This document shows positions 1 to 64,000 of a DNA stretch of 64,000 bases, piece by piece (within the stretch, counting starts at the first letter, position 1; each line of letters starts with the position of its first letter). The notes beneath the pieces are model-generated. The model was not told the origin of the DNA and searched no databases. It worked only from the letters and a program-made list of their open reading frames with translations. Origin of the DNA: Hyphomicrobiales bacterium. Its GTDB lineage: Bacteria > Pseudomonadota > Alphaproteobacteria > Parvibaculales > Parvibaculaceae. A program made the translations under genes and the position numbers. Location of the stretch: NCBI GenBank assembly GCA_016124805.1, contig WGND01000001.1:434001-498000 (forward strand). Direction: 5' to 3'.

Positions 1-496
1 CAAGGGAGGCATTGGCGCTTTGGGTGTCGGCGCGCGCCTGATCCAGCTTCTGCTTGCTGGCAAAATTCGCGCTGGCCAGTTTGGTGTAGCGGGCAAGATC
101 GGCGCGGGCCCGCACGGCCTCTGCTTCGGCATAGGCGATCTCGGCCTTGCTCTTTTCGGCATTGGCGATCTGCGCGGCGACCTGCTCGCCATAGGTGGTG
201 ATGGCGGCATGTTGCGCCGCCGCCTTGGCTTTGGCCTGGTTGAGGGCGATTTCAAAGTCGCGCGGATCGATCTGCGCCAGCACATCGCCCTTATGCACAT
301 AAGCGTTTTCGGCGATGTCGACGCTCGCCAGATAGCCTGTGACTTTGGGCGAAATGACGGAAATGTCGCTCGAAACATAGGCGTTGTCGGTGGTCTGGAT
401 GTAGCGATATTCGGTGAACCACAACACGGCGTAGATCAGCCCCAGAATGCCGAAGACGCCGCCCAGAATGGGGAAAATTCTCTGTTTCAGTTGCAT
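1..496 (-). CDS. HlyD/EmrA-type membrane fusion protein of an efflux pump (C-terminus off the window)
   Basis: Reading the minus strand from the ATG at 496 gives about 165 residues and runs off the left edge. The protein starts with a short basic segment and one membrane anchor (residues about 8-25). Then comes TTDNAYVSSD, typical of EmrA/HlyD adaptors, a biotinyl-lipoyl-like stretch (GYLASVDIAENAYVHKGD) and the LAQIDPRDFEIAL motif, followed by an Ala-rich coiled-coil hairpin. In this family the adaptor links an inner-membrane MFS or ABC pump to an outer-membrane channel and exports drugs or other toxic compounds. It is divergent from a TetR-family gene, with two matching operator-like palindromes between them, so repression by that regulator is likely (inference). 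The substrate cannot be read from sequence. Confidence 0.9.
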   Translation of the reverse strand, partial: MQLKQRIFPILGGVFGILGLIYAVLWFTEYRYIQTTDNAYVSSDISVISPKVTGYLASVDIAENAYVHKGDVLAQIDPRDFEIALNQAKAKAAAQHAAITTYGEQVAAQIANAEKSKAEIAYAEAEAVRARADLARYTKLASANFASKQKLDQARADTQSANASL

Positions 497-512
497 GCTG
501 TCACCTGTTTTG

Positions 513-527
513 ACCGAACCGATCGGT
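513..527. promoter_or_regulatory. Putative TetR-type operator, copy 1
   Basis: ACCGAACCGATCGGT contains GACCGA/TCGGTC arms when extended by one base on each side (512-517 and 523-528). It lies 17 bp upstream of the efflux adaptor start codon and is closely repeated at 578-592. Its position between a TetR gene and an efflux gene suggests an operator; this is inference. Confidence 0.55.
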
Positions 528-577
528 CATTTGTGATTGAAATATGGCGCAGGCGGGCCGATATTCAAGTAGTATTT

Positions 578-592
578 ACCGAACCGTTCAGT
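578..592. promoter_or_regulatory. Putative TetR-type operator, copy 2
   Basis: ACCGAACCGTTCAGT matches copy 1 at 12 of 15 positions, begins 65 bp after it, and ends 12 bp before the TetR start codon. A site here could give autorepression of the regulator. Confidence 0.5.
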
Positions 593-604
593 ATGATAGG
601 GATT

Positions 605-1240
605 ATGGAACAGACATTGGATCGGGACGTCGAGGACACCCAATCTTCGCAGAAGCGCCGTCAGATTCTGGATGGCGCCAGCCGCGTTTTCATGGAATCC
701 GGCTATGAGGGGGCGAGCATGTCGCTCATTGCCCGGGAAGCTGGCGTCTCCAAGGGCACGCTTTATGTCTATTTTCCCGGCAAGGAAGAGCTCTTTTCTG
801 CCGTCGTGAGCGATGCCTGCCAGCAATCGGCGGGCCCGGCCTTTGACAATCTCGACCGCGAACCGGATCTCTTCAAGGCCATGTCTCTGGCCGGGCGCGG
901 CTTTCTCACCTTCCTGCTGCGCCCGCAGACACAGGCAATTTATCGCGTTGTGATTGCGGAGTCGGAAAAATTCCCCGAACTCGGACGGCGCTTCTATGCC
1001 TCCGGCCCGCAGGTCAATCTTGAGCGCGTGGCGGGTTTCCTGCGCAGGAAAATCGCGTCAGGGGAACTGACGATTGAAGACCCGGACCTTGCTGCCATGC
1101 AGTTCATGGAACTCTGCAAATCAGGCGTGATGCAGCAACGCCAGATGCGGGTGATTGACGGGGCCAGCCCGGCGCGCATCGAACATGTGGTCGATAGCGC
1201 GGTCAGGCTGTTTCTGCGCGGTTATCGCGGCGCCCCGTGA
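605..1240 (+). CDS. TetR/AcrR-family transcriptional regulator
   Basis: A 211-residue protein of normal TetR length. The N-terminal helix-turn-helix covers about residues 17-63, with the typical stretch SLIAREAGVSKGTLYVYFPGKEEL ending in the conserved YxYF..KE signature; the rest is the helical ligand-binding and dimerisation domain. The start at 605 (MEQTLDRD) is preferred because an AGGG lies just upstream; an in-frame ATG at 593 lacks a ribosome-binding site and overlaps the operator-like repeat. The gene is divergent from the HlyD-type adaptor and convergent with the P450. Such local regulators usually repress the neighbouring pump until an effector binds. The effector is unknown. Confidence 0.9.
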   Translation: MEQTLDRDVEDTQSSQKRRQILDGASRVFMESGYEGASMSLIAREAGVSKGTLYVYFPGKEELFSAVVSDACQQSAGPAFDNLDREPDLFKAMSLAGRGFLTFLLRPQTQAIYRVVIAESEKFPELGRRFYASGPQVNLERVAGFLRRKIASGELTIEDPDLAAMQFMELCKSGVMQQRQMRVIDGASPARIEHVVDSAVRLFLRGYRGAP

Positions 1241-1258
1241 TAACTGGCCTGCGTTTCT

Positions 1259-2521
1259 TCAGCCTGCCATCTTGTAACGGATGGGCAGGCGCTTGAGACC
1301 GCTTACGAAATTGGCCTGTGTGAAGGCAGGCGTTCCGTCCAGCTCAAAATGTTCAATGCGGGAAAGCAGTTCCTTGTAGAGCGTGCGGATTTCCATTTTC
1401 GCCAGATGTTGCCCGAGGCAGAGATGCGGGCCATAGCCGAAAGCAAGGTGCTTGTTGGGCTTGCGTTCGATGTCGAAGGTCTCCGGCTTGTCGAAGGCAT
1501 CTTCGTCCCGATTGGCAGACCAGTAGCACATGAGCAGATTGTCACCCGCCTTGATCTGCTGACCGTTGAGCATGTAGTCGCTCTTGGCGGTGCGGAAGAA
1601 ATTCTTCACAGGCGTTGACCAGCGGATCATCTCATCGACAGCACCCGGCAGCAGATCGGGATTGGCCCTGAGCTTGGCCATCTGGTCGGGATTTTCCATC
1701 AGGGCCAGCAACCCACCCGAGGTGGTGGAGCTTGTCGTGTCATGCCCGGCAGTTGCCACGATGATATAGTAGGAGATGGCTTCCAGGTGACCCAGCGGTT
1801 TGCCGTCGATGGTGGCATTGGCGATCACCGTCGCGACATCGTCGCGCGGATTTTTGCGCCGGTCTTCCACCATGGCGCTGAAATAGTTGAAGAAGTCTTC
1901 GACTGTCTTGCTGGTTTCATCGGCCGAATGTTCCTCGCGCTTCAGCTCCGGATCGGTGGCGCCGAAAAGTTCCTGCGTCAGTTTCAGCATGAAGGCTTCG
2001 TCTTCCGGCGGTACGCCCAGCACCGTCATGATGACGCGCAGCGGATACCAGACGGCGACATCATTGGCGAAATCGCATTTGCCATTCATGCCGGCCATAC
2101 GGTCGACATACATTTTGGCGAGGTCCCCGATATCGGCTTCCAGCTTTTTCAGATTGGGCGGGGCAAACCATGACTGGGTCAGCCCGCGATAGTTGCGATG
2201 ATCCGGATTGTCCATATCGACGAGAGAGCGGATCATGTGGCTGTCGCCGCCTGTAAAGCGCAGCACGGCTTCTTCCGTTTCGATGGTCTGCAGCGTCAGT
2301 CGGGGATCATTGAGGAAAATTTCGGGCTGGCGCTCGACTTCCATGATGTCGGCGTGCCGCGAGACGGTCCAGAAGGGGCGATAGTCGTCCGGCTGGGTCC
2401 AGCGCACCGGTTCCTCGCGGCGCAGACGTGCAAACAAGGCGTGAAAGGCTGCCGGATCTGCATAAAGTTTGGGGTCTGCAATGGCGTTGTCTGTCGCTTT
2501 GTCGCCGATTATGCGTTCCAT
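1259..2521 (-). CDS. Cytochrome P450 monooxygenase
   Basis: A soluble bacterial P450 of 420 residues. All hallmarks are present: the I-helix oxygen-binding motif AGHDTTSS, the K-helix ExxR motif (EMIR), and the heme-binding loop FGYGPHLCLGQ with the thiolate Cys at about residue 368. There is no membrane anchor, so it should need a separate ferredoxin and reductase, neither of which is adjacent. The start at 2521 (MERIIGDK) follows a GGGGAG; upstream in-frame starts would add a basic, unconserved-looking leader. The general fold suggests hydroxylation of a hydrophobic substrate such as a fatty acid, terpene or sterol side chain, but the CYP family cannot be assigned by eye. It faces the thiolase gene divergently, which fits a lipid-degradation setting (inference). 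Confidence 0.93.
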   Translation of the reverse strand: MERIIGDKATDNAIADPKLYADPAAFHALFARLRREEPVRWTQPDDYRPFWTVSRHADIMEVERQPEIFLNDPRLTLQTIETEEAVLRFTGGDSHMIRSLVDMDNPDHRNYRGLTQSWFAPPNLKKLEADIGDLAKMYVDRMAGMNGKCDFANDVAVWYPLRVIMTVLGVPPEDEAFMLKLTQELFGATDPELKREEHSADETSKTVEDFFNYFSAMVEDRRKNPRDDVATVIANATIDGKPLGHLEAISYYIIVATAGHDTTSSTTSGGLLALMENPDQMAKLRANPDLLPGAVDEMIRWSTPVKNFFRTAKSDYMLNGQQIKAGDNLLMCYWSANRDEDAFDKPETFDIERKPNKHLAFGYGPHLCLGQHLAKMEIRTLYKELLSRIEHFELDGTPAFTQANFVSGLKRLPIRYKMAG

Positions 2522-2788
2522 GGTCTCTTGTCTCCCCTGAGGCATCGTTCTTGTTCTTGATCTTTTGTGCCGCAAGTCTTTGGCCACGCTACGTCAACCA
2601 AGGGGTCACAAAAAATGCTGTTGTTTAGTGCCTTTCATGCACGATATGGGATGTTTACATATAGACACAAGCGTCAAGCGCGGGGATCGTCCGGATCGTT
2701 TCAATCGCCGATCTGCCCCGACGTCAGGCGGAAAATCCAACGGGCTCCTGATGGTATGGCGCCTGAAAAGAGACAAAGGGAATGAGAC

Positions 2789-3961
2789 ATGGCTGAAGCA
2801 TATATTGTCGCCGCAGTGCGCACCGCGGGTGGTCGCAAGGCTGGTCGTCTCAAGGGTTGGCATCCGGCCGATATGGGCGGCGCCGTTCTTGATGCATTGA
2901 TTGATCGCACGGGCATTGATCCGGCACAGGTCGAAGACGTGATCTTCGGCTGCGTCGATCAGGCCGGCGAGCAGGCTGTCAACATCGCCCGCAATGCGGT
3001 GCTGGCTTCCAAGCTGCCTGAAAGCGTGCCCGCCACATCGGTTGACCGCCAGTGCGGCTCGGCCCAGCAGGCGCTGCATTTTGCGGCCCAGGCCGTGATG
3101 TCGGGTGCGATGGATTGCGTGATTGCCGGTGGTGTGGAAAGCATGACGCGTGTGCCCATGGGCATGCCGGCTTCGCTGCCCGCCAAGAACGGCTTTGGCA
3201 TCTACAAGAGCCCCAAGATCGAAGAACGCTATCCCAATGTCCAGTTCAGCCAGTTTGCGGGCGCTGAAATGATCGCCAAGAAATATGGTCTGAGCAAAGA
3301 CGATCTGGACAACTTCGCCTATACGAGCCACCAGAAGGCAATCCGTGCGACGGAGGCCGGTGATTTCGACAGTGAAATCCTGCCGCTCGAAGTGACCATG
3401 GATGACGGCACAACCGCCATTCACAAGGTCGATGAAGGCATCCGTTTCGATGCCAGCCTCGAAGGCATCAAGGGTGTGAAGCTGCTGGTCGAAGGTGGTG
3501 CCATCACGGCGGCCACATCGAGCCAGATCTGCGATGGCGCCTCTGCCATCATGGTCGTCAATGAAAAGGGTCTGAAGGCCCTGGGTCTCAAGCCGCTTGC
3601 CCGTGTACATCACATGACGGTAATCGGTGGCGATCCCGTGATCATGCTGGAAGCACCGATCCCGGCGACGCTGCGCGCGCTCGACAAGGCCGGCATGAAG
3701 ATCGACGACATTGACCTTTATGAAGTCAATGAGGCTTTCGCTTCGGTGCCCATGGCCTGGTTGCAGAAGACCGGTGCCGATCCTGAGAAGCTCAATGTGA
3801 ATGGTGGCGCCATTGCGCTCGGCCATCCGCTCGGCTGCTCGGGCACGAAGCTGATGACGACGCTGGTTCATGCGCTTCACAGCCGCAACAAGCGCTATGG
3901 TCTGCAGACCATGTGCGAAGGCGGCGGTCTGGCCAATGTGACGATTGTCGAACGCCTCTGA
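2789..3961 (+). CDS. Thiolase (acetyl-CoA acyltransferase/acetyltransferase family)
   Basis: A 390-residue thiolase with the full catalytic set: nucleophilic Cys89 in RQCGSAQQ, His346 in LGHPLGCSG and Cys376 in MCEGGG. It should cleave 3-ketoacyl-CoA or condense two acyl-CoAs in the cytoplasm. The N-terminus (EAYIVAAVRTAGGRK) resembles FadA-like and lipid-degradation thiolases more than biosynthetic PhaA, and a second thiolase in this window (22893-24083) fits PhaA better. The ATG at 2789 is preceded by AAGGGAATG. A hairpin terminator follows at 3988-4017, so the gene looks monocistronic. Chain-length preference is unknown. Confidence 0.92.
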   Translation: MAEAYIVAAVRTAGGRKAGRLKGWHPADMGGAVLDALIDRTGIDPAQVEDVIFGCVDQAGEQAVNIARNAVLASKLPESVPATSVDRQCGSAQQALHFAAQAVMSGAMDCVIAGGVESMTRVPMGMPASLPAKNGFGIYKSPKIEERYPNVQFSQFAGAEMIAKKYGLSKDDLDNFAYTSHQKAIRATEAGDFDSEILPLEVTMDDGTTAIHKVDEGIRFDASLEGIKGVKLLVEGGAITAATSSQICDGASAIMVVNEKGLKALGLKPLARVHHMTVIGGDPVIMLEAPIPATLRALDKAGMKIDDIDLYEVNEAFASVPMAWLQKTGADPEKLNVNGGAIALGHPLGCSGTKLMTTLVHALHSRNKRYGLQTMCEGGGLANVTIVERL

Positions 3962-3987
3962 GCTTCGACGAATCTTTCAAAATGATA

Positions 3988-4017
3988 GGGGGCAGGGCCG
4001 AAAGGTTCTGCCCCTTT
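3988..4017 (+). terminator. Rho-independent terminator after the thiolase
   Basis: GGGGCAGGGCC, a GAAA tetraloop, then GGTTCTGCCCC form an 11-bp stem with two G-U pairs, followed by TTT. A TATAAT at 4022-4027 just beyond may be the -10 element of the next gene, although no good -35 is seen. Confidence 0.7.
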
Positions 4018-4061
4018 GCGCTATAATGGGGGTCAAATTCATGTGATCTCGGGAGGAAATC

Positions 4062-4784
4062 ATGCCGGGTCCAAAGCCAGTCAAACGCGGCCATCCCTGT
4101 CAGATATGCGGCACGGATCACCTCTATTCCCAGGCTGTGCAGGGTGACGCAATCGCGCCGGGCGTTCTGGCTCTCATCCGGCAGGAACATCCTGACTTTC
4201 AGACCGAGGGATATATTTGCCGACCGCATCTCGATTTATATCGCGATAGCCATGTTCGTCGCATTCTGGAGGATGAAAAAGGCTCGCTTGATGCGCTTGA
4301 GAAGGATGTGTTGCGCAGTATTCGTGATCAGGATGTGCTGAGTGAAAATACAGACGCGGTGTTTGACGAGAAGCTGAGTTTCGGGGACCGTCTGTCTGAT
4401 GTGATTGCCGACTTTGGCGGGAGTTGGCGCTTCATCATTTTCTTTCTGAGTGTGATGGTCATTTGGATATCCATCAACATTGTGAGCGTCCTTAAGCACC
4501 CCTTTGATCCTTATCCGTTCATCCTTCTCAATCTTGTCTTGTCCTGCATTGCCGCATTGCAGGCGCCTGTCATCATGATGAGCCAGAACCGGCAGGAGGC
4601 ACGTGACAGGATGCGTGCGCAGAGTGACTACAAGGTCAATCTGAAGGCGGAGCTGGAAATCCGGCATCTCCATGAAAAAGTCGATCATCTTCTGATGCAT
4701 CAATGGCAGCGTCTGATGGAAGTCCAGCAGATACAGATTGAACTGATGAACGAGATCAATCAGCGTTCGCGCAGACCGGAATGA
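4062..4784 (+). CDS. DUF1003 family membrane protein
   Basis: A 240-residue protein behind a strong ribosome-binding site (GGGAGGAAATC before ATG). The N-terminal 60 residues carry a CQICG pair and a later C-x-P-H (about residues 13-16 and 54-57), suggestive of a small metal-binding element. Two membrane segments follow at about 124-142 and 151-170 (FIIFFLSVMVIWISINIV and ILLNLVLSCIAALQAPVIMMSQNRQ). The QAPVIMMSQNRQ..RDR stretch and the charged, coiled-coil C-terminus are typical of DUF1003. The function of this family is not known. The gene stands alone, convergent with the polyamine transporter genes. Confidence 0.88.
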   Translation: MPGPKPVKRGHPCQICGTDHLYSQAVQGDAIAPGVLALIRQEHPDFQTEGYICRPHLDLYRDSHVRRILEDEKGSLDALEKDVLRSIRDQDVLSENTDAVFDEKLSFGDRLSDVIADFGGSWRFIIFFLSVMVIWISINIVSVLKHPFDPYPFILLNLVLSCIAALQAPVIMMSQNRQEARDRMRAQSDYKVNLKAELEIRHLHEKVDHLLMHQWQRLMEVQQIQIELMNEINQRSRRPE

Positions 4785-4790
4785 GCCCGA

Positions 4791-5879
4791 TCAGTCGCCG
4801 AGCAGCAGCGAGTCGGCCTTACGCCAGTAAATCCAGAATTCTTCGCCGCTCTCATAGGTGATTTCTTCAATGTCGCTGGAGACGTTGGAGATGTCGGCGA
4901 GGATGGGCTGTTCGAGACCGATGTCGAAGAAGACATTGCTGTAGCTGCCGAAATAGGCGAACTCGCCGACCTTGCCCTTGACCGAGATGACGTTGGGATC
5001 GGTTGGCTGCTGTTCGGCCACGAAGATTTTTTCCGGGCGCACGGCAAGGCAGACATTGCCGACGATCTCGCCGGGCATTTCGACCTCGCCAATTTTGTCG
5101 ATATCGATTTTGACGGTGCCTTCACCACTCTTGACCGATTTGCCTCCCAGCAGATTGACCTTGCCGATGAAGTCCGCGACGAAACGGGAAACAGGTTTTT
5201 CGTAGAGCTCGGTGGGTGATGCGACCTGCCGCACCTTGCCCTGGCTCATGACCGCAATGCGGTCGGCCATGGAGAGGGCTTCAGACTGGTCATGGGTCAC
5301 GATGACGAAGGTGATGCCGACGGTCTGCTGCAGGCGCACCAATTCCATCTGCATGGCTTCGCGCAGCTTGGCATCAAGGGCGGATAGCGGTTCGTCGAGC
5401 AGCAGCACGGATGGGCGCTTCACGAGCGCACGGGCGAGCGCCACGCGCTGCCGCTGACCGCCGGACATCTCGTCGGGCATGCGCTTGTTGTAGCCGCCGA
5501 GCTTGACCAGATCGAGCGCCTCGGCAACGCGTTCCTTGATTTCGCTGGCGGGGCGGCCGTCCATCTTCAGGCCATAGGCCACATTCTGTTCCACCGACAT
5601 ATGCGGGAAAACGGCATAAGACTGGAACACCATGTTGATGGGGCGCTTGTTGGGCGCCACGGTGGACATGTCCTGACCATCGATAATCACTTGGCCGATG
5701 GTGGGCGTTTCAAAGCCTGCCAGCATGCGGAGCAATGTGGTCTTGCCGCAGCCTGACGGACCCAGCAGGGCAAAGAATTCGCCGCGGCCAACTTCGAGAT
5801 TGACCTCGTCGACGGCTTTGACAGTGCCCCCGAAAATCTTGGAGACATTCTTGATCTGGATAATGGGCTGCTCGGACAT
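4791..5879 (-). CDS. potA: Polyamine ABC transporter ATP-binding protein
   Basis: A 362-residue ATPase with Walker A GPSGCGKTT (about 40-48), the signature MSGGQRQR, Walker B VLLLDEPLSALD and the H-loop VTHDQ. A C-terminal TOBE-type domain of about 110 residues is characteristic of spermidine/putrescine importers (PotA/PotG). It energises the PotH/PotI permease pair at the inner membrane. The start at 5879 (MSEQPIIQ) is favoured because the next upstream start would overlap the end of potI. It is the last gene of a four-gene minus-strand cluster and lies 52 bp after potI. Whether the substrate is putrescine or spermidine cannot be decided from sequence. Confidence 0.93.
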   Translation of the reverse strand: MSEQPIIQIKNVSKIFGGTVKAVDEVNLEVGRGEFFALLGPSGCGKTTLLRMLAGFETPTIGQVIIDGQDMSTVAPNKRPINMVFQSYAVFPHMSVEQNVAYGLKMDGRPASEIKERVAEALDLVKLGGYNKRMPDEMSGGQRQRVALARALVKRPSVLLLDEPLSALDAKLREAMQMELVRLQQTVGITFVIVTHDQSEALSMADRIAVMSQGKVRQVASPTELYEKPVSRFVADFIGKVNLLGGKSVKSGEGTVKIDIDKIGEVEMPGEIVGNVCLAVRPEKIFVAEQQPTDPNVISVKGKVGEFAYFGSYSNVFFDIGLEQPILADISNVSSDIEEITYESGEEFWIYWRKADSLLLGD

Positions 5880-5931
5880 GATGATCTCTGACTGATGAGA
5901 GGGTCGTGACAAGGGTCTTTGATGAAGGCGG

Positions 5932-6789
5932 CTAATGTCCACCTGACATCATGTTGTTCCGGTTCTGCACCCGCAGGGCGATTGTCGTGACGACCAGCGT
6001 GAGCAGGATCAGAACAGTGGATGCGGCATTGACTTCAGGCGACACGGAAAAGCGCACCATGGAATAGATCTTCACCGGGAAGGTGACCGTTTCCGGCCCC
6101 GAGGTGAAGAAGGTGATGACGAAGTCATCAAGGGAGAGCGTGAAGGCCAGCAACGCACCGGCAATGAGGCCGGGCTTCATATGCGGCACGATGATGTCCC
6201 TGAAGACCTGGGCTTCATTGGCACCAAGATCGCGGGCGCATTCGGCCAGCTCCCGGTTGAAGCTTTCAAGGCGGGCCCGGATGACGATGGCCGCAAAAGG
6301 AAAGCTGAAGGCGATATGGGCGATCATGATGGAGCCGAGATTGAAGGGCCAGATCAGACCGCTTGGCCAGCCGATGCGGGCAAAGAAAACCATCATCGCG
6401 ACGCCCATGCAGATTTCCGGGATCACGATGGGGAGCGCCATGGCGCCTTCATAAACGGCTTTGCCGGGAAAGCGGTAGCGCCAGAGCACATAGGCCGTCA
6501 GCGCGCCCAGCACGGTGCTGACAATGGTGGTGACGATGGCGATGGTCAACGAGTTGCCAAAGGCCATCATCAGCACTTCATTGTTGAAGAGCTTTTCATA
6601 ATATTTTGTCGTGAAGCCGCGCCAGACGACGTTGCGGCGGCTGTCATTGAAGCTGAAAACAATGAGCCCGATGATGGGGGCATAGAGGAAGAACAGCGTC
6701 AGGGCGACAGTGATCTGCAGCCACAGGCGACGCGTGTAATCCAGCGGGCCGATGGGTTCGGGATTGCGGAAGCGGCTGAACACACTCAT
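5932..6789 (-). CDS. potI: Polyamine ABC transporter permease (PotI/PotC-like)
   Basis: A 285-residue inner-membrane permease with about six hydrophobic segments. The cytoplasmic EAA loop reads ECARDLGANEAQVFRDIIVP, the contact site for the ATPase. Its start overlaps the stop of the upstream permease gene by four bases (ATGA), showing translational coupling. The SFNDSRR stretch after the first membrane segment is common in PotC/PotI proteins. It forms the heterodimeric channel with the adjacent PotH. Confidence 0.92.
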   Translation of the reverse strand: MSVFSRFRNPEPIGPLDYTRRLWLQITVALTLFFLYAPIIGLIVFSFNDSRRNVVWRGFTTKYYEKLFNNEVLMMAFGNSLTIAIVTTIVSTVLGALTAYVLWRYRFPGKAVYEGAMALPIVIPEICMGVAMMVFFARIGWPSGLIWPFNLGSIMIAHIAFSFPFAAIVIRARLESFNRELAECARDLGANEAQVFRDIIVPHMKPGLIAGALLAFTLSLDDFVITFFTSGPETVTFPVKIYSMVRFSVSPEVNAASTVLILLTLVVTTIALRVQNRNNMMSGGH

Positions 6790-7703
6790 TTGGCATCTCC
6801 CCGGCCTTCGCTACGCATCAGCACGGCGCGAATGGCGAGTGCGAAGAACGTGGCATACATCAGCAGAAAACTCAGCGCCGCGCCGAAGGGCCAATTGTTT
6901 GCCTGCTTGAACTGGCTGGCGATCACATTGGCGATCATCTGGCTGTCGGTGCCGCCCAGAAGGTCCGGCGTCAGATAGGAACCCATCGCGGGGATGAAGG
7001 TGATGATGATGCCAGAGGCGATGCCGGGCAGGGCCAGCGGCACGACGATGGAATAAAAGGTGCGGACATGTCCGGCACCCAGGTCAAGGCTGGCTTCTAG
7101 ATAGGAGCGGTCAAGCCGGTCAAGCGAGGCATAAAGCGGCAGCACCATGAAGGGCAGGCTCACATAGACGAGGCCAAAGATCACGGCGACATTGTTGTAG
7201 AGCAGGGGCAGCGCTTCAAAGGGCCCGACAATGGTGTTGTCGCCAAGGCCCACGAAACTCAGCAGCCAGTCGCAATTGACGACAATCCATTCAAGCCCGC
7301 TATTGAGGAAGCCATTGGTGCGCAGGACAGCAATCAACGCATAGGTGCGGATCAGCAGGTTGGTCCAGAAAGGCAACACCACCAACAGCAGGAGCCACAT
7401 GCGTTGGGAGGGCTTGGCAAAGACAATGGCGATGGCAACGGGGAAGGCAACGACCAGGCAAACAGCTGTTGTGGCTGCCGCCATGATGATCGACTTCCAG
7501 AAGATGCCCAGATAAAGCGGCTCAAGCGCGCGGGCATATTGCTGGAGATTCCAGTCGAGCGTGATCTCGGTGACGCCGGTTTTGTCAGAGAAGCTGTAGA
7601 GCCAGACCAGCGAGAGGGGGACGATGAAGAAGGCGATCAGCCAGAAGGTGGGCGCCGTGATGGCCGTCCAGAAAGCGCGCGCGGATTTGGCCCAATTTTC
7701 CAT
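6786..7703 (-). CDS. potH: Polyamine ABC transporter permease (PotH/PotB-like)
   Basis: A 305-residue permease with a hydrophobic N-terminal helix (FWLIAFFIVPLSLVWLYSF), five further membrane segments, and the EAA loop LEASLDLGAGHVRTFYSIVVP. The LLIRTYAL stretch near residue 115 is a familiar PotB/PotH feature. It is translationally coupled to potI (four-base overlap). It is separated from potF by 131 bp holding a strong hairpin, which probably lowers permease expression relative to the binding protein. Confidence 0.92.
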   Translation of the reverse strand: MENWAKSARAFWTAITAPTFWLIAFFIVPLSLVWLYSFSDKTGVTEITLDWNLQQYARALEPLYLGIFWKSIIMAAATTAVCLVVAFPVAIAIVFAKPSQRMWLLLLVVLPFWTNLLIRTYALIAVLRTNGFLNSGLEWIVVNCDWLLSFVGLGDNTIVGPFEALPLLYNNVAVIFGLVYVSLPFMVLPLYASLDRLDRSYLEASLDLGAGHVRTFYSIVVPLALPGIASGIIITFIPAMGSYLTPDLLGGTDSQMIANVIASQFKQANNWPFGAALSFLLMYATFFALAIRAVLMRSEGRGDAK

Positions 7704-7798
7704 TCTCGACTACCCCCAGAAAATGCATGACGCAACAGGAACGGTAATTTGCGGCGCTGCAATATGCCAATAAAATTTGCCGGCCGCAGAAACAATTC

Positions 7799-7825
7799 GG
7801 GCGGGCAGTTTGTGGCTGCCCGCCC
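7799..7825 (-). terminator. Intercistronic hairpin between potF and potH (attenuator-like)
   Basis: GGGCGGGCAG and CTGCCCGCCC form a perfect 10-bp stem around a 7-nt loop, 10 bp past the potF stop codon. No long U-run follows on the minus strand, so partial termination or mRNA 3'-end protection is more likely than full termination. Confidence 0.6.
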
Positions 7826-7834
7826 GGTTGTGTT

Positions 7835-8926
7835 TTAGGCTGCTTTCATCTTGGTGCAGAGTTCTTCACGCATCTGCGTGACTTCCTCACCGAGATAGTC
7901 CGTCGATTCGGATGCTTCCAGCGCGGCTTCCGGCGGGAAGATGGCTTCGTTGGTCCGATACTCTTCGGGCATCAGATCGTAGCCAGCCTTGTCGGGAGTC
8001 GCATACTGAATGTAATCAGTAATCTTCTGATTCACTTCAGGCTCGTAGATGTAGTTGATGAAGGCATGCGCATTTTCAACATGCGGCGCGCCTGTCGGAA
8101 TGGCCAGCGTATCCTGCCAGATGATGCCGCCTTCCTTGGGAAGGACGAAACCGATATCGGGATCTTCCGTCATCAGCTGCGCGATATCGCCATTATATTC
8201 CATGGTCAGATCAACTTCGCCGGAGGCGAGAAGGTCCTGGCCATTGTCATCAGCAAAGCTCTTGATGATGCCCTTCTGCTTGGTGATCAGCGCGATGGCA
8301 GCTTCATTCTCAGCCTTGTCCACGGAGTTGGCCGAGTAGCCCAGATATTTCAGGGCGCAGCTGATCATGGTGCCGCAATCAGAAAGCACAGCGATCTTGT
8401 TGGCATATTCATCGCTGTCGAAGAGGTACTTCCAGCTGTCCGGAACTTCCTTCACCTTTGACTTGCGATAGCCGATGCCGATCGTGCCCCACATATAGGG
8501 CAGGCTGTATTTGCGGCCCTTGTCGAACGAGGCGTCAAGGAAGCGCGGGAACAGATTCGACATGTTCGGGATTTTGCTGTGATCCAGCGGCATCAGCATG
8601 TCGGCGGCCACCATGCGCGGAATCCAGTCGCCCGACGGCACGATGACGTCATAGCCCGGATTGCCGGCGCGGAGCTTGGCAAAGAGTTCCGAGTTGTCGG
8701 CGAAGAGGTCCATCTTGACCTCGATGCCTGTGGCGGCCTTGAAATCGTCGAGTGTGGTCTCGCCGATATAGGTATCCCAGTTGTAGAAGTTCAGCTTTTT
8801 CTCTTCAGCAGCTGAAGCAAATTTCGGCATGGCTGCAATGCTCACACCGAAGGCGGCTGCGCCACCCATAAACTGACGGCGTGAAAGAGCGTTCAGCAGT
8901 CCGCCCAGTCCTCTGTTTCTTTTCAT
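7835..8926 (-). CDS. potF: Polyamine ABC transporter periplasmic binding protein
   Basis: A 363-residue extracellular solute-binding protein (type 1) with a twin-arginine signal: SRRQFMGG at residues 15-22, a hydrophobic stretch and a likely cleavage after AASA-type residues near 39. The mature protein opens with LNFYNWDTYIGE, the polyamine-binding-protein signature found in PotD/PotF. It captures putrescine or spermidine in the periplasm and delivers it to PotHI. First gene of the cluster; the GGAG upstream of ATG 8926 is a plausible ribosome-binding site. The substrate is inferred from family only. Confidence 0.92.
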   Translation of the reverse strand: MKRNRGLGGLLNALSRRQFMGGAAAFGVSIAAMPKFASAAEEKKLNFYNWDTYIGETTLDDFKAATGIEVKMDLFADNSELFAKLRAGNPGYDVIVPSGDWIPRMVAADMLMPLDHSKIPNMSNLFPRFLDASFDKGRKYSLPYMWGTIGIGYRKSKVKEVPDSWKYLFDSDEYANKIAVLSDCGTMISCALKYLGYSANSVDKAENEAAIALITKQKGIIKSFADDNGQDLLASGEVDLTMEYNGDIAQLMTEDPDIGFVLPKEGGIIWQDTLAIPTGAPHVENAHAFINYIYEPEVNQKITDYIQYATPDKAGYDLMPEEYRTNEAIFPPEAALEASESTDYLGEEVTQMREELCTKMKAA

Positions 8927-9294
8927 GGAAATCGTTCTCCGATCTGGATTGATATCGATACGGATTGATGTGCCCCGACCCGACCATTCGTTGGTCGAGT
9001 TGGGAATAGTCTTGATTGCTTTTTGTCATAGTGCAAGGCGGGGCATGGCTTCATCGGGCATGGCGTTGATTATTTTTAACGCAGGCAGGGCCGAAAAACT
9101 CCGAGCTGCCTCATCTTTGGGCGCGTTGCTCCTGATCATGGAGCAAATTTAATCAGCGACCGGATTGTCTGACTATTTGTCGGGCGCTCGGACCTGGAAG
9201 GGCCGGTTTCCGGGCGCGGATTTTTTCGCGTTTTGGCGCGCGGTCTTGCCGCTCTCCGTGTCGTAAATCGCCGGACGGGTGCTCTTCATCTCTG

Positions 9295-9311
9295 ATTAGA
9301 GTGATTCTAAT
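9295..9311 (+). promoter_or_regulatory. Irr-box (ICE)-like inverted repeat
   Basis: ATTAGAGTGATTCTAAT lies inside a perfect inverted repeat GATTAGA-N5-TCTAATC (9294-9312). It agrees with the published alphaproteobacterial Irr-box consensus TTTRGAAYRRTTCYAAA at 14 of 17 positions as I recall it. It sits just upstream of the -35 hexamer. Confidence 0.5.
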
Positions 9312-9313
9312 CC

Positions 9314-9341
9314 TTGACAGGCCCCTTTCGTTGTTTATATT
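9314..9341 (+). promoter_or_regulatory. Sigma-70-type promoter of the DUF2061 gene
   Basis: A perfect TTGACA (9314-9319) and TATATT (9336-9341) are separated by 16 bp, placing the start point near 9348, inside the Fur-like box and about 24 bp before the start codon. Confidence 0.65.
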
Positions 9342-9356
9342 GATAATCATTATCAA
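9340..9356 (+). promoter_or_regulatory. Fur-box-like palindrome over the transcription start
   Basis: TTGATAATCATTATCAA is palindromic except for the central base. Its 13-bp core GATAATCATTATC is identical to the 3' two-thirds of the classical Fur consensus. Overlap with the -10 and +1 suggests repression by a Fur/Mur-type metal regulator. Confidence 0.6.
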
Positions 9357-9371
9357 CAAGGAGATCCGAAG

Positions 9372-9581
9372 ATGCGCGATCTGATGAAAACGGCCAGCTT
9401 TGCATGCCTGCATTTCACTGTCGGGTTTCTCGTCGCCTATGCCCTGACCGGCAAGGTCGATATTGCGGCGGGCATCGCGCTGATCGAGCCGGCGGTGAAT
9501 ACCGTGGTCTTCTATTTTCACGAGAAATATTGGGGTGGGGCGGGCCATGCCGGCTTCCACAACCACCATGCGCTGGGCTGA
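9372..9581 (+). CDS. DUF2061 small membrane protein
   Basis: A 69-residue protein with two hydrophobic segments (about 10-27 and 31-50) and the conserved features of DUF2061: a short helix, K..D..A/G in the loop, then IEPAVNTVVFYFHEKYW. The C-terminal tail is His-rich (GHAGFHNHH), which could bind metal. A very good ribosome-binding site (AAGGAG) precedes the ATG. The biochemical role of the family is not established. The strong promoter with stacked Irr-like and Fur-like boxes implies iron- or manganese-responsive expression (inference). Confidence 0.85.
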   Translation: MRDLMKTASFACLHFTVGFLVAYALTGKVDIAAGIALIEPAVNTVVFYFHEKYWGGAGHAGFHNHHALG

Positions 9582-9658
9582 CCGTAAGGCTCAAGGCAAG
9601 TGTTTAGTATCTGACCAAATGATATGCAGATGGCTGATGCCCTAAAATGCAGCCCTCT

Positions 9659-9688
9659 CGGAAAACAGGATTTCCTGCATGTTTTCCG
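9659..9688. repeat. Inverted repeat in the gap before the alanine dehydrogenase gene
   Basis: CGGAAAACA and TGTTTTCCG are perfect 9-bp arms around a 12-nt loop. The gap also holds a wider inverted pair GTTTAGTATC (9602-9611) and GATACTAAAC (9738-9747). These could be a terminator remnant or regulator sites; nothing distinguishes the two. Confidence 0.4.
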
Positions 9689-9843
9689 TAGGTTGATGTC
9701 CGTGGGTGCTGCCTCTCCGCATGGGTCAAGCGATTAGGATACTAAACGCAGGCCGATAATTTGCCTGGTCCCGCATATTGGAGTGCCACCAGCCGGGAAG
9801 TAGACTGAAGGCTCATTTCAGCCCCCTGACCAGAGGTCCATCC

Positions 9844-10962
9844 ATGCGTATCGGCGTTCCCAAGGAAATCAAGGTTCATGAATATCGCGTTGGCATGACG
9901 CCCGCGGCGGTGCGTGAGGCCGAGCATCATGGCCATCAGGTCTATGTGCAGAAGGGGGCCGGTGTCGGTATCGGCATTTCCGATGAAGACTATCAGGCCG
10001 CCGGCGCTTCGATCTTCGACACGGCGGAAGAAATCTTCCAGATGGCCGACATGATCGTGAAGGTGAAGGAGCCCCAGCCGCAGGAATGGAAAATGCTGCG
10101 GGAGGGCCAGATCCTGTTCACCTATCTGCATCTTGCGCCCGATCCGGAGCAGGCGCGCGGCCTCTTGGAATCAGGCGCCATCGCCATTGCCTATGAAACG
10201 GTGACGGATGCACGCGGCGGCCTGCCGCTGCTCACACCCATGTCGGAAGTGGCCGGACGCATGTCGATCCAGGCGGGTGCCCATGCGCTGGAAAAAACCC
10301 AGGGTGGCCGCGGTATGTTGCTGGGCGGTGTCCCCGGCGTGCCCGCGGCCAAGGTCGTGATTTTGGGCGGCGGTGTCTCGGGCACCAATGCGGCACGCAT
10401 GGCCATGGGGCTTGAAGCTCATGTGACCGTGATCGATCTCAATTTGCACCGGCTGCATGAGCTTGATTTCCAGTTCGGCGCCATGCTGAACACCGTCTAT
10501 TCAACGGTCGATGCCATTGAGGAACATGTGCTCGGCGCTGATCTGGTGATCGGGGCTGTGCTGGTGCCCGGCGCGGCCGCGCCCAAGCTTGTCAGCGAAG
10601 ACATGGTCCGCAAGATGAAAGCCGGTTCCGTGCTCGTCGATATCGCCATTGATCAGGGCGGCTGCTTTGAGACCTCGCATGCCACAACCCATGCCGAGCC
10701 CACCTATGTGATGCATGATGTGGTGCATTACTGCGTGGCCAATATGCCGGGCGGCGTGGCGCGCACATCCACTTTCGCGCTCAACAACGCCACACTGCCT
10801 TTCACGCTGGCGCTTGCCAACAAGGGCTACAAGCAGGCGATGCTCGATAATCCGCATCTTATGGCCGGCCTCAATGTCTATCGCGGCCAGACCACATACA
10901 AGGCCGTCGCCGATGCGCTTTCGGTGCCCTATGTCGAGGCGGCCAAGGCGCTTGCAGGCTGA
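9844..10962 (+). CDS. ald: Alanine dehydrogenase
   Basis: A 372-residue NAD-dependent alanine dehydrogenase, interconverting L-alanine with pyruvate and ammonia. The N-terminus [20 protein letters not shown] and KVKEPQ (Lys in the substrate site) are family signatures. The Rossmann loop reads [14 protein letters not shown] near residue 170, and [11 protein letters not shown] near 305 is typical of Ald. The start at 9844 follows an AGAGG; the frame extends further upstream without a ribosome-binding site. No neighbouring operon partner. A role in using alanine as nitrogen and carbon source or in redox balance is likely. Confidence 0.95.
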
Positions 10963-10987
10963 ATCAGGTTTTAAAAATGGGGGCGGT

Positions 10988-11003
10988 TTAAGCCCGCATT
11001 AAC
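10988..11003 (+). promoter_or_regulatory. CtrA-box (TTAA-N7-TTAAC) upstream of the SPOR gene
   Basis: TTAA, seven bases (GCCCGCA), then TTAAC exactly match the full CtrA recognition sequence known from Caulobacter and relatives. It lies 73 bp before the start codon of a SPOR-domain gene, a class often tied to cell division. Confidence 0.6.
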
Positions 11004-11020
11004 CTTGAAGCATCATATTT

Positions 11021-11069
11021 CTCCAGAATTCTTCCCATCACGGGATATGGGCAACCCTCAATTCTGGAG
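11021..11069 (+). promoter_or_regulatory. Potential hairpin sequestering the SPOR-gene ribosome-binding site
   Basis: CTCCAGAATT (11021-11030) is the perfect complement of AATTCTGGAG (11060-11069), which contains most of the Shine-Dalgarno (GGAGG at 11066-11070). An inner stem CCCAT/ATGGG (11034-11038 and 11047-11051) would extend the structure. If transcribed as a whole it could switch off translation. The true transcription start is unknown. Confidence 0.45.
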
Positions 11070-11075
11070 GCGATC

Positions 11076-11675
11076 GTGGAAAACAAGGCCAGGCGTGACA
11101 GGTTCTGGATTTTTCTGTCTGTGATCCTGATCACGATTTTTGTCATTCAGCGCGAACGCCCCGACAGCTCAAGCGCGCATGCCTCTTCCATGGAAGAGCA
11201 CCATGCCTCTTATGACCGTGACAGCATGGATGATCTGATGCGGCAGGTTCAGGCCGTGCCGACCGCCTCGCGCAGCGCCTATAACCCCAATGATGATCTC
11301 ATCACCGGTTCGATCCGGTCTTCCGGCCTGACCGCGACGCCGCGTCCGCTCGCCCGGCCATCGGTCTATTCGGCCAATCAGCCGGTCTATGGCGCCTCTC
11401 CTGCGCCCGCAAAGGCGGCGCCCGCGCATGCTTATTATGTGAGCCTGGGGGCCTATTCGAATATTGAAGCGGCGACGTCGCGCTATCTTTCGGTGCTGAA
11501 CCGCCGGCCCGACCTGCAGGGCCAGGAGCGGGTGTCCATTGAAACAATCACCGACAGCGAGGGCCGCCGCCTGCATAATGTGCGCATGGGTGCCTTCGAC
11601 AGTGACGGCTCGGCACGGGCCGCCTGTGCCCGCGCGGCGCTGGCACCAGCAGAATGTGCCGTGATCGCGCTTTGA
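11076..11675 (+). CDS. SPOR-domain-like membrane-anchored protein
   Basis: A 199-residue protein starting at GTG 11076, with GGAGG five bases upstream. It has a short cytoplasmic basic N-terminus, one membrane helix (about residues 11-24), then a Ser/Pro/Ala-rich periplasmic linker. The C-terminal 80 residues (YYVSLGAYSNIEAA to the end) look like a SPOR fold, which binds denuded septal peptidoglycan. It probably acts at the division site or in envelope maintenance. A perfect CtrA box and an unusual anti-SD element lie upstream. The SPOR assignment is by pattern (aromatic-V-S-L-G-A-Y/F-S start) and is moderately secure. Confidence 0.78.
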   Translation: MENKARRDRFWIFLSVILITIFVIQRERPDSSSAHASSMEEHHASYDRDSMDDLMRQVQAVPTASRSAYNPNDDLITGSIRSSGLTATPRPLARPSVYSANQPVYGASPAPAKAAPAHAYYVSLGAYSNIEAATSRYLSVLNRRPDLQGQERVSIETITDSEGRRLHNVRMGAFDSDGSARAACARAALAPAECAVIAL

Positions 11676-11876
11676 GCGGCCTTGGTGGTGGACTTTCCGC
11701 CTGATTTGATTGTATAACGCCCGCCAACGCTGCTTCCGGAAAGTGTTTTTCCGTGTTTAGCGGCCAACATATTGTTTTTTCAAAGCCTTTTTCGCAAGGC
11801 AGGCGGGTGCTCCGAAGGGTCGGTTCGCTCGGGTTGCCGGATTTGCGATGAGTGCTTGCACTGGAGCCTGACCGAA

Positions 11877-12062
11877 ATGGCCGTCCCAAAGCGGAAAACC
11901 TCACCCTCTAAGCGCGGTATGCGCCGTTCGGCCGATGCGCTCAAGAACCCGACCTATGTCGAAAATCCCGACAGCGGCGAGCTGCATCGTCCCCATCATG
12001 TCGATCTGAAGAGCGGCATGTATCGTGGCCGTCAGATTCTGAAGCCCAAGGGCGATATCTGA
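11877..12062 (+). CDS. rpmF: 50S ribosomal protein L32
   Basis: A 61-residue protein beginning [18 protein letters not shown], the unmistakable L32 N-terminus, followed by the family's Asn/His segments ([19 protein letters not shown]). It is a component of the large ribosomal subunit. The cysteines of zinc-binding L32 forms are absent, as is usual in Alphaproteobacteria. The start at 11877 is chosen by homology; GGAG lies 11 bases upstream. rpmF is often followed by plsX-fabH, but here a terminator comes directly after it, so it is a single-gene unit. Confidence 0.96.
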
Positions 12063-12107
12063 CCTTCTGACGTCATGCGGGCCGTTGCGGCCTGACAAGG
12101 TTAACAG

Positions 12108-12147
12108 ACGCCGGTTCCTCCTCGTGAGGGACCGGCGTTTCTGTTTT
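12108..12147 (+). terminator. Rho-independent terminator of rpmF
   Basis: A 13-bp stem (ACGCCGGTTCCTC with GAGGGACCGGCGT, one G-U pair), a 5-nt loop, and a U-rich tail TTCTGTTTT. Confidence 0.85.
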
Positions 12148-12265
12148 AGACAAGTCCACTTGCTGTCACGGGCGTTTCACGCATCCCGCCTATGCCTTGT
12201 CGGGCGTTTTTGGCCCCGGGGTGGGGCCATGCGGTCACAGGCGTTACGCGACGGACTGTGCTATT

Positions 12266-12290
12266 GTGACACAGACGCTAGGGGTGTCAC
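12266..12290. repeat. Inverted repeat GTGACAC-N11-GTGTCAC
   Basis: Perfect 7-bp arms (12266-12272 and 12284-12290), 27 bp upstream of the next start codon. It could be an operator for a dimeric regulator or a leader hairpin. Confidence 0.4.
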
Positions 12291-12316
12291 TTACTGGCCA
12301 AAGAGGGATTTGGACA

Positions 12317-12709
12317 ATGCTCGGAACACTGCCACTGATGGCGCTGGTTATCATCGCCTATAATCTGATCGTCTTTCTGACCGGCATGACGATGACAACC
12401 GAGGTGATGACCATCACGCTCATCTCGCAGGCGGACTGGCAAATTGTCGTCGGTGATGTCCTGCTGTTTTTCGGTTTCATTCTGCTGTTCCTCGAACTTG
12501 TCAGTGCGACACGCACCGGAACCTCGACCATCATCAATCATGGCCTGTCCATGCTGGTGCTGCTTGTCGGTCTGGTGGAATTCATCGTGCTGCCGCAGTT
12601 CGGCACGTCGGTCTTTTTCCTGATTGTGCTGCTGTCGCTCTTTGACGTGATTGCAGGCTTCACCGTCACCATCACATCGGCGCGCCGCGACTTCACCGTC
12701 GGCGAGTAA
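12317..12709 (+). CDS. Small four-helix inner-membrane protein of unknown function
   Basis: A 130-residue, very hydrophobic protein with four predicted membrane spans (about 7-23, 43-62, 71-89 and 95-115) and little soluble sequence. The start at 12317 is supported by GAGGGA nine bases upstream; in-frame sequence further upstream is unlike a membrane protein. I do not recognise a named family. The gene stands alone after the rpmF terminator, has its own inverted-repeat-bearing leader, and converges with pabC. Confidence 0.75.
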   Translation: MLGTLPLMALVIIAYNLIVFLTGMTMTTEVMTITLISQADWQIVVGDVLLFFGFILLFLELVSATRTGTSTIINHGLSMLVLLVGLVEFIVLPQFGTSVFFLIVLLSLFDVIAGFTVTITSARRDFTVGE

Positions 12710-12717
12710 GCACCAGC

Positions 12718-13557
12718 CTATCTTTCCGTCGCCAAAAGCAGGGCTTCATAGGCGGCGGAAAGGCGGGCCGTGAGGGGATGGATCGCCATGTCCCACCCTT
12801 CGAGCTGCGAAACCGGGACGGCGCCTATCAGGCTGTTGGTCAGAAACAGGCCATCGGCATGGGTCAGCTCCGAAGGTGCGATTTCCTCTTCCGCCACCTC
12901 AATTTTCAGCGCGAGCGCCAGTTCAATGATCGCAGCCCGGGTAATGCCGGGCAGGATCGGCCCCTTCAGCGACGGCGTCAGAAGGCGCTCCTTCTGCCAG
13001 AGAAAAATACTGGCGATGGTCGTGCAGGCCAGATAGCCCTGACTGTCGAGCAATATGGCATCGTCGGCATCGCGTGCGCGCGCTTCTTCCTTTGCCAGAA
13101 TATTGTCGAGATAGGGCAGCGCCTTGATGCGGGCGCTGGGGGAGAAGCTGTTGCGCCGCGCCGTGCCGATGATCAGGCGCTGGGAGGCGGGCGGGCTGCC
13201 AAGGGCTGCCGCCGTGATCATGACGGTCGGCCGGGGATCATCCGGCAGGGCAAGGCCGCGCGGGGCGGGTCCCCGTGTCAGTGTCAGGCGCAGGGAGGCG
13301 CGGTCGACCTTGTCGAGTTCGCTTGCCTTGAGCAGATCCTCGCAGGCATGGCCAAGGCCCTGCGTTGAAAAGGGCAGGGGGATGGCCAGCTGGTGCGCGG
13401 CATTGGCCAGTCGCAAGAGATGGGGCTCGAAAAAGGCGATATGTCCCTGGCGCACCAGCATGGTTTCAAAGACGCCGTCGCCAAGCAGCAGCCCGCGGTC
13501 ACGCGGATCAATGCGGGCGCTGTCTTCTTCAATCAGCTGACCGTTGAGCCATAACAT
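12718..13557 (-). CDS. pabC: Aminodeoxychorismate lyase (class IV aminotransferase fold)
   Basis: A 279-residue PLP enzyme of the class IV aminotransferase fold. RDRGLLLGDGVFET near residue 19 is the family signature, and Lys145 (ARIKALPYL) is the likely PLP lysine. It converts 4-amino-4-deoxychorismate to 4-aminobenzoate and pyruvate for folate synthesis. Context decides between PabC and branched-chain or D-amino acid aminotransferases: its ATG overlaps the stop of pabA, directly after pabB. Confidence 0.88.
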   Translation of the reverse strand: MLWLNGQLIEEDSARIDPRDRGLLLGDGVFETMLVRQGHIAFFEPHLLRLANAAHQLAIPLPFSTQGLGHACEDLLKASELDKVDRASLRLTLTRGPAPRGLALPDDPRPTVMITAAALGSPPASQRLIIGTARRNSFSPSARIKALPYLDNILAKEEARARDADDAILLDSQGYLACTTIASIFLWQKERLLTPSLKGPILPGITRAAIIELALALKIEVAEEEIAPSELTHADGLFLTNSLIGAVPVSQLEGWDMAIHPLTARLSAAYEALLLATER

Positions 13558-14171
13558 CAGGCGGGCTCCTTTCTGTCCTGTGCGGTGATGCGCCGATGCG
13601 CGACATGGGCGCGATCCAGAAAGTTTGACAGCAAAGCATGGCCATAATCTGTCAGCACCGATTCAGGGTGAAACTGCACGCCATATATCTGCGCGGTGCG
13701 ATGGGCGAGCGCCATGACCTCGCCCGTGGCGGTGCGGGCGGTCGCTAGAAGGTCGCCGCCCTCGCGCAAATGCCCGATGAGTGAGTGATAGCGGCCTGCC
13801 TGAAAGGGTGTGGGAAGCCCCGCGAAAATATCGGTGCCCTGATGGAAAATCACTTCAGGCTTGCCGTGCACCGGCTTTGCGGCGCGCAACACCGTGCCGT
13901 CGAACGCGACTGTGATGGCCTGATGACCAAGGCAGACGCCGAGCAGGGGGATATCGTGACGCAGGGCCGCGCGGACAAGCGGAACGCAGATGCCTGCGGC
14001 CTCGGGCCCACAGGGTCCAGGCGAGAGAATGATGGCCTCTGGCTTCATGGCGATCACATCGTCGACGCTCAGCGCATCATTGCGCAGCACCTGACGCTCG
14101 ACACCGAGCTCGCCAATATAGCGGGCGAGGTTGTGAACAAAGCTGTCGTAATTGTCGATGAGAAGGATCAT
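13557..14171 (-). CDS. pabA: Aminodeoxychorismate synthase glutamine amidotransferase subunit (PabA/TrpG)
   Basis: A 204-residue class I glutamine amidotransferase with nucleophile Cys80 (LLGVCLGHQ) and His168/Glu170 (QFHPES). It hydrolyses glutamine and passes ammonia to PabB. MILLIDNYDSFVHNL is the typical PabA/TrpG opening. The gene is coupled by ATGA to pabB upstream and by a one-base stop/start overlap to pabC downstream. It may also serve anthranilate synthase, as in some bacteria. Confidence 0.94.
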   Translation of the reverse strand: MILLIDNYDSFVHNLARYIGELGVERQVLRNDALSVDDVIAMKPEAIILSPGPCGPEAAGICVPLVRAALRHDIPLLGVCLGHQAITVAFDGTVLRAAKPVHGKPEVIFHQGTDIFAGLPTPFQAGRYHSLIGHLREGGDLLATARTATGEVMALAHRTAQIYGVQFHPESVLTDYGHALLSNFLDRAHVAHRRITAQDRKEPA

Positions 14172-15589
14172 GTGCCTGTCTCGTCGAGTGCATGTGGTAT
14201 CGCGCTATCCGATTGACCTCTAAGCGCCACGCGCATGGCGCGCGCCTTGTCGAGTGTTTCGACATATTCACTTGCGGGATCGCTGTCGGCGACAATGCCG
14301 CCGCCGGCCTGAAAGGTCACGCGCCCCTCTTTCACGACCATGGTGCGGATGGTGATGGCGGTATCCATATGGCCATTGTCACCGAGATAGCCGATGGCGC
14401 CGCAATAGGGGCCCCGCGTTGTCGGTTCGAGCTCGGCGATGATTTCCATGGCGCGCAGCTTGGGTGCCCCGGTGATGGAGCCGCCGGGAAAACAGGCTGC
14501 CAGCAGATCGAGATTGGAGGCGCCGGGCCGCAGCCTGCCATGCACGGCGGAGACGAGGTGATGCACATTGGCATAGCTTTCCAATGTGCAGAGCTGGCTG
14601 GCATGGACGGTGTGGTCGGCACAGACGCGCGAGATGTCATTGCGCAACAGATCAACGATCATGATGTTTTCCGCGCGGTCTTTTTCAGAAGCCAGCAATT
14701 CATCGGCGAGCGCCCTGTCTTCAGCAGGTGTGGCGCCGCGCGGTCGTGTGCCTTTGATGGGACGCGTTTCGACGAGGCGATCGCGGCTCAGCAGAAAGCG
14801 CTCAGGCGAGGAGGAAATCAAAACACCTTCGCCGAAATTAAAGAAGCAGGCAAAGGGGGCGGGGCTTGCCTCGCGCAGCCGCAGATAAAGCGCATAGGGC
14901 GTGTCACCCTCTGCCATGTGGCTTTCGAAGCGCTGGCTGAGATTGGCCTGAAAAATGTCACCCGCTTTGATGTAGTCGATGACGCGGGCCACGGCAGCTT
15001 CATAGTCCTGACGGGAGAAACCTGCCTGAATGGGCTGCGGCTTTACAGGCGCGGCGGGTTGCCGGAAAGCCGGTGCGTGGGCCAGTCGGGTCTTCAGCTT
15101 TTCGATGCGGGCATCCGGCGCTTGCCCCGAGGCGCAGATGAAGGCTCTGGTTTTCAGATGATCGAAAGCGATGACGAGATCATAAAAGCCGAGTGCGATG
15201 TCGGGCAGTTGCTGGTCGTCAACGGCAAAGGGGGCTTTCTCGGCAGGCAGTTTTTCCAGCACGCGGCCGAGCCCGTAGCCGAAATAGCCCGCTGCCCCGC
15301 CGATGAAGGGTGGCAGGTCATCACGGGCGGTTTCCAGCTTGCGGGCCTCAAGTTCGGCGGCAAGCTCCCCGAAGATATCGTCATCTTGATCCACGCGGCC
15401 CACGAGCCGCCGCACGGGATCAAGTGCAATGAAGCTCCAGCTCTGGTATTCACCGGGTTGGGGTGTTGCGCCATCGAGAAAAAGCGCGAAGGGATCGGCT
15501 GCAAAGGCCTGAAAAATTTCATGCGGCTTTTGCCAACCGATTTCCCGGATGGTGATCGCGTCTGATTTTGCCGTCTGCGCTGCCGTCAT
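14168..15589 (-). CDS. pabB: Aminodeoxychorismate synthase component I
   Basis: A 473-residue chorismate-utilising enzyme. PIKGT (about residues 277-281) with the lysine distinguishes PabB from anthranilate synthase TrpE, which has alanine there. Other chorismate-binding motifs are SSSPERFL, ENIMIVDLLRND and GGSITGAPK. It aminates chorismate to 4-amino-4-deoxychorismate together with PabA. The start at 15589 (MTAAQTAK) avoids overlap with the upstream gene; a start at 15625 is possible but would lie inside that gene. Confidence 0.95.
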   Translation of the reverse strand: MTAAQTAKSDAITIREIGWQKPHEIFQAFAADPFALFLDGATPQPGEYQSWSFIALDPVRRLVGRVDQDDDIFGELAAELEARKLETARDDLPPFIGGAAGYFGYGLGRVLEKLPAEKAPFAVDDQQLPDIALGFYDLVIAFDHLKTRAFICASGQAPDARIEKLKTRLAHAPAFRQPAAPVKPQPIQAGFSRQDYEAAVARVIDYIKAGDIFQANLSQRFESHMAEGDTPYALYLRLREASPAPFACFFNFGEGVLISSSPERFLLSRDRLVETRPIKGTRPRGATPAEDRALADELLASEKDRAENIMIVDLLRNDISRVCADHTVHASQLCTLESYANVHHLVSAVHGRLRPGASNLDLLAACFPGGSITGAPKLRAMEIIAELEPTTRGPYCGAIGYLGDNGHMDTAITIRTMVVKEGRVTFQAGGGIVADSDPASEYVETLDKARAMRVALRGQSDSAIPHALDETGT

Positions 15590-15593
15590 CGCC

Positions 15594-17084
15594 TCACTTG
15601 TAGGTGGCGAGCAGATAGGCGGCAAGGTCCTGCTTCTTTTCTTCGCTCATGGGAAAGGCAGGCATGTTGCCGGGCGGCGTGGTGAGAAGCGCCACCAGAT
15701 CATCTGCCGAATAACGCGCCGGCAGATTGGCAAGCGTCACCAGCGGTTTGCCATTGGCGGCATAGTGGCAGGATTTGCAGCCCGTCGTTGCAAAGGCGTT
15801 CTCGCCCCGCGCGATGGCAATGCTGCTGTCTGCCATATCGTTTTCAGCAGGAGCGGTCTCCTCGGCGAGTGAGGCAGGTGCCGCGGTTTCACTTGCGGCG
15901 CTGTCGGCTCCATAGCTGATGCGGTAAATGGCACCGGCATAATCATCCGACACATAGATCGCCCCATCGGGGCCGCGTGTTGTATCGACCGGGCGGCCAA
16001 TGGCGCTTTCATCGACCACAAATCCGGTGAGGAAGGGCGTCATGGTAATTTCGCCCTGATCATCCCAATGCAGCGTGACGATTTCATAGCCCGACTTGCT
16101 GGAGCGGTTCCATGAGCCATGAAAGGTCACAAGTGCCGTGTTCGCCAGACCAGGCAACGCGTCGGGGCCCTGAAACTTGATCGAGAGCGGGGCGACATGG
16201 GCGGGAAAGCTGAAAGCTGGCGGCACGGCATCGGCAATGCGCGGATCGGGCGTCGTCCCGAAATCAGGATCGGGCACATTATTGCCGTTGAGATAGGGCC
16301 AGCCATAGAACTTGCCCTGCTCAATCTGGTTGAGTTCGCAGGGCGGAAAATTGTCGCCCAGAAGATCGCGGCCATTGTCGACGCCATACATCAGGCCCGT
16401 TTTCGGGTCCCAGTCCCAGCCGACCGTATTGCGCAGGCCAGAGGCATAGGTTTGCAGTTCGGAGCCATCCGGCTTGAAGCGCATCATGACGGCGCGTTCG
16501 GTTTCCTCGATGCAGACATTGCAGCTTGAGCCGACCTGCATGTAGATCCAGCCGTCAGGCCCCTGGCGCAGGGTGCGCGTCCAGTGATTGCCGCCGCCGG
16601 GAATGCCGGTGATGATGCGTTCAAGGGGGCCGGTGACTTCACCGGTTGCTTCGTCGAAAGGCACGCGGGCCACGGCATCGGTTTCGCCGACATAGAGATA
16701 GCCATTCACGATTTCGATGCCATGCGGGCGATTGAGATCAGAGAGCAGCACGCGGGTGGCGCCCCCCCGGCCCGTGCCGTCCTTATCGGCGCCAATAAGC
16801 ACGATCTCGCCCTTGCGTGGCACGGACACCAGCAGATCGCCGGCGCTTGTCCAGCGCATGATGCGGGCGTTGCCGAGGCCGCTTGCATAGATGCTGAGTT
16901 CGTAGCCATCAGGCAGCTTCAGCGTTTCGCGCAGCTTTGCTTCCGGCGTGGCCTCGATGCCCCAGCCGAAAAGGGAATTCATCATGGGGGCGTTGACCGT
17001 CCAGGTTTTTGGCCAGAAAAGCCAGATCCCGACAATGGCGATCACTAAAAGACCCAGTATCCCGGTCAGTATTTTGCGCAGCAT
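15594..17084 (-). CDS. Sorbosone/soluble-glucose-dehydrogenase-like beta-propeller protein fused to a c-type cytochrome
   Basis: A 496-residue exported protein. Residues 1-22 form a signal or anchor helix (MLRKILTGILGLLVIAIVGIW). Residues about 45-385 resemble the PQQ-dependent sugar dehydrogenase propeller (LPDGYELSIYASGL, LNRPHGIEIV, GLRNTVGWDW, DNFPPCELNQI, FHGSWNRSSKSGYE, GPDGAIYVSDDY). The last 90 residues are a cytochrome c domain with CKSCH (Cys436, Cys439, His440) and a likely Met ligand in NMPAFPM (474 or 479). It should oxidise a sugar or alcohol in the periplasm and pass electrons to its own heme. The substrate is unknown. GGGGGA precedes the chosen start; the gene lies between pabB and a hydrolase gene on the same strand. 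Confidence 0.87.
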   Translation of the reverse strand: MLRKILTGILGLLVIAIVGIWLFWPKTWTVNAPMMNSLFGWGIEATPEAKLRETLKLPDGYELSIYASGLGNARIMRWTSAGDLLVSVPRKGEIVLIGADKDGTGRGGATRVLLSDLNRPHGIEIVNGYLYVGETDAVARVPFDEATGEVTGPLERIITGIPGGGNHWTRTLRQGPDGWIYMQVGSSCNVCIEETERAVMMRFKPDGSELQTYASGLRNTVGWDWDPKTGLMYGVDNGRDLLGDNFPPCELNQIEQGKFYGWPYLNGNNVPDPDFGTTPDPRIADAVPPAFSFPAHVAPLSIKFQGPDALPGLANTALVTFHGSWNRSSKSGYEIVTLHWDDQGEITMTPFLTGFVVDESAIGRPVDTTRGPDGAIYVSDDYAGAIYRISYGADSAASETAAPASLAEETAPAENDMADSSIAIARGENAFATTGCKSCHYAANGKPLVTLANLPARYSADDLVALLTTPPGNMPAFPMSEEKKQDLAAYLLATYK

Positions 17085-17112
17085 GCTTTTATCCCCCGAT
17101 GATGTCTGGATG

Positions 17113-18222
17113 TTATTTGGTGCTTGGCGGCGCCGGGGCAAGGGCCTCGGGCGACTTGCTGGTGCAGCCTTCACATTCGCGCGCTTCCAGACGCGAGAGA
17201 GGGCCACGCGGTTTGCCACCGGGCCCGCCCGATGTGACCGGCATGATCTGGGCATTGAGAAAATCCAGAATGAGATCCTTCACCATGGGGGCCTGCGAAT
17301 AGGCAATCTGGTGGCCGATGCCGGCATAGGAATGAAGCTTGGCGCGGGGCATCAATGTCATGAGCTGGTCGGCATGGCTGAAAGGCACCGTGGCGTCATC
17401 CTCGCCCCACACCACAAGAACCGGCCGGGTTGACCGCCCTGCCTTGCGATAGGCTTCGACCGCACCGGCAAAGGGATAATTACGCAGGGTGGAGAGCAGC
17501 GCATCGCCATAGCCGCGCCATTCAAGCTGCCGGTCGAAATTTGCCAGAAAGGCGGTCGGGTCGGGGGCATATCTGGCTTCTTCGGCAGCGGCATCATGGA
17601 AGATGCGCAGACCGAAAAGCCGCACGATCCAGTCACCGATGAGCGGGCGCATCAGCATTTCGGCGCTTTTGGGGCTGGCGGTGCCAAGGCCTGCAGGCGC
17701 GATCAGGGTGAGCGACCGGACCTGTTCGGGATGGGCGGCTGCAAAGATGGTGGCGATGGCCCCACCCATCGAATAGCCCACGAGATCGACGCGGCGGTCG
17801 ATCTTCAGCGCCTTGAGCAATTCGCGCAGCTGGCGGTCCATCAGTTCGGCGTCATATTTGACGGCGGGACGATCTGAAAAGCCGCGACCGTAATTATCAT
17901 AGGTCAGGACCCGGTAACCCGCCTCTGTCAGGGGGGTGATGTAGTCATCCCAGACAAAGGACGGCACGGAGAAGCCATGAATCAGGACCACAAGCGTTCC
18001 GTCTTCGGGGCCTGACAGCCGGTAATGGACCGTGCCGTCGGGCAGGTCGATGAAGCTGTGGGCAAGGCCGCTCTCGATCAATTGATCGCGGGCCGTTGCG
18101 TCAAGTACGGGTCTGGCCCGACCGGCCGCCCAGAAGCTCATGAACATGATCAAACTTATCGCCGCAGTCAGAACTGCCGCGCCTTTTATGAATGCCGTTA
18201 GAAAGCGCCAGAATGAATACAT
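17113..18222 (-). CDS. Alpha/beta hydrolase with an N-terminal membrane anchor
   Basis: A 369-residue protein. The N-terminus has one hydrophobic helix (about 6-34), so the enzyme is membrane-anchored or exported. The hydrolase core has the oxyanion HGF loop (VVLIHGFSVPSFVWD), nucleophile Ser151 in GYSMGG, an acid in WGEDDATVP and the catalytic His in GIGHQIAYS. A 45-residue Pro/Gly-rich tail contains two cysteines (CEGC). Start at ATG 18222; a GTG two codons upstream is possible. No strong ribosome-binding site is seen. Substrate unknown; ester, lactone or epoxide cleavage is possible. It lies 28 bp upstream of the sugar-dehydrogenase-like gene, and the two may form one unit (a lactone product would fit, inference). 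Confidence 0.85.
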   Translation of the reverse strand: MYSFWRFLTAFIKGAAVLTAAISLIMFMSFWAAGRARPVLDATARDQLIESGLAHSFIDLPDGTVHYRLSGPEDGTLVVLIHGFSVPSFVWDDYITPLTEAGYRVLTYDNYGRGFSDRPAVKYDAELMDRQLRELLKALKIDRRVDLVGYSMGGAIATIFAAAHPEQVRSLTLIAPAGLGTASPKSAEMLMRPLIGDWIVRLFGLRIFHDAAAEEARYAPDPTAFLANFDRQLEWRGYGDALLSTLRNYPFAGAVEAYRKAGRSTRPVLVVWGEDDATVPFSHADQLMTLMPRAKLHSYAGIGHQIAYSQAPMVKDLILDFLNAQIMPVTSGGPGGKPRGPLSRLEARECEGCTSKSPEALAPAPPSTK

Positions 18223-18424
18223 GATCACGGTATGACATACCGGGGCGTCAATCGTCCCGGTTGGGGCAGTCTAGTGTGTGGGAGCCGCTACGACAATTGA
18301 TCCGCGCGGCTGATATGTGGCGGTCAAGCCGCCCTGCTCGCTTGCAGATATCATGAATTATAGGCTTTATGGCGTCAGAATGGTTCGCCATCACATGAAT
18401 GAATGGCACAAAAGGGAGAAAACC

Positions 18425-19228
18425 ATGCAGAACGCCTTCAAGGACCAGATGCTCGCGGGCAAGGTCGCCTTTGTGGCCGGTGCCTCCAGCGGTATCAATT
18501 TGGGCATCGCGCAGCATTTTGCGCGTCAGGGTGCCAAGGTGGTGGTGATCAGCCGCAGCTATGAAAAAATCATCGCTGCCGCGCAGACCATGACAGATGA
18601 AGGCCATTCGGCCATGGGCATCGCTGCCGATGTGCGCGATTTTGCATCGGTGGATGCGGCCTTCAAGCAGGCGCATGACAGTTTTGGCAAGGTCGATATC
18701 GTCATCTCCGGTGCAGCGGGCAATTTCGTGGCCCCGGCGCTTGGCATGTCATCGAATGGTTTCAAAACTGTCGTCGATATAGACCTCATCGGCACCTTCA
18801 ATGTGCTGCGGGCTTCGTTCCAGTATCTCAACAAGCCCGGTGCCTCGCTGATCTCGATTACGGCGCCTCAGGCTGTCAATCCGATGATGTTTCAGGCCCA
18901 TGTCTGCGCCGCCAAGGCGGGCATCAACATGCTGACCAAATGTCTGGCGATGGAATGGGGTCCGGCTGGCGTCCGCGTGAACGCGATTTCGCCTGGTCCC
19001 ATTGGTGACACGGAAGGCATGGCGCGTCTTGCCCCGACGCCTGAAATGGAAGCCGCCGTCAAGGCCCGCATTGCGCTGCGCGGCTATGGCGAAAAGCGCG
19101 ATATTGCCGATACGGCGCTGTTCCTGTCGACGGATAATGCCCGTTACATCACCGGCTCCATCATTGATTGCGATGGCGGCTCCAAGCTTGGCGATGCCGG
19201 GCCTGACGCGCTTGGCGAATTCAAGTGA
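18425..19228 (+). CDS. SDR-family oxidoreductase of the 2,4-dienoyl-CoA reductase type
   Basis: A 267-residue SDR with the cofactor loop VAFVAGASSGINLGIA. The usual YxxxK is replaced by VCAAK (Val160, Lys164), and the segment HVCAAKAGINMLTK..AMEWGP..VRVN..SPGPI..TEG closely follows peroxisomal and mitochondrial 2,4-dienoyl-CoA reductases, which also lack the canonical tyrosine. It probably reduces 2,4-dienoyl-CoA with NADPH during degradation of polyunsaturated fatty acids. GGGAG seven bases before ATG 18425 supports the start. A small HTH gene follows after six bases. Confidence 0.85.
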   Translation: MQNAFKDQMLAGKVAFVAGASSGINLGIAQHFARQGAKVVVISRSYEKIIAAAQTMTDEGHSAMGIAADVRDFASVDAAFKQAHDSFGKVDIVISGAAGNFVAPALGMSSNGFKTVVDIDLIGTFNVLRASFQYLNKPGASLISITAPQAVNPMMFQAHVCAAKAGINMLTKCLAMEWGPAGVRVNAISPGPIGDTEGMARLAPTPEMEAAVKARIALRGYGEKRDIADTALFLSTDNARYITGSIIDCDGGSKLGDAGPDALGEFK

Positions 19229-19234
19229 GGTGAT

Positions 19235-19600
19235 GTGGCGCTTTTCTTCGATCAAAGCTGGTTTGATGAAAGGCTCGCCCGGCAGGGCAAGTCCCGCGAT
19301 GATGTCGCCGAGGCCTTGCGCCTTTCGCGTGAAGCGGTCGATGAAATCTTCAAGGATCAGCGCGAGCTCTCACCCAATCAGGTGACGATGCTCGCGCGGG
19401 TCATTGGCGCGCCGCTGGATGAAGTGGTCTCGCGCGCCGGTATCGCCACGCCCATGCCGCCGGCAGTAGTACCTGCCGCACCCGAAAATGCAGTTCTGCT
19501 CGCCAAGCTTGAGGCCGTCGAGCAGCGTCTTATCCGCATGGAGCGGGCGATTGCGGATATGCAGTCGCTCATTCTTGCGACGCGGCATGATGAGACGTGA
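19235..19600 (+). CDS. Small Cro/CI-type HTH protein with C-terminal coiled coil
   Basis: A 121-residue protein starting at GTG with GAGG just upstream. Residues about 9-66 look like a Cro/CI helix-turn-helix (RDDVAEALRLSREAVDEIFKDQRELSPNQV..LARVIG). A Pro/Ala linker and a C-terminal heptad-like helix follow (LLAKLEAVEQRLIRMERAIADMQSL). It is likely a small regulator or an oligomeric accessory protein; the target is unknown. It lies six bases after the dienoyl-CoA reductase-like gene and is surely co-transcribed with it. Confidence 0.75.
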   Translation: MALFFDQSWFDERLARQGKSRDDVAEALRLSREAVDEIFKDQRELSPNQVTMLARVIGAPLDEVVSRAGIATPMPPAVVPAAPENAVLLAKLEAVEQRLIRMERAIADMQSLILATRHDET

Positions 19601-19615
19601 GGCTGCGGGGCTGAC

Positions 19616-19957
19616 TTAAAGCGTGCTGACGGCTTTTTTTCCTGCATTGGCGGCATGGCGCGTCTCGGGCAGGGTGTCGGCCTTGCCATAGGCGCTGGTG
19701 GCTTCATTGGCGCGGCGGACGCGACGCAAGGGGTCGCGCGGCCAGTTGCCGACCTGATCAATGAACTGGGTGAGAAACCCTGCCGCAGGCCGCAGCTCGG
19801 CCCGGGTCAGTGATTTGGCGGCGGCGGAGGCGCGGCTCGTTTCCCGATCTGAACCGGAAACCGGCACCAGCGCGCGGGACGGCTCATCGGGCAAATCTGG
19901 CCGATTTGTGCGGGTTTGTGGGGCCTGCGGCCTGCCAATTTTCTCAATTCTGCTCAT
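19616..19957 (-). CDS. Small conserved hypothetical protein (alphaproteobacterial type)
   Basis: A 113-residue, basic, probably unstructured N-terminal region followed by AAGFLTQFIDQ...RRVRRANEATSAYGKAD. This layout (short FL-x-Q-hydrophobic helix, then Arg-rich, then A-x-x-AY) recurs in small uncharacterised proteins of Alphaproteobacteria as I remember them. No domain of known function. The ribosome-binding site is weak, so the gene is supported mainly by that pattern. It converges with the HTH gene. Confidence 0.55.
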   Translation of the reverse strand: MSRIEKIGRPQAPQTRTNRPDLPDEPSRALVPVSGSDRETSRASAAAKSLTRAELRPAAGFLTQFIDQVGNWPRDPLRRVRRANEATSAYGKADTLPETRHAANAGKKAVSTL

Positions 19958-20012
19958 TTTGAAGCATTCATTCCTTGCTTTGAGCCTTGTTCAGCAAGAA
20001 CTCTGCCAGCCA

Positions 20013-20028
20013 TTTACTCCCTGTTAAC
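20013..20028. promoter_or_regulatory. Near-match CtrA box upstream of the GGDEF/EAL gene
   Basis: TTTA, seven bases, then TTAAC: one mismatch from the full CtrA box. It lies between two divergent genes, about 190 bp before the GGDEF/EAL start and 56 bp from the small hypothetical gene. Confidence 0.3.
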
Positions 20029-20218
20029 CCCAAAAGAAGACAGCCGCCGGATATGAAAATATCCATGCAGTACGGAGGCTTAGGAGACGGGGGACTTTCA
20101 GCTTTTTTAAGACCTTGCCCGCCATGATGGCTTTCTGGGCAAAGGGAAGATGTGCATTTCACTTGCCCCAGATTGCTTCAGAAGAAGCTGTAAAATTGAA
20201 TGCAAGATGGTGGTAGCG

Positions 20219-21973
20219 ATGACGCAGGACGCGGCACATACACAACGACCTGATGAGGGACGCAGTCTCACAGGTTTTCTCGATCCCAAAGGGGATCTCA
20301 CCGGGCGGGCCATTGGCGCGGTGGGCGATGTGGCCTATCAATGGAATATCGCCGATGACAGGCTTGCCTGGGGGCCGGGTGTCACCACGCTTTTCGGCAT
20401 TTCGGATATTGAGACTGTTTCAAGCCAGCGCGGGCTGGCAGCGCGCATTGAAGCCTATAATGGCGCCACGCGGCATGAAACATTTCTGGCCACACAGTCG
20501 GGTACCTCTCCCTCAGGGACGCCCTACCATCTTGAATATAAAATCCGCGATGATTTTGGCGGCATGCGCTGGGTTGAGGATCGTGGCCGCTGGTTTGGCG
20601 ATGAAAATGGGCGCGCCATTTTTGCGGTTGGGGTGCTGCGGTCCATTGACGAGCGTTACAAGCGTGAGCAGCAGCTGATCCAGCTTTCCACCTACGATGA
20701 GCTGACGGGTCTGTTGAACCGTGCGCGGCTCAAATCCGTGCTTGATGATGTGCTGGCCAATGCCGGCAGCAATAAAACAGGGTCGGCCTATCTGCTGCTG
20801 GCGATCGACAATCTGGCGCATATCAATGATGCTTTCGGCTTTGATGTGGCCGATGAAGTGATTGTCGGCGTGGCCGAGCGCCTGCGCCAGATCGCCCGGC
20901 GTGGCGATGGGCTGGGGCGCTATGCCGGCAATAAATTCGGTCTGGTGTTGCGCAATTGTGCGGAAAGCCAGTTGCCTGCTGTGTCGCGCCGTCTGCTGGA
21001 TCATGTGCGGAGCGAGGTGATTTCGACATCGCGCGGGCCTGTCGCTGCAACCATTTCAGCCGGTGCCATTGCGCTGCCGCAGCATGCCAATAATGTTGAA
21101 CAGGCGCTCGCCCGCACAGAAGAAGCGCTTGTCGCTGCCAAGCAGCTCGTGCAGGACAGTTTTGTCATCTTCAAGCCATGCCGTGAGCGCGAAAATAACC
21201 GCAGCCGCAACATCAAGGTGGCAGACGAACTGATCGCGGCCCTGAATGAGCGCCGCATCCGTCTTGCCTATCAGCCTGTTGTAAGCGCCCATACCGGCGT
21301 GGCGATCATGTATGAATCGCTGCTGCGGATGGAGCAGCCGGACGGAACCATTCTGCCCGCCTTCAGTTTTGTGCCGCTGGCAGAAAAGCTCGGTCTGATC
21401 GGGCTTCTTGATTTCCGGGCGATGGAACTTGCCGTTGAGACGCTGCGCGAAAATCCCGACATCAAACTGTCGCTCAACGTCTCCGGGCGTACCACCGGCG
21501 ATCGCATGTGGCGCGAAACACTCACCGCGCAATTGCAATCGGACCGCAGGCTTGCCGAGCGTCTGGTGATCGAGATTACCGAAACCGTTGCGATGGAAGA
21601 GATTGCGGAACTCGATAATTTCTTTGCCAGCTTCCGCGAGATGGGCTGCAAGATCGCCATTGATGATTTCGGTGCGGGCTATACTTCGTTCCGCAATCTG
21701 CGAAGCATGGATGTCGATCTGGTGAAGATCGATGGCTCCTATATCGAGAATATTGTGAATAATCGCGACAACCAGCTCTTCGTGCGGACGCTGGTGGAGC
21801 TTGCGCATAATTTCAATCTGCCCACGATTGCCGAATGGGTGGACAGTCCCGAAGAGGTCGCGCTTTGTCGTGAGCTTGGCGTGGATTATTTGCAGGGATT
21901 TTATCTCGGCAAGCCGGAGCTCACCATTGCCAGGGAAGAGGCGCGCGACTGTTTTGCACAGGCACGCGCCTGA
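20219..21973 (+). CDS. PAS-GGDEF-EAL protein; probable c-di-GMP phosphodiesterase
   Basis: A protein of about 584 residues in three parts: a PAS-like sensor (about 30-145), a GGDEF domain (about 155-330) and an EAL domain (about 340-580). The diguanylate cyclase signature is degenerate (AGNKF in place of GGDEF), so that domain should be inactive or only bind nucleotide. The EAL domain keeps its catalytic set: YESLLR, SLNVS, EITET, DDFGAGYTS, KIDGS, AEWV and LQGF. The net activity should therefore be c-di-GMP breakdown. No membrane segment. Start uncertain: ATG 20219 follows GGTGG, with an in-frame ATG at 20207. Neighbour of phaR but on the opposite strand. Confidence 0.88.
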   Translation: MTQDAAHTQRPDEGRSLTGFLDPKGDLTGRAIGAVGDVAYQWNIADDRLAWGPGVTTLFGISDIETVSSQRGLAARIEAYNGATRHETFLATQSGTSPSGTPYHLEYKIRDDFGGMRWVEDRGRWFGDENGRAIFAVGVLRSIDERYKREQQLIQLSTYDELTGLLNRARLKSVLDDVLANAGSNKTGSAYLLLAIDNLAHINDAFGFDVADEVIVGVAERLRQIARRGDGLGRYAGNKFGLVLRNCAESQLPAVSRRLLDHVRSEVISTSRGPVAATISAGAIALPQHANNVEQALARTEEALVAAKQLVQDSFVIFKPCRERENNRSRNIKVADELIAALNERRIRLAYQPVVSAHTGVAIMYESLLRMEQPDGTILPAFSFVPLAEKLGLIGLLDFRAMELAVETLRENPDIKLSLNVSGRTTGDRMWRETLTAQLQSDRRLAERLVIEITETVAMEEIAELDNFFASFREMGCKIAIDDFGAGYTSFRNLRSMDVDLVKIDGSYIENIVNNRDNQLFVRTLVELAHNFNLPTIAEWVDSPEEVALCRELGVDYLQGFYLGKPELTIAREEARDCFAQARA

Positions 21974-21990
21974 TTCTTATTTGCTGACGA

Positions 21991-22605
21991 TTATTTCTTG
22001 GCCAGCGTTTCGAGCTGTTCCTGCATCAGCGCGATCTGCCGCTTGAGTTCATCAAGCTGGGCATCGGCATTTTCCTTTGGCGCAGCTGATGCGCCTTCCT
22101 TGTCCTCGGTGCTGCCTGATGACCCGCCTGAGCGCGGCACGAAGGGCGCAAACATGCGCATGGCACTGTCAAAGACGGACAGGTTCCGCTTGATCTGGTC
22201 TTCGAGCAGCGCCAGACGCTCCGTGCCCCCAAAGGCGGAACTCATGCGATGGCGCATTTTTTCCTGTTCCTTGGCGAACGTGTCCATGCTGAGTTCCAGA
22301 TAGGATGGCACAAAGCCCTGCAGGCTGTTGCCATAGAAGCCAATCAGCTGGCGGAGGAATTTGATAGGCAACAGGCTTTGGCCCTTCTTGTTTTCCTCTT
22401 CAAAAATGATCTGGGCCAGAACCGAACGGGTGATGTCCTCCCCTGTCTTGGCATCATGGACCGTGAATTCCTTGCCTTCTTTCACCATCTTGCAGAGATG
22501 ATCGAGTGTCACGTAGCTTGAAGTGGCGGTGTTATAAAGGCGCCGGTTGGCGTATTTCTTGATGACGATAACGTCGTCATCCGTTGAAGCGGTCTTTTTG
22601 GCCAC
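21991..22605 (-). CDS. phaR: PHB synthesis repressor PhaR
   Basis: A 204-residue protein with the PhaR N-terminal DNA-binding region (VIVIKKYANRRLYNTATSSYVTLDHLCKMVKEG, residues about 12-45), the PHB/DNA-binding accumulation regulatory repeats (LLPIKFLRQLIGFYGNSLQGFVPSYLELSM) and a charged C-terminal helix. In related bacteria PhaR represses phasin and PHB genes and is released by binding nascent PHB. It is divergent from phaA-phaB, as is common. TGC-rich elements in the shared region may be its own sites. Confidence 0.96.
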   Translation of the reverse strand: MAKKTASTDDDVIVIKKYANRRLYNTATSSYVTLDHLCKMVKEGKEFTVHDAKTGEDITRSVLAQIIFEEENKKGQSLLPIKFLRQLIGFYGNSLQGFVPSYLELSMDTFAKEQEKMRHRMSSAFGGTERLALLEDQIKRNLSVFDSAMRMFAPFVPRSGGSSGSTEDKEGASAAPKENADAQLDELKRQIALMQEQLETLAKK

Positions 22606-22787
22606 GCCTAATTCTCACTTGTTTCTAGGGACCGATCTTTGCCGGTCGCTGCGATAAATGGTCATGGTTCATGCCCGAACCGGCTGCCCCAGCCTTGCAT
22701 AGAGAGGCTTTGCGACAGCTTAAGAGCCCGGGCCTGTCATCTGAAGGTCATTCTGGGCCTGTCCTGCTGCATCGCGCAAGTCCCCGT

Positions 22788-22798
22788 TTGCACTGCAC
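22788..22798. promoter_or_regulatory. TTGC-N3-GCAC element between phaR and phaA (possible PhaR site)
   Basis: TTGC-ACT-GCAC is one base from the TTGC-N3-GCAA palindromes found between ccr and ecm. A second TGC-rich stretch (CTGCTGCATCGCGCAA) lies about 20 bp upstream. PhaR of Paracoccus and Rhodobacter is reported to bind TGC-rich or CTGC-N3-GCAG sites. Confidence 0.4.
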
Positions 22799-22892
22799 AG
22801 AAAGCCATTTGCTCCGGCCTGCCCTTGGCGTTAGGTTCGTTCAGCACAAAATTCTGCCTGTTCGAACAGGCCCCAAGCGAGGATTAATCAGC

Positions 22893-24083
22893 ATGAGCAA
22901 CCCTGCCACGCAAGTCGTTATCGTTGGCGCTGCCCGCACCCCTGTCGGGTCATTTAACGGCGCTTTTGCCTCCCTTCCCGCCCATGAACTGGGCCGCATT
23001 GCCATTGAAGGCGCGTTGGACCGCGCCGGTGTGGACAAGGCCAATGTGTCGGAAGTGATCCTGGGACAGGTTCTGCAGGCCGGACAGGGGCAGAACCCGG
23101 CCCGGCAGGCCGCCATCAATTCCGGCATGCCGGTTGAAGTGCCCGCCTGGGGCGTGAACCAGCTTTGTGGCTCGGGTCTGCGCAGTGTGGCGCTCGGCTA
23201 TCAGGCCATCCTCAATGGTGACAGCGATATCGTCGTCGCGGGTGGTCAGGAAAGCATGAGCATGGCGCCGCATGCGGCCCATCTGCGCTCCGGCAAGAAA
23301 ATGGGTGATCTGGAATTTGTCGACACCATGATCACGGACGGCCTCTGGGATGCGTTCAATGGCTATCATATGGGTCAGACGGCGGAAAATATCGCGGCGC
23401 GCTGGCAGCTTACACGCGCTGAACAGGACTCATTCGCCGTTGCCTCACAGAACAAGGCCGAAGCCGCGCAGACATCGGGTCGTTTCAAGGATGAAATCGT
23501 TCCGGTCACGATCAAGGGTCGCAAGGGCGATACCGTCATTTCCGAAGATGAATTCATCAAGCATGGTGTGACGATTGAAGGCATCAGCGGTCTCAAGCCT
23601 GCCTTCCAGCGTGAAGGCGGAACGGTGACAGCGGCCAATGCCAGCGGCATCAATGACGGTGCAGCCGCCGTTGTGCTCATGAGCGCGGACCGCGCGGCCA
23701 AGGAAGGCAAGAAGGTTCTGGCCCGCATCGTTTCCTGGGCGCAGGCCGGTGTTGATCCGGCCATCATGGGCACAGGCCCCATTCCGGCCTCGCGCGCGGC
23801 GCTGAAGAAAGCCGGCTGGAGTGTCGATGATCTTGATCTGGTTGAAGCCAATGAAGCCTTTGCGGCGCAGGCGCTCGCCGTGAACAAGGATCTCGGCTGG
23901 GATACGGCCAAGGTCAATGTGAATGGCGGTGCCATTGCCATCGGTCATCCGATCGGGGCGTCAGGCGCGCGCGTGCTTGTGACGCTGCTTCATGAAATGG
24001 AAAAGCGCGATGCCAAGAAGGGCCTTGCGACACTTTGCATCGGCGGCGGCATGGGCATTGCCATGTGCATAGAGCGGGATTAA
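22893..24083 (+). CDS. phaA: Acetyl-CoA acetyltransferase
   Basis: A 396-residue biosynthetic thiolase condensing two acetyl-CoA to acetoacetyl-CoA. Catalytic residues: Cys92 ([10 protein letters not shown]), His352 ([10 protein letters not shown]) and Cys382 (LCIGGGMG). [17 protein letters not shown] and [16 protein letters not shown] are classic PhaA features. Start at 22893 by homology, with GAGG 11 bases upstream. It is followed by phaB 77 bp downstream and divergent from phaR; feeds PHB synthesis and the EMC pathway. Confidence 0.96.
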
Positions 24084-24160
24084 TTGCAGACTGATTTTAT
24101 AATTGGAATGCCGGGCGGTTTAACGCATTGGCGACGACGGGAACCAGGACAGGGATTTTC

Positions 24161-24886
24161 ATGACACGGGTTGCTCTTGTAACGGGCGGGACGCGCGGTA
24201 TTGGCCACGCGATTTCGCTGGAACTGAAGGCGGCGGGCTACAAGGTTGCCGCCACCTATGCGGGCAATGATGAGGCGGCTGCCGCCTTTTCAAAGGAAAC
24301 GGGCATCGCGACCTATAAATGGAGCGTGGCGGATTATGATGAATGCGTCGCCGGTCTTGCCAAGGTCGAGGCGGATCTGGGTCCGATTGATGTGCTCGTC
24401 AACAATGCCGGCATCACGCGCGATGCCATGCTGCACAAGCTGACGCCCGTTCAGTGGCGTGAGGTGATCTCCACCAATCTCGATTCCATGTTCAATATGT
24501 GTCAGCCGATCATTGCAGGCATGCGGGATCGCGGCTTTGGCCGCATCATCAATATCTCTTCGATCAATGGTCAGAAGGGGCAGATGGGCCAGACCAATTA
24601 TTCCGCCGCCAAGGCAGGCGTGATTGGTTTCACCAAAGCGCTGGCGCAGGAAGTGGCTCGAAAAGGCGTGACGGTGAATTGCATTGCGCCGGGCTATATC
24701 AACACCGAAATGGTTGCCGCCGTACCGGAGAAGGTGCTGGAAAGCATCATCGCCTCGATCCCGGTGGGCCGTCTGGGCACGGGCGAGGAAATCGCCCATT
24801 GCGTGAAATTTCTGGCTGATGACAAGAGTGGCTTCATCACGGGCGCCACGATCACGGCCAATGGCGCGCAATATATCGCGGGCTAA
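24161..24886 (+). CDS. phaB: Acetoacetyl-CoA reductase
   Basis: A 241-residue SDR with cofactor loop TGGTRGIG and catalytic Ser134, Tyr147 and Lys151 (NISSINGQKGQMGQTNYSAAK). The sequence NGQKGQMGQTNY is diagnostic for PhaB rather than FabG. It reduces acetoacetyl-CoA to (R)-3-hydroxybutyryl-CoA with NADPH. ATG 24161 follows AGGG; upstream in-frame TTG is not needed. The phaA-phaB unit ends at a clear terminator; phaC is not in the window. Confidence 0.96.
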   Translation: MTRVALVTGGTRGIGHAISLELKAAGYKVAATYAGNDEAAAAFSKETGIATYKWSVADYDECVAGLAKVEADLGPIDVLVNNAGITRDAMLHKLTPVQWREVISTNLDSMFNMCQPIIAGMRDRGFGRIINISSINGQKGQMGQTNYSAAKAGVIGFTKALAQEVARKGVTVNCIAPGYINTEMVAAVPEKVLESIIASIPVGRLGTGEEIAHCVKFLADDKSGFITGATITANGAQYIAG

Positions 24887-24907
24887 GTCCCATAGATTTC
24901 GAAAATC

Positions 24908-24946
24908 ACGCCGTCCTCTGCAAATGCCGGAGGGCGGCGTTTCTTT
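24908..24946 (+). terminator. Rho-independent terminator of phaAB
   Basis: ACGCCGTCCTC pairs with GAGGGCGGCGT (11 bp, one G-U), 11-nt loop, then TTCTTTT. Confidence 0.8.
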
Positions 24947-24952
24947 TGGGGC

Positions 24953-25570
24953 TTAGCCCTTGGCCTGTTCGGCCTTTCGGGCGGCATCATATTCGGCGGC
25001 GCGGTTGGCGCGGCCGAGCTGCGGACTGATCCAGGTATCGACCGGCCCGACATCAACATGCACGAAGGGATGTTTGGACGGATAATAGCCAGCGCCGCCC
25101 TTGCCGAGTTTTTTGGCGATGTTGAAGATCATTTTCGGATCGCTGAAATCCTGCGTCAGATCCATCGCCATGCCGCGCATATGGAAGCTGTTGCCATCCA
25201 CACCTTCACTCTTTGAGGCCAGCATGGCGTTGGTCCTGGGCGAGCGATAGCCGGACATGGTGTAGAGCGGCTTGCTTGAGGGCGAGAGCTGGTCAATCTC
25301 CCAGAGCAGATCAAGAAGGCCGGTATGCATGGGCGTTGTCGTGCCGGTGCGCAGATCGCGCATGAACCAGTTGATGCGGGAGAGCGCCTCGGGAATATAG
25401 TCGCCATCGGCCCAATAGGTGATGGTGAGCTTCTCGCCGGAATTGAGGCTCTGCATTTTGAGGCTGCGCTTATAGGGGGCCTCCGCGCGCAGGATCGCCG
25501 GGGCTGCGATCAGCCCGACGGCACCACCCAAGGCAAGGTTCAAGGCCTGACGGCGTGAGGGAAAAGACAT
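24953..25570 (-). CDS. DUF882/MepK-type murein endopeptidase with Tat signal
   Basis: A 205-residue exported protein. The N-terminus has twin arginines (SRRQALNLALGG) and a hydrophobic segment ending AAPAILRAEA. The DUF882 (peptidase M15-like) core shows Zn ligands His130 and Asp137 (SFHMRGMAMDL) and His171 (HPFVHVDVGP). Relatives cut peptide cross-links in peptidoglycan. Start at 25570 uses the purine-rich stretch upstream; a start at 25594 would add eight residues. It lies directly after a deacetylase gene on the same strand, suggesting a wall-remodelling pair. Confidence 0.87.
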   Translation of the reverse strand: MSFPSRRQALNLALGGAVGLIAAPAILRAEAPYKRSLKMQSLNSGEKLTITYWADGDYIPEALSRINWFMRDLRTGTTTPMHTGLLDLLWEIDQLSPSSKPLYTMSGYRSPRTNAMLASKSEGVDGNSFHMRGMAMDLTQDFSDPKMIFNIAKKLGKGGAGYYPSKHPFVHVDVGPVDTWISPQLGRANRAAEYDAARKAEQAKG

Positions 25571-25602
25571 AAGCGTTTTCTCTTTTGAACTCATGATCGA
25601 GG

Positions 25603-26517
25603 CTATCTGATCGGTTTTGCAGGCTCAAGTGACGGGATTTTGACTTCGGCTGTCTGGCTGGGGCGCAAACCGGCGGTGACAGGCACGGCGTCAAGAAGCG
25701 CGCCGGGCACTTGTGTGGCAAGCCTGCGGGCATGGGCGTCGGGCGCCAGCTGCACAAACTCATAGCCCTGCTGTCTCATGCGCATGATCAGTCTTTCCAG
25801 CATGTCGGCGGTGTGGGGCTTGGTGTCATGCAGGATGATGATGCCCTGACCCCGCGAATTGATATTGCGCAAGGCGCGCTGATAGACCTGATCGGCGCTG
25901 ATGTGCTTCCAGTCATCGGCCCCGAAATCGCAGGAAATCGTCGCTACATTGCGCTCGCCAAGCCAGCGGATCAGCGATTTCTTGTCATTGAGGCCGGGGA
26001 AGCGGAAGAAGGGCGCCAGACGCGCGCGATCTTCCGGCGGGGCGCTGGCAAGGGCAGCTTGCGCTGCCTCAAAGCCCTTCCTGATTTCGCGATGGGCGCG
26101 GCTTGTCGATAGGCGGCGCAGATTGGGATGGGTGTAGCTGTGTGTGCCGATGATATGGCCCTGCGCGGCAATCGCCCGGACGAGATCGGGCCGTTTCTCG
26201 GCATAGATGCCGACAAGAAAATAGGTCGCCTTGATGCAGTGCTTTTTGAGGATGGCAAGAATGCTCGGCGTGGTCGCGGGGTCGGGGCCATCATCAAATG
26301 TGAGCGCGACCTGGCGCGGCTTGAGGCCGACGGCCTGATGGGCATATTGCATGCTGCCATAGGCAGGGCCTGCCTCGGTGCTGAGCCTGACAAGGGGCGT
26401 CTCGGCGGGCGCTGACGCATCGGTCGGGCAGGCTGTGAGGGGCGCGGCCTCTACGCCCGTTGCGCCCAGCATGATCAGGCCGCAAAGCCCGATTGCTCGC
26501 CATATTTGTCCAGTCAC
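25603..26517 (-). CDS. Polysaccharide deacetylase (NodB homology domain)
   Basis: A 304-residue exported enzyme with a signal peptide (about 1-24). NodB motifs: TFDDGP (73-78), HSYTHP with metal-binding His126 and His130, RFPG, DFGADDW and the catalytic His in ILHD. It removes N- or O-acetyl groups from a cell-surface or wall polysaccharide in the periplasm. The substrate is undefined. Eight bases (with stop) separate it from the MepK-like gene, pointing to co-transcription. Confidence 0.9.
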   Translation of the reverse strand: MTGQIWRAIGLCGLIMLGATGVEAAPLTACPTDASAPAETPLVRLSTEAGPAYGSMQYAHQAVGLKPRQVALTFDDGPDPATTPSILAILKKHCIKATYFLVGIYAEKRPDLVRAIAAQGHIIGTHSYTHPNLRRLSTSRAHREIRKGFEAAQAALASAPPEDRARLAPFFRFPGLNDKKSLIRWLGERNVATISCDFGADDWKHISADQVYQRALRNINSRGQGIIILHDTKPHTADMLERLIMRMRQQGYEFVQLAPDAHARRLATQVPGALLDAVPVTAGLRPSQTAEVKIPSLEPAKPIR

Positions 26518-26611
26518 GCCCGCCCCCCGGGAAATCTCGGTTAACGAAGTCTATCGATTTAGGGGACGCAGGCTAGGGCCGGAGGGCAACAGCCACTCTA
26601 AAACGGGTGAT

Positions 26612-27046
26612 TTAGCGGCTTCGAGGTGTCGGGCGCCAATCAGGTTCTGCCATTTCAAAGCCTGCAAAATCAAACCCTGGCGCGACGGTGCAGCCGACCA
26701 GCGTCCAGCGACCCAAGGGTTCAGCGGTCTGCCAGTGATGGGCCGGGACGATGATCTGGGGCCGCTCACCGGCCGCCAGATTGGTGCCGAGGCGCTGGGC
26801 GTGCGCATCATGCCCGTTGGGCGATGTCGTGATGACAAGCGGCCCGCCTGCATACCAGTGCCAGACCTCGGCGGCATCGACGCGGTGCCAGTGGGAATGC
26901 TCGCCCGCCTTCAGCAGATAGTAAATGGCTGTGGAATGGCCCCGCGCCGCATCAGCGGCGGTATCGCGAAAAGTCTCGCGAAACCAGCCGCCTTCTGGAT
27001 GGGGTTGAAGCTCAAGCTGCGCGATGACCTCATCGGCGTTCAGCAT
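26612..27046 (-). CDS. Cupin_5 (DUF985) family protein
   Basis: A 144-residue cupin. LQPHPEGGWFRET is the family opening, then IYYLLKAGEHSHWHRVDAAEVWHWYAGGPL with the likely metal-binding His set, and a second cupin motif IIVPAHHWQTAEPLGRWTLVGCTVAPGFDFAGFEMA. Function unknown; some relatives are suggested to be sugar-binding or isomerase-like. Its ATG follows the gloB stop by one base, so it is translated from the same mRNA. Confidence 0.9.
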   Translation of the reverse strand: MLNADEVIAQLELQPHPEGGWFRETFRDTAADAARGHSTAIYYLLKAGEHSHWHRVDAAEVWHWYAGGPLVITTSPNGHDAHAQRLGTNLAAGERPQIIVPAHHWQTAEPLGRWTLVGCTVAPGFDFAGFEMAEPDWRPTPRSR

Positions 27047-27047
27047 C

Positions 27048-27818
27048 CTAGAAATTATCCTTGCGATGGCGTGTCTCGGCAAAGACATCGACATCCTTGG
27101 CGTTGGCCATGCCGAGCGTGGCGCGCAGATCATGGCTGGCGGCGCGCAGGAAGGGGTTGGTGGCTTTTTCCAGGGCAATGGTCGTGGGCACGGTCCATTC
27201 GCCCTTGGCGCGCTTCTCGTCGATCTCCCTGGCACGCGCCACGAGCGCGGTGTTCTGGGGCTCGACGCTCAAGGCAAAGCGGGCATTGGCCTGCGTATAT
27301 TCATGGGCGCAATAGACGATGGTGTCGTCGGGCAGCGCCATCAGCTTGTTGAGCGAGGTCCACATCTGCGCGGGCGTGCCCTCAAAGAGCCGTCCGCAAC
27401 CCAGCGCAAAAAGCGTGTCGCCGACGAAAGCCACATGATCCTCGTCAAAGCTGTAGGCGATATGGCCGCGTGTGTGGCCGGGCACCTCAATGACGCGGGC
27501 TCGTGCCGTCCCCAGTTCGACAATGTCGCCTTCACCCACGGCGATATCGATGCCGGGAATGGCCTCCTGTTCGCCGCGCGGGCCGATAATTTTGCAGCCG
27601 GTTTTTTCCTTCAGCTCGGCATTGCCGCCGGCATGGTCGTAATGGTGATGCGTATTGAGGATATGGGTCAGCTTCCAGCCGCGCTTTTCGAGGGCGGCAA
27701 GAATGGGGCCCACTTCCGGTGTGTCGATGGATGCGGTCGCCCCTGAGGCGGGGTCATGGACCAGATAGCCGTAATTGTCCTCGAGACAGGCGATCTGCTG
27801 GATTTCGAGTTTGGACAT
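27048..27818 (-). CDS. gloB: Hydroxyacylglutathione hydrolase (glyoxalase II)
   Basis: A 256-residue metallo-beta-lactamase-fold enzyme with the metal motif THHHYDH (56-62), the second set in PGHTRGHIAYSF and FVGDTLFALGCGRLFEG, and the C-terminal glutathione-binding helices (CAHEYTQANARFA...PTTIALEKATNPFLR). It hydrolyses S-lactoylglutathione in methylglyoxal detoxification. Start at 27818 is set by GGAGG; an ATG 18 bases upstream lacks one. Followed by the cupin gene; divergent from a methyltransferase. Confidence 0.95.
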   Translation of the reverse strand: MSKLEIQQIACLEDNYGYLVHDPASGATASIDTPEVGPILAALEKRGWKLTHILNTHHHYDHAGGNAELKEKTGCKIIGPRGEQEAIPGIDIAVGEGDIVELGTARARVIEVPGHTRGHIAYSFDEDHVAFVGDTLFALGCGRLFEGTPAQMWTSLNKLMALPDDTIVYCAHEYTQANARFALSVEPQNTALVARAREIDEKRAKGEWTVPTTIALEKATNPFLRAASHDLRATLGMANAKDVDVFAETRHRKDNF

Positions 27819-27931
27819 GGGGCCTCCGGCGGACATTCAGGATTCATTTGCACTCTTCCATCAAGGTAGTACGCCCGGGGGGCATATTGAACCCATGGGC
27901 CAAATTAATCGGAATCTGCTAGGCTTTCCGC

Positions 27932-28684
27932 ATGCATATGGATGTCATTGACCTGCGCGATTTCTATGGCCGCCCGCTGGGGCGCGTCGCGCGACGTCTC
28001 ATCCAGAACCGCATCCATGCCATGTGGCCCAATGTAACGGGGTTGAACGTTATGGGGCTCGGCTTTGCCACGCCCTATCTGGGTGGCCTGCAGGGCGAGG
28101 CTGAGCGCGTGCTGGGGCTGATGCCGGCCCAGCAGGGTGTTCTGCGCTGGCCGACAGACGGGCGCTGCCTGACAGGGCTGGTGGATGAGCGCGAGTTGCC
28201 ATTGCCCGATGAAAGCATGGATCGCGTATTGCTGGTGCACGGGCTGGAAGGCTCTGAAGCCATGCGTGTCATGCTGCGCCAGATCTGGCGTGTGCTGGCG
28301 CCGGGCGGTCGCTTGCTCATTGTGGTGCCGAACAGACGCGGGTTATGGGCGCGGCGCGAGGCGACACCCTTTGGTCAGGGGCAGCCCTTCTCCCGCAGCC
28401 AGATCACGCAGCTCCTGCGTGAATCCATGCTCAGCCCCTCGCAATGGGAAAGCGCATTGTTCGTGCCGCCTTTCGACTGGCGGCCCCTGCTGCGGTCATC
28501 TTCTGCCTGGGAGCGTGTCGGGCAGTTGCTCTGGCCGCGTTTTTCCGGCGTCATTCTGGTCGAAGCAACAAAGCAGATTTATGCCGCGACACCTCTGCAG
28601 GTATCGAAAAAGCGTCAGCGCGTGCGCGCCCTGGCGCCCATCGCCACGCGGCTGCCGCTTGTCGAGCCGGGCCATGAAAGCTGA
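27932..28684 (+). CDS. Class I SAM-dependent methyltransferase (gloB-divergent type)
   Basis: A 250-residue protein with a methyltransferase core: VMGLGFATPYL (degenerate SAM loop), LPLPDESMDRVLLVHGLE (motif after the fourth strand) and WRVLAPGGRLLIVVPNRRGLWARREATPFGQGQPF. This NRRGLWARREATPFGxGxPFS pattern and the location next to gloB are, from memory, common in Alphaproteobacteria. The substrate is unknown. Start at ATG 27932, or 27938 two codons later. Two genes on the minus strand follow convergently. Confidence 0.88.
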   Translation: MHMDVIDLRDFYGRPLGRVARRLIQNRIHAMWPNVTGLNVMGLGFATPYLGGLQGEAERVLGLMPAQQGVLRWPTDGRCLTGLVDERELPLPDESMDRVLLVHGLEGSEAMRVMLRQIWRVLAPGGRLLIVVPNRRGLWARREATPFGQGQPFSRSQITQLLRESMLSPSQWESALFVPPFDWRPLLRSSSAWERVGQLLWPRFSGVILVEATKQIYAATPLQVSKKRQRVRALAPIATRLPLVEPGHES

Positions 28685-28688
28685 GGCG

Positions 28689-29321
28689 TCAGCGCCGCTT
28701 GTCTGACAGCAGGAAAACGGCCTCATCGGCGATCAGATTGATCAGATGGCCGGGGCGTCCGACTTTCCACGCGCGATTGCCCGTCACATTGACGGCATCA
28801 TCAATGGTCAGGCCAAGTTCGTCGCAGAGATAGACGAAGTCGCGCAGCGTGCAGAGATGGATATTGGGCGTGTTGTACCAGGAATAGCCGAGCGCGCGCG
28901 TTTCTGGCATGCGGCCGGTGAAGAAGAGCTGCGAGCGCACCTTCCAGTTTCCAAAATTTGGAAAAGAGATAATGGCCCGCTTGCCGATGCGCTTCATCTG
29001 TTCGAGAACTTCGCGCGGATTGCGCGTTGCCTGAATGGTCTGGCTCAGGATCACATAGTCAAAGGCATTGGCCGGATAGTCGCGCAGGTCCGTGTCGGCG
29101 TCGCCCTGAATGACGGAGAGACCGCGGGCCACGCAGGCATTCACGCCTTCCTGACTGAGTTCGACGCCCCGGCCATCGACATTTTTTGTCGCGGCCAGCA
29201 GCGCCAGAAGATCGCCATCGCCGCAGCCGACATCAAGCACGCGCGAGCCGGGCTCGATCATTTCGGCGATGAGGGCGAGATCGACGCGTCCATTGGCTGT
29301 GGTGCTGACAGCGGTGCTCAT
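28689..29321 (-). CDS. metW: Methionine biosynthesis protein MetW
   Basis: A 210-residue protein with a SAM-binding core ([13 protein letters not shown]) and the MetW-specific stretches [19 protein letters not shown] and [27 protein letters not shown]. MetW acts with MetX in homoserine acetylation; recent knowledge treats it as a partner or activator of MetX. The ATG overlaps the metX stop by four bases. Confidence 0.95.
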
Positions 29322-30517
29322 TTGCCAAGCCCCCGCTTTTGCGCGGCGGAGTCAATAAAGCCACGCAGGGTCGAGATCATTTCCGGCTCATCCAGCAGAA
29401 AGGCATCATGGCCCTTGTCGGTATCGATTTCGACAAAGCTGACATTGGCGGCGGCCGCATTCAGCGCATGCACGATCTGGCGGTTGTCCGATGTCGGGAA
29501 CAGCCAGTCGCTGGTGAAGGACATGACACAGAAGCGTGTTTTGGTGTCGCGGAAGGCATTGGCCAGCACACCATCATAATCAGCCGCCAGATCGAAATAA
29601 TCCATCGCGCGGGTGATGAAGAGATAGGAGTTGGCGTCAAAGCGCTCGACGAAAGTTGAGCCCTGATGGCGCAGATAGGATTCGATCTGGAAATCGGCTT
29701 CAAAGCCATAGCTCACCCGTTCGCGATCCTGCAGATTGCGACCGAATTTGCGGTGAAGGGCGGCTTCCGAGAGATAGGTGATGTGGGCGGCCATGCGCGC
29801 GACGGCGAGGCCCTTGGCCGGGCTCGTCCCCTCGGCGATATAATTGCCATTGCGCCATTCGCGGTCGGCAATGATCGCCTGACGACCGACTTCATGGAAA
29901 GCGATATTCTGGGCCGAATGACGTGCGGCAGTAGCAATCGGGATTGCCGAGAAGACGCGCCCAGGATAGGCAGACGCCCATTGCAGCGTCTGCATGCCGC
30001 CCATGGATCCGCCGATGACGCAGAAAAGCTGGTCGATGCCGAGCCGGTCGATCAGCATGGCCTGCGCGCGCACCATGTCGCCGATGGTGATGACGGGGAA
30101 ATCCTTGCCATAGGGATCACCCGTGGCGGGATTGATCTCCATGGGTCCGGTTGTGCCCATGCAGCCGCCAATGACGTTCTGGCAGATCACGAAAAAGCGG
30201 TTGGTATCGATGGGGCGTCCGGGGCCGACCATATTGGGCCACCAGCCGGGCTTGCCCGTGACCGGATTTGGCCCGGCGACAAACTGGTCGCCTGTCAGTG
30301 CATGGCAAACAAGCACCGCATTGGAGCGGTCGGCATTCAAGGCGCCATAGGTTTCATAGGCGATGGTAAACGGGCTTAAGGACTCACCACTGTCAAGCCT
30401 GAGCGGCGCCTCCGGGCCAAAAGGCATGATGTGGCGCTGCAACCCGTCAAGGGGTGCTGTCGCCTCTTCCTCCTTTGCGGGGCCCTTTGCAGGCTGCCGT
30501 TTTTCCGTCTCGTTCAT
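29318..30517 (-). CDS. metX: Homoserine O-acetyltransferase
   Basis: A 399-residue alpha/beta-hydrolase-fold acyltransferase. Nucleophile elbow IGGSMGGMQ, the substrate-shaping [10 protein letters not shown] region, catalytic Asp in FTSDWLFP and His in DKGHDAFL. It makes O-acetyl-homoserine (or O-succinyl, which cannot be excluded) for methionine synthesis. Start at 30517 (MNETEK); the frame upstream only begins with a TTG. A promoter with a perfect TTGACA lies upstream. Coupled to metW. Confidence 0.95.
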
Positions 30518-30631
30518 TGGATGATCCGTTCCCAGACCCAAAGGCTCGCGGGTTGCCTCCCGATCCGGATGATAGGCCGGTGGGAGCCGCGCTGCCGCCG
30601 CTTTCTGGGGAAGCGGTCAAAACAGGCTGCA

Positions 30632-30661
30632 TAGCTAGTGACTGGACCCCTGAAATGTCAA
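30632..30661 (-). promoter_or_regulatory. Promoter of metX-metW
   Basis: On the minus strand, TTGACA (complement of 30656-30661) is followed after 18 bp by TAGCTA (30632-30637). The leader to the metX ATG is about 110 nt. I looked for a SAM-II-type aptamer in it and did not see one. Confidence 0.5.
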
Positions 30662-30773
30662 TGTTTTCTTTGATTTTAATGGGTTGGCCGCTTATGAATA
30701 CCGCTCTTGTGGCGTCCCCGGGGCGTCATTCCTGACGCCTGGTAACCGGTGGCTCCCGGCACATGAGATCAAA

Positions 30774-31673
30774 ATGACCACTAACGTCTCCAGTCCTGAA
30801 TTATCTCTCGTCGAAGTCCGCAAGGAACTTGATGCGATTGATGCTGCCATTCACAAGCAGCTGATGAAGCGGGCCAAGGTGGTGATGAAGGTGGCTGATG
30901 CCAAGGCGCAGGCTGCACGCGCTGCCGGGGAGGAAAACTTCATTGCCTTCCGGCCCGGCCGTGAAGCCGAAATCCTGCGCAGCCTTGCAGACCGGCACAA
31001 GGGACCCTTGCCGCTTCCCGTCATTTTCCGGCTCTGGCGAGAAATCATCTCGGCCATGACGCAGCTTCAGACGCCCTTCCGCGTCGAAGTTTTCGGGGGC
31101 GCGGCTGATGACGGCGTCGGCTTGTGGGATCTGGCACGCAGCTATTACGGCTCTTCCACCCCGATGGAGCGCCACGACAATGCGCGCGATGTTCTGCGTC
31201 GCGTCTCGCTTGATCGCTATGCGATCGGCATTCTGCCTGCCGCAGGCTCGGTACCGGGCGGCGACTGGTGGGCCGCGCTTGCCTCTGCCGGGGCGAGCGG
31301 CCCGCGTGTTGTTGCGCGCCTCCCCTTTATCGAGGGGCCTGGCAGCGATCCTTTTCTGGCCTATGTAATTGCACAGGCCGCCTTTGAGCCGACGGGTGAT
31401 GATACGAGCCTGCTTGCCATGATCACCCAGCAGGCGACCTCTGAAACGCGTATGATTGCCGCGCTCAAGGAGGCGGGCTTTGAACCGCAGCGTTTGGACC
31501 TTGTGACGACCAAGGATGGCGCGGCCCAGCATATGAACCTTTTTGCCGTGCCTGGCCATGTTGCGAGCGATGATGTGCGGCTCGACAAGCTGAACAGTCC
31601 AGCTGGCGGTTTTGATGTGCGCGTGATCGGCGGTTTTGCCAATCCCGTGCGCCTGAGTGAAACCGGTGCCTGA
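30774..31673 (+). CDS. Chorismate mutase with a prephenate-dehydratase-like C-terminal part
   Basis: A 299-residue protein. Residues about 10-95 are an AroQ chorismate mutase ([33 protein letters not shown] ... [13 protein letters not shown] ... [10 protein letters not shown]). The remaining 200 residues have a periplasmic-binding-like layout ([20 protein letters not shown]), then an ACT-like stretch ([35 protein letters not shown]), so the whole looks like a P-protein. The prephenate dehydratase TRF motif is not seen. It probably converts chorismate to prephenate for the adjacent hisC and tyrA products, with the C-terminus as sensor (inference). First gene of a three-gene unit. Confidence 0.82.
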
Positions 31674-31677
31674 CGCC

Positions 31678-32805
31678 ATGACCGAGCAGCCAAAAAATCT
31701 CAAGCCGACACCCCAGAAGGGCGTATTGGATATATCCCCCTATGTGCCTGGCCGCTCCACAGCGGCAGGCGTGGCGCGTGTCTTCAAGATGTCGGCTAAT
31801 GAGACGCCGCTCGGGCCGAGCCCGGATGCCGTTCAGGCCTTTGGCGAGGCGGCGGCCAGCCTGGCGCTTTACCCCGAAGGGTCGGTGCGGGCGTTGCGCG
31901 AAGCCATAGCCACGCGCTATGGCCTGAGTGCCGACCGCATCATGTGCGGCAATGGCTCGGATGAATTGCTGCACATGCTGGCGCAGGTCTATCTTGGCGA
32001 AGGCGATGAAACCATTGCCACCGAGCATGGCTTTACGGTTTATCCCATCATCACCAAAGCGGCGGGCGCGACCTGCATTCAGGTGCCCGAGACAAATCTC
32101 TGCGCCGATGTTGATGCCATTCTTGCCGCTGTCACGCCGCGCACGAAAATTGTGTTTCTCGCCAATCCGAATAATCCGACAGGCAGCTATCTGCCAGTCG
32201 ACGAGATGAAGCGGCTTCATGCAGGCCTGCGCCCCGACATTCTTTTTGTCGTGGATGCGGCCTATTCGGAATATGTCCGTCGCAATGATTATGAAGCCGG
32301 TATCGAGCTCGTGGCGACCAATGAAAATGTCGTGATGACGCGCACCTTCTCAAAAATTTACGGCCTCGCCGCGCTGCGTCTGGGCTGGCTCTATGCGCCT
32401 GCCGACATTATCGATGCGCTTGATCGCGTGCGCAGTCCTTTCAATGTTTCCATTCCTGCCATGATGGCCGGCATTGCAGCGATCAAGGATGCGGGCCATG
32501 TCGAGAAGGCGCGTGCCCATAATGAGAAATGGCTTGCCTGGTTGGAGCGCGAAATCGCGCAGATCGGCCTGACGGTCTATCCGAGTGTGGCCAATTTCGT
32601 GCTGGTGCGCTTTCCTCATGAGGCGGGCTTCACGGCCGCGGATGCGGATGCTTTTTTGATGAAGCGCGGTCTCATCGTGCGGCAGGTCTCGTCTTACGGC
32701 CTGCCCGATTGTCTGCGCATCACGGTGGGTCTTGAAGAGCCCAATCGCCTTGTCGTCGATGCGTTGCGCGACTTCATGTCGGGTTACAAGGGAGCGGGCG
32801 CATGA
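31678..32805 (+). CDS. hisC: Histidinol-phosphate/aromatic aminotransferase
   Basis: A 375-residue class II PLP aminotransferase. [30 protein letters not shown] and the PLP lysine Lys226 ([10 protein letters not shown]) are HisC features. Set between chorismate mutase and prephenate dehydrogenase, it probably transaminates aromatic keto acids (and/or histidinol phosphate). The start at 31678 lies four bases after the previous stop. Four-base overlap with tyrA. Confidence 0.92.
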
Positions 32806-33737
32806 GCGATGTCGAGAAGGGCCATTATGGCCGCGTCGCCCTGATCGGTCTGGGGTTGATCGGGGGCTCGCTGGCCTATGCGATCAAGCGCGCCGGTCTT
32901 GCCGATCACATTGTCGGTTATGCGCGCTCCAAAGAAACGCGTGACCGGGCACTGGAACTCGGCTTTATCGACAGTGCCTGCGAGAGCGCGGCAGACGCTG
33001 CACGCGGGGCTGACCTGGTGGTGCTTTGTACGCCTGTCGGCACCTATGGGGATTTGGCCGCCGCGATTGAGCCCGTGCTCAAAAAGGGCGTGACGGTGAG
33101 CGATGTCGGCTCGGTCAAGAATGCCGTGGTGCGCGATGTCGGCCCTTTCATTCCCGATGGGGTGCATTTCATTCCGGGCCATCCCATCGCGGGCACCGAG
33201 CAGTCGGGCCCTGATGCCGGTTTTGCCGAACTTTTCGACGGTCGCTGGTGCATTCTGACGCCGGTGCCCGGCACCAATCAGGAGGCGCTTGAAAAGTTTT
33301 CGGCTTTCTGGCGTGCCTGCGGATCGCAGGTCGATACGATGGAGCCCAAGCATCACGATCTGGTGCTTGCCATCGTCAGCCATCTGCCACATCTCATTGC
33401 CTATAATATCGTCGGCACGGCGGATGATCTGGAGACGGTGACGAAATCGGAAGTCATCAAATATTCTGCCAGTGGTTTTCGCGACTTCACGCGCCTGGCC
33501 TCTTCCGACCCGACCATGTGGCGCGATATCTGCCTCAATAACAAGGACGCGGTGCTGGAAATGCTCGGTCGCTTCACCGAGGATCTGGCCGCCCTGCAGC
33601 GCTCCATCCGCTGGGGCGACGGCGATGCGCTCTATAATCTCTTTGACCGGACGCGCAATGTGCGGCGCCTGATCATTGAAGCCGGGCAGGACAGTGCGGC
33701 ACCGAATTTCGGTCGCAATCCGGCGGCCAAAAAATAA
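32802..33737 (+). CDS. tyrA: Prephenate/arogenate dehydrogenase
   Basis: A 311-residue NAD(P)-dependent enzyme with the Rossmann loop [13 protein letters not shown], the substrate motif [15 protein letters not shown] and catalytic His in [17 protein letters not shown]. It makes 4-hydroxyphenylpyruvate or tyrosine from prephenate or arogenate. Its ATG overlaps the hisC stop (ATGA), so the three aromatic genes form one operon. The stop abuts the stop of the convergent DUF2125 gene with no spacer. Confidence 0.94.
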
Positions 33738-34850
33738 TCAGTAGAGCGGCTCAAGCTGGGCGACGACCAGCGGTCCGAGATAGATGCGGCCCTCGCTGAA
33801 GATGACCGGCACATTGATGCGGCCTTCCTCATTGCCCTGAAATTGCGACATCAGCCCGAGGCCGGCCATGGCCAGATTGCCGTCGCGCGCCGTGATGCGG
33901 CCCGCCGTGATCAGCGCTTTGACAAGCTCGCCATAATTGGCGATCTCGGCATCGAGACGACCCTGCGGGCGGCGGTTTGAATCAAGCGTCAATTCGCCAT
34001 GGGCGGCCATGTCGAGGGGCCCCCATTTGATGAGCAGATCGGAAATGGCAAGCGAGCCGTTCTGGTTGACCCATTTATGCAGCCAGCGCGAGGGGCTGGG
34101 TTCGTCATCATTGCCGACATTGCGGAGCCGCGCCTGCAGCACGAATTGGGTGAGGCGGGGCCCCAGAAAGGGCAGGGCATTGAAGCTGTCCATGCTCACA
34201 TCATCGCCCTGCAAGGCGAGATCAAGATGATTGCCATTGCCGAGAAAGGCGCCGGGTTCCTGTTCGGCGGGACGGGTATGCAGCTGCAGCCGTCCGGCGC
34301 TGAAATGATTGACGGGTTTGCTGGCATCGCTGTTCTGGCGGGTGGCTTTGACCTGATCCAGATCGACGGCAAGGCGCCCGAAGGATGAGCCTTTTTCGGC
34401 GACATAGCTTGCCCAGTTGCCTTCGCTCTCAATGAGCCAGCTTTCCTCGAGTTGGGGAAACCGGGAAATGTCGGTATAGCTGATGGTCTGGGGGCCATCG
34501 ATTTTCAGCACCACATGGCCCGGATCATAGGGCAGCAATTCGGCTGTGATCTGCTGTGCCGTCCAGGACCATTTCTCGGGGCTTTTGGGCGCATCGGCCT
34601 TCGGCTTTGCGAGGCGGGCTTCGATGCGATAGGGAAAACCGCCCATGGTCAGATCTTCGGCGGCAATATTGACGGCACCCAGATGTCCCTCAGCCAGACG
34701 CGCCTCCAGATTGGCTTTCAGCGCGCGCGAGACATAGACCCAGTAGCCCGCATAGATGAGCAGCGTCGCGATCACGATCGCCCCGAAAATAAGGGTGTTG
34801 CGGGAACCGCCGCCTTTGATGGCCTCACGCTGGTTTGGAGTGATCGTCAT
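33738..34850 (-). CDS. DUF2125 family protein
   Basis: A 370-residue protein with an N-terminal membrane anchor (about 19-41), then a large periplasmic part. LTMGGFPYRIEARLAKP, SGNLAMAG-like and LGPLVVAQLEPLY (C-terminal YLGP) features match DUF2125 of Alphaproteobacteria. The family resembles AsmA-like/lipid-transfer folds in layout, but no function is proven. Fixed neighbourhood with tyrA on one side and a ChaC-like gene on the other. Confidence 0.88.
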   Translation of the reverse strand: MTITPNQREAIKGGGSRNTLIFGAIVIATLLIYAGYWVYVSRALKANLEARLAEGHLGAVNIAAEDLTMGGFPYRIEARLAKPKADAPKSPEKWSWTAQQITAELLPYDPGHVVLKIDGPQTISYTDISRFPQLEESWLIESEGNWASYVAEKGSSFGRLAVDLDQVKATRQNSDASKPVNHFSAGRLQLHTRPAEQEPGAFLGNGNHLDLALQGDDVSMDSFNALPFLGPRLTQFVLQARLRNVGNDDEPSPSRWLHKWVNQNGSLAISDLLIKWGPLDMAAHGELTLDSNRRPQGRLDAEIANYGELVKALITAGRITARDGNLAMAGLGLMSQFQGNEEGRINVPVIFSEGRIYLGPLVVAQLEPLY

Positions 34851-34887
34851 ACTGCCTTTAGGATGCGCTACAGTTAAGAGGATGAGA

Positions 34888-35424
34888 ATGCAGGATTTGT
34901 GGGTCTTTGGGTATGGGTCGCTGATGTGGCGCCCCGGCTTTGCGTTTATCGAAAGACAACCGGCACGCCTGCATGGCTATCACCGGGCCTTCTGTGTCTA
35001 TAGTCACGTCCACAGAGGGACGCCTGAACGCCCCGGTCTCGTTTTTGGACTCGACGCAGGCGGCGCCTGTCGTGGCGTTGCCTTCCGTGTTGCCGCGCAT
35101 CATGCCGACGAAGTGAGGCAATATCTTGTCGAGCGGGAGCAGGTCACTGCTGTTTATGCCGAAGCCCACAAGCCCGTTACACTGGTGGAAACGGGCCGAC
35201 AAGTCGAGGCGCTATGTTTTCTGGTGGATCGAAAGCATCATCAATATGCCGGGCGCCTGCCCTTTGAGACGCAGGTGGCCATTATTGCGGGCGCGGAAGG
35301 GCAATCAGGCCGCAATCCGGACTATCTGCAAAGCACGGTCGAACATCTTCACAGCGAAGGCATTCCCGATGCGGGTCTGGAGCGGCTGTGGCAGGCTGTG
35401 GACGCTGCTCAGCGCGGCTCGTAA
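34888..35424 (+). CDS. ChaC-like gamma-glutamylcyclotransferase
   Basis: A 178-residue protein beginning MQDLWVFGYGSLMWRPGF, the ChaC signature, then RGTPERPGLVFGLDAGGACRGVAFRV. Relatives cleave glutathione to 5-oxoproline and Cys-Gly. The best start is ATG 34888 with AGAGG six bases upstream; ATG 34882 overlaps that site. Divergent from the DUF2125 gene. Confidence 0.92.
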   Translation: MQDLWVFGYGSLMWRPGFAFIERQPARLHGYHRAFCVYSHVHRGTPERPGLVFGLDAGGACRGVAFRVAAHHADEVRQYLVEREQVTAVYAEAHKPVTLVETGRQVEALCFLVDRKHHQYAGRLPFETQVAIIAGAEGQSGRNPDYLQSTVEHLHSEGIPDAGLERLWQAVDAAQRGS

Positions 35425-35822
35425 ACACATTCGAGTTTCAGGCCGTCGGGATCAGCAAACATGATGGCGTAATAGCCTTTGCCATATTCGGGATAATCGG
35501 CGGGTGGATCGAGCACGGTGGCATTGATGTCGATGAGCAGCGCGTAAAGCCTGTCAACTTCCTCTCGGCTTTCTGCATTGAAAGCAACGTGATGCAGGCC
35601 CGGTGAATAGCGGTCATGGCGACGGTTGGCGTTTTCACCGCGCGCATTGAAAATGCCGATGGTGGGCAAAAGGTCCGGCGTGCCCATATGTTCCCAGTCG
35701 ATGCCGTCATTGTCTTCCGACCAGCGGCGATAGCCCATGAAGCTCAGCACGGCATCATAGAAGGGGGCCGAGCGGGCCACGTCGGAAACGGTGAGGTCGA
35801 GATGATGGATCAGGCCGCGCAT
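35409..35822 (-). CDS. VOC/glyoxalase-superfamily protein
   Basis: A 137-residue protein with two beta-alpha-beta-beta-beta units. Metal-binding pattern: His near the start (IHHLDLTVSD), His in PGLHHVAFNAESREEVD and Glu in GLKLECVYEP. It could be a lyase, isomerase or dioxygenase-like enzyme; no specific substrate. The start at 35822 uses a GAGG located in the end of nrdJ, 10 bases downstream of its stop. Its 3' end overlaps the convergent ChaC gene by 16 bases. Confidence 0.88.
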   Translation of the reverse strand: MRGLIHHLDLTVSDVARSAPFYDAVLSFMGYRRWSEDNDGIDWEHMGTPDLLPTIGIFNARGENANRRHDRYSPGLHHVAFNAESREEVDRLYALLIDINATVLDPPADYPEYGKGYYAIMFADPDGLKLECVYEPR

Positions 35823-35832
35823 GCGCTTTACC

Positions 35833-38136
35833 TCAGCCGCATTTTGAATAGCCGCAGGAGGTGCAGGTCTCGCAGCCTTCCTGACGCACCATGCCGCGTT
35901 CACCGCAGCGCGGGCAGCCCTTGAGGCCGGCATTCGGTATGGCGGGATCGCCCGCCACCATTTTCATGGCTTCCATGTCGGGCTTCTTTTCCTTGCCCGC
36001 GATGAAACCGGTATCGATCATGTGCTGTTCGATGATCTCGCCAATGGCCGCCAGAAGGCTCGGCACATAACGGCCCTTCATCCAGTTGCCGCCACGCGGA
36101 TCAAAAACGGCCTTCAATTCCTCCACCACGAAAGTGACATCGCCGCCACGGCGGAAGACAGCCGAGATCATGCGCGTCAGCGCCACTGTCCAGGCATAAT
36201 GCTCCATGTTTTTGGAGTTGATGAAGACCTCGAAGGGACGCCGGCGGCCATCATGGATGATGTCGTTGACCGTGATATAGATGGCGTGATCGCTTTCAGG
36301 CCATTGCAGCTTGTAGGTATAGCCGGGTAGCACGGTTTCGCGCTCCAGCGGCTTCGACATATAGACGATGCCATCCTTTTCGAAGGGCCGCTCGCGCGAG
36401 GCGACCGCTTCTTCGGGCTTTGCCTTGGGCGCATCATCCGATGTCAGCACCGAGCCGCGCACATCGCTCGGGCGATAGGTCGTGCAGCCCTTGAGACCCA
36501 TTTCATAGGCCCTGGAATAAATATCCTTGAAGGCATCAAAGGAGATGTCTTCAGGCACATTGATGGTCTTGGAAATGGAGCTGTCGATATGATCCTGCAC
36601 CACGGCCTGCACGGCGAGATGTTCGCTGGGCGAGAGCGTTTGCGCATTGACGAAATAATCAGGCAGGGTGGCATCCTCGCCAAATTTTTTGTAGAAGGCG
36701 GCAACCGCATAATCGACCACGCGTTCCTCGCGGCGCGTGCCATCAGGCATCAGCACCTTGCGCGTGTAGCTATAGGCAAAGACGGGCTCGATGCCCGAGG
36801 AGACATTGCCTGCAAAGAGCGAGATCGTGCCTGTCGGCGCAATCGATGTCACGAGCGCATTGCGGATGCCATGTTTGGCAATCGCCTCGCGCACATCCTC
36901 ATCCAGCGTGGCGATGGTTTCACCCTGCATATAGGCGTCGCGGTCAAAAAGCGGGAAGGGGCCTTTTTCTTTGGCGATCTCGACGGAGGCGAGATAGGCC
37001 GCGCGCGAAAAAGCCTTCATCCAGCGATTGATGAGCGTCAGGCTTTCGGGTGCGCCATAGCGCGAGCGGCACATGAGAAGGGCGTCGGCCAGACCCGTGA
37101 CACCAAGGCCGATGCGGCGTTTGGCACGGGCCTCATGGGCCTGTTCTTCGAGCGGGAAGCGGGAGACATCGACCACATTGTCCATGGCGCGCACGGCGGT
37201 GGCGACAAGCTCGGCCAGTTCCGTCTCGTCGATGCGGGCATTGCTTTCAAAGGGATCGTGGACAAGCGCGGCCAGATTGATCGAGCCGAGCAGGCAGGCG
37301 CCATATGGCGGCAGGGGCTGCTCGCCGCAGGGATTTGTCGCATGGATTGTTTCGACATAGCGCAGATTGTTGCGCGCATTGATGCGGTCGATGAAGATCA
37401 CGCCCGGTTCGGCATAGGCATAGGTGGCCGAAATGATCTTGTCCCAGAGGTCGCGGGCCCGGATGGTGCGATAGGTCTTGCCCTTGAAGACGAGCGGCCA
37501 GTCGGCATCCGCCTTCACAGCCGCCATCAGCGCATCGCTCACCAGCACCGAGAGGTTGAACATGGTCAGGCGACCGGGTTCGCGCTTGGCATCGATAAAA
37601 TCTTCAATGTCGGGATGGTCGCAGGCCATGGTCGCCATCATGGCGCCGCGGCGCGAGCCGGCCGACATGATGGTCTTGCACATGGCATCCCACACATCCA
37701 TGAAGGAGAGCGGACCGGAGGCATCCGCGCCCACACCCACCACGCGCGCGCCCTTGGGGCGCAGGGTGGAGAAGTCATAACCGATGCCGCCGCCCTGCTG
37801 CATGGTGAGGGCGGCTTCTTTCAGATTGTCGAAAATGCCCGCCATGGTGTCGGGGATTTCGCCCATGACGAAGCAGTTGAAGAGCGTCACATCGCGGCCC
37901 GTGCCGGAGCCCGCCAGAATGCGGCCGGCCGGCAGGAAGCGGAAACCGGCCATGGCGTCATAGAAACGGGCCTGCCAGGCGGCACGGTCCTCGGGCTTTT
38001 CAGCCTCTGCCAGCGCTGTCGCCACACGCGTCCAGCTGTCTTCCACGCGGACATCAATCGGCGTGCCGTCCGGGCTGCGGAAGCGGTATTTCATGTCCCA
38101 GATTTGTTCGGCAATGCCGTTCATGATGTTGTTCAT
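35833..38136 (-). CDS. nrdJ: Adenosylcobalamin-dependent ribonucleotide reductase (class II)
   Basis: A 767-residue class II RNR. Key motifs: FLPAGRILAGSGTGRDVTLFNCFVMG, MQQGGGIGYDFSTLRP, and the finger-loop/active-site NPCGEQPLPPYGACLLGSINLAAL. The C-terminus holds a zinc-ribbon-like, cysteine-rich tail (CPRCGERG...CETCTSCGYSKCG) that carries the reducing cysteines. It makes deoxyribonucleotides, using adenosylcobalamin as radical source instead of oxygen, so it needs the adenosyltransferase encoded at 53.5 kb. An AT-rich upstream region bears DnaA-box-like sequences. Confidence 0.95.
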   Translation of the reverse strand: MNNIMNGIAEQIWDMKYRFRSPDGTPIDVRVEDSWTRVATALAEAEKPEDRAAWQARFYDAMAGFRFLPAGRILAGSGTGRDVTLFNCFVMGEIPDTMAGIFDNLKEAALTMQQGGGIGYDFSTLRPKGARVVGVGADASGPLSFMDVWDAMCKTIMSAGSRRGAMMATMACDHPDIEDFIDAKREPGRLTMFNLSVLVSDALMAAVKADADWPLVFKGKTYRTIRARDLWDKIISATYAYAEPGVIFIDRINARNNLRYVETIHATNPCGEQPLPPYGACLLGSINLAALVHDPFESNARIDETELAELVATAVRAMDNVVDVSRFPLEEQAHEARAKRRIGLGVTGLADALLMCRSRYGAPESLTLINRWMKAFSRAAYLASVEIAKEKGPFPLFDRDAYMQGETIATLDEDVREAIAKHGIRNALVTSIAPTGTISLFAGNVSSGIEPVFAYSYTRKVLMPDGTRREERVVDYAVAAFYKKFGEDATLPDYFVNAQTLSPSEHLAVQAVVQDHIDSSISKTINVPEDISFDAFKDIYSRAYEMGLKGCTTYRPSDVRGSVLTSDDAPKAKPEEAVASRERPFEKDGIVYMSKPLERETVLPGYTYKLQWPESDHAIYITVNDIIHDGRRRPFEVFINSKNMEHYAWTVALTRMISAVFRRGGDVTFVVEELKAVFDPRGGNWMKGRYVPSLLAAIGEIIEQHMIDTGFIAGKEKKPDMEAMKMVAGDPAIPNAGLKGCPRCGERGMVRQEGCETCTSCGYSKCG

Positions 38137-38191
38137 TGGCGCAGATTAGGTCCGGCTGAATAAGGGGTCAATGTTCCTGTTTTGTGCAGGC

Positions 38192-38284
38192 TTATACACA
38201 TTCTGTTCTCATATATATCACTGAAATATAAAGAATATTCGAGTTATCCCCGGTTTTCCGGCCTAGCGGTCTGACTTATCCACA
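38192..38284. promoter_or_regulatory. AT-rich nrdJ promoter region with DnaA-box-like sequences
   Basis: TTATCCACA, a perfect DnaA box, sits at 38276-38284 (inside the end of plsC). TTATACACA (one mismatch) is at 38192-38200 and TTATCCCCG (two mismatches) at 38244-38252. The DNA between them is strikingly AT-rich for this genome (CATATATATCAC, AAATATAAAGAATATTC). Confidence 0.45.
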
Positions 38285-39015
38285 ATGGCTTTGGCGGCGG
38301 AATCACCATGACCGGCCTCGGCCAGCAGTCGGGCTGTCGCGGTCTCAATGCTGTCCTGCAACGCCGTCATGAAGGCGGTCCTGTCGAGGCCGGGCGGGAT
38401 CGGGGGCAGAAACTCGATGACAATCGTGCCGGGGCGCTTGGCAAAGCCGCGCCGGGCCCAGAAGAGGCCCGAATTGACCGCTACGGGCACGCAGGCCACG
38501 CCGAGTTGACGATAAAGGGCGGCAACGCCGGGCTTGTAGTCCGGGGCCTCGCCGGGCGACATGCGATGGCCTTCGGGGAAGATGACGATGGGGCGCTTCG
38601 CCGCGATGGCCGCCTTGCCCTGTGCGATGAGGCGCCGAACGGCTTTGGCGCCCGCGCCACGGTCGATGGCGATCATGCGGGCCTTCATCGAATACCAGCC
38701 ATAATAGGGCACATAGAGCAGCTCGCGCTTCAGCACCATGGCCGGATCATTGAGGATCGCCGTCATGATGATCGTGTCCCACATGGATTGATGCTTGGAG
38801 GCGACCAGCACACCGCCTTCGGGCAGAACCCCGCGAATTTCATAATCGGTGCCGGCCAGATGGCGCAGCAGCCAGAGTGTCAGTCTTGACCAGCCGCGCA
38901 TGGCCCAGACGGTCCAGCCGCGGGGCGCAAGAAAGAGGGGCGTGGCGGCAATATTGACCACGGCCGACATCAGATAAAAGGCGAGGGTGAAGCTGAAAGA
39001 TCTGAGCCAGAGCAA
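38263..39015 (-). CDS. plsC: 1-acyl-sn-glycerol-3-phosphate acyltransferase
   Basis: A 250-residue membrane-associated acyltransferase with HX4D (His75, Asp80 in KHQSMWDT), FPEGHR (146-151) and an N-terminal hydrophobic helix. It acylates lysophosphatidate to phosphatidate in phospholipid synthesis at the inner membrane. It is followed by nrdJ downstream and preceded by the YdcF-like gene, all on the minus strand. A second PlsC elsewhere cannot be excluded. Confidence 0.93.
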   Translation of the reverse strand: MLWLRSFSFTLAFYLMSAVVNIAATPLFLAPRGWTVWAMRGWSRLTLWLLRHLAGTDYEIRGVLPEGGVLVASKHQSMWDTIIMTAILNDPAMVLKRELLYVPYYGWYSMKARMIAIDRGAGAKAVRRLIAQGKAAIAAKRPIVIFPEGHRMSPGEAPDYKPGVAALYRQLGVACVPVAVNSGLFWARRGFAKRPGTIVIEFLPPIPPGLDRTAFMTALQDSIETATARLLAEAGHGDSAAKAIVDKSDR

Positions 39016-39039
39016 AACAGGGTCCTTTAAGGCGCGCGA

Positions 39040-39669
39040 TCAGGCGGTGAGCAGGGGCCGCGCATGGGCCAGCGTCAGAAGATATTTCGTGTATTCGGCA
39101 ATGAGAAGTTTTGTTGTGCCGGGATAGGCCCACCAGCCGTCGAGATGCAGCGTTGCCTGAAAAACAGGATAGGGCGTGATGGTGATGTCGGGCATGGCGC
39201 GCTGCAGTTCCAGCCGGGCGCGCGGCAGGTGATAGGTCGAGGTTACCAGAATGATCGAGCGGTAATTATTGTTTCGCACCCATTGCGCGGTCTCGGTGGC
39301 ATTGCCGATCGTGTCTTCGGCCTGATGGCCAACATCGACACAGCATTCAAACTTGCCGCTCTTGTCGTCATGAAGAAGCTTCTTCAGCGCGCTGTCATTC
39401 ACCTTGGGGTCGACGCCGGTGATAAGCAGGCGGGCTCCGGTCTTGTCGCGGGTCAGCAGCTTGAAGGCTTCCGTGATGCGGTCGGGACCCCCGGTCAGCG
39501 CCACAATGCCATCGGCTTCAGGCATGTGTTGGGGCGGGGTCCGCTCGAGCAGGGCGGTAAAGAGAAAGAAGCCGAAGACATAGGCGCAGATGATGAGCAC
39601 CAGCAGGCTGGTAACCAGCTTTGCCAGATAGTTCCTGATCTTTGTCACCAGTCCCGGGGACGTGGTCAT
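39040..39669 (-). CDS. YdcF-like (DUF218) membrane-anchored protein
   Basis: A 209-residue protein: one N-terminal membrane helix (about 17-39), then the DUF218 core with ADGIVALTGGPDRI, LLITGVDP, IGNATETAQWV and the TSTYHLPRARLEL motif. Relatives (YdcF, SanA, ElyC) affect envelope barrier and lipid-carrier use. The exact reaction is unknown. It lies between ftsX and plsC in a run of envelope genes. Confidence 0.88.
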   Translation of the reverse strand: MTTSPGLVTKIRNYLAKLVTSLLVLIICAYVFGFFLFTALLERTPPQHMPEADGIVALTGGPDRITEAFKLLTRDKTGARLLITGVDPKVNDSALKKLLHDDKSGKFECCVDVGHQAEDTIGNATETAQWVRNNNYRSIILVTSTYHLPRARLELQRAMPDITITPYPVFQATLHLDGWWAYPGTTKLLIAEYTKYLLTLAHARPLLTA

Positions 39670-39768
39670 TGCATCACCTGTTATGGCCTGAAACGGGCCT
39701 GTTCACGGGTCATCATAGCCCATTTTGCGTCGATCAAAGGGCAACAATGTGTTGATTCATAACGCGGA

Positions 39769-40719
39769 TCAGAGCATTTGCTCGAGCGTTCTGAAGACGG
39801 TTACGCGGGCTGTCAGCACGGCCACAAGCGAGGCGGCCAGCGGCACCAGCAGGAGCCAGGGATAGAGTTCGGCAGGCAGGCCCCAGACCGGCACGAGAAA
39901 GAGGCTTTCGGACTGGCCCGAAAAACCGGCGGCCAGAAAGGTCAGCGCCGAGAGCGCCAGGCCGATCAACCCGCCGCGCAGGCCCAGATGCAGGAAATGG
40001 CGCTGCACTTCGCGGGCGATAAACCGGTCCTTCGCGCCGATCAGATGCAGCACTTCCACGACTTCGCGATTGGCCGAGAGACCGGCACGCGTGGCAAAGG
40101 TCACGATGGCGATGGTCGTGGCCGCGACAATGGCGAGCACGCCATAGGCAAGCCAGGCAACGGTGCGGGCGGCCTGCAGCAGCTGCGCCTGCCACTGGCG
40201 ATGGGTGTCGAGCAGGGCCCCGGGGGCCGAGGCGGCGATCTGGAACGCGAGACCTGCCATGTCGGGCGGCGACTGCATGTCGATCTCGACGGCAATCAGC
40301 GTTGGCAGCGGCAGGTCGTCGGTCACATTGCCCTGACCGAGCCAGGGCTCCAGCAGGGCGCGCATGTCTTCCTGATCAAGCGGGCGCGCGGTCTTGATGC
40401 CGGGTGTCTTGGCCAGCACTGACATCACCGCGTCGAGCTGCGAATCCTTGTCCATGTCGGGCGAGGGTTTGATTTCCACGGTGAGTGCGCCTGCCAGTTC
40501 GCTGGTCCAGCTGTCGGCGGCGCGGCCCACAGAAAGAGCCGCCCCGAAAGTGAGACTTGCCAGAAAGCACATGGCGGCAATGACCAGCACGAGCGACACA
40601 CCGGTCGCCCCGGCGGCCGGCATGACGCTGCGGGTTTCGACCAGCAATGAGGCGAGCAGCCCGCTCAGGCCGCGGCGTTCCATCGGGTCGAGATTTTCCG
40701 GTTTCTCAGCCACGGACAC
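39769..40719 (-). CDS. ftsX: Cell-division ABC transporter membrane protein FtsX
   Basis: A 316-residue protein with the FtsX topology: cytoplasmic N-terminus, helix 1 (about 37-60), a periplasmic domain, then three membrane helices. With FtsE it activates peptidoglycan hydrolases at the septum. GTG start at 40719 lies inside ftsE, so the two genes are translationally coupled; a second GTG at 40713 is possible. Confidence 0.93.
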   Translation of the reverse strand: MSVAEKPENLDPMERRGLSGLLASLLVETRSVMPAAGATGVSLVLVIAAMCFLASLTFGAALSVGRAADSWTSELAGALTVEIKPSPDMDKDSQLDAVMSVLAKTPGIKTARPLDQEDMRALLEPWLGQGNVTDDLPLPTLIAVEIDMQSPPDMAGLAFQIAASAPGALLDTHRQWQAQLLQAARTVAWLAYGVLAIVAATTIAIVTFATRAGLSANREVVEVLHLIGAKDRFIAREVQRHFLHLGLRGGLIGLALSALTFLAAGFSGQSESLFLVPVWGLPAELYPWLLLVPLAASLVAVLTARVTVFRTLEQML

Positions 40720-41365
40720 TCAGCCCCCCATTATGGAGCATGAGTTCCGGCGCGCCGGCTGCTTCGACAAGCGCGTGGTCATGCGTGGCAATGAGCACGG
40801 ATGTGCCCAGCCGGTTGAGTTCCACAAAGAGGCGCAGCAGACGCTGGCCCATTTCCGGGTCCACATTGCCGGTCGGCTCGTCGGCAAGCAGCAGGTCGGG
40901 CTGGCCGACCACGGCGCGGGCGATGGCTGCGCGCTGCTTTTCGCCACCCGACAGCGTCGGGGGTCGCGCTTTCATGCGCTCGCCCAGCCCCACCCAATGA
41001 AGCAGTTCATGCACATCGTCACGGTAGCTGTCTTCGGTGCGGCCCTGGATTTTCAGGGGCAGGGCGACATTTTCATAGGTTGTGAGGTGGTCCAGCAGGC
41101 GAAATTCCTGAAACACCACGCCAATGCGCCGCCGGATCGCGGGCAATTCATGATGCGGCAGGGTGGCAATGTCGCGCCCGAACATGGTGATCAGGCCGCG
41201 CGAGGGGCGTGAGGCCAGAAACATGAGCTTGAGCAGGGAGGTTTTGCCCGCCCCCGACGGCCCGGTCAAAAAGTGAAATGAGCCCGGCGCGAGGTGAAAA
41301 CTCACATCCCGCAGCACCTCGGGGCCCATGCCATAGCGCATGCCGACATTTTCAAAGCGAATCAT
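40706..41365 (-). CDS. ftsE: Cell-division ATP-binding protein FtsE
   Basis: A 219-residue ATPase with Walker A GPSGAGKTS (35-43), signature LSGGEKQR, Walker B LLLADEPTGNVD and ATHDHALV. It pairs with FtsX. Start at 41365 (MIRFENVGMRYG) by homology; the ribosome-binding site is weak. Divergent from the zinc-ribbon/hpt/cpdR operon across a region with a CtrA box. Confidence 0.94.
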   Translation of the reverse strand: MIRFENVGMRYGMGPEVLRDVSFHLAPGSFHFLTGPSGAGKTSLLKLMFLASRPSRGLITMFGRDIATLPHHELPAIRRRIGVVFQEFRLLDHLTTYENVALPLKIQGRTEDSYRDDVHELLHWVGLGERMKARPPTLSGGEKQRAAIARAVVGQPDLLLADEPTGNVDPEMGQRLLRLFVELNRLGTSVLIATHDHALVEAAGAPELMLHNGGLSVRG

Positions 41366-41441
41366 GAAGGCAACGCTATCATGGAAAAATCCAAGCTCAT
41401 CCCTGCCGCCGCCGCATCTTTTGCCATTTTGATGCATTTGC

Positions 41442-41457
41442 TTAACCGGCCTTTAAC
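41442..41457. promoter_or_regulatory. CtrA box between ftsE and the cpdR operon
   Basis: TTAA, seven bases (CCGGCCT), TTAAC: a full match to the CtrA consensus. It is 77 bp from the ftsE start and 123 bp from the zinc-ribbon gene that heads the hpt-cpdR operon. Confidence 0.6.
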
Positions 41458-41579
41458 CATAGGTCGGCGATCAATAGATTGAGAATAAAGCGGGTCTTAT
41501 GGGCAGAGATAAGGCAAATAGCTAAGTTCGGGGCCATCGGGACGATTTTCCGGTTTCACTACGTGTCAGATTGCAATTG

Positions 41580-42686
41580 ATGATTATCACTTGTCCGTCA
41601 TGTTCGGCGCGCTACCCGGTTGATGAGGCGTCTTTTCCGCCTTCAGGCCGCAAGGTTCGCTGTGCCAAATGCGGCAATAGCTGGCACCAGAAACCCGTTG
41701 TGGAGCCGCCGCCGGCTGCTTTCCGCATGGATCCCAGCAAGCCCCCCATGTTTGCCAGGCAGGCGGCGAAGCCTGCGGCTAAATCCGCCCCCGCTGAAGA
41801 TGAGACGGCGCCCGAGCCTGAAGCGGTGAGCGCGCCCGAAGCTGTTGCCGAAGACGCGCCGCCCGCCAAGCCGAGCGAGCCTGAAACATCTGCAGACGAT
41901 ATTGATTTTGCCGACGAAGCGGCCCCGGCTGAGCCTGTCAAGGCTCCGGAAGAGCCTGTCGAAGATCCCAACAAGCGCCGTGCGCGCGTTGTGCCGACCG
42001 TCATGACAGAGATGCAGTCTGGCACAGGTGGCCGGCTGCGGGCGTTTGTGAATGAGGCGGCGACCAGCCGCCGTGACCGCATTTTGCTGCTTCTTGGCTG
42101 GAGCCTGCTGGGTCTTTTTGTGCTCGGCACCCTGATGGCGATTTTCAGTTACCGCAAGGAAATCGTTGCCATGATCCCGGGCACCGCCAAGGTCTATGAG
42201 GCGGCTGGCGCACCGGTCAATCTGCAGGGCATCGAATTTCGCAATGTGACCTATGAACGGCAGACCGAAAATGATCTGCCCGTGCTCGCCGTGTTGGGTG
42301 AGGTCGTCAATGTCAGTGGCGAAACACGCACCCTGCCGCGCCTTCGTGTCGGTCTGCGCGACAAGGATCAAAACGAACTCTATCACTGGACATTTGCGTT
42401 GCCCGAGCGTTCGCTTGCCGCCGATGCCAAAATCCCCTTCGTGACGCGCCTTTCCAGCCCGCCCATTGAAGCGCGCGACATTGAAGTGCGTTTCGTCCTG
42501 CCAAGTGAAAATGAAGCCTCGCTGCCGCCACCTGAAATGACGGGTGATGAAACGACTGTTGATGAGGCCGCCGCGCCTGCTGAGGAAGATGCGGCTACAA
42601 CTGATGCGTCAGACGAGGCGGCTTCCGCAGAACCTGAAGCGGACGTCGAGGCCCCTGTCGATGTGCCCGTCGAAGGCGGGCACTGA
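41580..42686 (+). CDS. MJ0042 zinc-ribbon and DUF3426 membrane protein
   Basis: A 368-residue protein. Residues 1-37 form a zinc ribbon (CPSCSARYPVDEASFPPSGRKVRCAKCGNSWHQ). An Ala/Glu/Pro-rich acidic linker (about 45-140), a membrane helix (about 168-190) and a DUF3426 domain (about 215-320) follow, then a second acidic Ala/Glu tail. It may sense or bind something at the membrane; function unknown. ATG 41580 rather than the TTGs upstream. First gene of the hpt-cpdR unit. Confidence 0.87.
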   Translation: MIITCPSCSARYPVDEASFPPSGRKVRCAKCGNSWHQKPVVEPPPAAFRMDPSKPPMFARQAAKPAAKSAPAEDETAPEPEAVSAPEAVAEDAPPAKPSEPETSADDIDFADEAAPAEPVKAPEEPVEDPNKRRARVVPTVMTEMQSGTGGRLRAFVNEAATSRRDRILLLLGWSLLGLFVLGTLMAIFSYRKEIVAMIPGTAKVYEAAGAPVNLQGIEFRNVTYERQTENDLPVLAVLGEVVNVSGETRTLPRLRVGLRDKDQNELYHWTFALPERSLAADAKIPFVTRLSSPPIEARDIEVRFVLPSENEASLPPPEMTGDETTVDEAAAPAEEDAATTDASDEAASAEPEADVEAPVDVPVEGGH

Positions 42687-42690
42687 GCTG

Positions 42691-43236
42691 ATGGGAAAGC
42701 TTGCCCGCAAGGGGACCCAGCTCCACGTGCTTTATACCGCTGAAGAGATTGCGCAGCGCGTGCACAGTCTGGCGCGTGACATTCTTGCCGTCATGGGGCC
42801 TGACCTTCTTGTCATTCCTGTTCTCAAGGGCAGTTTTATTTTTGCCGCCGATCTTTTGCGCGCCCTGCATGATGCGGGCGGCGAACCCGATATGGATTTC
42901 ATCAGCCTGTCGAGCTATGGCCGCAACACGGAATCAAGTGGTGAGGTGCGCATCGTGCGGGACACCGAAGCACCCATTGCGGGACGCGATGTGCTGCTCG
43001 TCGATGACATTCTGGAATCCGGGCGCACACTCGCTTTTGCACAGGATCTGATGATGGCGCGCGAGGCGCTGTCAGTGCGCAGCTGTGTGCTGCTCAACAA
43101 GCCCGGCAAGCTGGTGGTGAACATCAAGCCTGATTTCACAGGCTTTGACTGTCCCGATCATTTTGTCGTCGGCTATGGCATGGATGTCGCCCATGCCTAT
43201 CGGCAATTGCCTTATGTCGGCTATATCAAAACATGA
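42691..43236 (+). CDS. hpt: Hypoxanthine phosphoribosyltransferase
   Basis: A 181-residue PRTase with the PRPP loop VLLVDDILESGRTL, the flexible loop SLSSYG and DHFVVGYGMDVAHAYRQLPYVGYI. It salvages hypoxanthine (and guanine) to IMP/GMP. Starts four bases after the previous stop and overlaps cpdR by ATGA, so all three genes are one operon. Confidence 0.94.
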   Translation: MGKLARKGTQLHVLYTAEEIAQRVHSLARDILAVMGPDLLVIPVLKGSFIFAADLLRALHDAGGEPDMDFISLSSYGRNTESSGEVRIVRDTEAPIAGRDVLLVDDILESGRTLAFAQDLMMAREALSVRSCVLLNKPGKLVVNIKPDFTGFDCPDHFVVGYGMDVAHAYRQLPYVGYIKT

Positions 43237-43619
43237 GCATGTCCCAAATCCTCATTGCCGAAGATGAACCCTCCGTGCGCGAATTTCTGACGCGCGCGCT
43301 GAAAGGTGCGGGCTTTGCGGTGGATGCGGCGGCTGATGGCAGCGAGGCGCTCTCCGCGCTGGCAACGGCATCGGAGCGCGGGCGGCGCTACGACATGCTG
43401 CTGACCGATATTCTGATGCCGGTGATGGATGGCATTTCGCTGGCGCTCACCGCATCACAGCGTGTGCCCGAAATGAAAATCATGTTGATGACGGGCTATT
43501 CCGATCAGCGCGAAAGAGCACATGGTCTCGACGCGATCATTGATGACATTCTGCTCAAGCCCTTCACGCTGGAAGAACTTACGTCTCGCGTGACGCAGAC
43601 GCTCGCGCCGGCCGCCTAG
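43233..43619 (+). CDS. cpdR: CpdR-like single-domain response regulator
   Basis: A 128-residue protein consisting only of a receiver domain. Acidic pocket EDE (10-12), phospho-acceptor Asp59 (LLTDILMPVMDG), conserved Thr in MTGYS and Lys in LKPF. It ends in PAA. In Caulobacter CpdR, unphosphorylated, primes ClpXP to degrade cell-cycle factors (including CtrA through RcdA/PopA); phosphorylation by ChpT blocks it. Length, C-terminal alanines and the hpt neighbourhood support the name. A CtrA box precedes the operon. Confidence 0.85.
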   Translation: MSMSQILIAEDEPSVREFLTRALKGAGFAVDAAADGSEALSALATASERGRRYDMLLTDILMPVMDGISLALTASQRVPEMKIMLMTGYSDQRERAHGLDAIIDDILLKPFTLEELTSRVTQTLAPAA

Positions 43620-43628
43620 CTTCGCGGC

Positions 43629-46202
43629 TCAGAAACGTTTCAGAAGGCGATCAATATATTCCAGCTCGATCTTGGGGCGTCCGAGTTTTGTGGCGCGCCT
43701 GCGCAGCTCTTCGATGATGTCGCGGGCGCGTTCGGCCTCGATCTTGTCGGGCACGGCCACTTCGGAGCCTGTCTGCGGCGTGCCATTGGGCGTAGAGCGG
43801 CCGAGGGGGTCGCTGCCCTGCGCCATGCCATTGCCACGGCCTGAATTGCCCATGCGTCCCGCCATGCCCTGCATCAGCTTGTCTGCAAGGCCTTGGGCGC
43901 CTGCGCGCATCTGGTCAATGGCCTGACCCTGCGCGGCTGCTGCGCGGTCGGCGCGTTCGGCTTCCAGCCGGTCCTCGGCATTTTTCATGGATTGTCCGGC
44001 CTCGGAAAGGCTGTCGGGGGCCTTTTCCCCCTTGCTGCCAAGTTCCTTCATCAGCGCATCAAGCTGCTCGCGCAGGGCTTTCTGATCGGCCTGCAGCTTG
44101 GCAAGCGCTTCGGCATTGCCTTCCCCCGGCTTGTGCGATGCCTTGCCGCCGCCCTCAGCGCCTTCGCCACCCTCACCTGTGGGCGATGTTTCCTCGCCCT
44201 CCTGCACGGGGCCGGGCTGCTGACGGAAGGTTTCATCCATCAGGGCGCGCTGCTGGTCGATCAGCTCGCCGATCTTGTCAATCGCCTCAGACATGGCCTG
44301 CTCTCCCTCGCTCATGGTCCCGGCCTGCTGGGGGGTCTGCATGTTTTCCATGATCTGCTGCAACTGCTTGAGCATCGCTTCGGCCTGTTCGCGCGCACCG
44401 GTGCGCGCCAGCTGTTCGATCTGCTTCATCATGGCTTCAAGCTGCTGGCGCTCAATGGTTTGCATGTTCTGCGGCGAGAAAGGCGTCTGGGTCATATCAG
44501 CGCCCATTTTGTCGGCCTGTTCCGCAAGCGCTTCCATATAGCGGTTGAAGGCATCTTTCAGTTCATTCATGAGGCGGTCGATGACATCGCTGCCGGCGCC
44601 GTTCTTCAAGGCTTCGGCAAGTTCGTCACGCGCTTTGCGCAGATCATTTTCAGCAAGGGAGAGCTCGCCATCCTCAATGCGCAGGGCAATATCCCAGAGC
44701 AGATCAAAAATGCCCGTCAGGTCCTCGTCTCGATGGGCTTCGGAGAGGCGCCAATAGGCGGCGCGCAAAGTGAGGTAGACGGTGGTGTCCTGAATATATT
44801 TTTCACCATCGCGTGAGAAGTCATCAATGAAACGGGCAACCGATCCGACGCTGCGCGGGTCCAGCGCCAGACGCTGGCGTTGTTCAATGATCGCGCGGGC
44901 AAGCGGCTTGGTGAATTTGCGCGCGGGCAGCACCATGGCGTAGGCCGTGGACCGTCCTTCCTGCCCCAGATCATCGCGGGCGACCAATGTGATAGTGACC
45001 GGCAGACCGGCCCAGGGATGCGAGGAAAGATCGGCAAAGCTCTGGCCATCGCCTTTGCGCGTGCGCTGCCGGGGCAATGTCAGGGCGACCTCAGGCGGCG
45101 TCACCTTCGGCATGATGAGCGTGTCCAGCGAGGTTGGCGGCAGCATGCCGTCGGGGATCATCGCCTTGTCGAGCGCGATGACGGCCTGCGCGCTGGCGAT
45201 GCCATAATCATCCTGCAACGCATATTTGAAATTGAGCGTGCCGCGGGTCGTTTCCTCGATTGGTGCGGTGAAATCAATCTTGGGCGGCGTGTCAGGCGTG
45301 ACGGTCAGGGGCCAGGCGCGGATCAGGCGACCGCCCTGTGTCAGTGCATAATCGGCACTCTCGCTCAGTGGCGTGTCGAGCGTGTAGTTGCGGTCGGCGA
45401 TTTCCGTCATCTCTTCGGGATGGCCGCGACCTGAGCCCATATTTTCAAGTGCTGGCGGATTTTTCAAACCCGTCACGCGCAGCGAGAGCACGGTGCCTGT
45501 CGGGACGCTGACGGGCACCCGATCGGCCGCGTCGGTTTCGCTTGCCTGATCCAGATATATGGGCGGGATGCCGGTATAGCCGGGGGGCGTCAGCCAGGCT
45601 TCGAGCGACAAGGTCTTCATTGCGCCGATGCCGGGCATGAAGGCTTCGCTCAGACGGTCAATGCGGCCGGGCCCCGAGCCATAAAAGGCCACGATGATGA
45701 CGAGCAGCACGCCTGCGCGCAGCGCAAGCGGGTCGGCGGCCGAGACGCCGGGTTCCGGCCAGCCAAGGCGCAGATGTTTGAGCTTGTCATTTACCCAGGC
45801 GCGATGGGCCACCCATAATTCGACATCGCCTGTTCCCCTGGCGGCATCATCTTCAAATGCCGAGAGGGGCTGATGCGTCAGGCCGGAAGCCTTTTCGATC
45901 TGCCGCATGGCATCGGCGCGTGTGGGGCGACGGAAATCCAGCAGCCCGTGCCAGAGCGAGGCCGTCATGGCCAGCGCAAAGCCTGCCAGTATCGTCCAGT
46001 GCAGGCTTGGTGCCATATTGGTGAAGGTGCCGAGCAGCGCCAGTGCAATGAAAATTCCGGCCATGCTTGTGGCAGGCCACATGGCAGGCCACAGACGCTC
46101 CCAGGTGAGCAGCACCATCGCCGCCCGAATGCGCCACTCGATGCGTCGGGGAAGCTTGGGGGGGCCTTCCACAGGCTGTTCCGGGGTATGGGAGGGGTTC
46201 AA
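43629..46202 (-). CDS. TIGR02302/DUF4175 family membrane protein
   Basis: An 857-residue protein typical of Alphaproteobacteria. There are two membrane segments near the N-terminus (about 45-62 and 69-85) and a third near 161-176; a large beta-rich middle region follows, then a long Gln/Glu/Ala-rich helical segment (about 560-800) with EQLARTGAREQAEAMLKQLQQIMENMQTPQQ. Function unknown. Separated from the cpdR stop by nine bases, convergent. Stop at 43629 follows a short C-terminal RLLKRF. Confidence 0.88.
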   Translation of the reverse strand: MNPSHTPEQPVEGPPKLPRRIEWRIRAAMVLLTWERLWPAMWPATSMAGIFIALALLGTFTNMAPSLHWTILAGFALAMTASLWHGLLDFRRPTRADAMRQIEKASGLTHQPLSAFEDDAARGTGDVELWVAHRAWVNDKLKHLRLGWPEPGVSAADPLALRAGVLLVIIVAFYGSGPGRIDRLSEAFMPGIGAMKTLSLEAWLTPPGYTGIPPIYLDQASETDAADRVPVSVPTGTVLSLRVTGLKNPPALENMGSGRGHPEEMTEIADRNYTLDTPLSESADYALTQGGRLIRAWPLTVTPDTPPKIDFTAPIEETTRGTLNFKYALQDDYGIASAQAVIALDKAMIPDGMLPPTSLDTLIMPKVTPPEVALTLPRQRTRKGDGQSFADLSSHPWAGLPVTITLVARDDLGQEGRSTAYAMVLPARKFTKPLARAIIEQRQRLALDPRSVGSVARFIDDFSRDGEKYIQDTTVYLTLRAAYWRLSEAHRDEDLTGIFDLLWDIALRIEDGELSLAENDLRKARDELAEALKNGAGSDVIDRLMNELKDAFNRYMEALAEQADKMGADMTQTPFSPQNMQTIERQQLEAMMKQIEQLARTGAREQAEAMLKQLQQIMENMQTPQQAGTMSEGEQAMSEAIDKIGELIDQQRALMDETFRQQPGPVQEGEETSPTGEGGEGAEGGGKASHKPGEGNAEALAKLQADQKALREQLDALMKELGSKGEKAPDSLSEAGQSMKNAEDRLEAERADRAAAAQGQAIDQMRAGAQGLADKLMQGMAGRMGNSGRGNGMAQGSDPLGRSTPNGTPQTGSEVAVPDKIEAERARDIIEELRRRATKLGRPKIELEYIDRLLKRF

Positions 46203-46226
46203 CGCCTCTGATGCCTCATGCCATAT

Positions 46227-47495
46227 TCATTCGAGCCAGGATGGGATCATATCCTGCTTGAGGATTGCGTCATAACTGGGGCGTGCGCGCACCTGTGCGA
46301 AGCGATCCACCTGCACCAGCACTTCAGGCACAAGCGGGCGCGTGTTGTATTCAGAGGCCTGCACAGCCCCATAGGCGCCTGCCGACATGATGGCGATGAG
46401 ATCGCCTGCCTTGAGGCGCGGCAATCTGCGGCCCTTGGCCATGAAGTCGCCCGTCTCGCAGACAGGCCCCACCACGTCATAGGTGACTTTCTCGGCGGTC
46501 CCTGCGGCTTCGATGACGGGACGGATTTCATGAAAGGCGTCGTAGAGCGTGGGACGGATCAGATCATTCATCGCTGCATCAATGATGAGGAAGGAACGGT
46601 CATCACCGGTCTTTTCATAGATGACGCGCGACACGAGTATGCCCGCATTGCCGGCGATCAGGCGGCCCGGCTCAAAGGTCAGTTCGCAGCCCAGATGGCC
46701 GATGCAGCGCTTGACCATGGCGGCATATTCATCGGGATGGGGTGGCACATCATTATCGCCGCGATAGGGAATGCCGAGGCCTCCACCCAGATCGATGCGG
46801 GTGATGTCATGTCCTTGCGCGCGCAGGTTTTCGACCATGTCGGCGACACGGCGGAACGCTGCTTCGAAGGGGGCAAGATCCGTCAACTGGCTGCCGATAT
46901 GCACATCAATGCCGGTGGCTTCTATGCCGGGCAGTTCAGCGGCGCGGGCATAGACTGCTGGTGCGCGTTGCCAGGAAATGCCGAACTTGTTTTCGGCCTT
47001 GCCGGTCGAAATTTTTTCATGTGTCCTGGCATCGACATCGGGATTGACGCGAATGGCAATGCGCGCCGTCATGTCGCGCGCCGTTGCCAGCTCGGACAAA
47101 CGCTCAAGTTCGGGTTCGGATTCCACATTGAACTGGTCGATGCCTGTTTCCAGCGCAAAGATGATTTCGCTATCCGTCTTGCCGACGCCTGAAAAAACGA
47201 TCTTGCGTGGCGGGACACCGGCAGCGAGTGCGCGGCGCAGTTCCCCCTCCGAGACAACATCGGCACCGGCGCCGAGGCGGGCGAGTGTTGCAATGACGGC
47301 GAGATTGGAGTTGGCCTTCACGGCATAGCAGACACGCGCAGGCTGGCCGCGAAAGGCTTCGGAGAAGACGCGGTAATGCCTTTCGAGCGTGGCGCTCGAA
47401 TAGCAGTAGAAGGGTGTTCCCGTGGCGGCGGCGATTTCAGGAATCGCCACATCCTCCACATGAAGGACGCCGTCGCGATATTCGAAATGATGCAT
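46227..47495 (-). CDS. lysA: Diaminopimelate decarboxylase
   Basis: A 422-residue fold-III PLP enzyme. Lys60 (RVCYAVKANSN) is the PLP lysine; HIGSQL, the glycine-rich phosphate loop (DLGGGLGIPY), EPGRLI and the Cys in GPVCETGDF are all present. It makes L-lysine from meso-diaminopimelate. Third gene of the argH-lptM-lysA order, a common alphaproteobacterial cluster, with a TIGR02302 gene next. Confidence 0.96.
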   Translation of the reverse strand: MHHFEYRDGVLHVEDVAIPEIAAATGTPFYCYSSATLERHYRVFSEAFRGQPARVCYAVKANSNLAVIATLARLGAGADVVSEGELRRALAAGVPPRKIVFSGVGKTDSEIIFALETGIDQFNVESEPELERLSELATARDMTARIAIRVNPDVDARTHEKISTGKAENKFGISWQRAPAVYARAAELPGIEATGIDVHIGSQLTDLAPFEAAFRRVADMVENLRAQGHDITRIDLGGGLGIPYRGDNDVPPHPDEYAAMVKRCIGHLGCELTFEPGRLIAGNAGILVSRVIYEKTGDDRSFLIIDAAMNDLIRPTLYDAFHEIRPVIEAAGTAEKVTYDVVGPVCETGDFMAKGRRLPRLKAGDLIAIMSAGAYGAVQASEYNTRPLVPEVLVQVDRFAQVRARPSYDAILKQDMIPSWLE

Positions 47496-47532
47496 GTCTC
47501 AGGCTCTGTTAGTGGCCCTTGCGGGCAATGTG

Positions 47533-47754
47533 TCAGGGCGCCCGCGTGCTTGTGGCGGGGTCCTGTGCGGCGATGATCGGACGCATATCGATGGGGTCGG
47601 TGCTGTCGGGCCCTTCAGGCGCGGCTGAATCGCGGCTGGGCGGGCTTGTGTCCACGGCACCCACAGGCAATTCGGGCGCTCCCTTTTTGCCGCAGGCGCT
47701 CAGTGAAAGCGCCAGCGCCGTGCCCAGTAGCGCCATTGTCAGTAACCGTTTCAT
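47533..47754 (-). CDS. lptM: Small lipoprotein (LptM/YifL-like)
   Basis: A 73-residue protein starting MKRLLTMALLGTALALSLSACGKKGAPELP. The lipobox LSAC gives a mature N-terminal Cys followed by GKKG, the LptM/YifL pattern; a Pro/Asp-rich tail follows. LptM in E. coli helps LptD maturation. Start at 47754 is supported by GGGGAAGG. Located between argH and lysA, the usual place. Confidence 0.85.
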   Translation of the reverse strand: MKRLLTMALLGTALALSLSACGKKGAPELPVGAVDTSPPSRDSAAPEGPDSTDPIDMRPIIAAQDPATSTRAP

Positions 47755-47796
47755 GTCCCAGCCTTCCCCATTGATCTGTTCAGGTCTCACGCAGGT

Positions 47797-49185
47797 TTAG
47801 GTGTTTTTGCCGAGGCGTGCTTTCCACCATGACACAGATGCCAGCACATTGTCCGGTGCCGTGCCACCAAAGCTTGTGCGACTGCGCACCGAATTGTCCA
47901 CCCCGAGCACCGTGAAGATGTCCTTTGTGATGCCGGCTTCAACCGACTGCATGTCCTCAAGGCTCAGCGCGTCGAGGTCGACACCCTTTTTCTCGGCCAT
48001 GGCGACCAGCGTGCCGGTGACGTGATGGGCCTGGCGGAACGGCATGTTGAGTTTCTGCACCAGCCAGTCGGCAAGATCGGTTGCTGTCGAGAACCCGCGC
48101 GAGGCGGCTGCGCGCATGGCGGCTTCATTGACGCTCAGTGATGACACCATGCCGGTCATGGCGGCAATGGAAAGCGACAGGGCATCAAGCGCGTCGAAGG
48201 CGGCTTCCTTGTCTTCCTGCATGTCCTTGGAATAGGCAAGCGGCAGGCCCTTCATGACAATGAGCAGCGTCGTCAAGGCACCGACGACGCGGCCCGTCTT
48301 GGCGCGCACCAGTTCAGCTGCATCGGGATTACGTTTCTGTGGCATGATCGACGAGCCCGTCGAAAAGCTGTCTGTCAGGCGCACGAAGTTGAAATGCGGC
48401 GTTGACCAGATGACGATTTCTTCGGCCAGCCGCGAGAGATGCGTGGCCGTGATGGCGGCAGCGGCAAGCGCCTCCAGAACGAAATCGCGATCGGAAACAC
48501 TGTCGAGCGAATTGCGCGTCGGGCCGTCAAAGCCGAGGGCTTTGGCGGTCATCTCCCGGTCAATAGGGAAGGATGTGCCGGCAAGCGCGGCGGCCCCGAG
48601 CGGGCATTCATTCAGCCGCTTGCGGGCATCGCTGAAGCGGCTCCGGTCGCGGCCTGCCATTTCAACATAGGCGAGGCAATGATGGCCGAAGGTGACCGGC
48701 TGGGCGCTTTGCAGATGGGTGAAGCCCGGCATGATCGTGGCCGCATGTTCTTCGGCGCGCGCGAGAAGCGCTGCCTGGAAAGCGGCAAGCTGCTCATCGA
48801 AATGATCAAGCACATCCCGGACATAGAGTTTGAAATCCAGCGCCACCTGATCATTGCGCGAGCGGCCGGTATGGAGGCGGCCGGCTGTGGGGCCGATCAG
48901 ATCGGCCAGGCGCGATTCCACATTCATGTGGATGTCTTCAAGGGCGCGGCTGAAGGTGAATTTGCCGGATTCGATCTCGCCCAGAATCTTTTCCAGACCC
49001 TGCGTGATCTCGGCAGCATCGGCCTGCGTGATAATGCCGGCTTTGGCGAGCATCGCGCAATGTGCCTTGGAACCGCCAATATCCTGTGCAAAAAGGCGCT
49101 GGTCGAAGCCGATGGAAGCATTAATTTCTTCCATGATCTTGTCGGGGCCCTCACCAAATCGGCCGCCCCACATCTTGTTGCTCAT
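47797..49185 (-). CDS. argH: Argininosuccinate lyase
   Basis: A 462-residue lyase of the fumarase/aspartase superfamily. [18 protein letters not shown], and the catalytic-loop signature [12 protein letters not shown] are all intact. It cleaves argininosuccinate to arginine and fumarate. GGAGA precedes ATG 49185. Divergent from a TlpA-like gene. Confidence 0.97.
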
Positions 49186-49287
49186 TGATCGTCTCCGGGC
49201 CGGTTGTTATCTGGTGTCTGCATGGTCAAGCAACCTAACGCTCCGAGACAGTCTTGTCGTCTCAAGGGCTTATATTAGAGAAGACTG

Positions 49288-49932
49288 ATGACTGAAACCT
49301 CGTCGCGTCAATCAACCCCCAAAATTGCCATGCTGATCGCTGTGGTCGTCGTTCTGGCCGTTGCGGGGGTATATCTGATCATAGGTCAGATGGGCAATGG
49401 CGGGGATAAGTCCGCTACTCGGCTGACGCCCGATGAGCAGCTGTCAGAGAGCCTGCGTTCCTTTGCCGTGGGCGAGATGGCCAAATTTACCCCCACCCAG
49501 GGCACGCCACTGGTCCCCGACATCGCTTTTGAAGATGGCGAGGGCAAGGTCCTGCATATGACCGATTTCAAGGGTAAAACGGTGCTTTTGAACCTTTGGG
49601 CAACATGGTGCGGCCCCTGTCGGGAAGAAATGCCGGCCCTTGATGCGCTGCAGGCCCGTCTGGGCAGTGATGATTTCGAGGTGGTTGCGCTAAGCACCGA
49701 CAGCAAAGGTCTTGAGCTTGCCCGCAGCTTTCATCAGGAGACCGGAATCAAAAATCTGCGCCTGTTCAATGAACCCACCTCCAAGGCGAGCTTTGTCTAC
49801 AAGGCCTTTGGTCTGCCCACGACAATCCTGATTTCGCCCGATGGTCATGAGTTGGGGCGGCTTGTCGGCCCTGCGCATTGGGACACAGCCGAGGCCGAAG
49901 CCCTGATCAACGCGGCGACTAAAACGCGCTAG
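49288..49932 (+). CDS. tlpA: TlpA-like thiol:disulfide oxidoreductase
   Basis: A 214-residue periplasmic thioredoxin-fold protein: membrane anchor (about 13-33), then the thioredoxin domain with the active site WCGPC (Cys108, Cys111) and the cis-Pro in GLPTTILIS. TlpA-type proteins reduce disulfides in cytochrome oxidase or cytochrome c assembly proteins. The argH|tlpA divergent arrangement is common in Alphaproteobacteria. Its stop shares bases with the stop of the convergent PAS_5 gene. Confidence 0.9.
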   Translation: MTETSSRQSTPKIAMLIAVVVVLAVAGVYLIIGQMGNGGDKSATRLTPDEQLSESLRSFAVGEMAKFTPTQGTPLVPDIAFEDGEGKVLHMTDFKGKTVLLNLWATWCGPCREEMPALDALQARLGSDDFEVVALSTDSKGLELARSFHQETGIKNLRLFNEPTSKASFVYKAFGLPTTILISPDGHELGRLVGPAHWDTAEAEALINAATKTR

Positions 49933-50465
49933 ACGTCATAGGCATCACGGACGGCATACATGGCCCCGATGAGCTGGGTGACCTCATGGCCGTCGCCACG
50001 CAGCGGGGCGATAATGGAATGGGCGGTGAGCAGGGCATTCTTGCTGGCCTGCATGCGCGCTTTCAAAAGGGCAGGGGCGCGGGTCTGGACGGCGCGCTGG
50101 GTCATGACAAGCCATCGTCCGCGTATAATGGCTTGCGCCTCAGGCGAGGCGCCTGCCCCACCAAATTCGCGGAGTGTTTTGCCGGTGCGGTCTTCGCCGA
50201 TCATCTCAATCAGGCTTGTCCCCATAAGGCGGATACGAAAATCAGCGCCGTTGTTGAAGCTGTCGGCCAGCATGATGTAGGGCATGTGGCGGACAAGTTC
50301 GCGCGGATGGATGTCGCTGCGGGCCGGTATCTGACCATCCTGACATTTGCTGTGCCAGTACGCCCAGATTTCCGCAATGGCTTCATGCTCGGGCTGGTTC
50401 AGCAGCCCGATGCTCTGCGCCGACATCTGATGGAAGTGCTTGTCCTGTTTGTCTGTTGCCAGCAT
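49929..50465 (-). CDS. PAS_5 domain protein (alphaproteobacterial family)
   Basis: A 178-residue protein. The PAS_5 (PF07310-like) pattern is IWAYWHSKCQDGQIPARSDIHPRELVRHMPYIMLADSF, then FRIRLMGTSLIEMIGEDRTGKTLREF. No output domain. Function unknown; a sensory or adaptor role is presumed. Start 50465, or MSAQSI at 50426. Its stop overlaps that of tlpA. Confidence 0.85.
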   Translation of the reverse strand: MLATDKQDKHFHQMSAQSIGLLNQPEHEAIAEIWAYWHSKCQDGQIPARSDIHPRELVRHMPYIMLADSFNNGADFRIRLMGTSLIEMIGEDRTGKTLREFGGAGASPEAQAIIRGRWLVMTQRAVQTRAPALLKARMQASKNALLTAHSIIAPLRGDGHEVTQLIGAMYAVRDAYDV

Positions 50466-50528
50466 TGCCCGCCATCCCGCTTGAAATCAGGACGGCAGTC
50501 TGGCGCAGAACTCATTAACGAATGGTGC

Positions 50529-51404
50529 TCAGCGGGTCGGAACAGGCTTGTCGCCGCGGTAATCATAGAAACCACGCTGGGTCTTGCGACCAAGCCAGCC
50601 GGCCTCGACATATTTTACCAGCAGCGGGCAGGGACGGTATTTGGAGTCCGACAGGCCATCATGCAGTACCTGCATGATGGAGAGGCAGGTATCAAGACCG
50701 ATAAAATCGGCAAGTTGCAAGGGACCCATCGGGTGGTTGGCACCAAGCCGCATGGCCTTATCGATGCTTTCAACCGAGCCGACGCCCTCATAAAGCACAT
50801 AGACGGCTTCATTGATCATGGGCAGCAGGATGCGGTTGACGATGAAGGCGGGAAAATCTTCGGCATTGGCAATGTTCTTGCCGAGTGATTGCACGAAATC
50901 ATTCATCAGGTCGAAGGTTGAATCATCCGTCGCAATGCCGCGCACAAGTTCAACAAGTTCCATCACAGGCACGGGGTTCATGAAATGAACACCGATGAAA
51001 CGCTCGGGACGATCGGTCGAGGCGGCCAGACGTGTGATGGAGATGGAAGAGGTGTTTGTCGCAATCAGCGCATCATCGCGCAGATGCGGGCAGAGATCGG
51101 AAAAAATCTTGCGCTTGATGGCTTCGTTTTCAGTGGCTGATTCAATGACGATGTCAGCCACTTCAAATGCGGCAAGTTCGTCAGCGGGTGTAATTCTGTC
51201 GAGGGCGGTTTCGCGCTCATCGGCTGTGATTTTCTGGCCGGATACCTGACGGGTCATATTGCCGTTGATTGTCGCGAGACCTGTCTCGATGCGCTCGCGC
51301 GTGACGTCATGCAGGATCACATCATAGCCGGCCAGCGCACAGACATGGGCAATGCCGCTGCCCATCTGACCAGCCCCAATGACACCGACCTTCCGAATAT
51401 TCAT
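50529..51404 (-). CDS. hbd: 3-hydroxybutyryl-CoA dehydrogenase
   Basis: A 291-residue NAD-dependent enzyme with VGVIGAGQMGSGIAHV, catalytic His in GVHFMNPVPVMELVE and the C-terminal GPLQLADFIGLDTCLSIM segment. It oxidises (S)-3-hydroxybutyryl-CoA to acetoacetyl-CoA (or the reverse). Downstream of etfB-etfA; a hairpin in the 159-bp gap may limit read-through. Joins C4 acyl-CoA metabolism with the phaAB and EMC genes. Confidence 0.95.
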   Translation of the reverse strand: MNIRKVGVIGAGQMGSGIAHVCALAGYDVILHDVTRERIETGLATINGNMTRQVSGQKITADERETALDRITPADELAAFEVADIVIESATENEAIKRKIFSDLCPHLRDDALIATNTSSISITRLAASTDRPERFIGVHFMNPVPVMELVELVRGIATDDSTFDLMNDFVQSLGKNIANAEDFPAFIVNRILLPMINEAVYVLYEGVGSVESIDKAMRLGANHPMGPLQLADFIGLDTCLSIMQVLHDGLSDSKYRPCPLLVKYVEAGWLGRKTQRGFYDYRGDKPVPTR

Positions 51405-51512
51405 GAGCCTCGATACCTTCTATGCACGCAACTGCCGGGAGATTGCCTGTCTGCGCCCTGAAACTCTAGCAAAGAAAACGCGGCAATGTGTCCGGAAATC
51501 CCTCCAGACATG

Positions 51513-51548
51513 AAAATGGCGCCCTTCATTGCCGAAGAGCGCCATTTT
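51513..51548 (-). terminator. Terminator after etfA
   Basis: A perfect 10-bp stem AAAATGGCGC/GCGCCATTTT around a 16-nt loop, 15 bp past the etfA stop. The terminal T-run makes it a good rho-independent terminator, so hbd may have its own promoter. Confidence 0.8.
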
Positions 51549-51563
51549 GAGGTCGTTTGGAGC

Positions 51564-52505
51564 TTAGATGCCTGCTTTGGTCAGCTCGGCTTCCAGTTCC
51601 GGAACGGCGTTGAAAAGGTCAGCGACCAGGCCGTAATCGGCAACCTGGAAGATCGGTGCCTCTTCATCCTTGTTGATGGCCACGATGACCTTGCTGTCTT
51701 TCATGCCAGCCAGATGCTGGATGGCGCCGGAAATGCCGACGGCGATGTAGAGATCGGGCGCCACGACCTTGCCGGTCTGACCGACCTGATAGTCGTTGGG
51801 CACGAAGCCGGCATCGACGGCGGCGCGCGAGGCACCGACAGCGGCGTTGAGCTTGTCTGCGATCTTTTCGAGCATGCCGAAATTCTCGCCATTCTGCATG
51901 CCGCGACCACCGGAGATGATGATCTTGGCAGAGGTCAGCTCGGGGCGATCAGATTTGGTGAGCTCTTCGCTGACCCATTCCGAAAGGCCCGGATTGTCGG
52001 CTGCCGAAATCTTTTCGACAGTGGCCGAACCACCCTGACCGGCAGCCGGGAAGGCTGTGGTGCGGACGGTGATGACCTTCTTGGGATCGGTTGACTTCAC
52101 GGTCTGTATGGCGTTACCGGCATAAATCGGACGCTCGAATGTGTCGGCCCCGTGCACGGCAGTGATTTCGGAAATCTGCGCCACGTCGAGAAGGGCAGCC
52201 ACGCGCGGCATGAAATTCTTGCCGATCGTACCTGCGGGCGAAAGGATGGCGTCATAGCTGCCAGCCAGGCTCACAACGAGGGCTGCAAGCGGCTCTGCGA
52301 CCTGATGGGCATAAAGCGCATCATCGGCCAGAAGGACCTTGCTCACGCCTTCCAGTTTGGCTGCGGCGTCGGCAATGGCCGCAACGCCTTCACCGGCGAC
52401 GAGAATGTGAATGTCACCACCAATTTTGGCAGCGGCCGAAACTGTCTTGGCCGTGGCGTCATTGAGGGACTCTGTATTGTGTTCTGCAACAACCAGAAGG
52501 GTCAT
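51564..52505 (-). CDS. etfA: Electron transfer flavoprotein alpha subunit
   Basis: A 313-residue protein with the FAD-binding C-terminal half: [52 protein letters not shown] and [10 protein letters not shown]. Together with EtfB it accepts electrons from acyl-CoA dehydrogenases and passes them to ETF:quinone oxidoreductase. ATGA overlap with etfB. Confidence 0.97.
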
Positions 52506-53251
52506 CCGATCACTCCTGCTTCCTTGAGCTTCGACACGAGCTGTTCAACAGACTCGACCTTGATACCTGCCTGGCGCTGTGCCGGCTCCGTCACCTTGAC
52601 GATTTCGAGGCGTGGCTTCACATCAACACCATAATCGTCGGTCGATTTTTCATCGATCGGCTTCTTCTTGGCCTTCATGATGTTGGGCAGCGAGGCGTAG
52701 CGGGGCTCGTTGAGACGGAGATCCGTCGTAATGATGGCGGGCATCTTGAGTTTGAGCTTCTGCAGACCACCATCAACTTCGCGCGTCAGGTTCAGGCTGT
52801 CGCCTTCGACTTCCAGCTTGGAAGCAAAGGTGCCCTGAGCCCAGCCCAGAAGGGCGGCGAGCATCTGGCCGGTCTGATTGCAATCATCGTCAATGGCCTG
52901 CTTGCCGAGGATGCAGATGTCGGGCTTTTCAGCTTCGACAACGCCCTTGAGCAGCTTGGCGACATTGAGGGGTTCAACCTGCTCATCGGTTTTGATGAGG
53001 ATGCCGCGATCAGCGCCCATGGCGAGGGCGGTGCGGATTGTTTCGGTTGTCTGGGCGGCGCCAATCGACACCACGACAATTTCTGTGGCCTTGCCGGCTT
53101 CCTTCAGACGCACTGCTTCTTCAACAGCGATCTCGTCGAACGGATTCATCGACATTTTGACATTGGCAAGATCGACACCGGTCTGGTCCGACTTCACGCG
53201 GATCTTCACGTTGTAGTCGACCACCCGTTTGATCGGAACGAGGACTTTCAT
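52502..53251 (-). CDS. etfB: Electron transfer flavoprotein beta subunit
   Basis: A 249-residue protein opening [20 protein letters not shown], with the EtfB signature [22 protein letters not shown] and the ETF-beta loop GEADKPD-like region ([18 protein letters not shown]). It holds AMP and forms the ETF heterodimer. Start 53251 has GGGAG nine bases upstream; a longer frame upstream would be out of family. A long leader with a good promoter precedes it. Confidence 0.97.
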
Positions 53252-53477
53252 TGAAGCGAACTCCCTGAGCGTGACCGGGGTCTGGGACCCGGCGCTGGTC
53301 TTTGTAATCTTCATAGATGGGCAAAGCCCATCGCGGGGTAATCGTCAGAAGCGGGCGAACCCACCAAAGGCAAAGCGTGCGTCCGGACCATATCCCAGAG
53401 CGGTCAAACCCGACCTGAGAGGGGCAATCCCTATCACACAACTTCATAGAAGACGTAAGCCGCCTTAGCGGTGCGGC

Positions 53478-53506
53478 AACCTAGAGCCCGAGCCCCTAGC
53501 TGTCAA
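53478..53506 (-). promoter_or_regulatory. Promoter of the etfB-etfA operon
   Basis: On the minus strand, a perfect TTGACA (complement of 53501-53506) and TAGGTT (53478-53483) are spaced 17 bp apart. The start would be near 53471, giving a leader of about 220 nt before the etfB ATG. That leader contains a 7-bp GATGGGC/GCCCATC hairpin at 53314-53331. Confidence 0.6.
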
Positions 53507-53519
53507 TTAAGCAAGGCGA

Positions 53520-54134
53520 TCAGCGGTTTTGCCCCGGAATCCATAGCACATCGCCCTGACCGGCAGCCTGTTTTCCCTGTTCAGGGGCATGGTTGACGTA
53601 GCGTGAGGCGACAAAGAGGAAATCAGAGAGCCGATTGGCGTATTTAATGGCCGGTTCGCTGACGATTTCGCCGGGTTGTTTCGACAGCGCGACGATCAGT
53701 CGCTCGGCGCGGCGGCAGATCGTGCGCGCCAGATGCAGATGGGCGGCGGCTGGCGTGCCGCCTGGCAGCACGAAGGAGCGCAGCGGTTCGAGGCTCCCAT
53801 TGAGGTAATCGATTTGCGATTCCAGCCAATCGATCTGTGAATTCACGATGCGCAACGGTTCATAACCGAGTTTGGCCGCCTCATCGGGCCCCTGGGACGG
53901 GGTGGCAAGGTCGGCACCCAGATCGAAGAGATCGTTCTGAATCCGGCCCAGGACCTTATCCAGCTCGGGCCAGGCGGGCGTATGGAGCCGCGCCATGCCG
54001 AGAACGGCATTGGTTTCGTCAACCGTCCCGTAGCTTTCGATGCGCAGATCGGATTTGGGCACACGCTGGCCATCGGCGAGCGATGTTGTGCCATCGTCGC
54101 CTGTGCGCGTGTAAATCCGGTTCAGCGTGACCAT
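53520..54134 (-). CDS. cobO/pduO: Cob(I)alamin adenosyltransferase (PduO type)
   Basis: A 204-residue PduO-type enzyme: RIYTRTGDDGTTSLADG (ATP-binding N-terminus), ESYGTVDETNAVLG and FVLPGGTPAAAHLHLARTICRRAER. It transfers the adenosyl group of ATP to cob(I)alamin, giving the AdoCbl required by Ecm and NrdJ in this window. ATG 54134 lies four bases after the cytochrome b561-like gene, so the two are co-transcribed. The symbol is family-level. Confidence 0.95.
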   Translation of the reverse strand: MVTLNRIYTRTGDDGTTSLADGQRVPKSDLRIESYGTVDETNAVLGMARLHTPAWPELDKVLGRIQNDLFDLGADLATPSQGPDEAAKLGYEPLRIVNSQIDWLESQIDYLNGSLEPLRSFVLPGGTPAAAHLHLARTICRRAERLIVALSKQPGEIVSEPAIKYANRLSDFLFVASRYVNHAPEQGKQAAGQGDVLWIPGQNR

Positions 54135-54138
54135 AGGT

Positions 54139-54666
54139 TCAGACCTTGGCGAAGGGCAGCATGCGCTTGAGGACATTGTCCTTGAGGATGACGGCATGAT
54201 AGAGCGCGCCGGCGATATGCACCGCAACGAGGCCCGCGATCAGAAAACCATTAGCGCCATGCAGTGTCTCAAACACTTCATGAATTGTGTCGTTCTGTCC
54301 GATTTGCAAACCGAAAGTGCCAAAGACCATCAAATTATATTTGGATGAGGATGCCATCGCGAGGCCGAATATCGGCTGCAGGAAGATGCAGAGATAGAGC
54401 AGGTGATGGACGGCCTGCGAAAGAATTTCCTGCCAGCGTGGGCCGGAGACGCGGTGCGGGCGCGGGTTCAGGCGATTCCAGGTCAGCCAGATGATCATGA
54501 GGCCGAGCACGACAACGCCAATGCTGGCATGGGTGGTGACGGTTTCCTTGCTCAGCGTGAAGCCGCCATAAAGCATGAGACAAACGAGAATGGCGATGGT
54601 CCAGTGGAGCAATTTGCTGCCAGCTGAAAAACGACCCGTTACTTCTGTGGAAGTTGCATCTGTCAT
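54139..54666 (-). CDS. Cytochrome b561-family protein
   Basis: A 175-residue membrane protein with four helices and histidines in the b561 positions (LLHWTIAILV, THASIGVVVL, HHLLYLCIFL, VHIAGALYHAVI). It binds heme b and moves electrons across the inner membrane, perhaps from quinol to periplasmic acceptors. GAGGAG eight bases before ATG 54666. Immediately upstream of the adenosyltransferase; a role in reducing the cobalamin is tempting but untested. Confidence 0.88.
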   Translation of the reverse strand: MTDATSTEVTGRFSAGSKLLHWTIAILVCLMLYGGFTLSKETVTTHASIGVVVLGLMIIWLTWNRLNPRPHRVSGPRWQEILSQAVHHLLYLCIFLQPIFGLAMASSSKYNLMVFGTFGLQIGQNDTIHEVFETLHGANGFLIAGLVAVHIAGALYHAVILKDNVLKRMLPFAKV

Positions 54667-54755
54667 GGCTTTGCTCCTCTTGTCATCGGATACAGCTTTG
54701 CCCGTCGGCGGCGGGTAATCAAGCATTCCCAAATCTACCGCTCAAAGCCATACAG

Positions 54756-54785
54756 AAAAGGCGCCTCTCTTGCGAGAGGCGCCTT
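54756..54785 (-). terminator. Terminator after the PagL-like gene
   Basis: A perfect 12-bp stem AAGGCGCCTCTC/GAGAGGCGCCTT with a TTGC loop, followed on the minus strand by TTTTCTG. Confidence 0.9.
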
Positions 54786-54816
54786 CATACAAATTTGCAA
54801 TCCCTGCGGGCCGGAC

Positions 54817-55365
54817 TCAGAAGCTCAGGCCGTAGCGCACACCCAGATTGGTCAGGCCGTCATTGTCGTCGCAGAGGCTGGCATTGGACATGTGCTCAAG
54901 TGTGAGCATCAGGCTCTGGCCGCCCGTGAATTTGTAGCCGAGCGAAGCATTCTCGTGGAAATTCACGCGGCAACCGTAATTGCGGCTGCTTGATGTGGAC
55001 TTGTCGGTTTCGCCATTGTGGATTGCGCCGCCAAAGCTGCCTTCAACAAAAAGCGCCTCGGTGAAGAAGTAATCCCAGGTCAGACCGGCATAAGCCATGC
55101 TCGTGCCGCCGCCTGTGTTGATGGTGGTACCGAGATGCGGACGCGGATTGGCCATCCAGCTCAGAAAATCAGGAGAGTTGAAGAGGACTTCAACATTGAT
55201 GTCGGGCTCGCTGGGCTCCTGACGCGACCGGAAAACCGGCGAGTCATGGTCATAAATGCCAAGGCGTACTTCATTCACGATGTCGCCGGCGAATGCCTGC
55301 CCGGAGAAACCGAGCAATGTCATGGCAGCGGCAACGCTGAGGAGAATTTTGCTTTTGAAAGTCAC
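54817..55365 (-). CDS. PagL-like lipid A 3-O-deacylase / acyloxyacyl hydrolase family outer-membrane protein
   Basis: A 182-residue protein with a cleavable signal peptide (about 1-26, GQAFA/GD). The rest is a beta-barrel pattern. LEHMSNASLCDDNDGLTNLGVRYGLSF at the C-terminus matches the PagL catalytic strand: His-x-Ser plus a conserved N-x-G and terminal aromatic F. PagL removes the 3-linked acyl chain of lipid A. The Glu expected 12 residues after the serine is Thr here, so activity is uncertain. Single-gene unit with its own terminator. Confidence 0.75.
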   Translation of the reverse strand: MTFKSKILLSVAAAMTLLGFSGQAFAGDIVNEVRLGIYDHDSPVFRSRQEPSEPDINVEVLFNSPDFLSWMANPRPHLGTTINTGGGTSMAYAGLTWDYFFTEALFVEGSFGGAIHNGETDKSTSSSRNYGCRVNFHENASLGYKFTGGQSLMLTLEHMSNASLCDDNDGLTNLGVRYGLSF

Positions 55366-55514
55366 GGTCGAGCCTTTCCGTATGTGGCCATCGGCAATGC
55401 CGAACTCAAATGTGATTCGCTTGCGTGCCGTTGTTTTGTTTTAAACGCACCAAGACGTTACCGGAATCATCGGATTACATTCTTGTATATACGCGATGAA
55501 TTTGCCGCAGAGCG

Positions 55515-55525
55515 TTGCAAAGCAA
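55515..55525. promoter_or_regulatory. TTGC-N3-GCAA palindrome (lone copy)
   Basis: TTGC-AAA-GCAA, flanked by G and C to give GTTGC/GCAAC arms, 150 bp upstream of the PagL-like start and just beyond the HIG1-type gene stop. Same pattern as the pair between ccr and ecm. Confidence 0.3.
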
Positions 55526-55544
55526 CCACAGGGGTGGGGAAATC

Positions 55545-55736
55545 TCAGCTTGATGTGAGATAGAGCCCGGCCATCAGGATGATGATTGCGACGAATTGCA
55601 GGCCCACACGCCAGCGCATCAATTGCTGGGAGCGGTTTGGAGAGCCGCCCCGCAGCATGTTCCAGAGGCCCATGAAGAGGACAATCGTGACCACCAGAAC
55701 GGCCACTGGCCCCAGATAACCGACAAGATTGTCCAT
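55545..55736 (-). CDS. HIG1-type twin-transmembrane small protein
   Basis: A 63-residue protein with two helices (about 8-26 and 43-60) joined by a short loop SPNRSQQLMRWRVGLQFVA that fits the HIG1/RCF1-type consensus (QxxMRxRVxxQ). Homologues associate with respiratory complexes. Lies 20 bp downstream of mcd on the same strand. Confidence 0.82.
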   Translation of the reverse strand: MDNLVGYLGPVAVLVVTIVLFMGLWNMLRGGSPNRSQQLMRWRVGLQFVAIIILMAGLYLTSS

Positions 55737-55757
55737 TTTGATCTCCTGCGTCCGGGT

Positions 55758-57446
55758 CTAATTGGCGCTGTCGAGCAGACGGCGGGCAATGACCTGCGCC
55801 TGAATTTCAGCCGCACCCTCGAAAATATTCAGGATGCGCGCATCACATAGCACACGGCTGACCGGATATTCGAGGGCAAAGCCGTTGCCGCCATGAATCT
55901 GAAGCGCATTGTCGGCGGCCGCCCAGGCCACACGGGCAGCCAGCAGTTTCGCCATACCGGCTTCCAGATCGCAGCGACGGCCACCGTCTTTTTCGCGGGC
56001 AGCGAAATAGGTGATCTGGCGCGCCACCATGATTTCGACCGCCATCATGACGAGCTTGCCGTTGACCCGCGGGAAGCTGAAGAGCGGCTTGCCGAACTGG
56101 ACGCGTTCCTGCGCATAGCGCAGTCCCAGCTCCAAGGCGGACTGGGCCACGCCGACGGCGCGGGCGGCTGTCTGGATGCGGGCTGACTCAAAGGTCTGCA
56201 TCAGCTGCTTGAAGCCCTGGCCTTCCTCGCCGCCAAGAAGGTTTTCGGCCTTCACTTCAAAATCATCAAAGCCGATTTCAAATTCCTTCATGCCGCGATA
56301 GCCGAGTACTTCGATCTCGCCGCCGCTCATGCCTTTTGCTGGGAAGGGGTCGGCATCATCACCGCGAGGCTTTTCAGCCAGCAGCATGGAAAGCCCCTTA
56401 TAGCCGGGCTCGTCATTGGTCCGGCAAAGCAGGGTCATGACATCGGCACGCGCCGCATGGGTGATCCATGTCTTGTTGCCATTGATCCTGTAGACATTGC
56501 CGTCGCGCTTGCCGCGTGTGCGCAGGCTGGCCAGATCCGAGCCCGTATTGGGTTCGGTAAAGACGGCTGTTGGCAGCACTTCGCCACTGGCAATAAGCGG
56601 CAGCCAATGCGCTTTCTGTTCCGGCGTGCCGCCGCCAAGAATGAGTTCGGCTGCGATTTCGGACCGGGTGCCGAGCGAGCCGACGCCGATATAGCCGCGT
56701 GAAAGCTCCTCGGAAACGACGCACATCGATTCCTTGCCGAGACCGAGCCCGCCAAATTCTTCCGGGATCGTCAGGCCGAAGACACCGAGTTCGGCCATCT
56801 GCGAGACAACGGTGAGCGGGATATATTCGTCCTTGAGGTGCCATTCATGTGCATCGGGCATGACTTCGGCATCGGCAAAGCGGCGCATCTGGTCACGGAT
56901 CGCGTCATATGTCTCTTCAAGGCCGGTATCGCCAAAGGTAGCGGCGCCTGCCTGTTCGGCAATGAGGGCGGCCAGTCTGGCGCGTGCAAGGGCGGTGTTG
57001 CCATTGCGGACAAGCGTGAGCACAGCCTCGGTGTGGAAGGCTTTCTCATCAACCTCGCCCAGCCCCATATCTCTGGGACGGAGGATTTCGCCCTGACTCA
57101 TGGGAATGCCGCCCGTGATCTGGGTGAGATATTCGCCAAAGGCGATTTGCACGATGATCTGTTCCATCTCGCCAAGGCGACCTTCCGCGCTCATGCGGTC
57201 GGCATAGGCTGAGAGCTGGCGCAGCGCTTCGACATAGGTTGCCAGCCAGGCAAGGCCATGCACGGCGAATTGTTCGCGCTCAAGGGCCGCTGAGGACATC
57301 TTGCCACCGGTCGTCACTTTGGCGGCAACCTGCGATTTGGCGGTTGTCAGCAGACGATCGGCCGCACTCACAGCCTCGCGGGACAAATCCAGCAGGCCGG
57401 GCAGAATGACCGCATCATTAGTGGGGACTTCGGTTGCAAGGCTCAT
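55758..57446 (-). CDS. mcd: Methylsuccinyl-CoA dehydrogenase
   Basis: A 562-residue acyl-CoA dehydrogenase, longer than ordinary family members by about 170 N-terminal residues, which is the known architecture of Mcd of the EMC pathway. The core has TEPNTGSDLASLRTRG, GNKTWITHA, FESARIQTAARAVGVAQSALE and the C-terminal LQIHGGNGFALEYPVSRVLCDARILNIFEGAAEIQ. It oxidises (2S)-methylsuccinyl-CoA to mesaconyl-CoA and hands electrons to ETF. Other EMC genes (ccr, ecm) lie 2.5-4 kb downstream; assignment rests on length and context. Confidence 0.9.
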   Translation of the reverse strand: MSLATEVPTNDAVILPGLLDLSREAVSAADRLLTTAKSQVAAKVTTGGKMSSAALEREQFAVHGLAWLATYVEALRQLSAYADRMSAEGRLGEMEQIIVQIAFGEYLTQITGGIPMSQGEILRPRDMGLGEVDEKAFHTEAVLTLVRNGNTALARARLAALIAEQAGAATFGDTGLEETYDAIRDQMRRFADAEVMPDAHEWHLKDEYIPLTVVSQMAELGVFGLTIPEEFGGLGLGKESMCVVSEELSRGYIGVGSLGTRSEIAAELILGGGTPEQKAHWLPLIASGEVLPTAVFTEPNTGSDLASLRTRGKRDGNVYRINGNKTWITHAARADVMTLLCRTNDEPGYKGLSMLLAEKPRGDDADPFPAKGMSGGEIEVLGYRGMKEFEIGFDDFEVKAENLLGGEEGQGFKQLMQTFESARIQTAARAVGVAQSALELGLRYAQERVQFGKPLFSFPRVNGKLVMMAVEIMVARQITYFAAREKDGGRRCDLEAGMAKLLAARVAWAAADNALQIHGGNGFALEYPVSRVLCDARILNIFEGAAEIQAQVIARRLLDSAN

Positions 57447-57660
57447 AATACAGCACCCTCGGGTTACTCAGGGGAAGGAAGGGTCGGGCAGAACGGCTGA
57501 TCAGGGGGTCTTGATCAAGGTCATGGCACAGCCGCACACAGTCCTATATATCTCGAACCCTGCGGCGCGACCAGTCAACCTCCCGATTTCGGGGCCGGGT
57601 CCGGTCGAAAAGACAAGTTTGTGAGCATGGGAAGGCTGTCCGCGGGCAGCAGGGGCTGAG

Positions 57661-59109
57661 ATGGAGAATACCAAACTCGTCGGACTGGTGATTGGCGCTC
57701 TGCTCGTGGCGCTGTCCTTCCTGATGCTTGTTCCCGTGCTCGCCGATGTCGTGGCCCAGAGCGGCGACTGGCAGGCCTTTTTCTCCAGCGCCGTCATTAC
57801 CGGCTTTGCCGGCGGGGCCTTGATGCTCGCCAATGAGACCGATCAGCGCGATCTGGGGCAGCGTGAGACCTTTGTGGTGACGACGCTTGCATGGATTGTG
57901 ATCTCCGGTTTTGCCGCGCTGCCGCTTTGCTTCTCGCAAGCCCAGATGAGCTATACCGACGCCTTCTTTGAATCGATGTCAGGTTTTACGACAACAGGTT
58001 CGACCGTGATGTCGGGTCTGGACAGCATGGCGCCGGGCATCCTGCTCTGGCGCGCGCTTATCCAGTGGGTCGGGGGCGTGGGCATCATTCTGACAGCCGT
58101 GGCCATTCTGCCCTTCCTGCGGATCGGTGGTATGCAGCTTTTCCGCACCGAATCCTCAGACCGTTCCGACAAGGTGATGCCGCGACCGGGGCAGACGGCG
58201 GTGGCGATTGGCGAGGTTTATCTGCTGCTTACCTTGCTCTGCGCCTTTGCCTATTCGGCGGCGGGCATGAATTCATTTGATGCCATTACCCATGCCATGA
58301 CGACACTGGCGACGGGTGGCTACTCCACCCATGACGCGTCCTTTGGCTATTTCAATTCCGCGATGATCGACTGGATCGGCGTGATTTTCATGCTGGCAGG
58401 TTCACTGCCGCTGCTGCTTTATGTGCAGTCGGTGCGTGGTTCGGGCGAGACGCTCTGGCATGACACGCAGGTGCGCAGTTTTGTAACCATGACATTTGGC
58501 GTCGCAATTGTCATGGCGATATGGCTTTCGGCGCGCGGGGATTACACCTTTGTGGGTGCCTTGCGCTACACAGCTTTCAGCGTTGCCTCTGTTGTCTCCA
58601 CCACGGGCTTTGCCAATACGGATTATACGATCTGGGGTCCTTTTGCTTCCATGGCTTTTCTGATCCTGACCTTTGTCGGTGGCTGCACAGGATCCACGGC
58701 GGGCGGCATCAAGATTTTCCGCTTCCAGATTCTGGGCATGTTGTTGCGCAGCCAGAACAGGCAGACGCTCTATCCCCATGTTGCGCAGACATTGCGCTTT
58801 GGCGACCGCACGGTGAGCCGGGATGTCGTCTTCTCCGTGGCGCTTTTCGTTTTCATCTATGTGGCGACAGTGCTGTTTATCGGACTGGCGCTGACCGCTT
58901 TCGGACTTGATCTGGTGACGGCGCTTTCGGCCTCGGCCACCGCGCTTGGCAATGTCGGTCCAGGGGTGGGCGCGATTGTCGGCCCCTCCGGCAATTTCTC
59001 GACCCTGCCGGATGGTGCCAAATGGATATTGTCGCTCGCCATGCTGCTTGGACGCCTGGAGCTGATGACGGTGCTCATCATGTTCTCGCGCGATTTCTGG
59101 CAACGCTGA
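57661..59109 (+). CDS. trkH: Potassium uptake membrane protein TrkH
   Basis: A 482-residue transporter with about ten membrane spans and four pore-loop repeats carrying the selectivity glycines: SGFTTTGSTV, MTTLATGGYSTHD, STTGFANTDYT and SATALGNVGPGVG. Forms the K+ (Na+ coupled or gated) channel of the Trk system with cytoplasmic TrkA, which is not in the window. The start ATG 57661 follows GGGGCTGAG. Divergent from mcd across about 215 bp. Confidence 0.95.
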   Translation: MENTKLVGLVIGALLVALSFLMLVPVLADVVAQSGDWQAFFSSAVITGFAGGALMLANETDQRDLGQRETFVVTTLAWIVISGFAALPLCFSQAQMSYTDAFFESMSGFTTTGSTVMSGLDSMAPGILLWRALIQWVGGVGIILTAVAILPFLRIGGMQLFRTESSDRSDKVMPRPGQTAVAIGEVYLLLTLLCAFAYSAAGMNSFDAITHAMTTLATGGYSTHDASFGYFNSAMIDWIGVIFMLAGSLPLLLYVQSVRGSGETLWHDTQVRSFVTMTFGVAIVMAIWLSARGDYTFVGALRYTAFSVASVVSTTGFANTDYTIWGPFASMAFLILTFVGGCTGSTAGGIKIFRFQILGMLLRSQNRQTLYPHVAQTLRFGDRTVSRDVVFSVALFVFIYVATVLFIGLALTAFGLDLVTALSASATALGNVGPGVGAIVGPSGNFSTLPDGAKWILSLAMLLGRLELMTVLIMFSRDFWQR

Positions 59110-59206
59110 GCCATTTTACCTTACGGTCCTGTCATCTTTAAGAGGTGGTCAAAGCCACCCAGAGGGCCTATATTGCGCCGCGATATCGCAAATGCGAGAG
59201 GCGTCT

Positions 59207-59878
59207 ATGTCGGCCTTTTTCCTTCTCCTGACGCGGCTTCTGGTGGGCGTCTTTGCCATCCTTATCGGCCTCCAATGCGTCACGGATCCAGGTTTTGGCC
59301 AGGCGTCACTTGAGGGTCTGGGGATTCCCGACGTGTCTCTGGGTGTCGTCTCCGGACTTGGTTTTGGCCTGATCATGTTTGGCGGGGCGATCGCAGTCGG
59401 ATTGCTTGGCCGTTTCACATTCCCCCTGCTGATGATTTTCTGGGGGACCCTGTTTCTGATCGCCCTGATTCATCTGCGCGAGAAACAGGTTTATCTGGAG
59501 CAGGGTGTTTTACTGCTCATGCTTTCGAGTGTTTTGCTGCTGATGGCATGTCGTCGGGACGATTGGTTTTCCTTCGATGCCCTGATCAGGCGGCAACAAG
59601 ACCGTTCTGTGCGTCGTCCAGACGGTCTGCCTACGGACCAAAAGGCCTTGCCTGATGATCCGCATGATGTATTTGAGTTGGTGGAGATTGATATGCGTTC
59701 AGACATGAAAGCGGACAGAGAATGTCCGGAGACATCTACATCGAATGACGCGTCGGTTGAAAATCAGACCGAGGGGACAGCCGCCTCAGAGGTGGTTGAC
59801 GAGACGACCATTGATGATGCGCCAGTCGTTCCCGTCAAGCGCAAGAAGAAATATCCCGCCGTCCACAGCTATCACTGA
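59207..59878 (+). CDS. DoxX-like membrane protein with acidic soluble tail
   Basis: A 223-residue protein. Residues 1-115 have four membrane helices in DoxX-like style (LLTRLLVGVFAILIGL...FGGAIAVGLLGRF...); the remaining 105 residues are hydrophilic, acidic, Ser/Thr/Glu-rich and likely disordered, ending in a basic KRKKK and a His/Tyr-containing end. Function unknown. Start at 59207 with GAGAGG upstream; convergent with ccr. Confidence 0.72.
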   Translation: MSAFFLLLTRLLVGVFAILIGLQCVTDPGFGQASLEGLGIPDVSLGVVSGLGFGLIMFGGAIAVGLLGRFTFPLLMIFWGTLFLIALIHLREKQVYLEQGVLLLMLSSVLLLMACRRDDWFSFDALIRRQQDRSVRRPDGLPTDQKALPDDPHDVFELVEIDMRSDMKADRECPETSTSNDASVENQTEGTAASEVVDETTIDDAPVVPVKRKKKYPAVHSYH

Positions 59879-59920
59879 ACCGGAAGGGCTCAAGGCCCGT
59901 CTGCAAATGAAATGCCGAGA

Positions 59921-59943
59921 CCGGCAGCCTTAACGGCTGCCGG
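59921..59943 (-). terminator. Hairpin spanning the ccr stop codon
   Basis: CCGGCAGCC and GGCTGCCGG form a 9-bp stem with the ccr TAA stop codon in the 5-nt loop. The stretch after it on the minus strand is not a clear U-run, so it is a terminator-like or mRNA-stability structure. Confidence 0.55.
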
Positions 59944-61219
59944 CTTCGATCGCGTCTTCAAATGTGCGCAGGCCGGGGCGCTTGGCCGAAACCAGCACGG
60001 CCATGTTGCCGGGGGCATGCTCATTGCGCCACATCATCATGTGGGATTTGGGGATGTCATCCCATGAGAAGACTTCCGACATGCCGGGATCAATGCGTCG
60101 TTCAATGACGAGCTGATTGGCCGCTGAGGCCTGCTTGAGATGGGCAAAATGCGAGCCCTGAATGCGCTTCTGGCGCATCCAGACAAAGCGGGCATCAAAG
60201 GTCAGGTTGAAGCCGCTGGTGCCGGCGCAGAAAACCACCATGCCGCCGCGCTTGGCGACCATGCAGGAGACGGGGAAGGTCATTTCGCCGGGATGTTCAA
60301 AGACGATATCGGGATCGATCCCCTTGCCGGTGATATCCCAGATGGCCTTGCCGAATTTGCGTGCTTCTTTCATGAATTCATTGAACTCGGCGGAATTCAC
60401 CTTGGGCAATTGTCCCCAGCAATCGAAATTCTTGCGGTTGATGACGCCGCGCGCGCCCATCGACATGACGAAGTCATGCTTGCTGTCATCGGAAATGACG
60501 CCGATGGCGTGGGCGCCTGCCGTGGCGCAGAGCTGCACGGCAAAGGAGCCGAGGCCGCCTGAGGCGCCCCAGACGAGCACATTCTGGCCGGGCTGGATGA
60601 TATGCGGGGCATGGCCGAAAAGCATGCGATAGGCAGTGGCGAGCGTCAGCGTGTAGCAGGCGCTTTCTTCCCAGGTCAGATGCTTGGGGCGGGGCATGAG
60701 CTGTTGCGACTGGACGCGGCAGAACTGGGCAAAGGAGCCGTCGGGTGTTTCATAGCCCCAGATGCGCTGGGTGGGCGAGAACATCGGGTCGCCACCATTG
60801 CATTCCTCGTCGTCGCCATCATCCTGATTGCAGTGGATGACAACTTCATCGCCAACCTTCCAGCGCTTCACCTTCGAGCCGACGGCCCAGACGATGCCTG
60901 AGGCATCTGACCCGGCGATGTGATAGGGCACGGAATGAACATCGAAAACGGAAATGGGTGAGCCGAGGGCAGCCCAGACGCCGTTGTAATTGACGCCGGC
61001 GGCCATGACGAGCACGAGCACTTCGTTGGAATCGATCTCCCAGGTCGGCACGACTTCCACCTGCATGGCCTGCTCGGGCGGCCCGTGACGGTCGCGGCGA
61101 ATGGCCCAGGCATACATGTTCTTTGGAACATGGCCCAATGGCGGAATTTCACCGATCTCATAGAGATCCTTCTTGGGGAGCGGGCTATCAATGATGGCCG
61201 CTGCGCTCGTCTGACTCAT
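59930..61219 (-). CDS. ccr: Crotonyl-CoA carboxylase/reductase
   Basis: A 429-residue medium-chain dehydrogenase/reductase-family enzyme that reductively carboxylates crotonyl-CoA to (2S)-ethylmalonyl-CoA with NADPH and CO2. Features: NMYAWAIRRDRHGPP, the MDR-type cofactor loop LVWGASGGLGSFAVQL, CNQDDGDDEECNGGDPMFSPTQRIWGYETPDGSF (diagnostic Ccr insert) and FEHPGEMTFPVSCMVAKRGGMVVFCAGTSGFNL. Key EMC-pathway enzyme; divergent from ecm, with TTGC-N3-GCAA palindromes between them. Confidence 0.97.
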   Translation of the reverse strand: MSQTSAAAIIDSPLPKKDLYEIGEIPPLGHVPKNMYAWAIRRDRHGPPEQAMQVEVVPTWEIDSNEVLVLVMAAGVNYNGVWAALGSPISVFDVHSVPYHIAGSDASGIVWAVGSKVKRWKVGDEVVIHCNQDDGDDEECNGGDPMFSPTQRIWGYETPDGSFAQFCRVQSQQLMPRPKHLTWEESACYTLTLATAYRMLFGHAPHIIQPGQNVLVWGASGGLGSFAVQLCATAGAHAIGVISDDSKHDFVMSMGARGVINRKNFDCWGQLPKVNSAEFNEFMKEARKFGKAIWDITGKGIDPDIVFEHPGEMTFPVSCMVAKRGGMVVFCAGTSGFNLTFDARFVWMRQKRIQGSHFAHLKQASAANQLVIERRIDPGMSEVFSWDDIPKSHMMMWRNEHAPGNMAVLVSAKRPGLRTFEDAIEAGSR

Positions 61220-61311
61220 CTTCTCATTCCTTGCTCGTCACCATGCTTTGGACGGGGTGACGGTGACTTTTCGGGATGATTGGCGCTTGCCTGCCGAGAT
61301 GCAAGATTTTT

Positions 61312-61322
61312 TTGCACCGCAA
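61312..61322. promoter_or_regulatory. TTGC-N3-GCAA palindrome between ccr and ecm, copy 1
   Basis: TTGC-ACC-GCAA in the context TTTTTTGCACCGCAACA. 93 bp upstream of the ccr start. Repeated at 61418-61428 in the same orientation with matching flanks. A TGCAA (61300-61304) seven bases before its TTGCA adds a further half-site. Confidence 0.55.
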
Positions 61323-61417
61323 CATTTAATGTTCCCGATCATAAACCGAGGAGTCGCCGCAACGGAAGCGGCTGCCTCCAAAGAACTTGAAGGACCCACG
61401 GGTTTTCTTAGGGCTTT

Positions 61418-61428
61418 TTGCGTCGCAA
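61418..61428. promoter_or_regulatory. TTGC-N3-GCAA palindrome between ccr and ecm, copy 2
   Basis: TTGC-GTC-GCAA in the context CTTTTTGCGTCGCAACA, 66 bp before the ecm start. Shares TTTTTGC-N3-GCAACA with copy 1, 106 bp away (about ten helical turns). Confidence 0.55.
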
Positions 61429-61494
61429 CAATGGCTGTAACATGGTTTTCTTCGGGTGCAGCTCCGCACCAAAGCAGCCAAAGGCACAGGGTTC

Positions 61495-63504
61495 ATGACG
61501 GTCAAAGACGAAAAATCCGGGAACACGGGCACCACTCACAAGGCAGACCAGCCCTGGATTTTCCGAACCTATGCGGGGCATTCGACGGCCAAGGCGTCCA
61601 ACGAGCTTTATCGCACCAATCTTTCGCGTGGCCAGACGGGGCTCTCGGTCGCCTTCGATCTGCCGACCCAGACCGGTTATGATTCAGATCATGTGCTGGC
61701 ACGCGGCGAGGTTGGCAAGGTGGGCGTGCCGATTTCCCATATTGGCGACATGCGCGCGCTGTTCCACGACATTCCGCTCGAAAAGATGAATACCTCGATG
61801 ACGATCAATGCGACGGCGGCCTGGCTGCTGGCGCTTTACATCGCGGTGGCAGATGAGCAGGGGGCGGACCGCGCCAAGCTGTCGGGCACCGTGCAGAATG
61901 ACATCATCAAGGAATATCTGTCGCGCGGGACCTATGTGTTTCCGCCGGAGCCTTCCATGCGCCTCATCACCGACATTGTGTCCTACACTTATACCCAGGT
62001 TCCCAAATGGAACCCGACCAATGTTTGCTCCTACCATCTGCAGGAAGCCGGTGCGACGCCGGTGCAGGAACTGGCCTTTGCGCTTGCCACAGCCTGCGCC
62101 GTGCTTGATCACGTGAAGGCGGGCGGGCAAGTGCCGGCAGAAGAATTTGGCAAGGTTGTCGGGCGTATATCCTTCTTCGTGAATGCCGGTGTGCGTTTCG
62201 TCACCGAGATTTGCAAGATGCGCGCCTTCGTGGATCTGTGGAGCGAAATTTGCCGCGAGCGCTATGGCGTGACCGACGAGAAGCTGTCGCGTTTCCGCTA
62301 TGGCGTGCAGGTGAACTCGCTGGGCCTCACCGAGCAGCAACCGGAAAACAATGTCTATCGCATCCTTATCGAGATGCTGGCCGTGACGCTCTCCAAAGGC
62401 GCGCGGGCGCGGGCCGTGCAATTGCCTGCATGGAACGAAGCGCTCGGCCTGCCGCGTCCCTGGGACCAGCAGTGGAGCCTGCGTGCACAGCAAATTCTCG
62501 CTTATGAAACCGACCTTCTTGAATATGGCGACATCTTTGATGGCAGCCATGTGATGGATGCACGTGTCGAAGAACTGAAGAACGAAGCTCGCGAGGAACT
62601 GCAGCGCATTGAGGCGATGGGTGGCGCTGTGGCTGCTGTTGAATCGGCTTACATGAAACAGAAGCTTGTGGAATCAAACTCGCTGCGACTGGCAGGCATT
62701 GAAGCCGGGCGTCAGGTTGTGGTCGGTGTCAACAAATATGAAGAGTCAGCACCTTCGCCGCTGGCAACCGGGGCAGGCTCCATTCATGTCGTTGAGAGCC
62801 ATGTTGAGGAAGCCCAGATCAAGAGCCTTGAAGCCTGGCGCGCCAAGCGCGACGACAAGGCGGTGGCCGATGCCCTTGCCGGTCTCAAGGCGGCCGCCAA
62901 GAGCGGTGAAAATATTATGGAGCCTTCGATCATTTGCGCCAAGGCAGGTGTGACAACTGGCGAATGGGGCACGGCGCTGCGCGAGATCTTCGGTGAGTAT
63001 CGTGCGCCAACGGGTGTTTCGAAATCGGCGCGCAATGATGCCGGTGACCTTGACGAAGTCCGTGCGCTGGTTGATGCGGTGTCGAGCAAGCTGGGCCGTC
63101 GCATGAAGTTCCTTGTTGGCAAACCCGGTCTTGACGGCCATTCAAACGGCGCCGAACAGATCGCCGTGCGCGCGCGTGATTGCGGCATGGAAGTCGTTTA
63201 TGAGGGCATTCGCCTGACGCCGGCCCAGATCGTCAATGCCGCCCTTGAAGAGGGTGTGCATGTGGTGGGGCTCTCGATTCTCTCCGGCTCGCATGTGCCG
63301 CTTGTCACAGATGTGCTTGAGCGCATGAAGGAGGCCGGCATTGGCGATATCCCGCTTATCGTCGGCGGGATTATTCCGCCCGAAGATGAAGAGCTGCTGG
63401 TGAAGGCCGGCGTGGCGGCGGTCTATACGCCCAAGGATTTCCAGATCACGGATATCATGGCCGACATTTGCCGCATCGTGGATTACTCGGAAGAGGCGGC
63501 TTGA
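61495..63504 (+). CDS. ecm: Ethylmalonyl-CoA mutase
   Basis: A 669-residue B12-dependent mutase converting (2R)-ethylmalonyl-CoA to (2S)-methylsuccinyl-CoA. The TIM-barrel part carries QPWIFRTYAGHSTAKASNELYRTNLSRGQTGLSVAFDLPTQTGYDSDH, and the C-terminal cobalamin domain has Asp547 and His549 in GLDGHSNGAE (DxHxxG). Length and sequence differ from methylmalonyl-CoA mutase large subunits and fit Ecm. ATG 61495 is favoured by homology. Divergent from ccr. Confidence 0.95.
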   Translation: MTVKDEKSGNTGTTHKADQPWIFRTYAGHSTAKASNELYRTNLSRGQTGLSVAFDLPTQTGYDSDHVLARGEVGKVGVPISHIGDMRALFHDIPLEKMNTSMTINATAAWLLALYIAVADEQGADRAKLSGTVQNDIIKEYLSRGTYVFPPEPSMRLITDIVSYTYTQVPKWNPTNVCSYHLQEAGATPVQELAFALATACAVLDHVKAGGQVPAEEFGKVVGRISFFVNAGVRFVTEICKMRAFVDLWSEICRERYGVTDEKLSRFRYGVQVNSLGLTEQQPENNVYRILIEMLAVTLSKGARARAVQLPAWNEALGLPRPWDQQWSLRAQQILAYETDLLEYGDIFDGSHVMDARVEELKNEAREELQRIEAMGGAVAAVESAYMKQKLVESNSLRLAGIEAGRQVVVGVNKYEESAPSPLATGAGSIHVVESHVEEAQIKSLEAWRAKRDDKAVADALAGLKAAAKSGENIMEPSIICAKAGVTTGEWGTALREIFGEYRAPTGVSKSARNDAGDLDEVRALVDAVSSKLGRRMKFLVGKPGLDGHSNGAEQIAVRARDCGMEVVYEGIRLTPAQIVNAALEEGVHVVGLSILSGSHVPLVTDVLERMKEAGIGDIPLIVGGIIPPEDEELLVKAGVAAVYTPKDFQITDIMADICRIVDYSEEAA

Positions 63505-63809
63505 CGGGGTTTGTCGCGCGCTTAGCGTCCAAATCACATTCCTGCCTTATTGCCATAATCTTTGTGCCGCATTCCTGCGTCTCACTTACCCTGTCCCGAA
63601 ACGGGATGCGGGTGAATGCGCAGCGGGGATCATCATGCCTTTTTCTTGAGCATGAATATTGTTGAAACTGTTGCGTTTCTGCGGGTTTTCGGGGTCCGGA
63701 TTCTGTTCATCGCATGTTATATTCGGGCCGCTATTATGGTTGCTAATCCGTTAACACGTGTTCATGCCTCCGGGGTACGACCGGAGCGACAGTTGCAAAG
63801 GATAGGGCG
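63505..63809. other. 305-bp intergenic region after ecm
   Basis: No convincing gene. Contains a small hairpin GTCCCG-AAA-CGGGAT near 63592-63606, which may end ecm transcription, and a perfect palindrome AACACGTGTT (63753-63762) upstream of the last gene. A TTATAT near 63716-63721 could be a -10; no matching -35 is seen. Confidence 0.5.
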
Positions 63810-64000
63810 ATGAGTGAGAGCGTCGATCAGAAACCGGTAAATGTCAGCCCCTCGGGCGGACAGAGCGCCTATACTTATGGCCGCAATGCCGAACCCCTGC
63901 CGGAGCTGCATGTGTTCTCGCGTCTTTCCGAACTGGATGGGGCCTATGCCAGCGATCTAGCCAAGCGGCGCGCGCGTCAGGAAACACTCGAGCGCGAGAT
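63810..64000 (+). CDS. Unknown protein, N-terminal part (runs off the window)
   Basis: ATG 63810 has a good ribosome-binding site (GGATAGGG four to eleven bases upstream) and opens a frame that stays open to the window end (at least 63 residues): MSESVDQKPVNVSPSGGQS, then AYTYGRNAEPLPELHVF, and an Arg/Glu-rich helix ending near the edge. Soluble and partly unstructured N-terminus; no family recognised. Confidence 0.65.
   Translation, partial: MSESVDQKPVNVSPSGGQSAYTYGRNAEPLPELHVFSRLSELDGAYASDLAKRRARQETLERE

Follow-up and report, generated by a model that had tools for sequence, protein, structure and literature searches.

Paired PhaR-like sites between the divergent ccr and ecm genes suggest that PHB storage controls the EMC pathway

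Which regulator acts between ccr and ecm, two divergent genes of the ethylmalonyl-CoA (EMC) pathway, and to which signal does it respond? We addressed this question in a 64-kb stretch of DNA from a Hyphomicrobiales bacterium (hereafter the window). The inducer of the EMC pathway is stated to be unknown in PMC10370305, and because its upregulator is so described there, a candidate found at this locus deserves testing.

The ccr gene (59930..61219, minus strand) encodes a crotonyl-CoA carboxylase/reductase of 429 aa (Pfam ADH_N and ADH_zinc_N), which is 92% identical to the ccr product of a Rhodobiaceae MAG and 90% identical to that of Parvibaculum indicum. On the plus strand, ecm (61495..63504) encodes an ethylmalonyl-CoA mutase of 669 aa counted from the ATG at 61495 (MM_CoA_mutase and B12-binding domains); an in-frame GTG lies upstream at 61456. 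The other mutase match of the genome (contig C17, 51822-53735) is 40% identical to the ecm product. The start codons of the two genes are separated by 275 bp. As the preliminary description had reported, these divergent EMC genes flank the palindromes TTGC-ACC-GCAA (61312-61322) and TTGC-GTC-GCAA (61418-61428). The two are 106 bp apart from start to start and share the longer flanks TTTTTGC-N3-GCAACA. The one-base variant TTGC-ACT-GCAC (22788-22798) was likewise located between phaR and the phaA thiolase gene. We designate the 21 bp TTTTTTTGCACCGCAACATTT on the ccr side candidate operator 1 (61307..61327, unstranded; core TGC-ACC-GCA at 61313-61321) and the 21 bp GCTTTTTGCGTCGCAACAATG on the ecm side candidate operator 2 (61413..61433, unstranded; core TGC-GTC-GCA at 61419-61427). 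Both contain the YGC-RNY-GCR core of the PhaR box, and the RNY spacer is shared with the phaR-phaA site.

The bare palindrome TTGC-N3-GCAA was rejected as a regulon marker. It occurred at chance level in the window (3 against 3.21 expected) and was too loose genome-wide, with 60 places over 3.21 Mb against 23 for a reversed control. The armless core TGC-RNY-GCA was not enriched in the window (8 against 16.3 expected). The informative motif is the TGC-RNY-GCA core plus AT-rich arms, i.e. the published PhaR box, rather than the bare palindrome. To score it, we used a symmetric 21-bp matrix for which 24 S. meliloti sites in promoters shifted by PhaR were the sole source (Table 3 of PMC12542648, efficient or weak shifts; the assays used promoter fragments). 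Four exoH sites were excluded because the table is silent on which of the four is bound. None of the training sites lies at a ccr gene, and their own scores ranged from 13.6 to 27.4.

Operator 1 received the top score of the window (24.4) and operator 2 the second (15.8); both carry the AT-rich arms of the box. The phaR-phaA site ranked third (13.7), and the next best site reached 10.2. The third TTGC-N3-GCAA match of the window (55515, spacer AAA) scored 4.0, and TGCACCGCA at 54218, near a cobalamin adenosyltransferase gene, was discarded as a PhaR-like site at a score of only 2.6. Under a third-order Markov null (64 kb, 40 runs), the best score averaged 14.4 with a maximum of 18.5, and 1.2 sites scored at least 13.5. 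The score of operator 1 exceeds chance by itself; operator 2 alone is within the chance range for 64 kb. Operator 2 is notable because some 1.2 chance sites of at least 13.5 per 64 kb correspond to about 0.005 in the gap, and because it is conserved. The case for it and for the phaR-phaA site is thus strengthened by where they lie and by their conservation and does not depend on score alone. The R. eutropha consensus YTKNTGCRNYGCANMAR was fitted by operator 2 at 17 of 17 positions and by operator 1 at 16 of 17.

In agreement with the preliminary description, PhaR is encoded in the window itself; the distance to the ccr-ecm gap is 39 kb. The gene for this PHB-responsive repressor (21991..22605, minus strand; 204 aa) has matches to PF07879 (1.5e-30) and PF05233 (1.2e-18); none of the solved structures resembles the protein by sequence. 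The weaker PhaR-like site between phaR and phaA, found in the matrix scan (22783..22803, unstranded), has a poorer neighbour at 22762-22782 (score 9.1). Read from its first ATG, the phaA thiolase ORF spans 22671..24083 on the plus strand (Pfam). Its thiolase domain begins at residue 82, which places the true start probably near 22900. A phaB-like short-chain dehydrogenase gene (Pfam) occupies 24128..24886 on the same strand.

Phasin genes are classical PhaR targets, and the motif was found at two of them in the same genome. The pattern TDNTGCRNYGCANHA occurred at 25 places genome-wide against 3 in the reversed control, a generous control in that reversal alters trinucleotides. Two of these places are the ccr-ecm sites. 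A pair 51 bp apart (C5:67833 and 67884) precedes a Phasin_2 gene (L136:2166-2486). A second pair, 52 bp apart (C14:233389 and 233441), is situated 35 bp before another Phasin_2 gene (L129:1491-1952), downstream of phaC and of a hydrolase gene. Eleven of the 23 places beyond the ccr-ecm gap fell inside ORFs of a crude call, and part of the places may well be due to chance. The ORF that contains the two places preceding the L129 phasin gene is antisense and probably spurious, and one place, in locus L134, lies ahead of a probable start codon.

The expectation that the motif would cluster upstream of pathway genes was borne out for the phasin genes and failed for phaC (minus strand, L311:9995 to 8316), mcl and mch, none of which has a site upstream. 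The same applies to mcd, a probable methylsuccinyl-CoA dehydrogenase gene (55758..57446, minus strand; acyl-CoA dehydrogenase domains), for which the best score in the 354 bp upstream was 4.9; mcd and mcl were named from Pfam domains and place. Among the EMC genes examined in this genome, ccr and ecm are the ones with sites. The siteless phaC leaves the odds on PhaR unaffected, because the phasin genes are the stronger positive control.

Several further PhaR-like sites of this genome were recorded. One (L293:719-739, i.e. C1:56718-56738; score 19.7) lies 55 bp before the gene for cytochrome bd oxidase subunit I, and through it PhaR might touch respiration. A strong pair (L135:2287-2307 and 2349-2369; 21.5 and 22.5) precedes an unannotated ORF of 73 aa (1957-2178, minus strand) with a hydrophobic C-terminal stretch and no Pfam match, a candidate small granule- or membrane-linked protein. 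The top score among the own-genome loci examined (24.7) belongs to L018:1411, which is followed 88 bp away by a site at 1499 (15.0; C12 near 245498). These two lie between a small protein gene and an apparent tsaD, and the equivalent place in L123 has no Rfam match. By analogy with mmgR in S. meliloti, they could mark a small RNA or a short gene. A site at L131:2060-2080 (21.8) is just ahead of a gene whose patatin-like DUF3734 product may be a hydrolase linked to PHB. Rfam gave no RNA at four own-genome loci bearing PhaR-like sites.

Comparison within the window's family pointed to one site per promoter. Matches to ccr were found in 35 of 40 genomes and to ecm in 38 of 40, and 30 loci of each were analysed. 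A site scoring at least 12 was present upstream of ccr in 29 of 30 loci (own genome included) and upstream of ecm in 27 loci of another set of 30. The distance between the ccr and ecm sites varied in relatives from about 70 to more than 1100 bp. Where the genes are 599-1237 bp apart (L144, L153 and L164), each retains its own site; where they are about 100 bp apart (three loci), a single site is left for both. Since each gene keeps a site at long gaps and one remains at about 100 bp, the arrangement suggests one operator per promoter, not a pair dependent on fixed spacing.

A generic sigma-70 scan found no promoter, and promoters were therefore read from the family alignments. The predicted ccr promoter (61276..61304, minus strand) consists of a -35 element TTGCAT (61304-61299), 17 bp and a -10 element AATCAT (61281-61276). 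The sequence TTGC[A/G/T]T-N17-AATGAT follows the ccr site in 23 of 30 family loci, a count that omits the window's own AATCAT, and this conservation makes the promoter assignment likely. From the centre of the ccr site to the first T of the -35 element, the distance is 13 bp in 24 of the 29 family loci with a site, as it is at operator 1. For ecm, the comparison predicts a -10 element TAACAT with TG upstream (61438..61443, plus strand). Of the 27 family loci in which ecm has a site, 18 show TGTGATAAT at a fixed distance behind it when matched exactly; in the window itself, the element has one base fewer and does not match this pattern. Operator 1 is thus predicted to be centred at about -48 of the ccr promoter, abutting the -35 element, and operator 2 about 27 bp upstream of the ecm +1, between -35 and -10.

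Conservation extended well beyond the family. We took the best-scoring 80 other Ccr-encoding loci, which are not independent (43 clusters at 90% and 25 at 85% Ccr identity), and scanned 350 bp upstream of ccr. The core TGC-RNY-GCA was present in 47 of 80 loci, against a mean of 4.6 (sd 1.9, largest 11) in 300 first-order resamplings, and TGC-N3-GCA was the commonest of 704 gapped palindromes. The second in this ranking, TGC-N6-GCA (41 of 80), was set aside: it coincides in part with sites of PhaR type (TGC-RNY-GCA-GCA), and its Rhodobacterales occurrences are the leader TTCTGC-RNY-GCGGCA. The density of TGC-RNY-GCA was 1.7/kb before ccr, 0.16/kb further upstream and 0.31/kb within ccr. Ratios of RNY to YNR spacers were 52:4, 25:17 and 27:0 for the same three regions; because the coding sequence also gave 27:0, the RNY bias is by itself no proof.

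Matrix scores of at least 14 were reached before ccr in 51 of 80 loci, compared with 0.9% in resampled sequence and 1.9% in 625 other segments of the same loci. After collapse at 85% Ccr identity, 19 of 25 clusters had such a score. A further 18 of 80 loci scored from 5 to 14, about two thirds of them Rhodobacterales. With the cut-off set at the 97% control quantile, the true matrix found 42 of 80 loci, and 100 column-permuted matrices found 5.0 on average and 21 at most. At the threshold of 14, sites preceded 26 of 30 phasin genes, 18 of 30 ecm genes and 8 of 30 mcd genes, against 9 of 234 upstream gaps of other genes from the same loci, a control that may itself hold a few true targets. The span scanned was 450 bp for phasins and 350 bp for the others. 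The phasin, ecm and mcd counts come from 32 genomes chosen from the 50 searched for PhaR, three of which belong to the 11 whose ccr has no site, with 30 of 33 mcd, 30 of 32 ecm and 30 of 65 phasin matches scored; 2 ecm and 2 mcd loci belong to the window's family.

The presence of PhaR was uninformative as a predictor of the ccr site, since 48 of the 50 genomes searched (covering 50 of the 80 ccr loci) encode it. Two MAGs, perhaps incomplete, have a ccr site and no PhaR match (L061 and L083). Among plasmid-collection records, 12 of 34 matches were examined. Six of the seven ccr genes from outside the Rhodobacterales (Rhizobium, Bradyrhizobium, Burkholderia, Rhodococcus and Streptomyces) scored 8.5 or less; that of Rhodococcus M8-35 reached 14.5 with no intact core.

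In Rhodobacterales the site takes a different form within the ccr leader. Of 17 loci examined, 16 have TTCTGC-NNN-GC, its centre 26-47 bp ahead of the ccr ATG; 16 of the 17 were chosen by title (15 match) and L080 was chosen for its leader. The exception, L108, reads TCCTGC instead of TTCTGC. The 16 leaders contain 10 kinds of spacer, all RNY. TTCTGC-RNY-GC also occurs in all five named Rhodobacterales records examined from the plasmid collection (three Paracoccus, Ruegeria and Tritonibacter). The P. denitrificans leader reads GATTCTGC-GCT-GCGG (score 11.7), and those of Ruegeria and Tritonibacter contain the full CTGC-N3-GCAG. A constant frame around a free RNY spacer is the trace that a dimer-binding protein would be expected to leave, in species that are related and thus not independent. 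Among L299 and the Rhodobacterales ccr loci, many have a second element, roughly AATATTGCGC, some 30-45 bp farther upstream than the TTCTGC leader; it is perhaps part of the ccr promoter.

Eleven of the 80 ccr loci were siteless (scores below 5): five of Methylocystis type, four of Methylobacterium/Methylorubrum, one Methyloceanibacter and one other alphaproteobacterium. All 11 genomes encode PhaR. A ccr site was present in four other Methylobacterium species and in another Methyloceanibacter. In many methylotrophs, which lack the site, the EMC pathway serves C1 growth, and a siteless ccr fits different control there without proving it.

The sequence itself provides the motif, its agreement with tested PhaR sites, its occurrence ahead of two phasin genes of the same genome and its conservation before ccr and ecm. 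On these grounds the proposal of PhaR as a plausible regulator, made in the preliminary description, gains support, and we consider it very likely that PhaR binds both sites. That PhaR represses ccr and ecm and is released by PHB is also likely, with repression rather than activation less certain than binding. Published work establishes that PhaR acts as a repressor and is sequestered by PHB granules (PMC12542648). Operator 1 would serve the ccr promoter and operator 2 the ecm promoter, and free PhaR would hold down both when PHB is absent. With a surplus of acetyl-CoA, PHB granules would grow and take up PhaR, releasing ccr and ecm together with the phasin genes. Crotonyl-CoA and PHB have acetoacetyl-CoA and 3-hydroxybutyryl-CoA as common precursors, so the granule is a sensible signal of acetyl-CoA surplus; by reporting it, the granule would open the EMC route at the crotonyl-CoA branch point.

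Some observations count against this model. They include the siteless ccr genes of 11 genomes that encode PhaR, the two MAGs with a site and no PhaR match, the lack of sites at four genes of this genome (phaC, mcl, mch, mcd) and the pattern places inside ORFs. In R. rubrum, PhaR was down (0.44-fold, p 0.01) and Ccr was not up (0.64-fold, p 0.14), as reported in PMC7109303.

The direction of control could also be reversed. If PhaR bound both sites, activated ccr and repressed or co-activated ecm, titration by granules would lower the EMC pathway and favour storage. The strict 13-bp spacing between operator and -35 element at ccr could reflect contact with RNA polymerase, one box for both repression and activation has been proposed for B. 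diazoefficiens PhaR (PMC10888616), and S. meliloti has activated modules. However, the S. meliloti motif is enriched in module 1, the repressed genes, and occurs in only seven activated genes (PMC12542648). The ecm site occupies a blocking position between the predicted -35 and -10 elements, and in Rhodobacterales the site, 26-47 bp before the ccr ATG, is probably near or past the transcription start, as placed by inference. Operator position at ecm and in Rhodobacterales thus favours blocking, and we regard activation as unlikely. Chance matches without function in an AT-rich intergenic region are the least probable account. TTGC-N3-GCAA is at chance level in the window and a score like that of operator 2 can arise randomly in 64 kb, but chance does not explain conservation before ccr and ecm relative to the resampled, permuted-matrix and other-gene controls, nor that within the family.

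A different protein might bind the palindromes. The preliminary description named a RamB/ScfR-type regulator as its main alternative, and this has weakened. ScfR proteins are sensors of short-chain acyl-CoAs, and the genome has a single match (L293 3357-4826), so that a RamB-, PccR- or MccR-type protein sensing an acyl-CoA could be imagined here. However, that gene is divergent to those for malate synthase and isocitrate lyase, the arrangement of P. denitrificans RamB; because the sole ScfR found adjoins these genes, RamB is unlikely. The box of other ScfR classes, TTTGCAAA, is absent from the window's ccr-ecm gap, 1 of the 80 ccr upstream regions contains it, and the motif matches tested PhaR sites instead. 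RamB is the driver of the glyoxylate cycle in P. denitrificans, where EMC expression rises when ramB or icl is lost and the RamB motif has two boxes with an 18-bp spacer (PMC10370305). This class 2 layout of near-identical boxes differs from palindromes 106 bp apart. Deletion of the other two ScfRs tested in that organism left reporter patterns unchanged (PMC10370305). Overall, an ScfR protein at these sites appears highly improbable. Another regulator with a PhaR-like palindrome, such as a TetR protein like CcrR, is improbable too. CcrR activates an EMC gene in M. extorquens (as cited in PMC10370305), but such a protein would have to match the arms, core and spacer rule of the sites preceding 26 of 30 phasin genes, and four of eight loci from Methylobacterium/Methylorubrum, the group of CcrR, have no site.

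If PhaR does act here as a repressor released by PHB, one switch would be common to a storage polymer and to the assimilation route with which it competes for precursor. The acetate induction of the EMC pathway, called enigmatic in 2023, would be explained by the granule as a sensor of acetyl-CoA surplus. Whether a PHB-titrated PhaR is an old and widely kept switch for EMC entry in Alphaproteobacteria, including Paracoccus and Rhodobacter relatives, is in our estimate evenly balanced. The sites point to PhaR as a candidate regulator, to PHB granules as its signal and to the exact bases for mutation, also in P. denitrificans, for which a ccr-mCherry reporter strain exists (PMC10370305). Such control, if true, would be relevant to the engineering of PHB producers and of EMC-derived acids. 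PhaR control of ccr or ecm was not found in titles and abstract openings of the open-licence papers surveyed; an earlier report is possible. A part for M. extorquens PhaR in acetyl-CoA flux was already on record (Korotkova 2002, as cited in PMC6520949), and broad changes in a phaR mutant are reported in PMC6520949, the main text of which does not contain the term ccr.

Among known systems, the closest likeness is to the PhaR (AniA) box of S. meliloti, WNWD2NYGCRNYGCRNH2WNW, with the same YGC-RNY-GCR core, AT-rich arms and two copies at phasin promoters; it also occurs at the central-carbon genes gltA, ppdK and zwf (PMC12542648). As at the phaR-phaA site pair here, S. meliloti phaR/phbAB has two weak sites, shifted only at the highest PhaR amount. 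Unlike the present case, the main text of that paper contains none of the terms ethylmalonyl, crotonyl and methylmalonyl. The R. eutropha PhaR sites of phaP1 and phaP3 have the form that operators 1 and 2 match, although their targets are phasin genes (PMC12849132). Work cited in PMC12542648 and PMC10888616 gives CTGCNNNGCAG as the PhaR site of R. sphaeroides and a TGC-rich region for this species and for P. denitrificans. The TGC-N3-GCA core is alike in the window, where T rather than C precedes TGC; CTGC-N3-GCAG is whole in the Ruegeria and Tritonibacter leaders, whereas P. denitrificans and the remaining element-bearing Rhodobacterales ccr leaders have GCGG in the second half. The RamB operator of the P. 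denitrificans glyoxylate-cycle operon also concerns acetyl-CoA assimilation (PMC10370305). It pairs two boxes across 18 bp, in contrast to the separate palindromes here, one per gene. Like P. denitrificans, this genome combines glyoxylate-cycle genes and a ramB-like ScfR gene (L293:3357-7001) with the genes of the EMC pathway.
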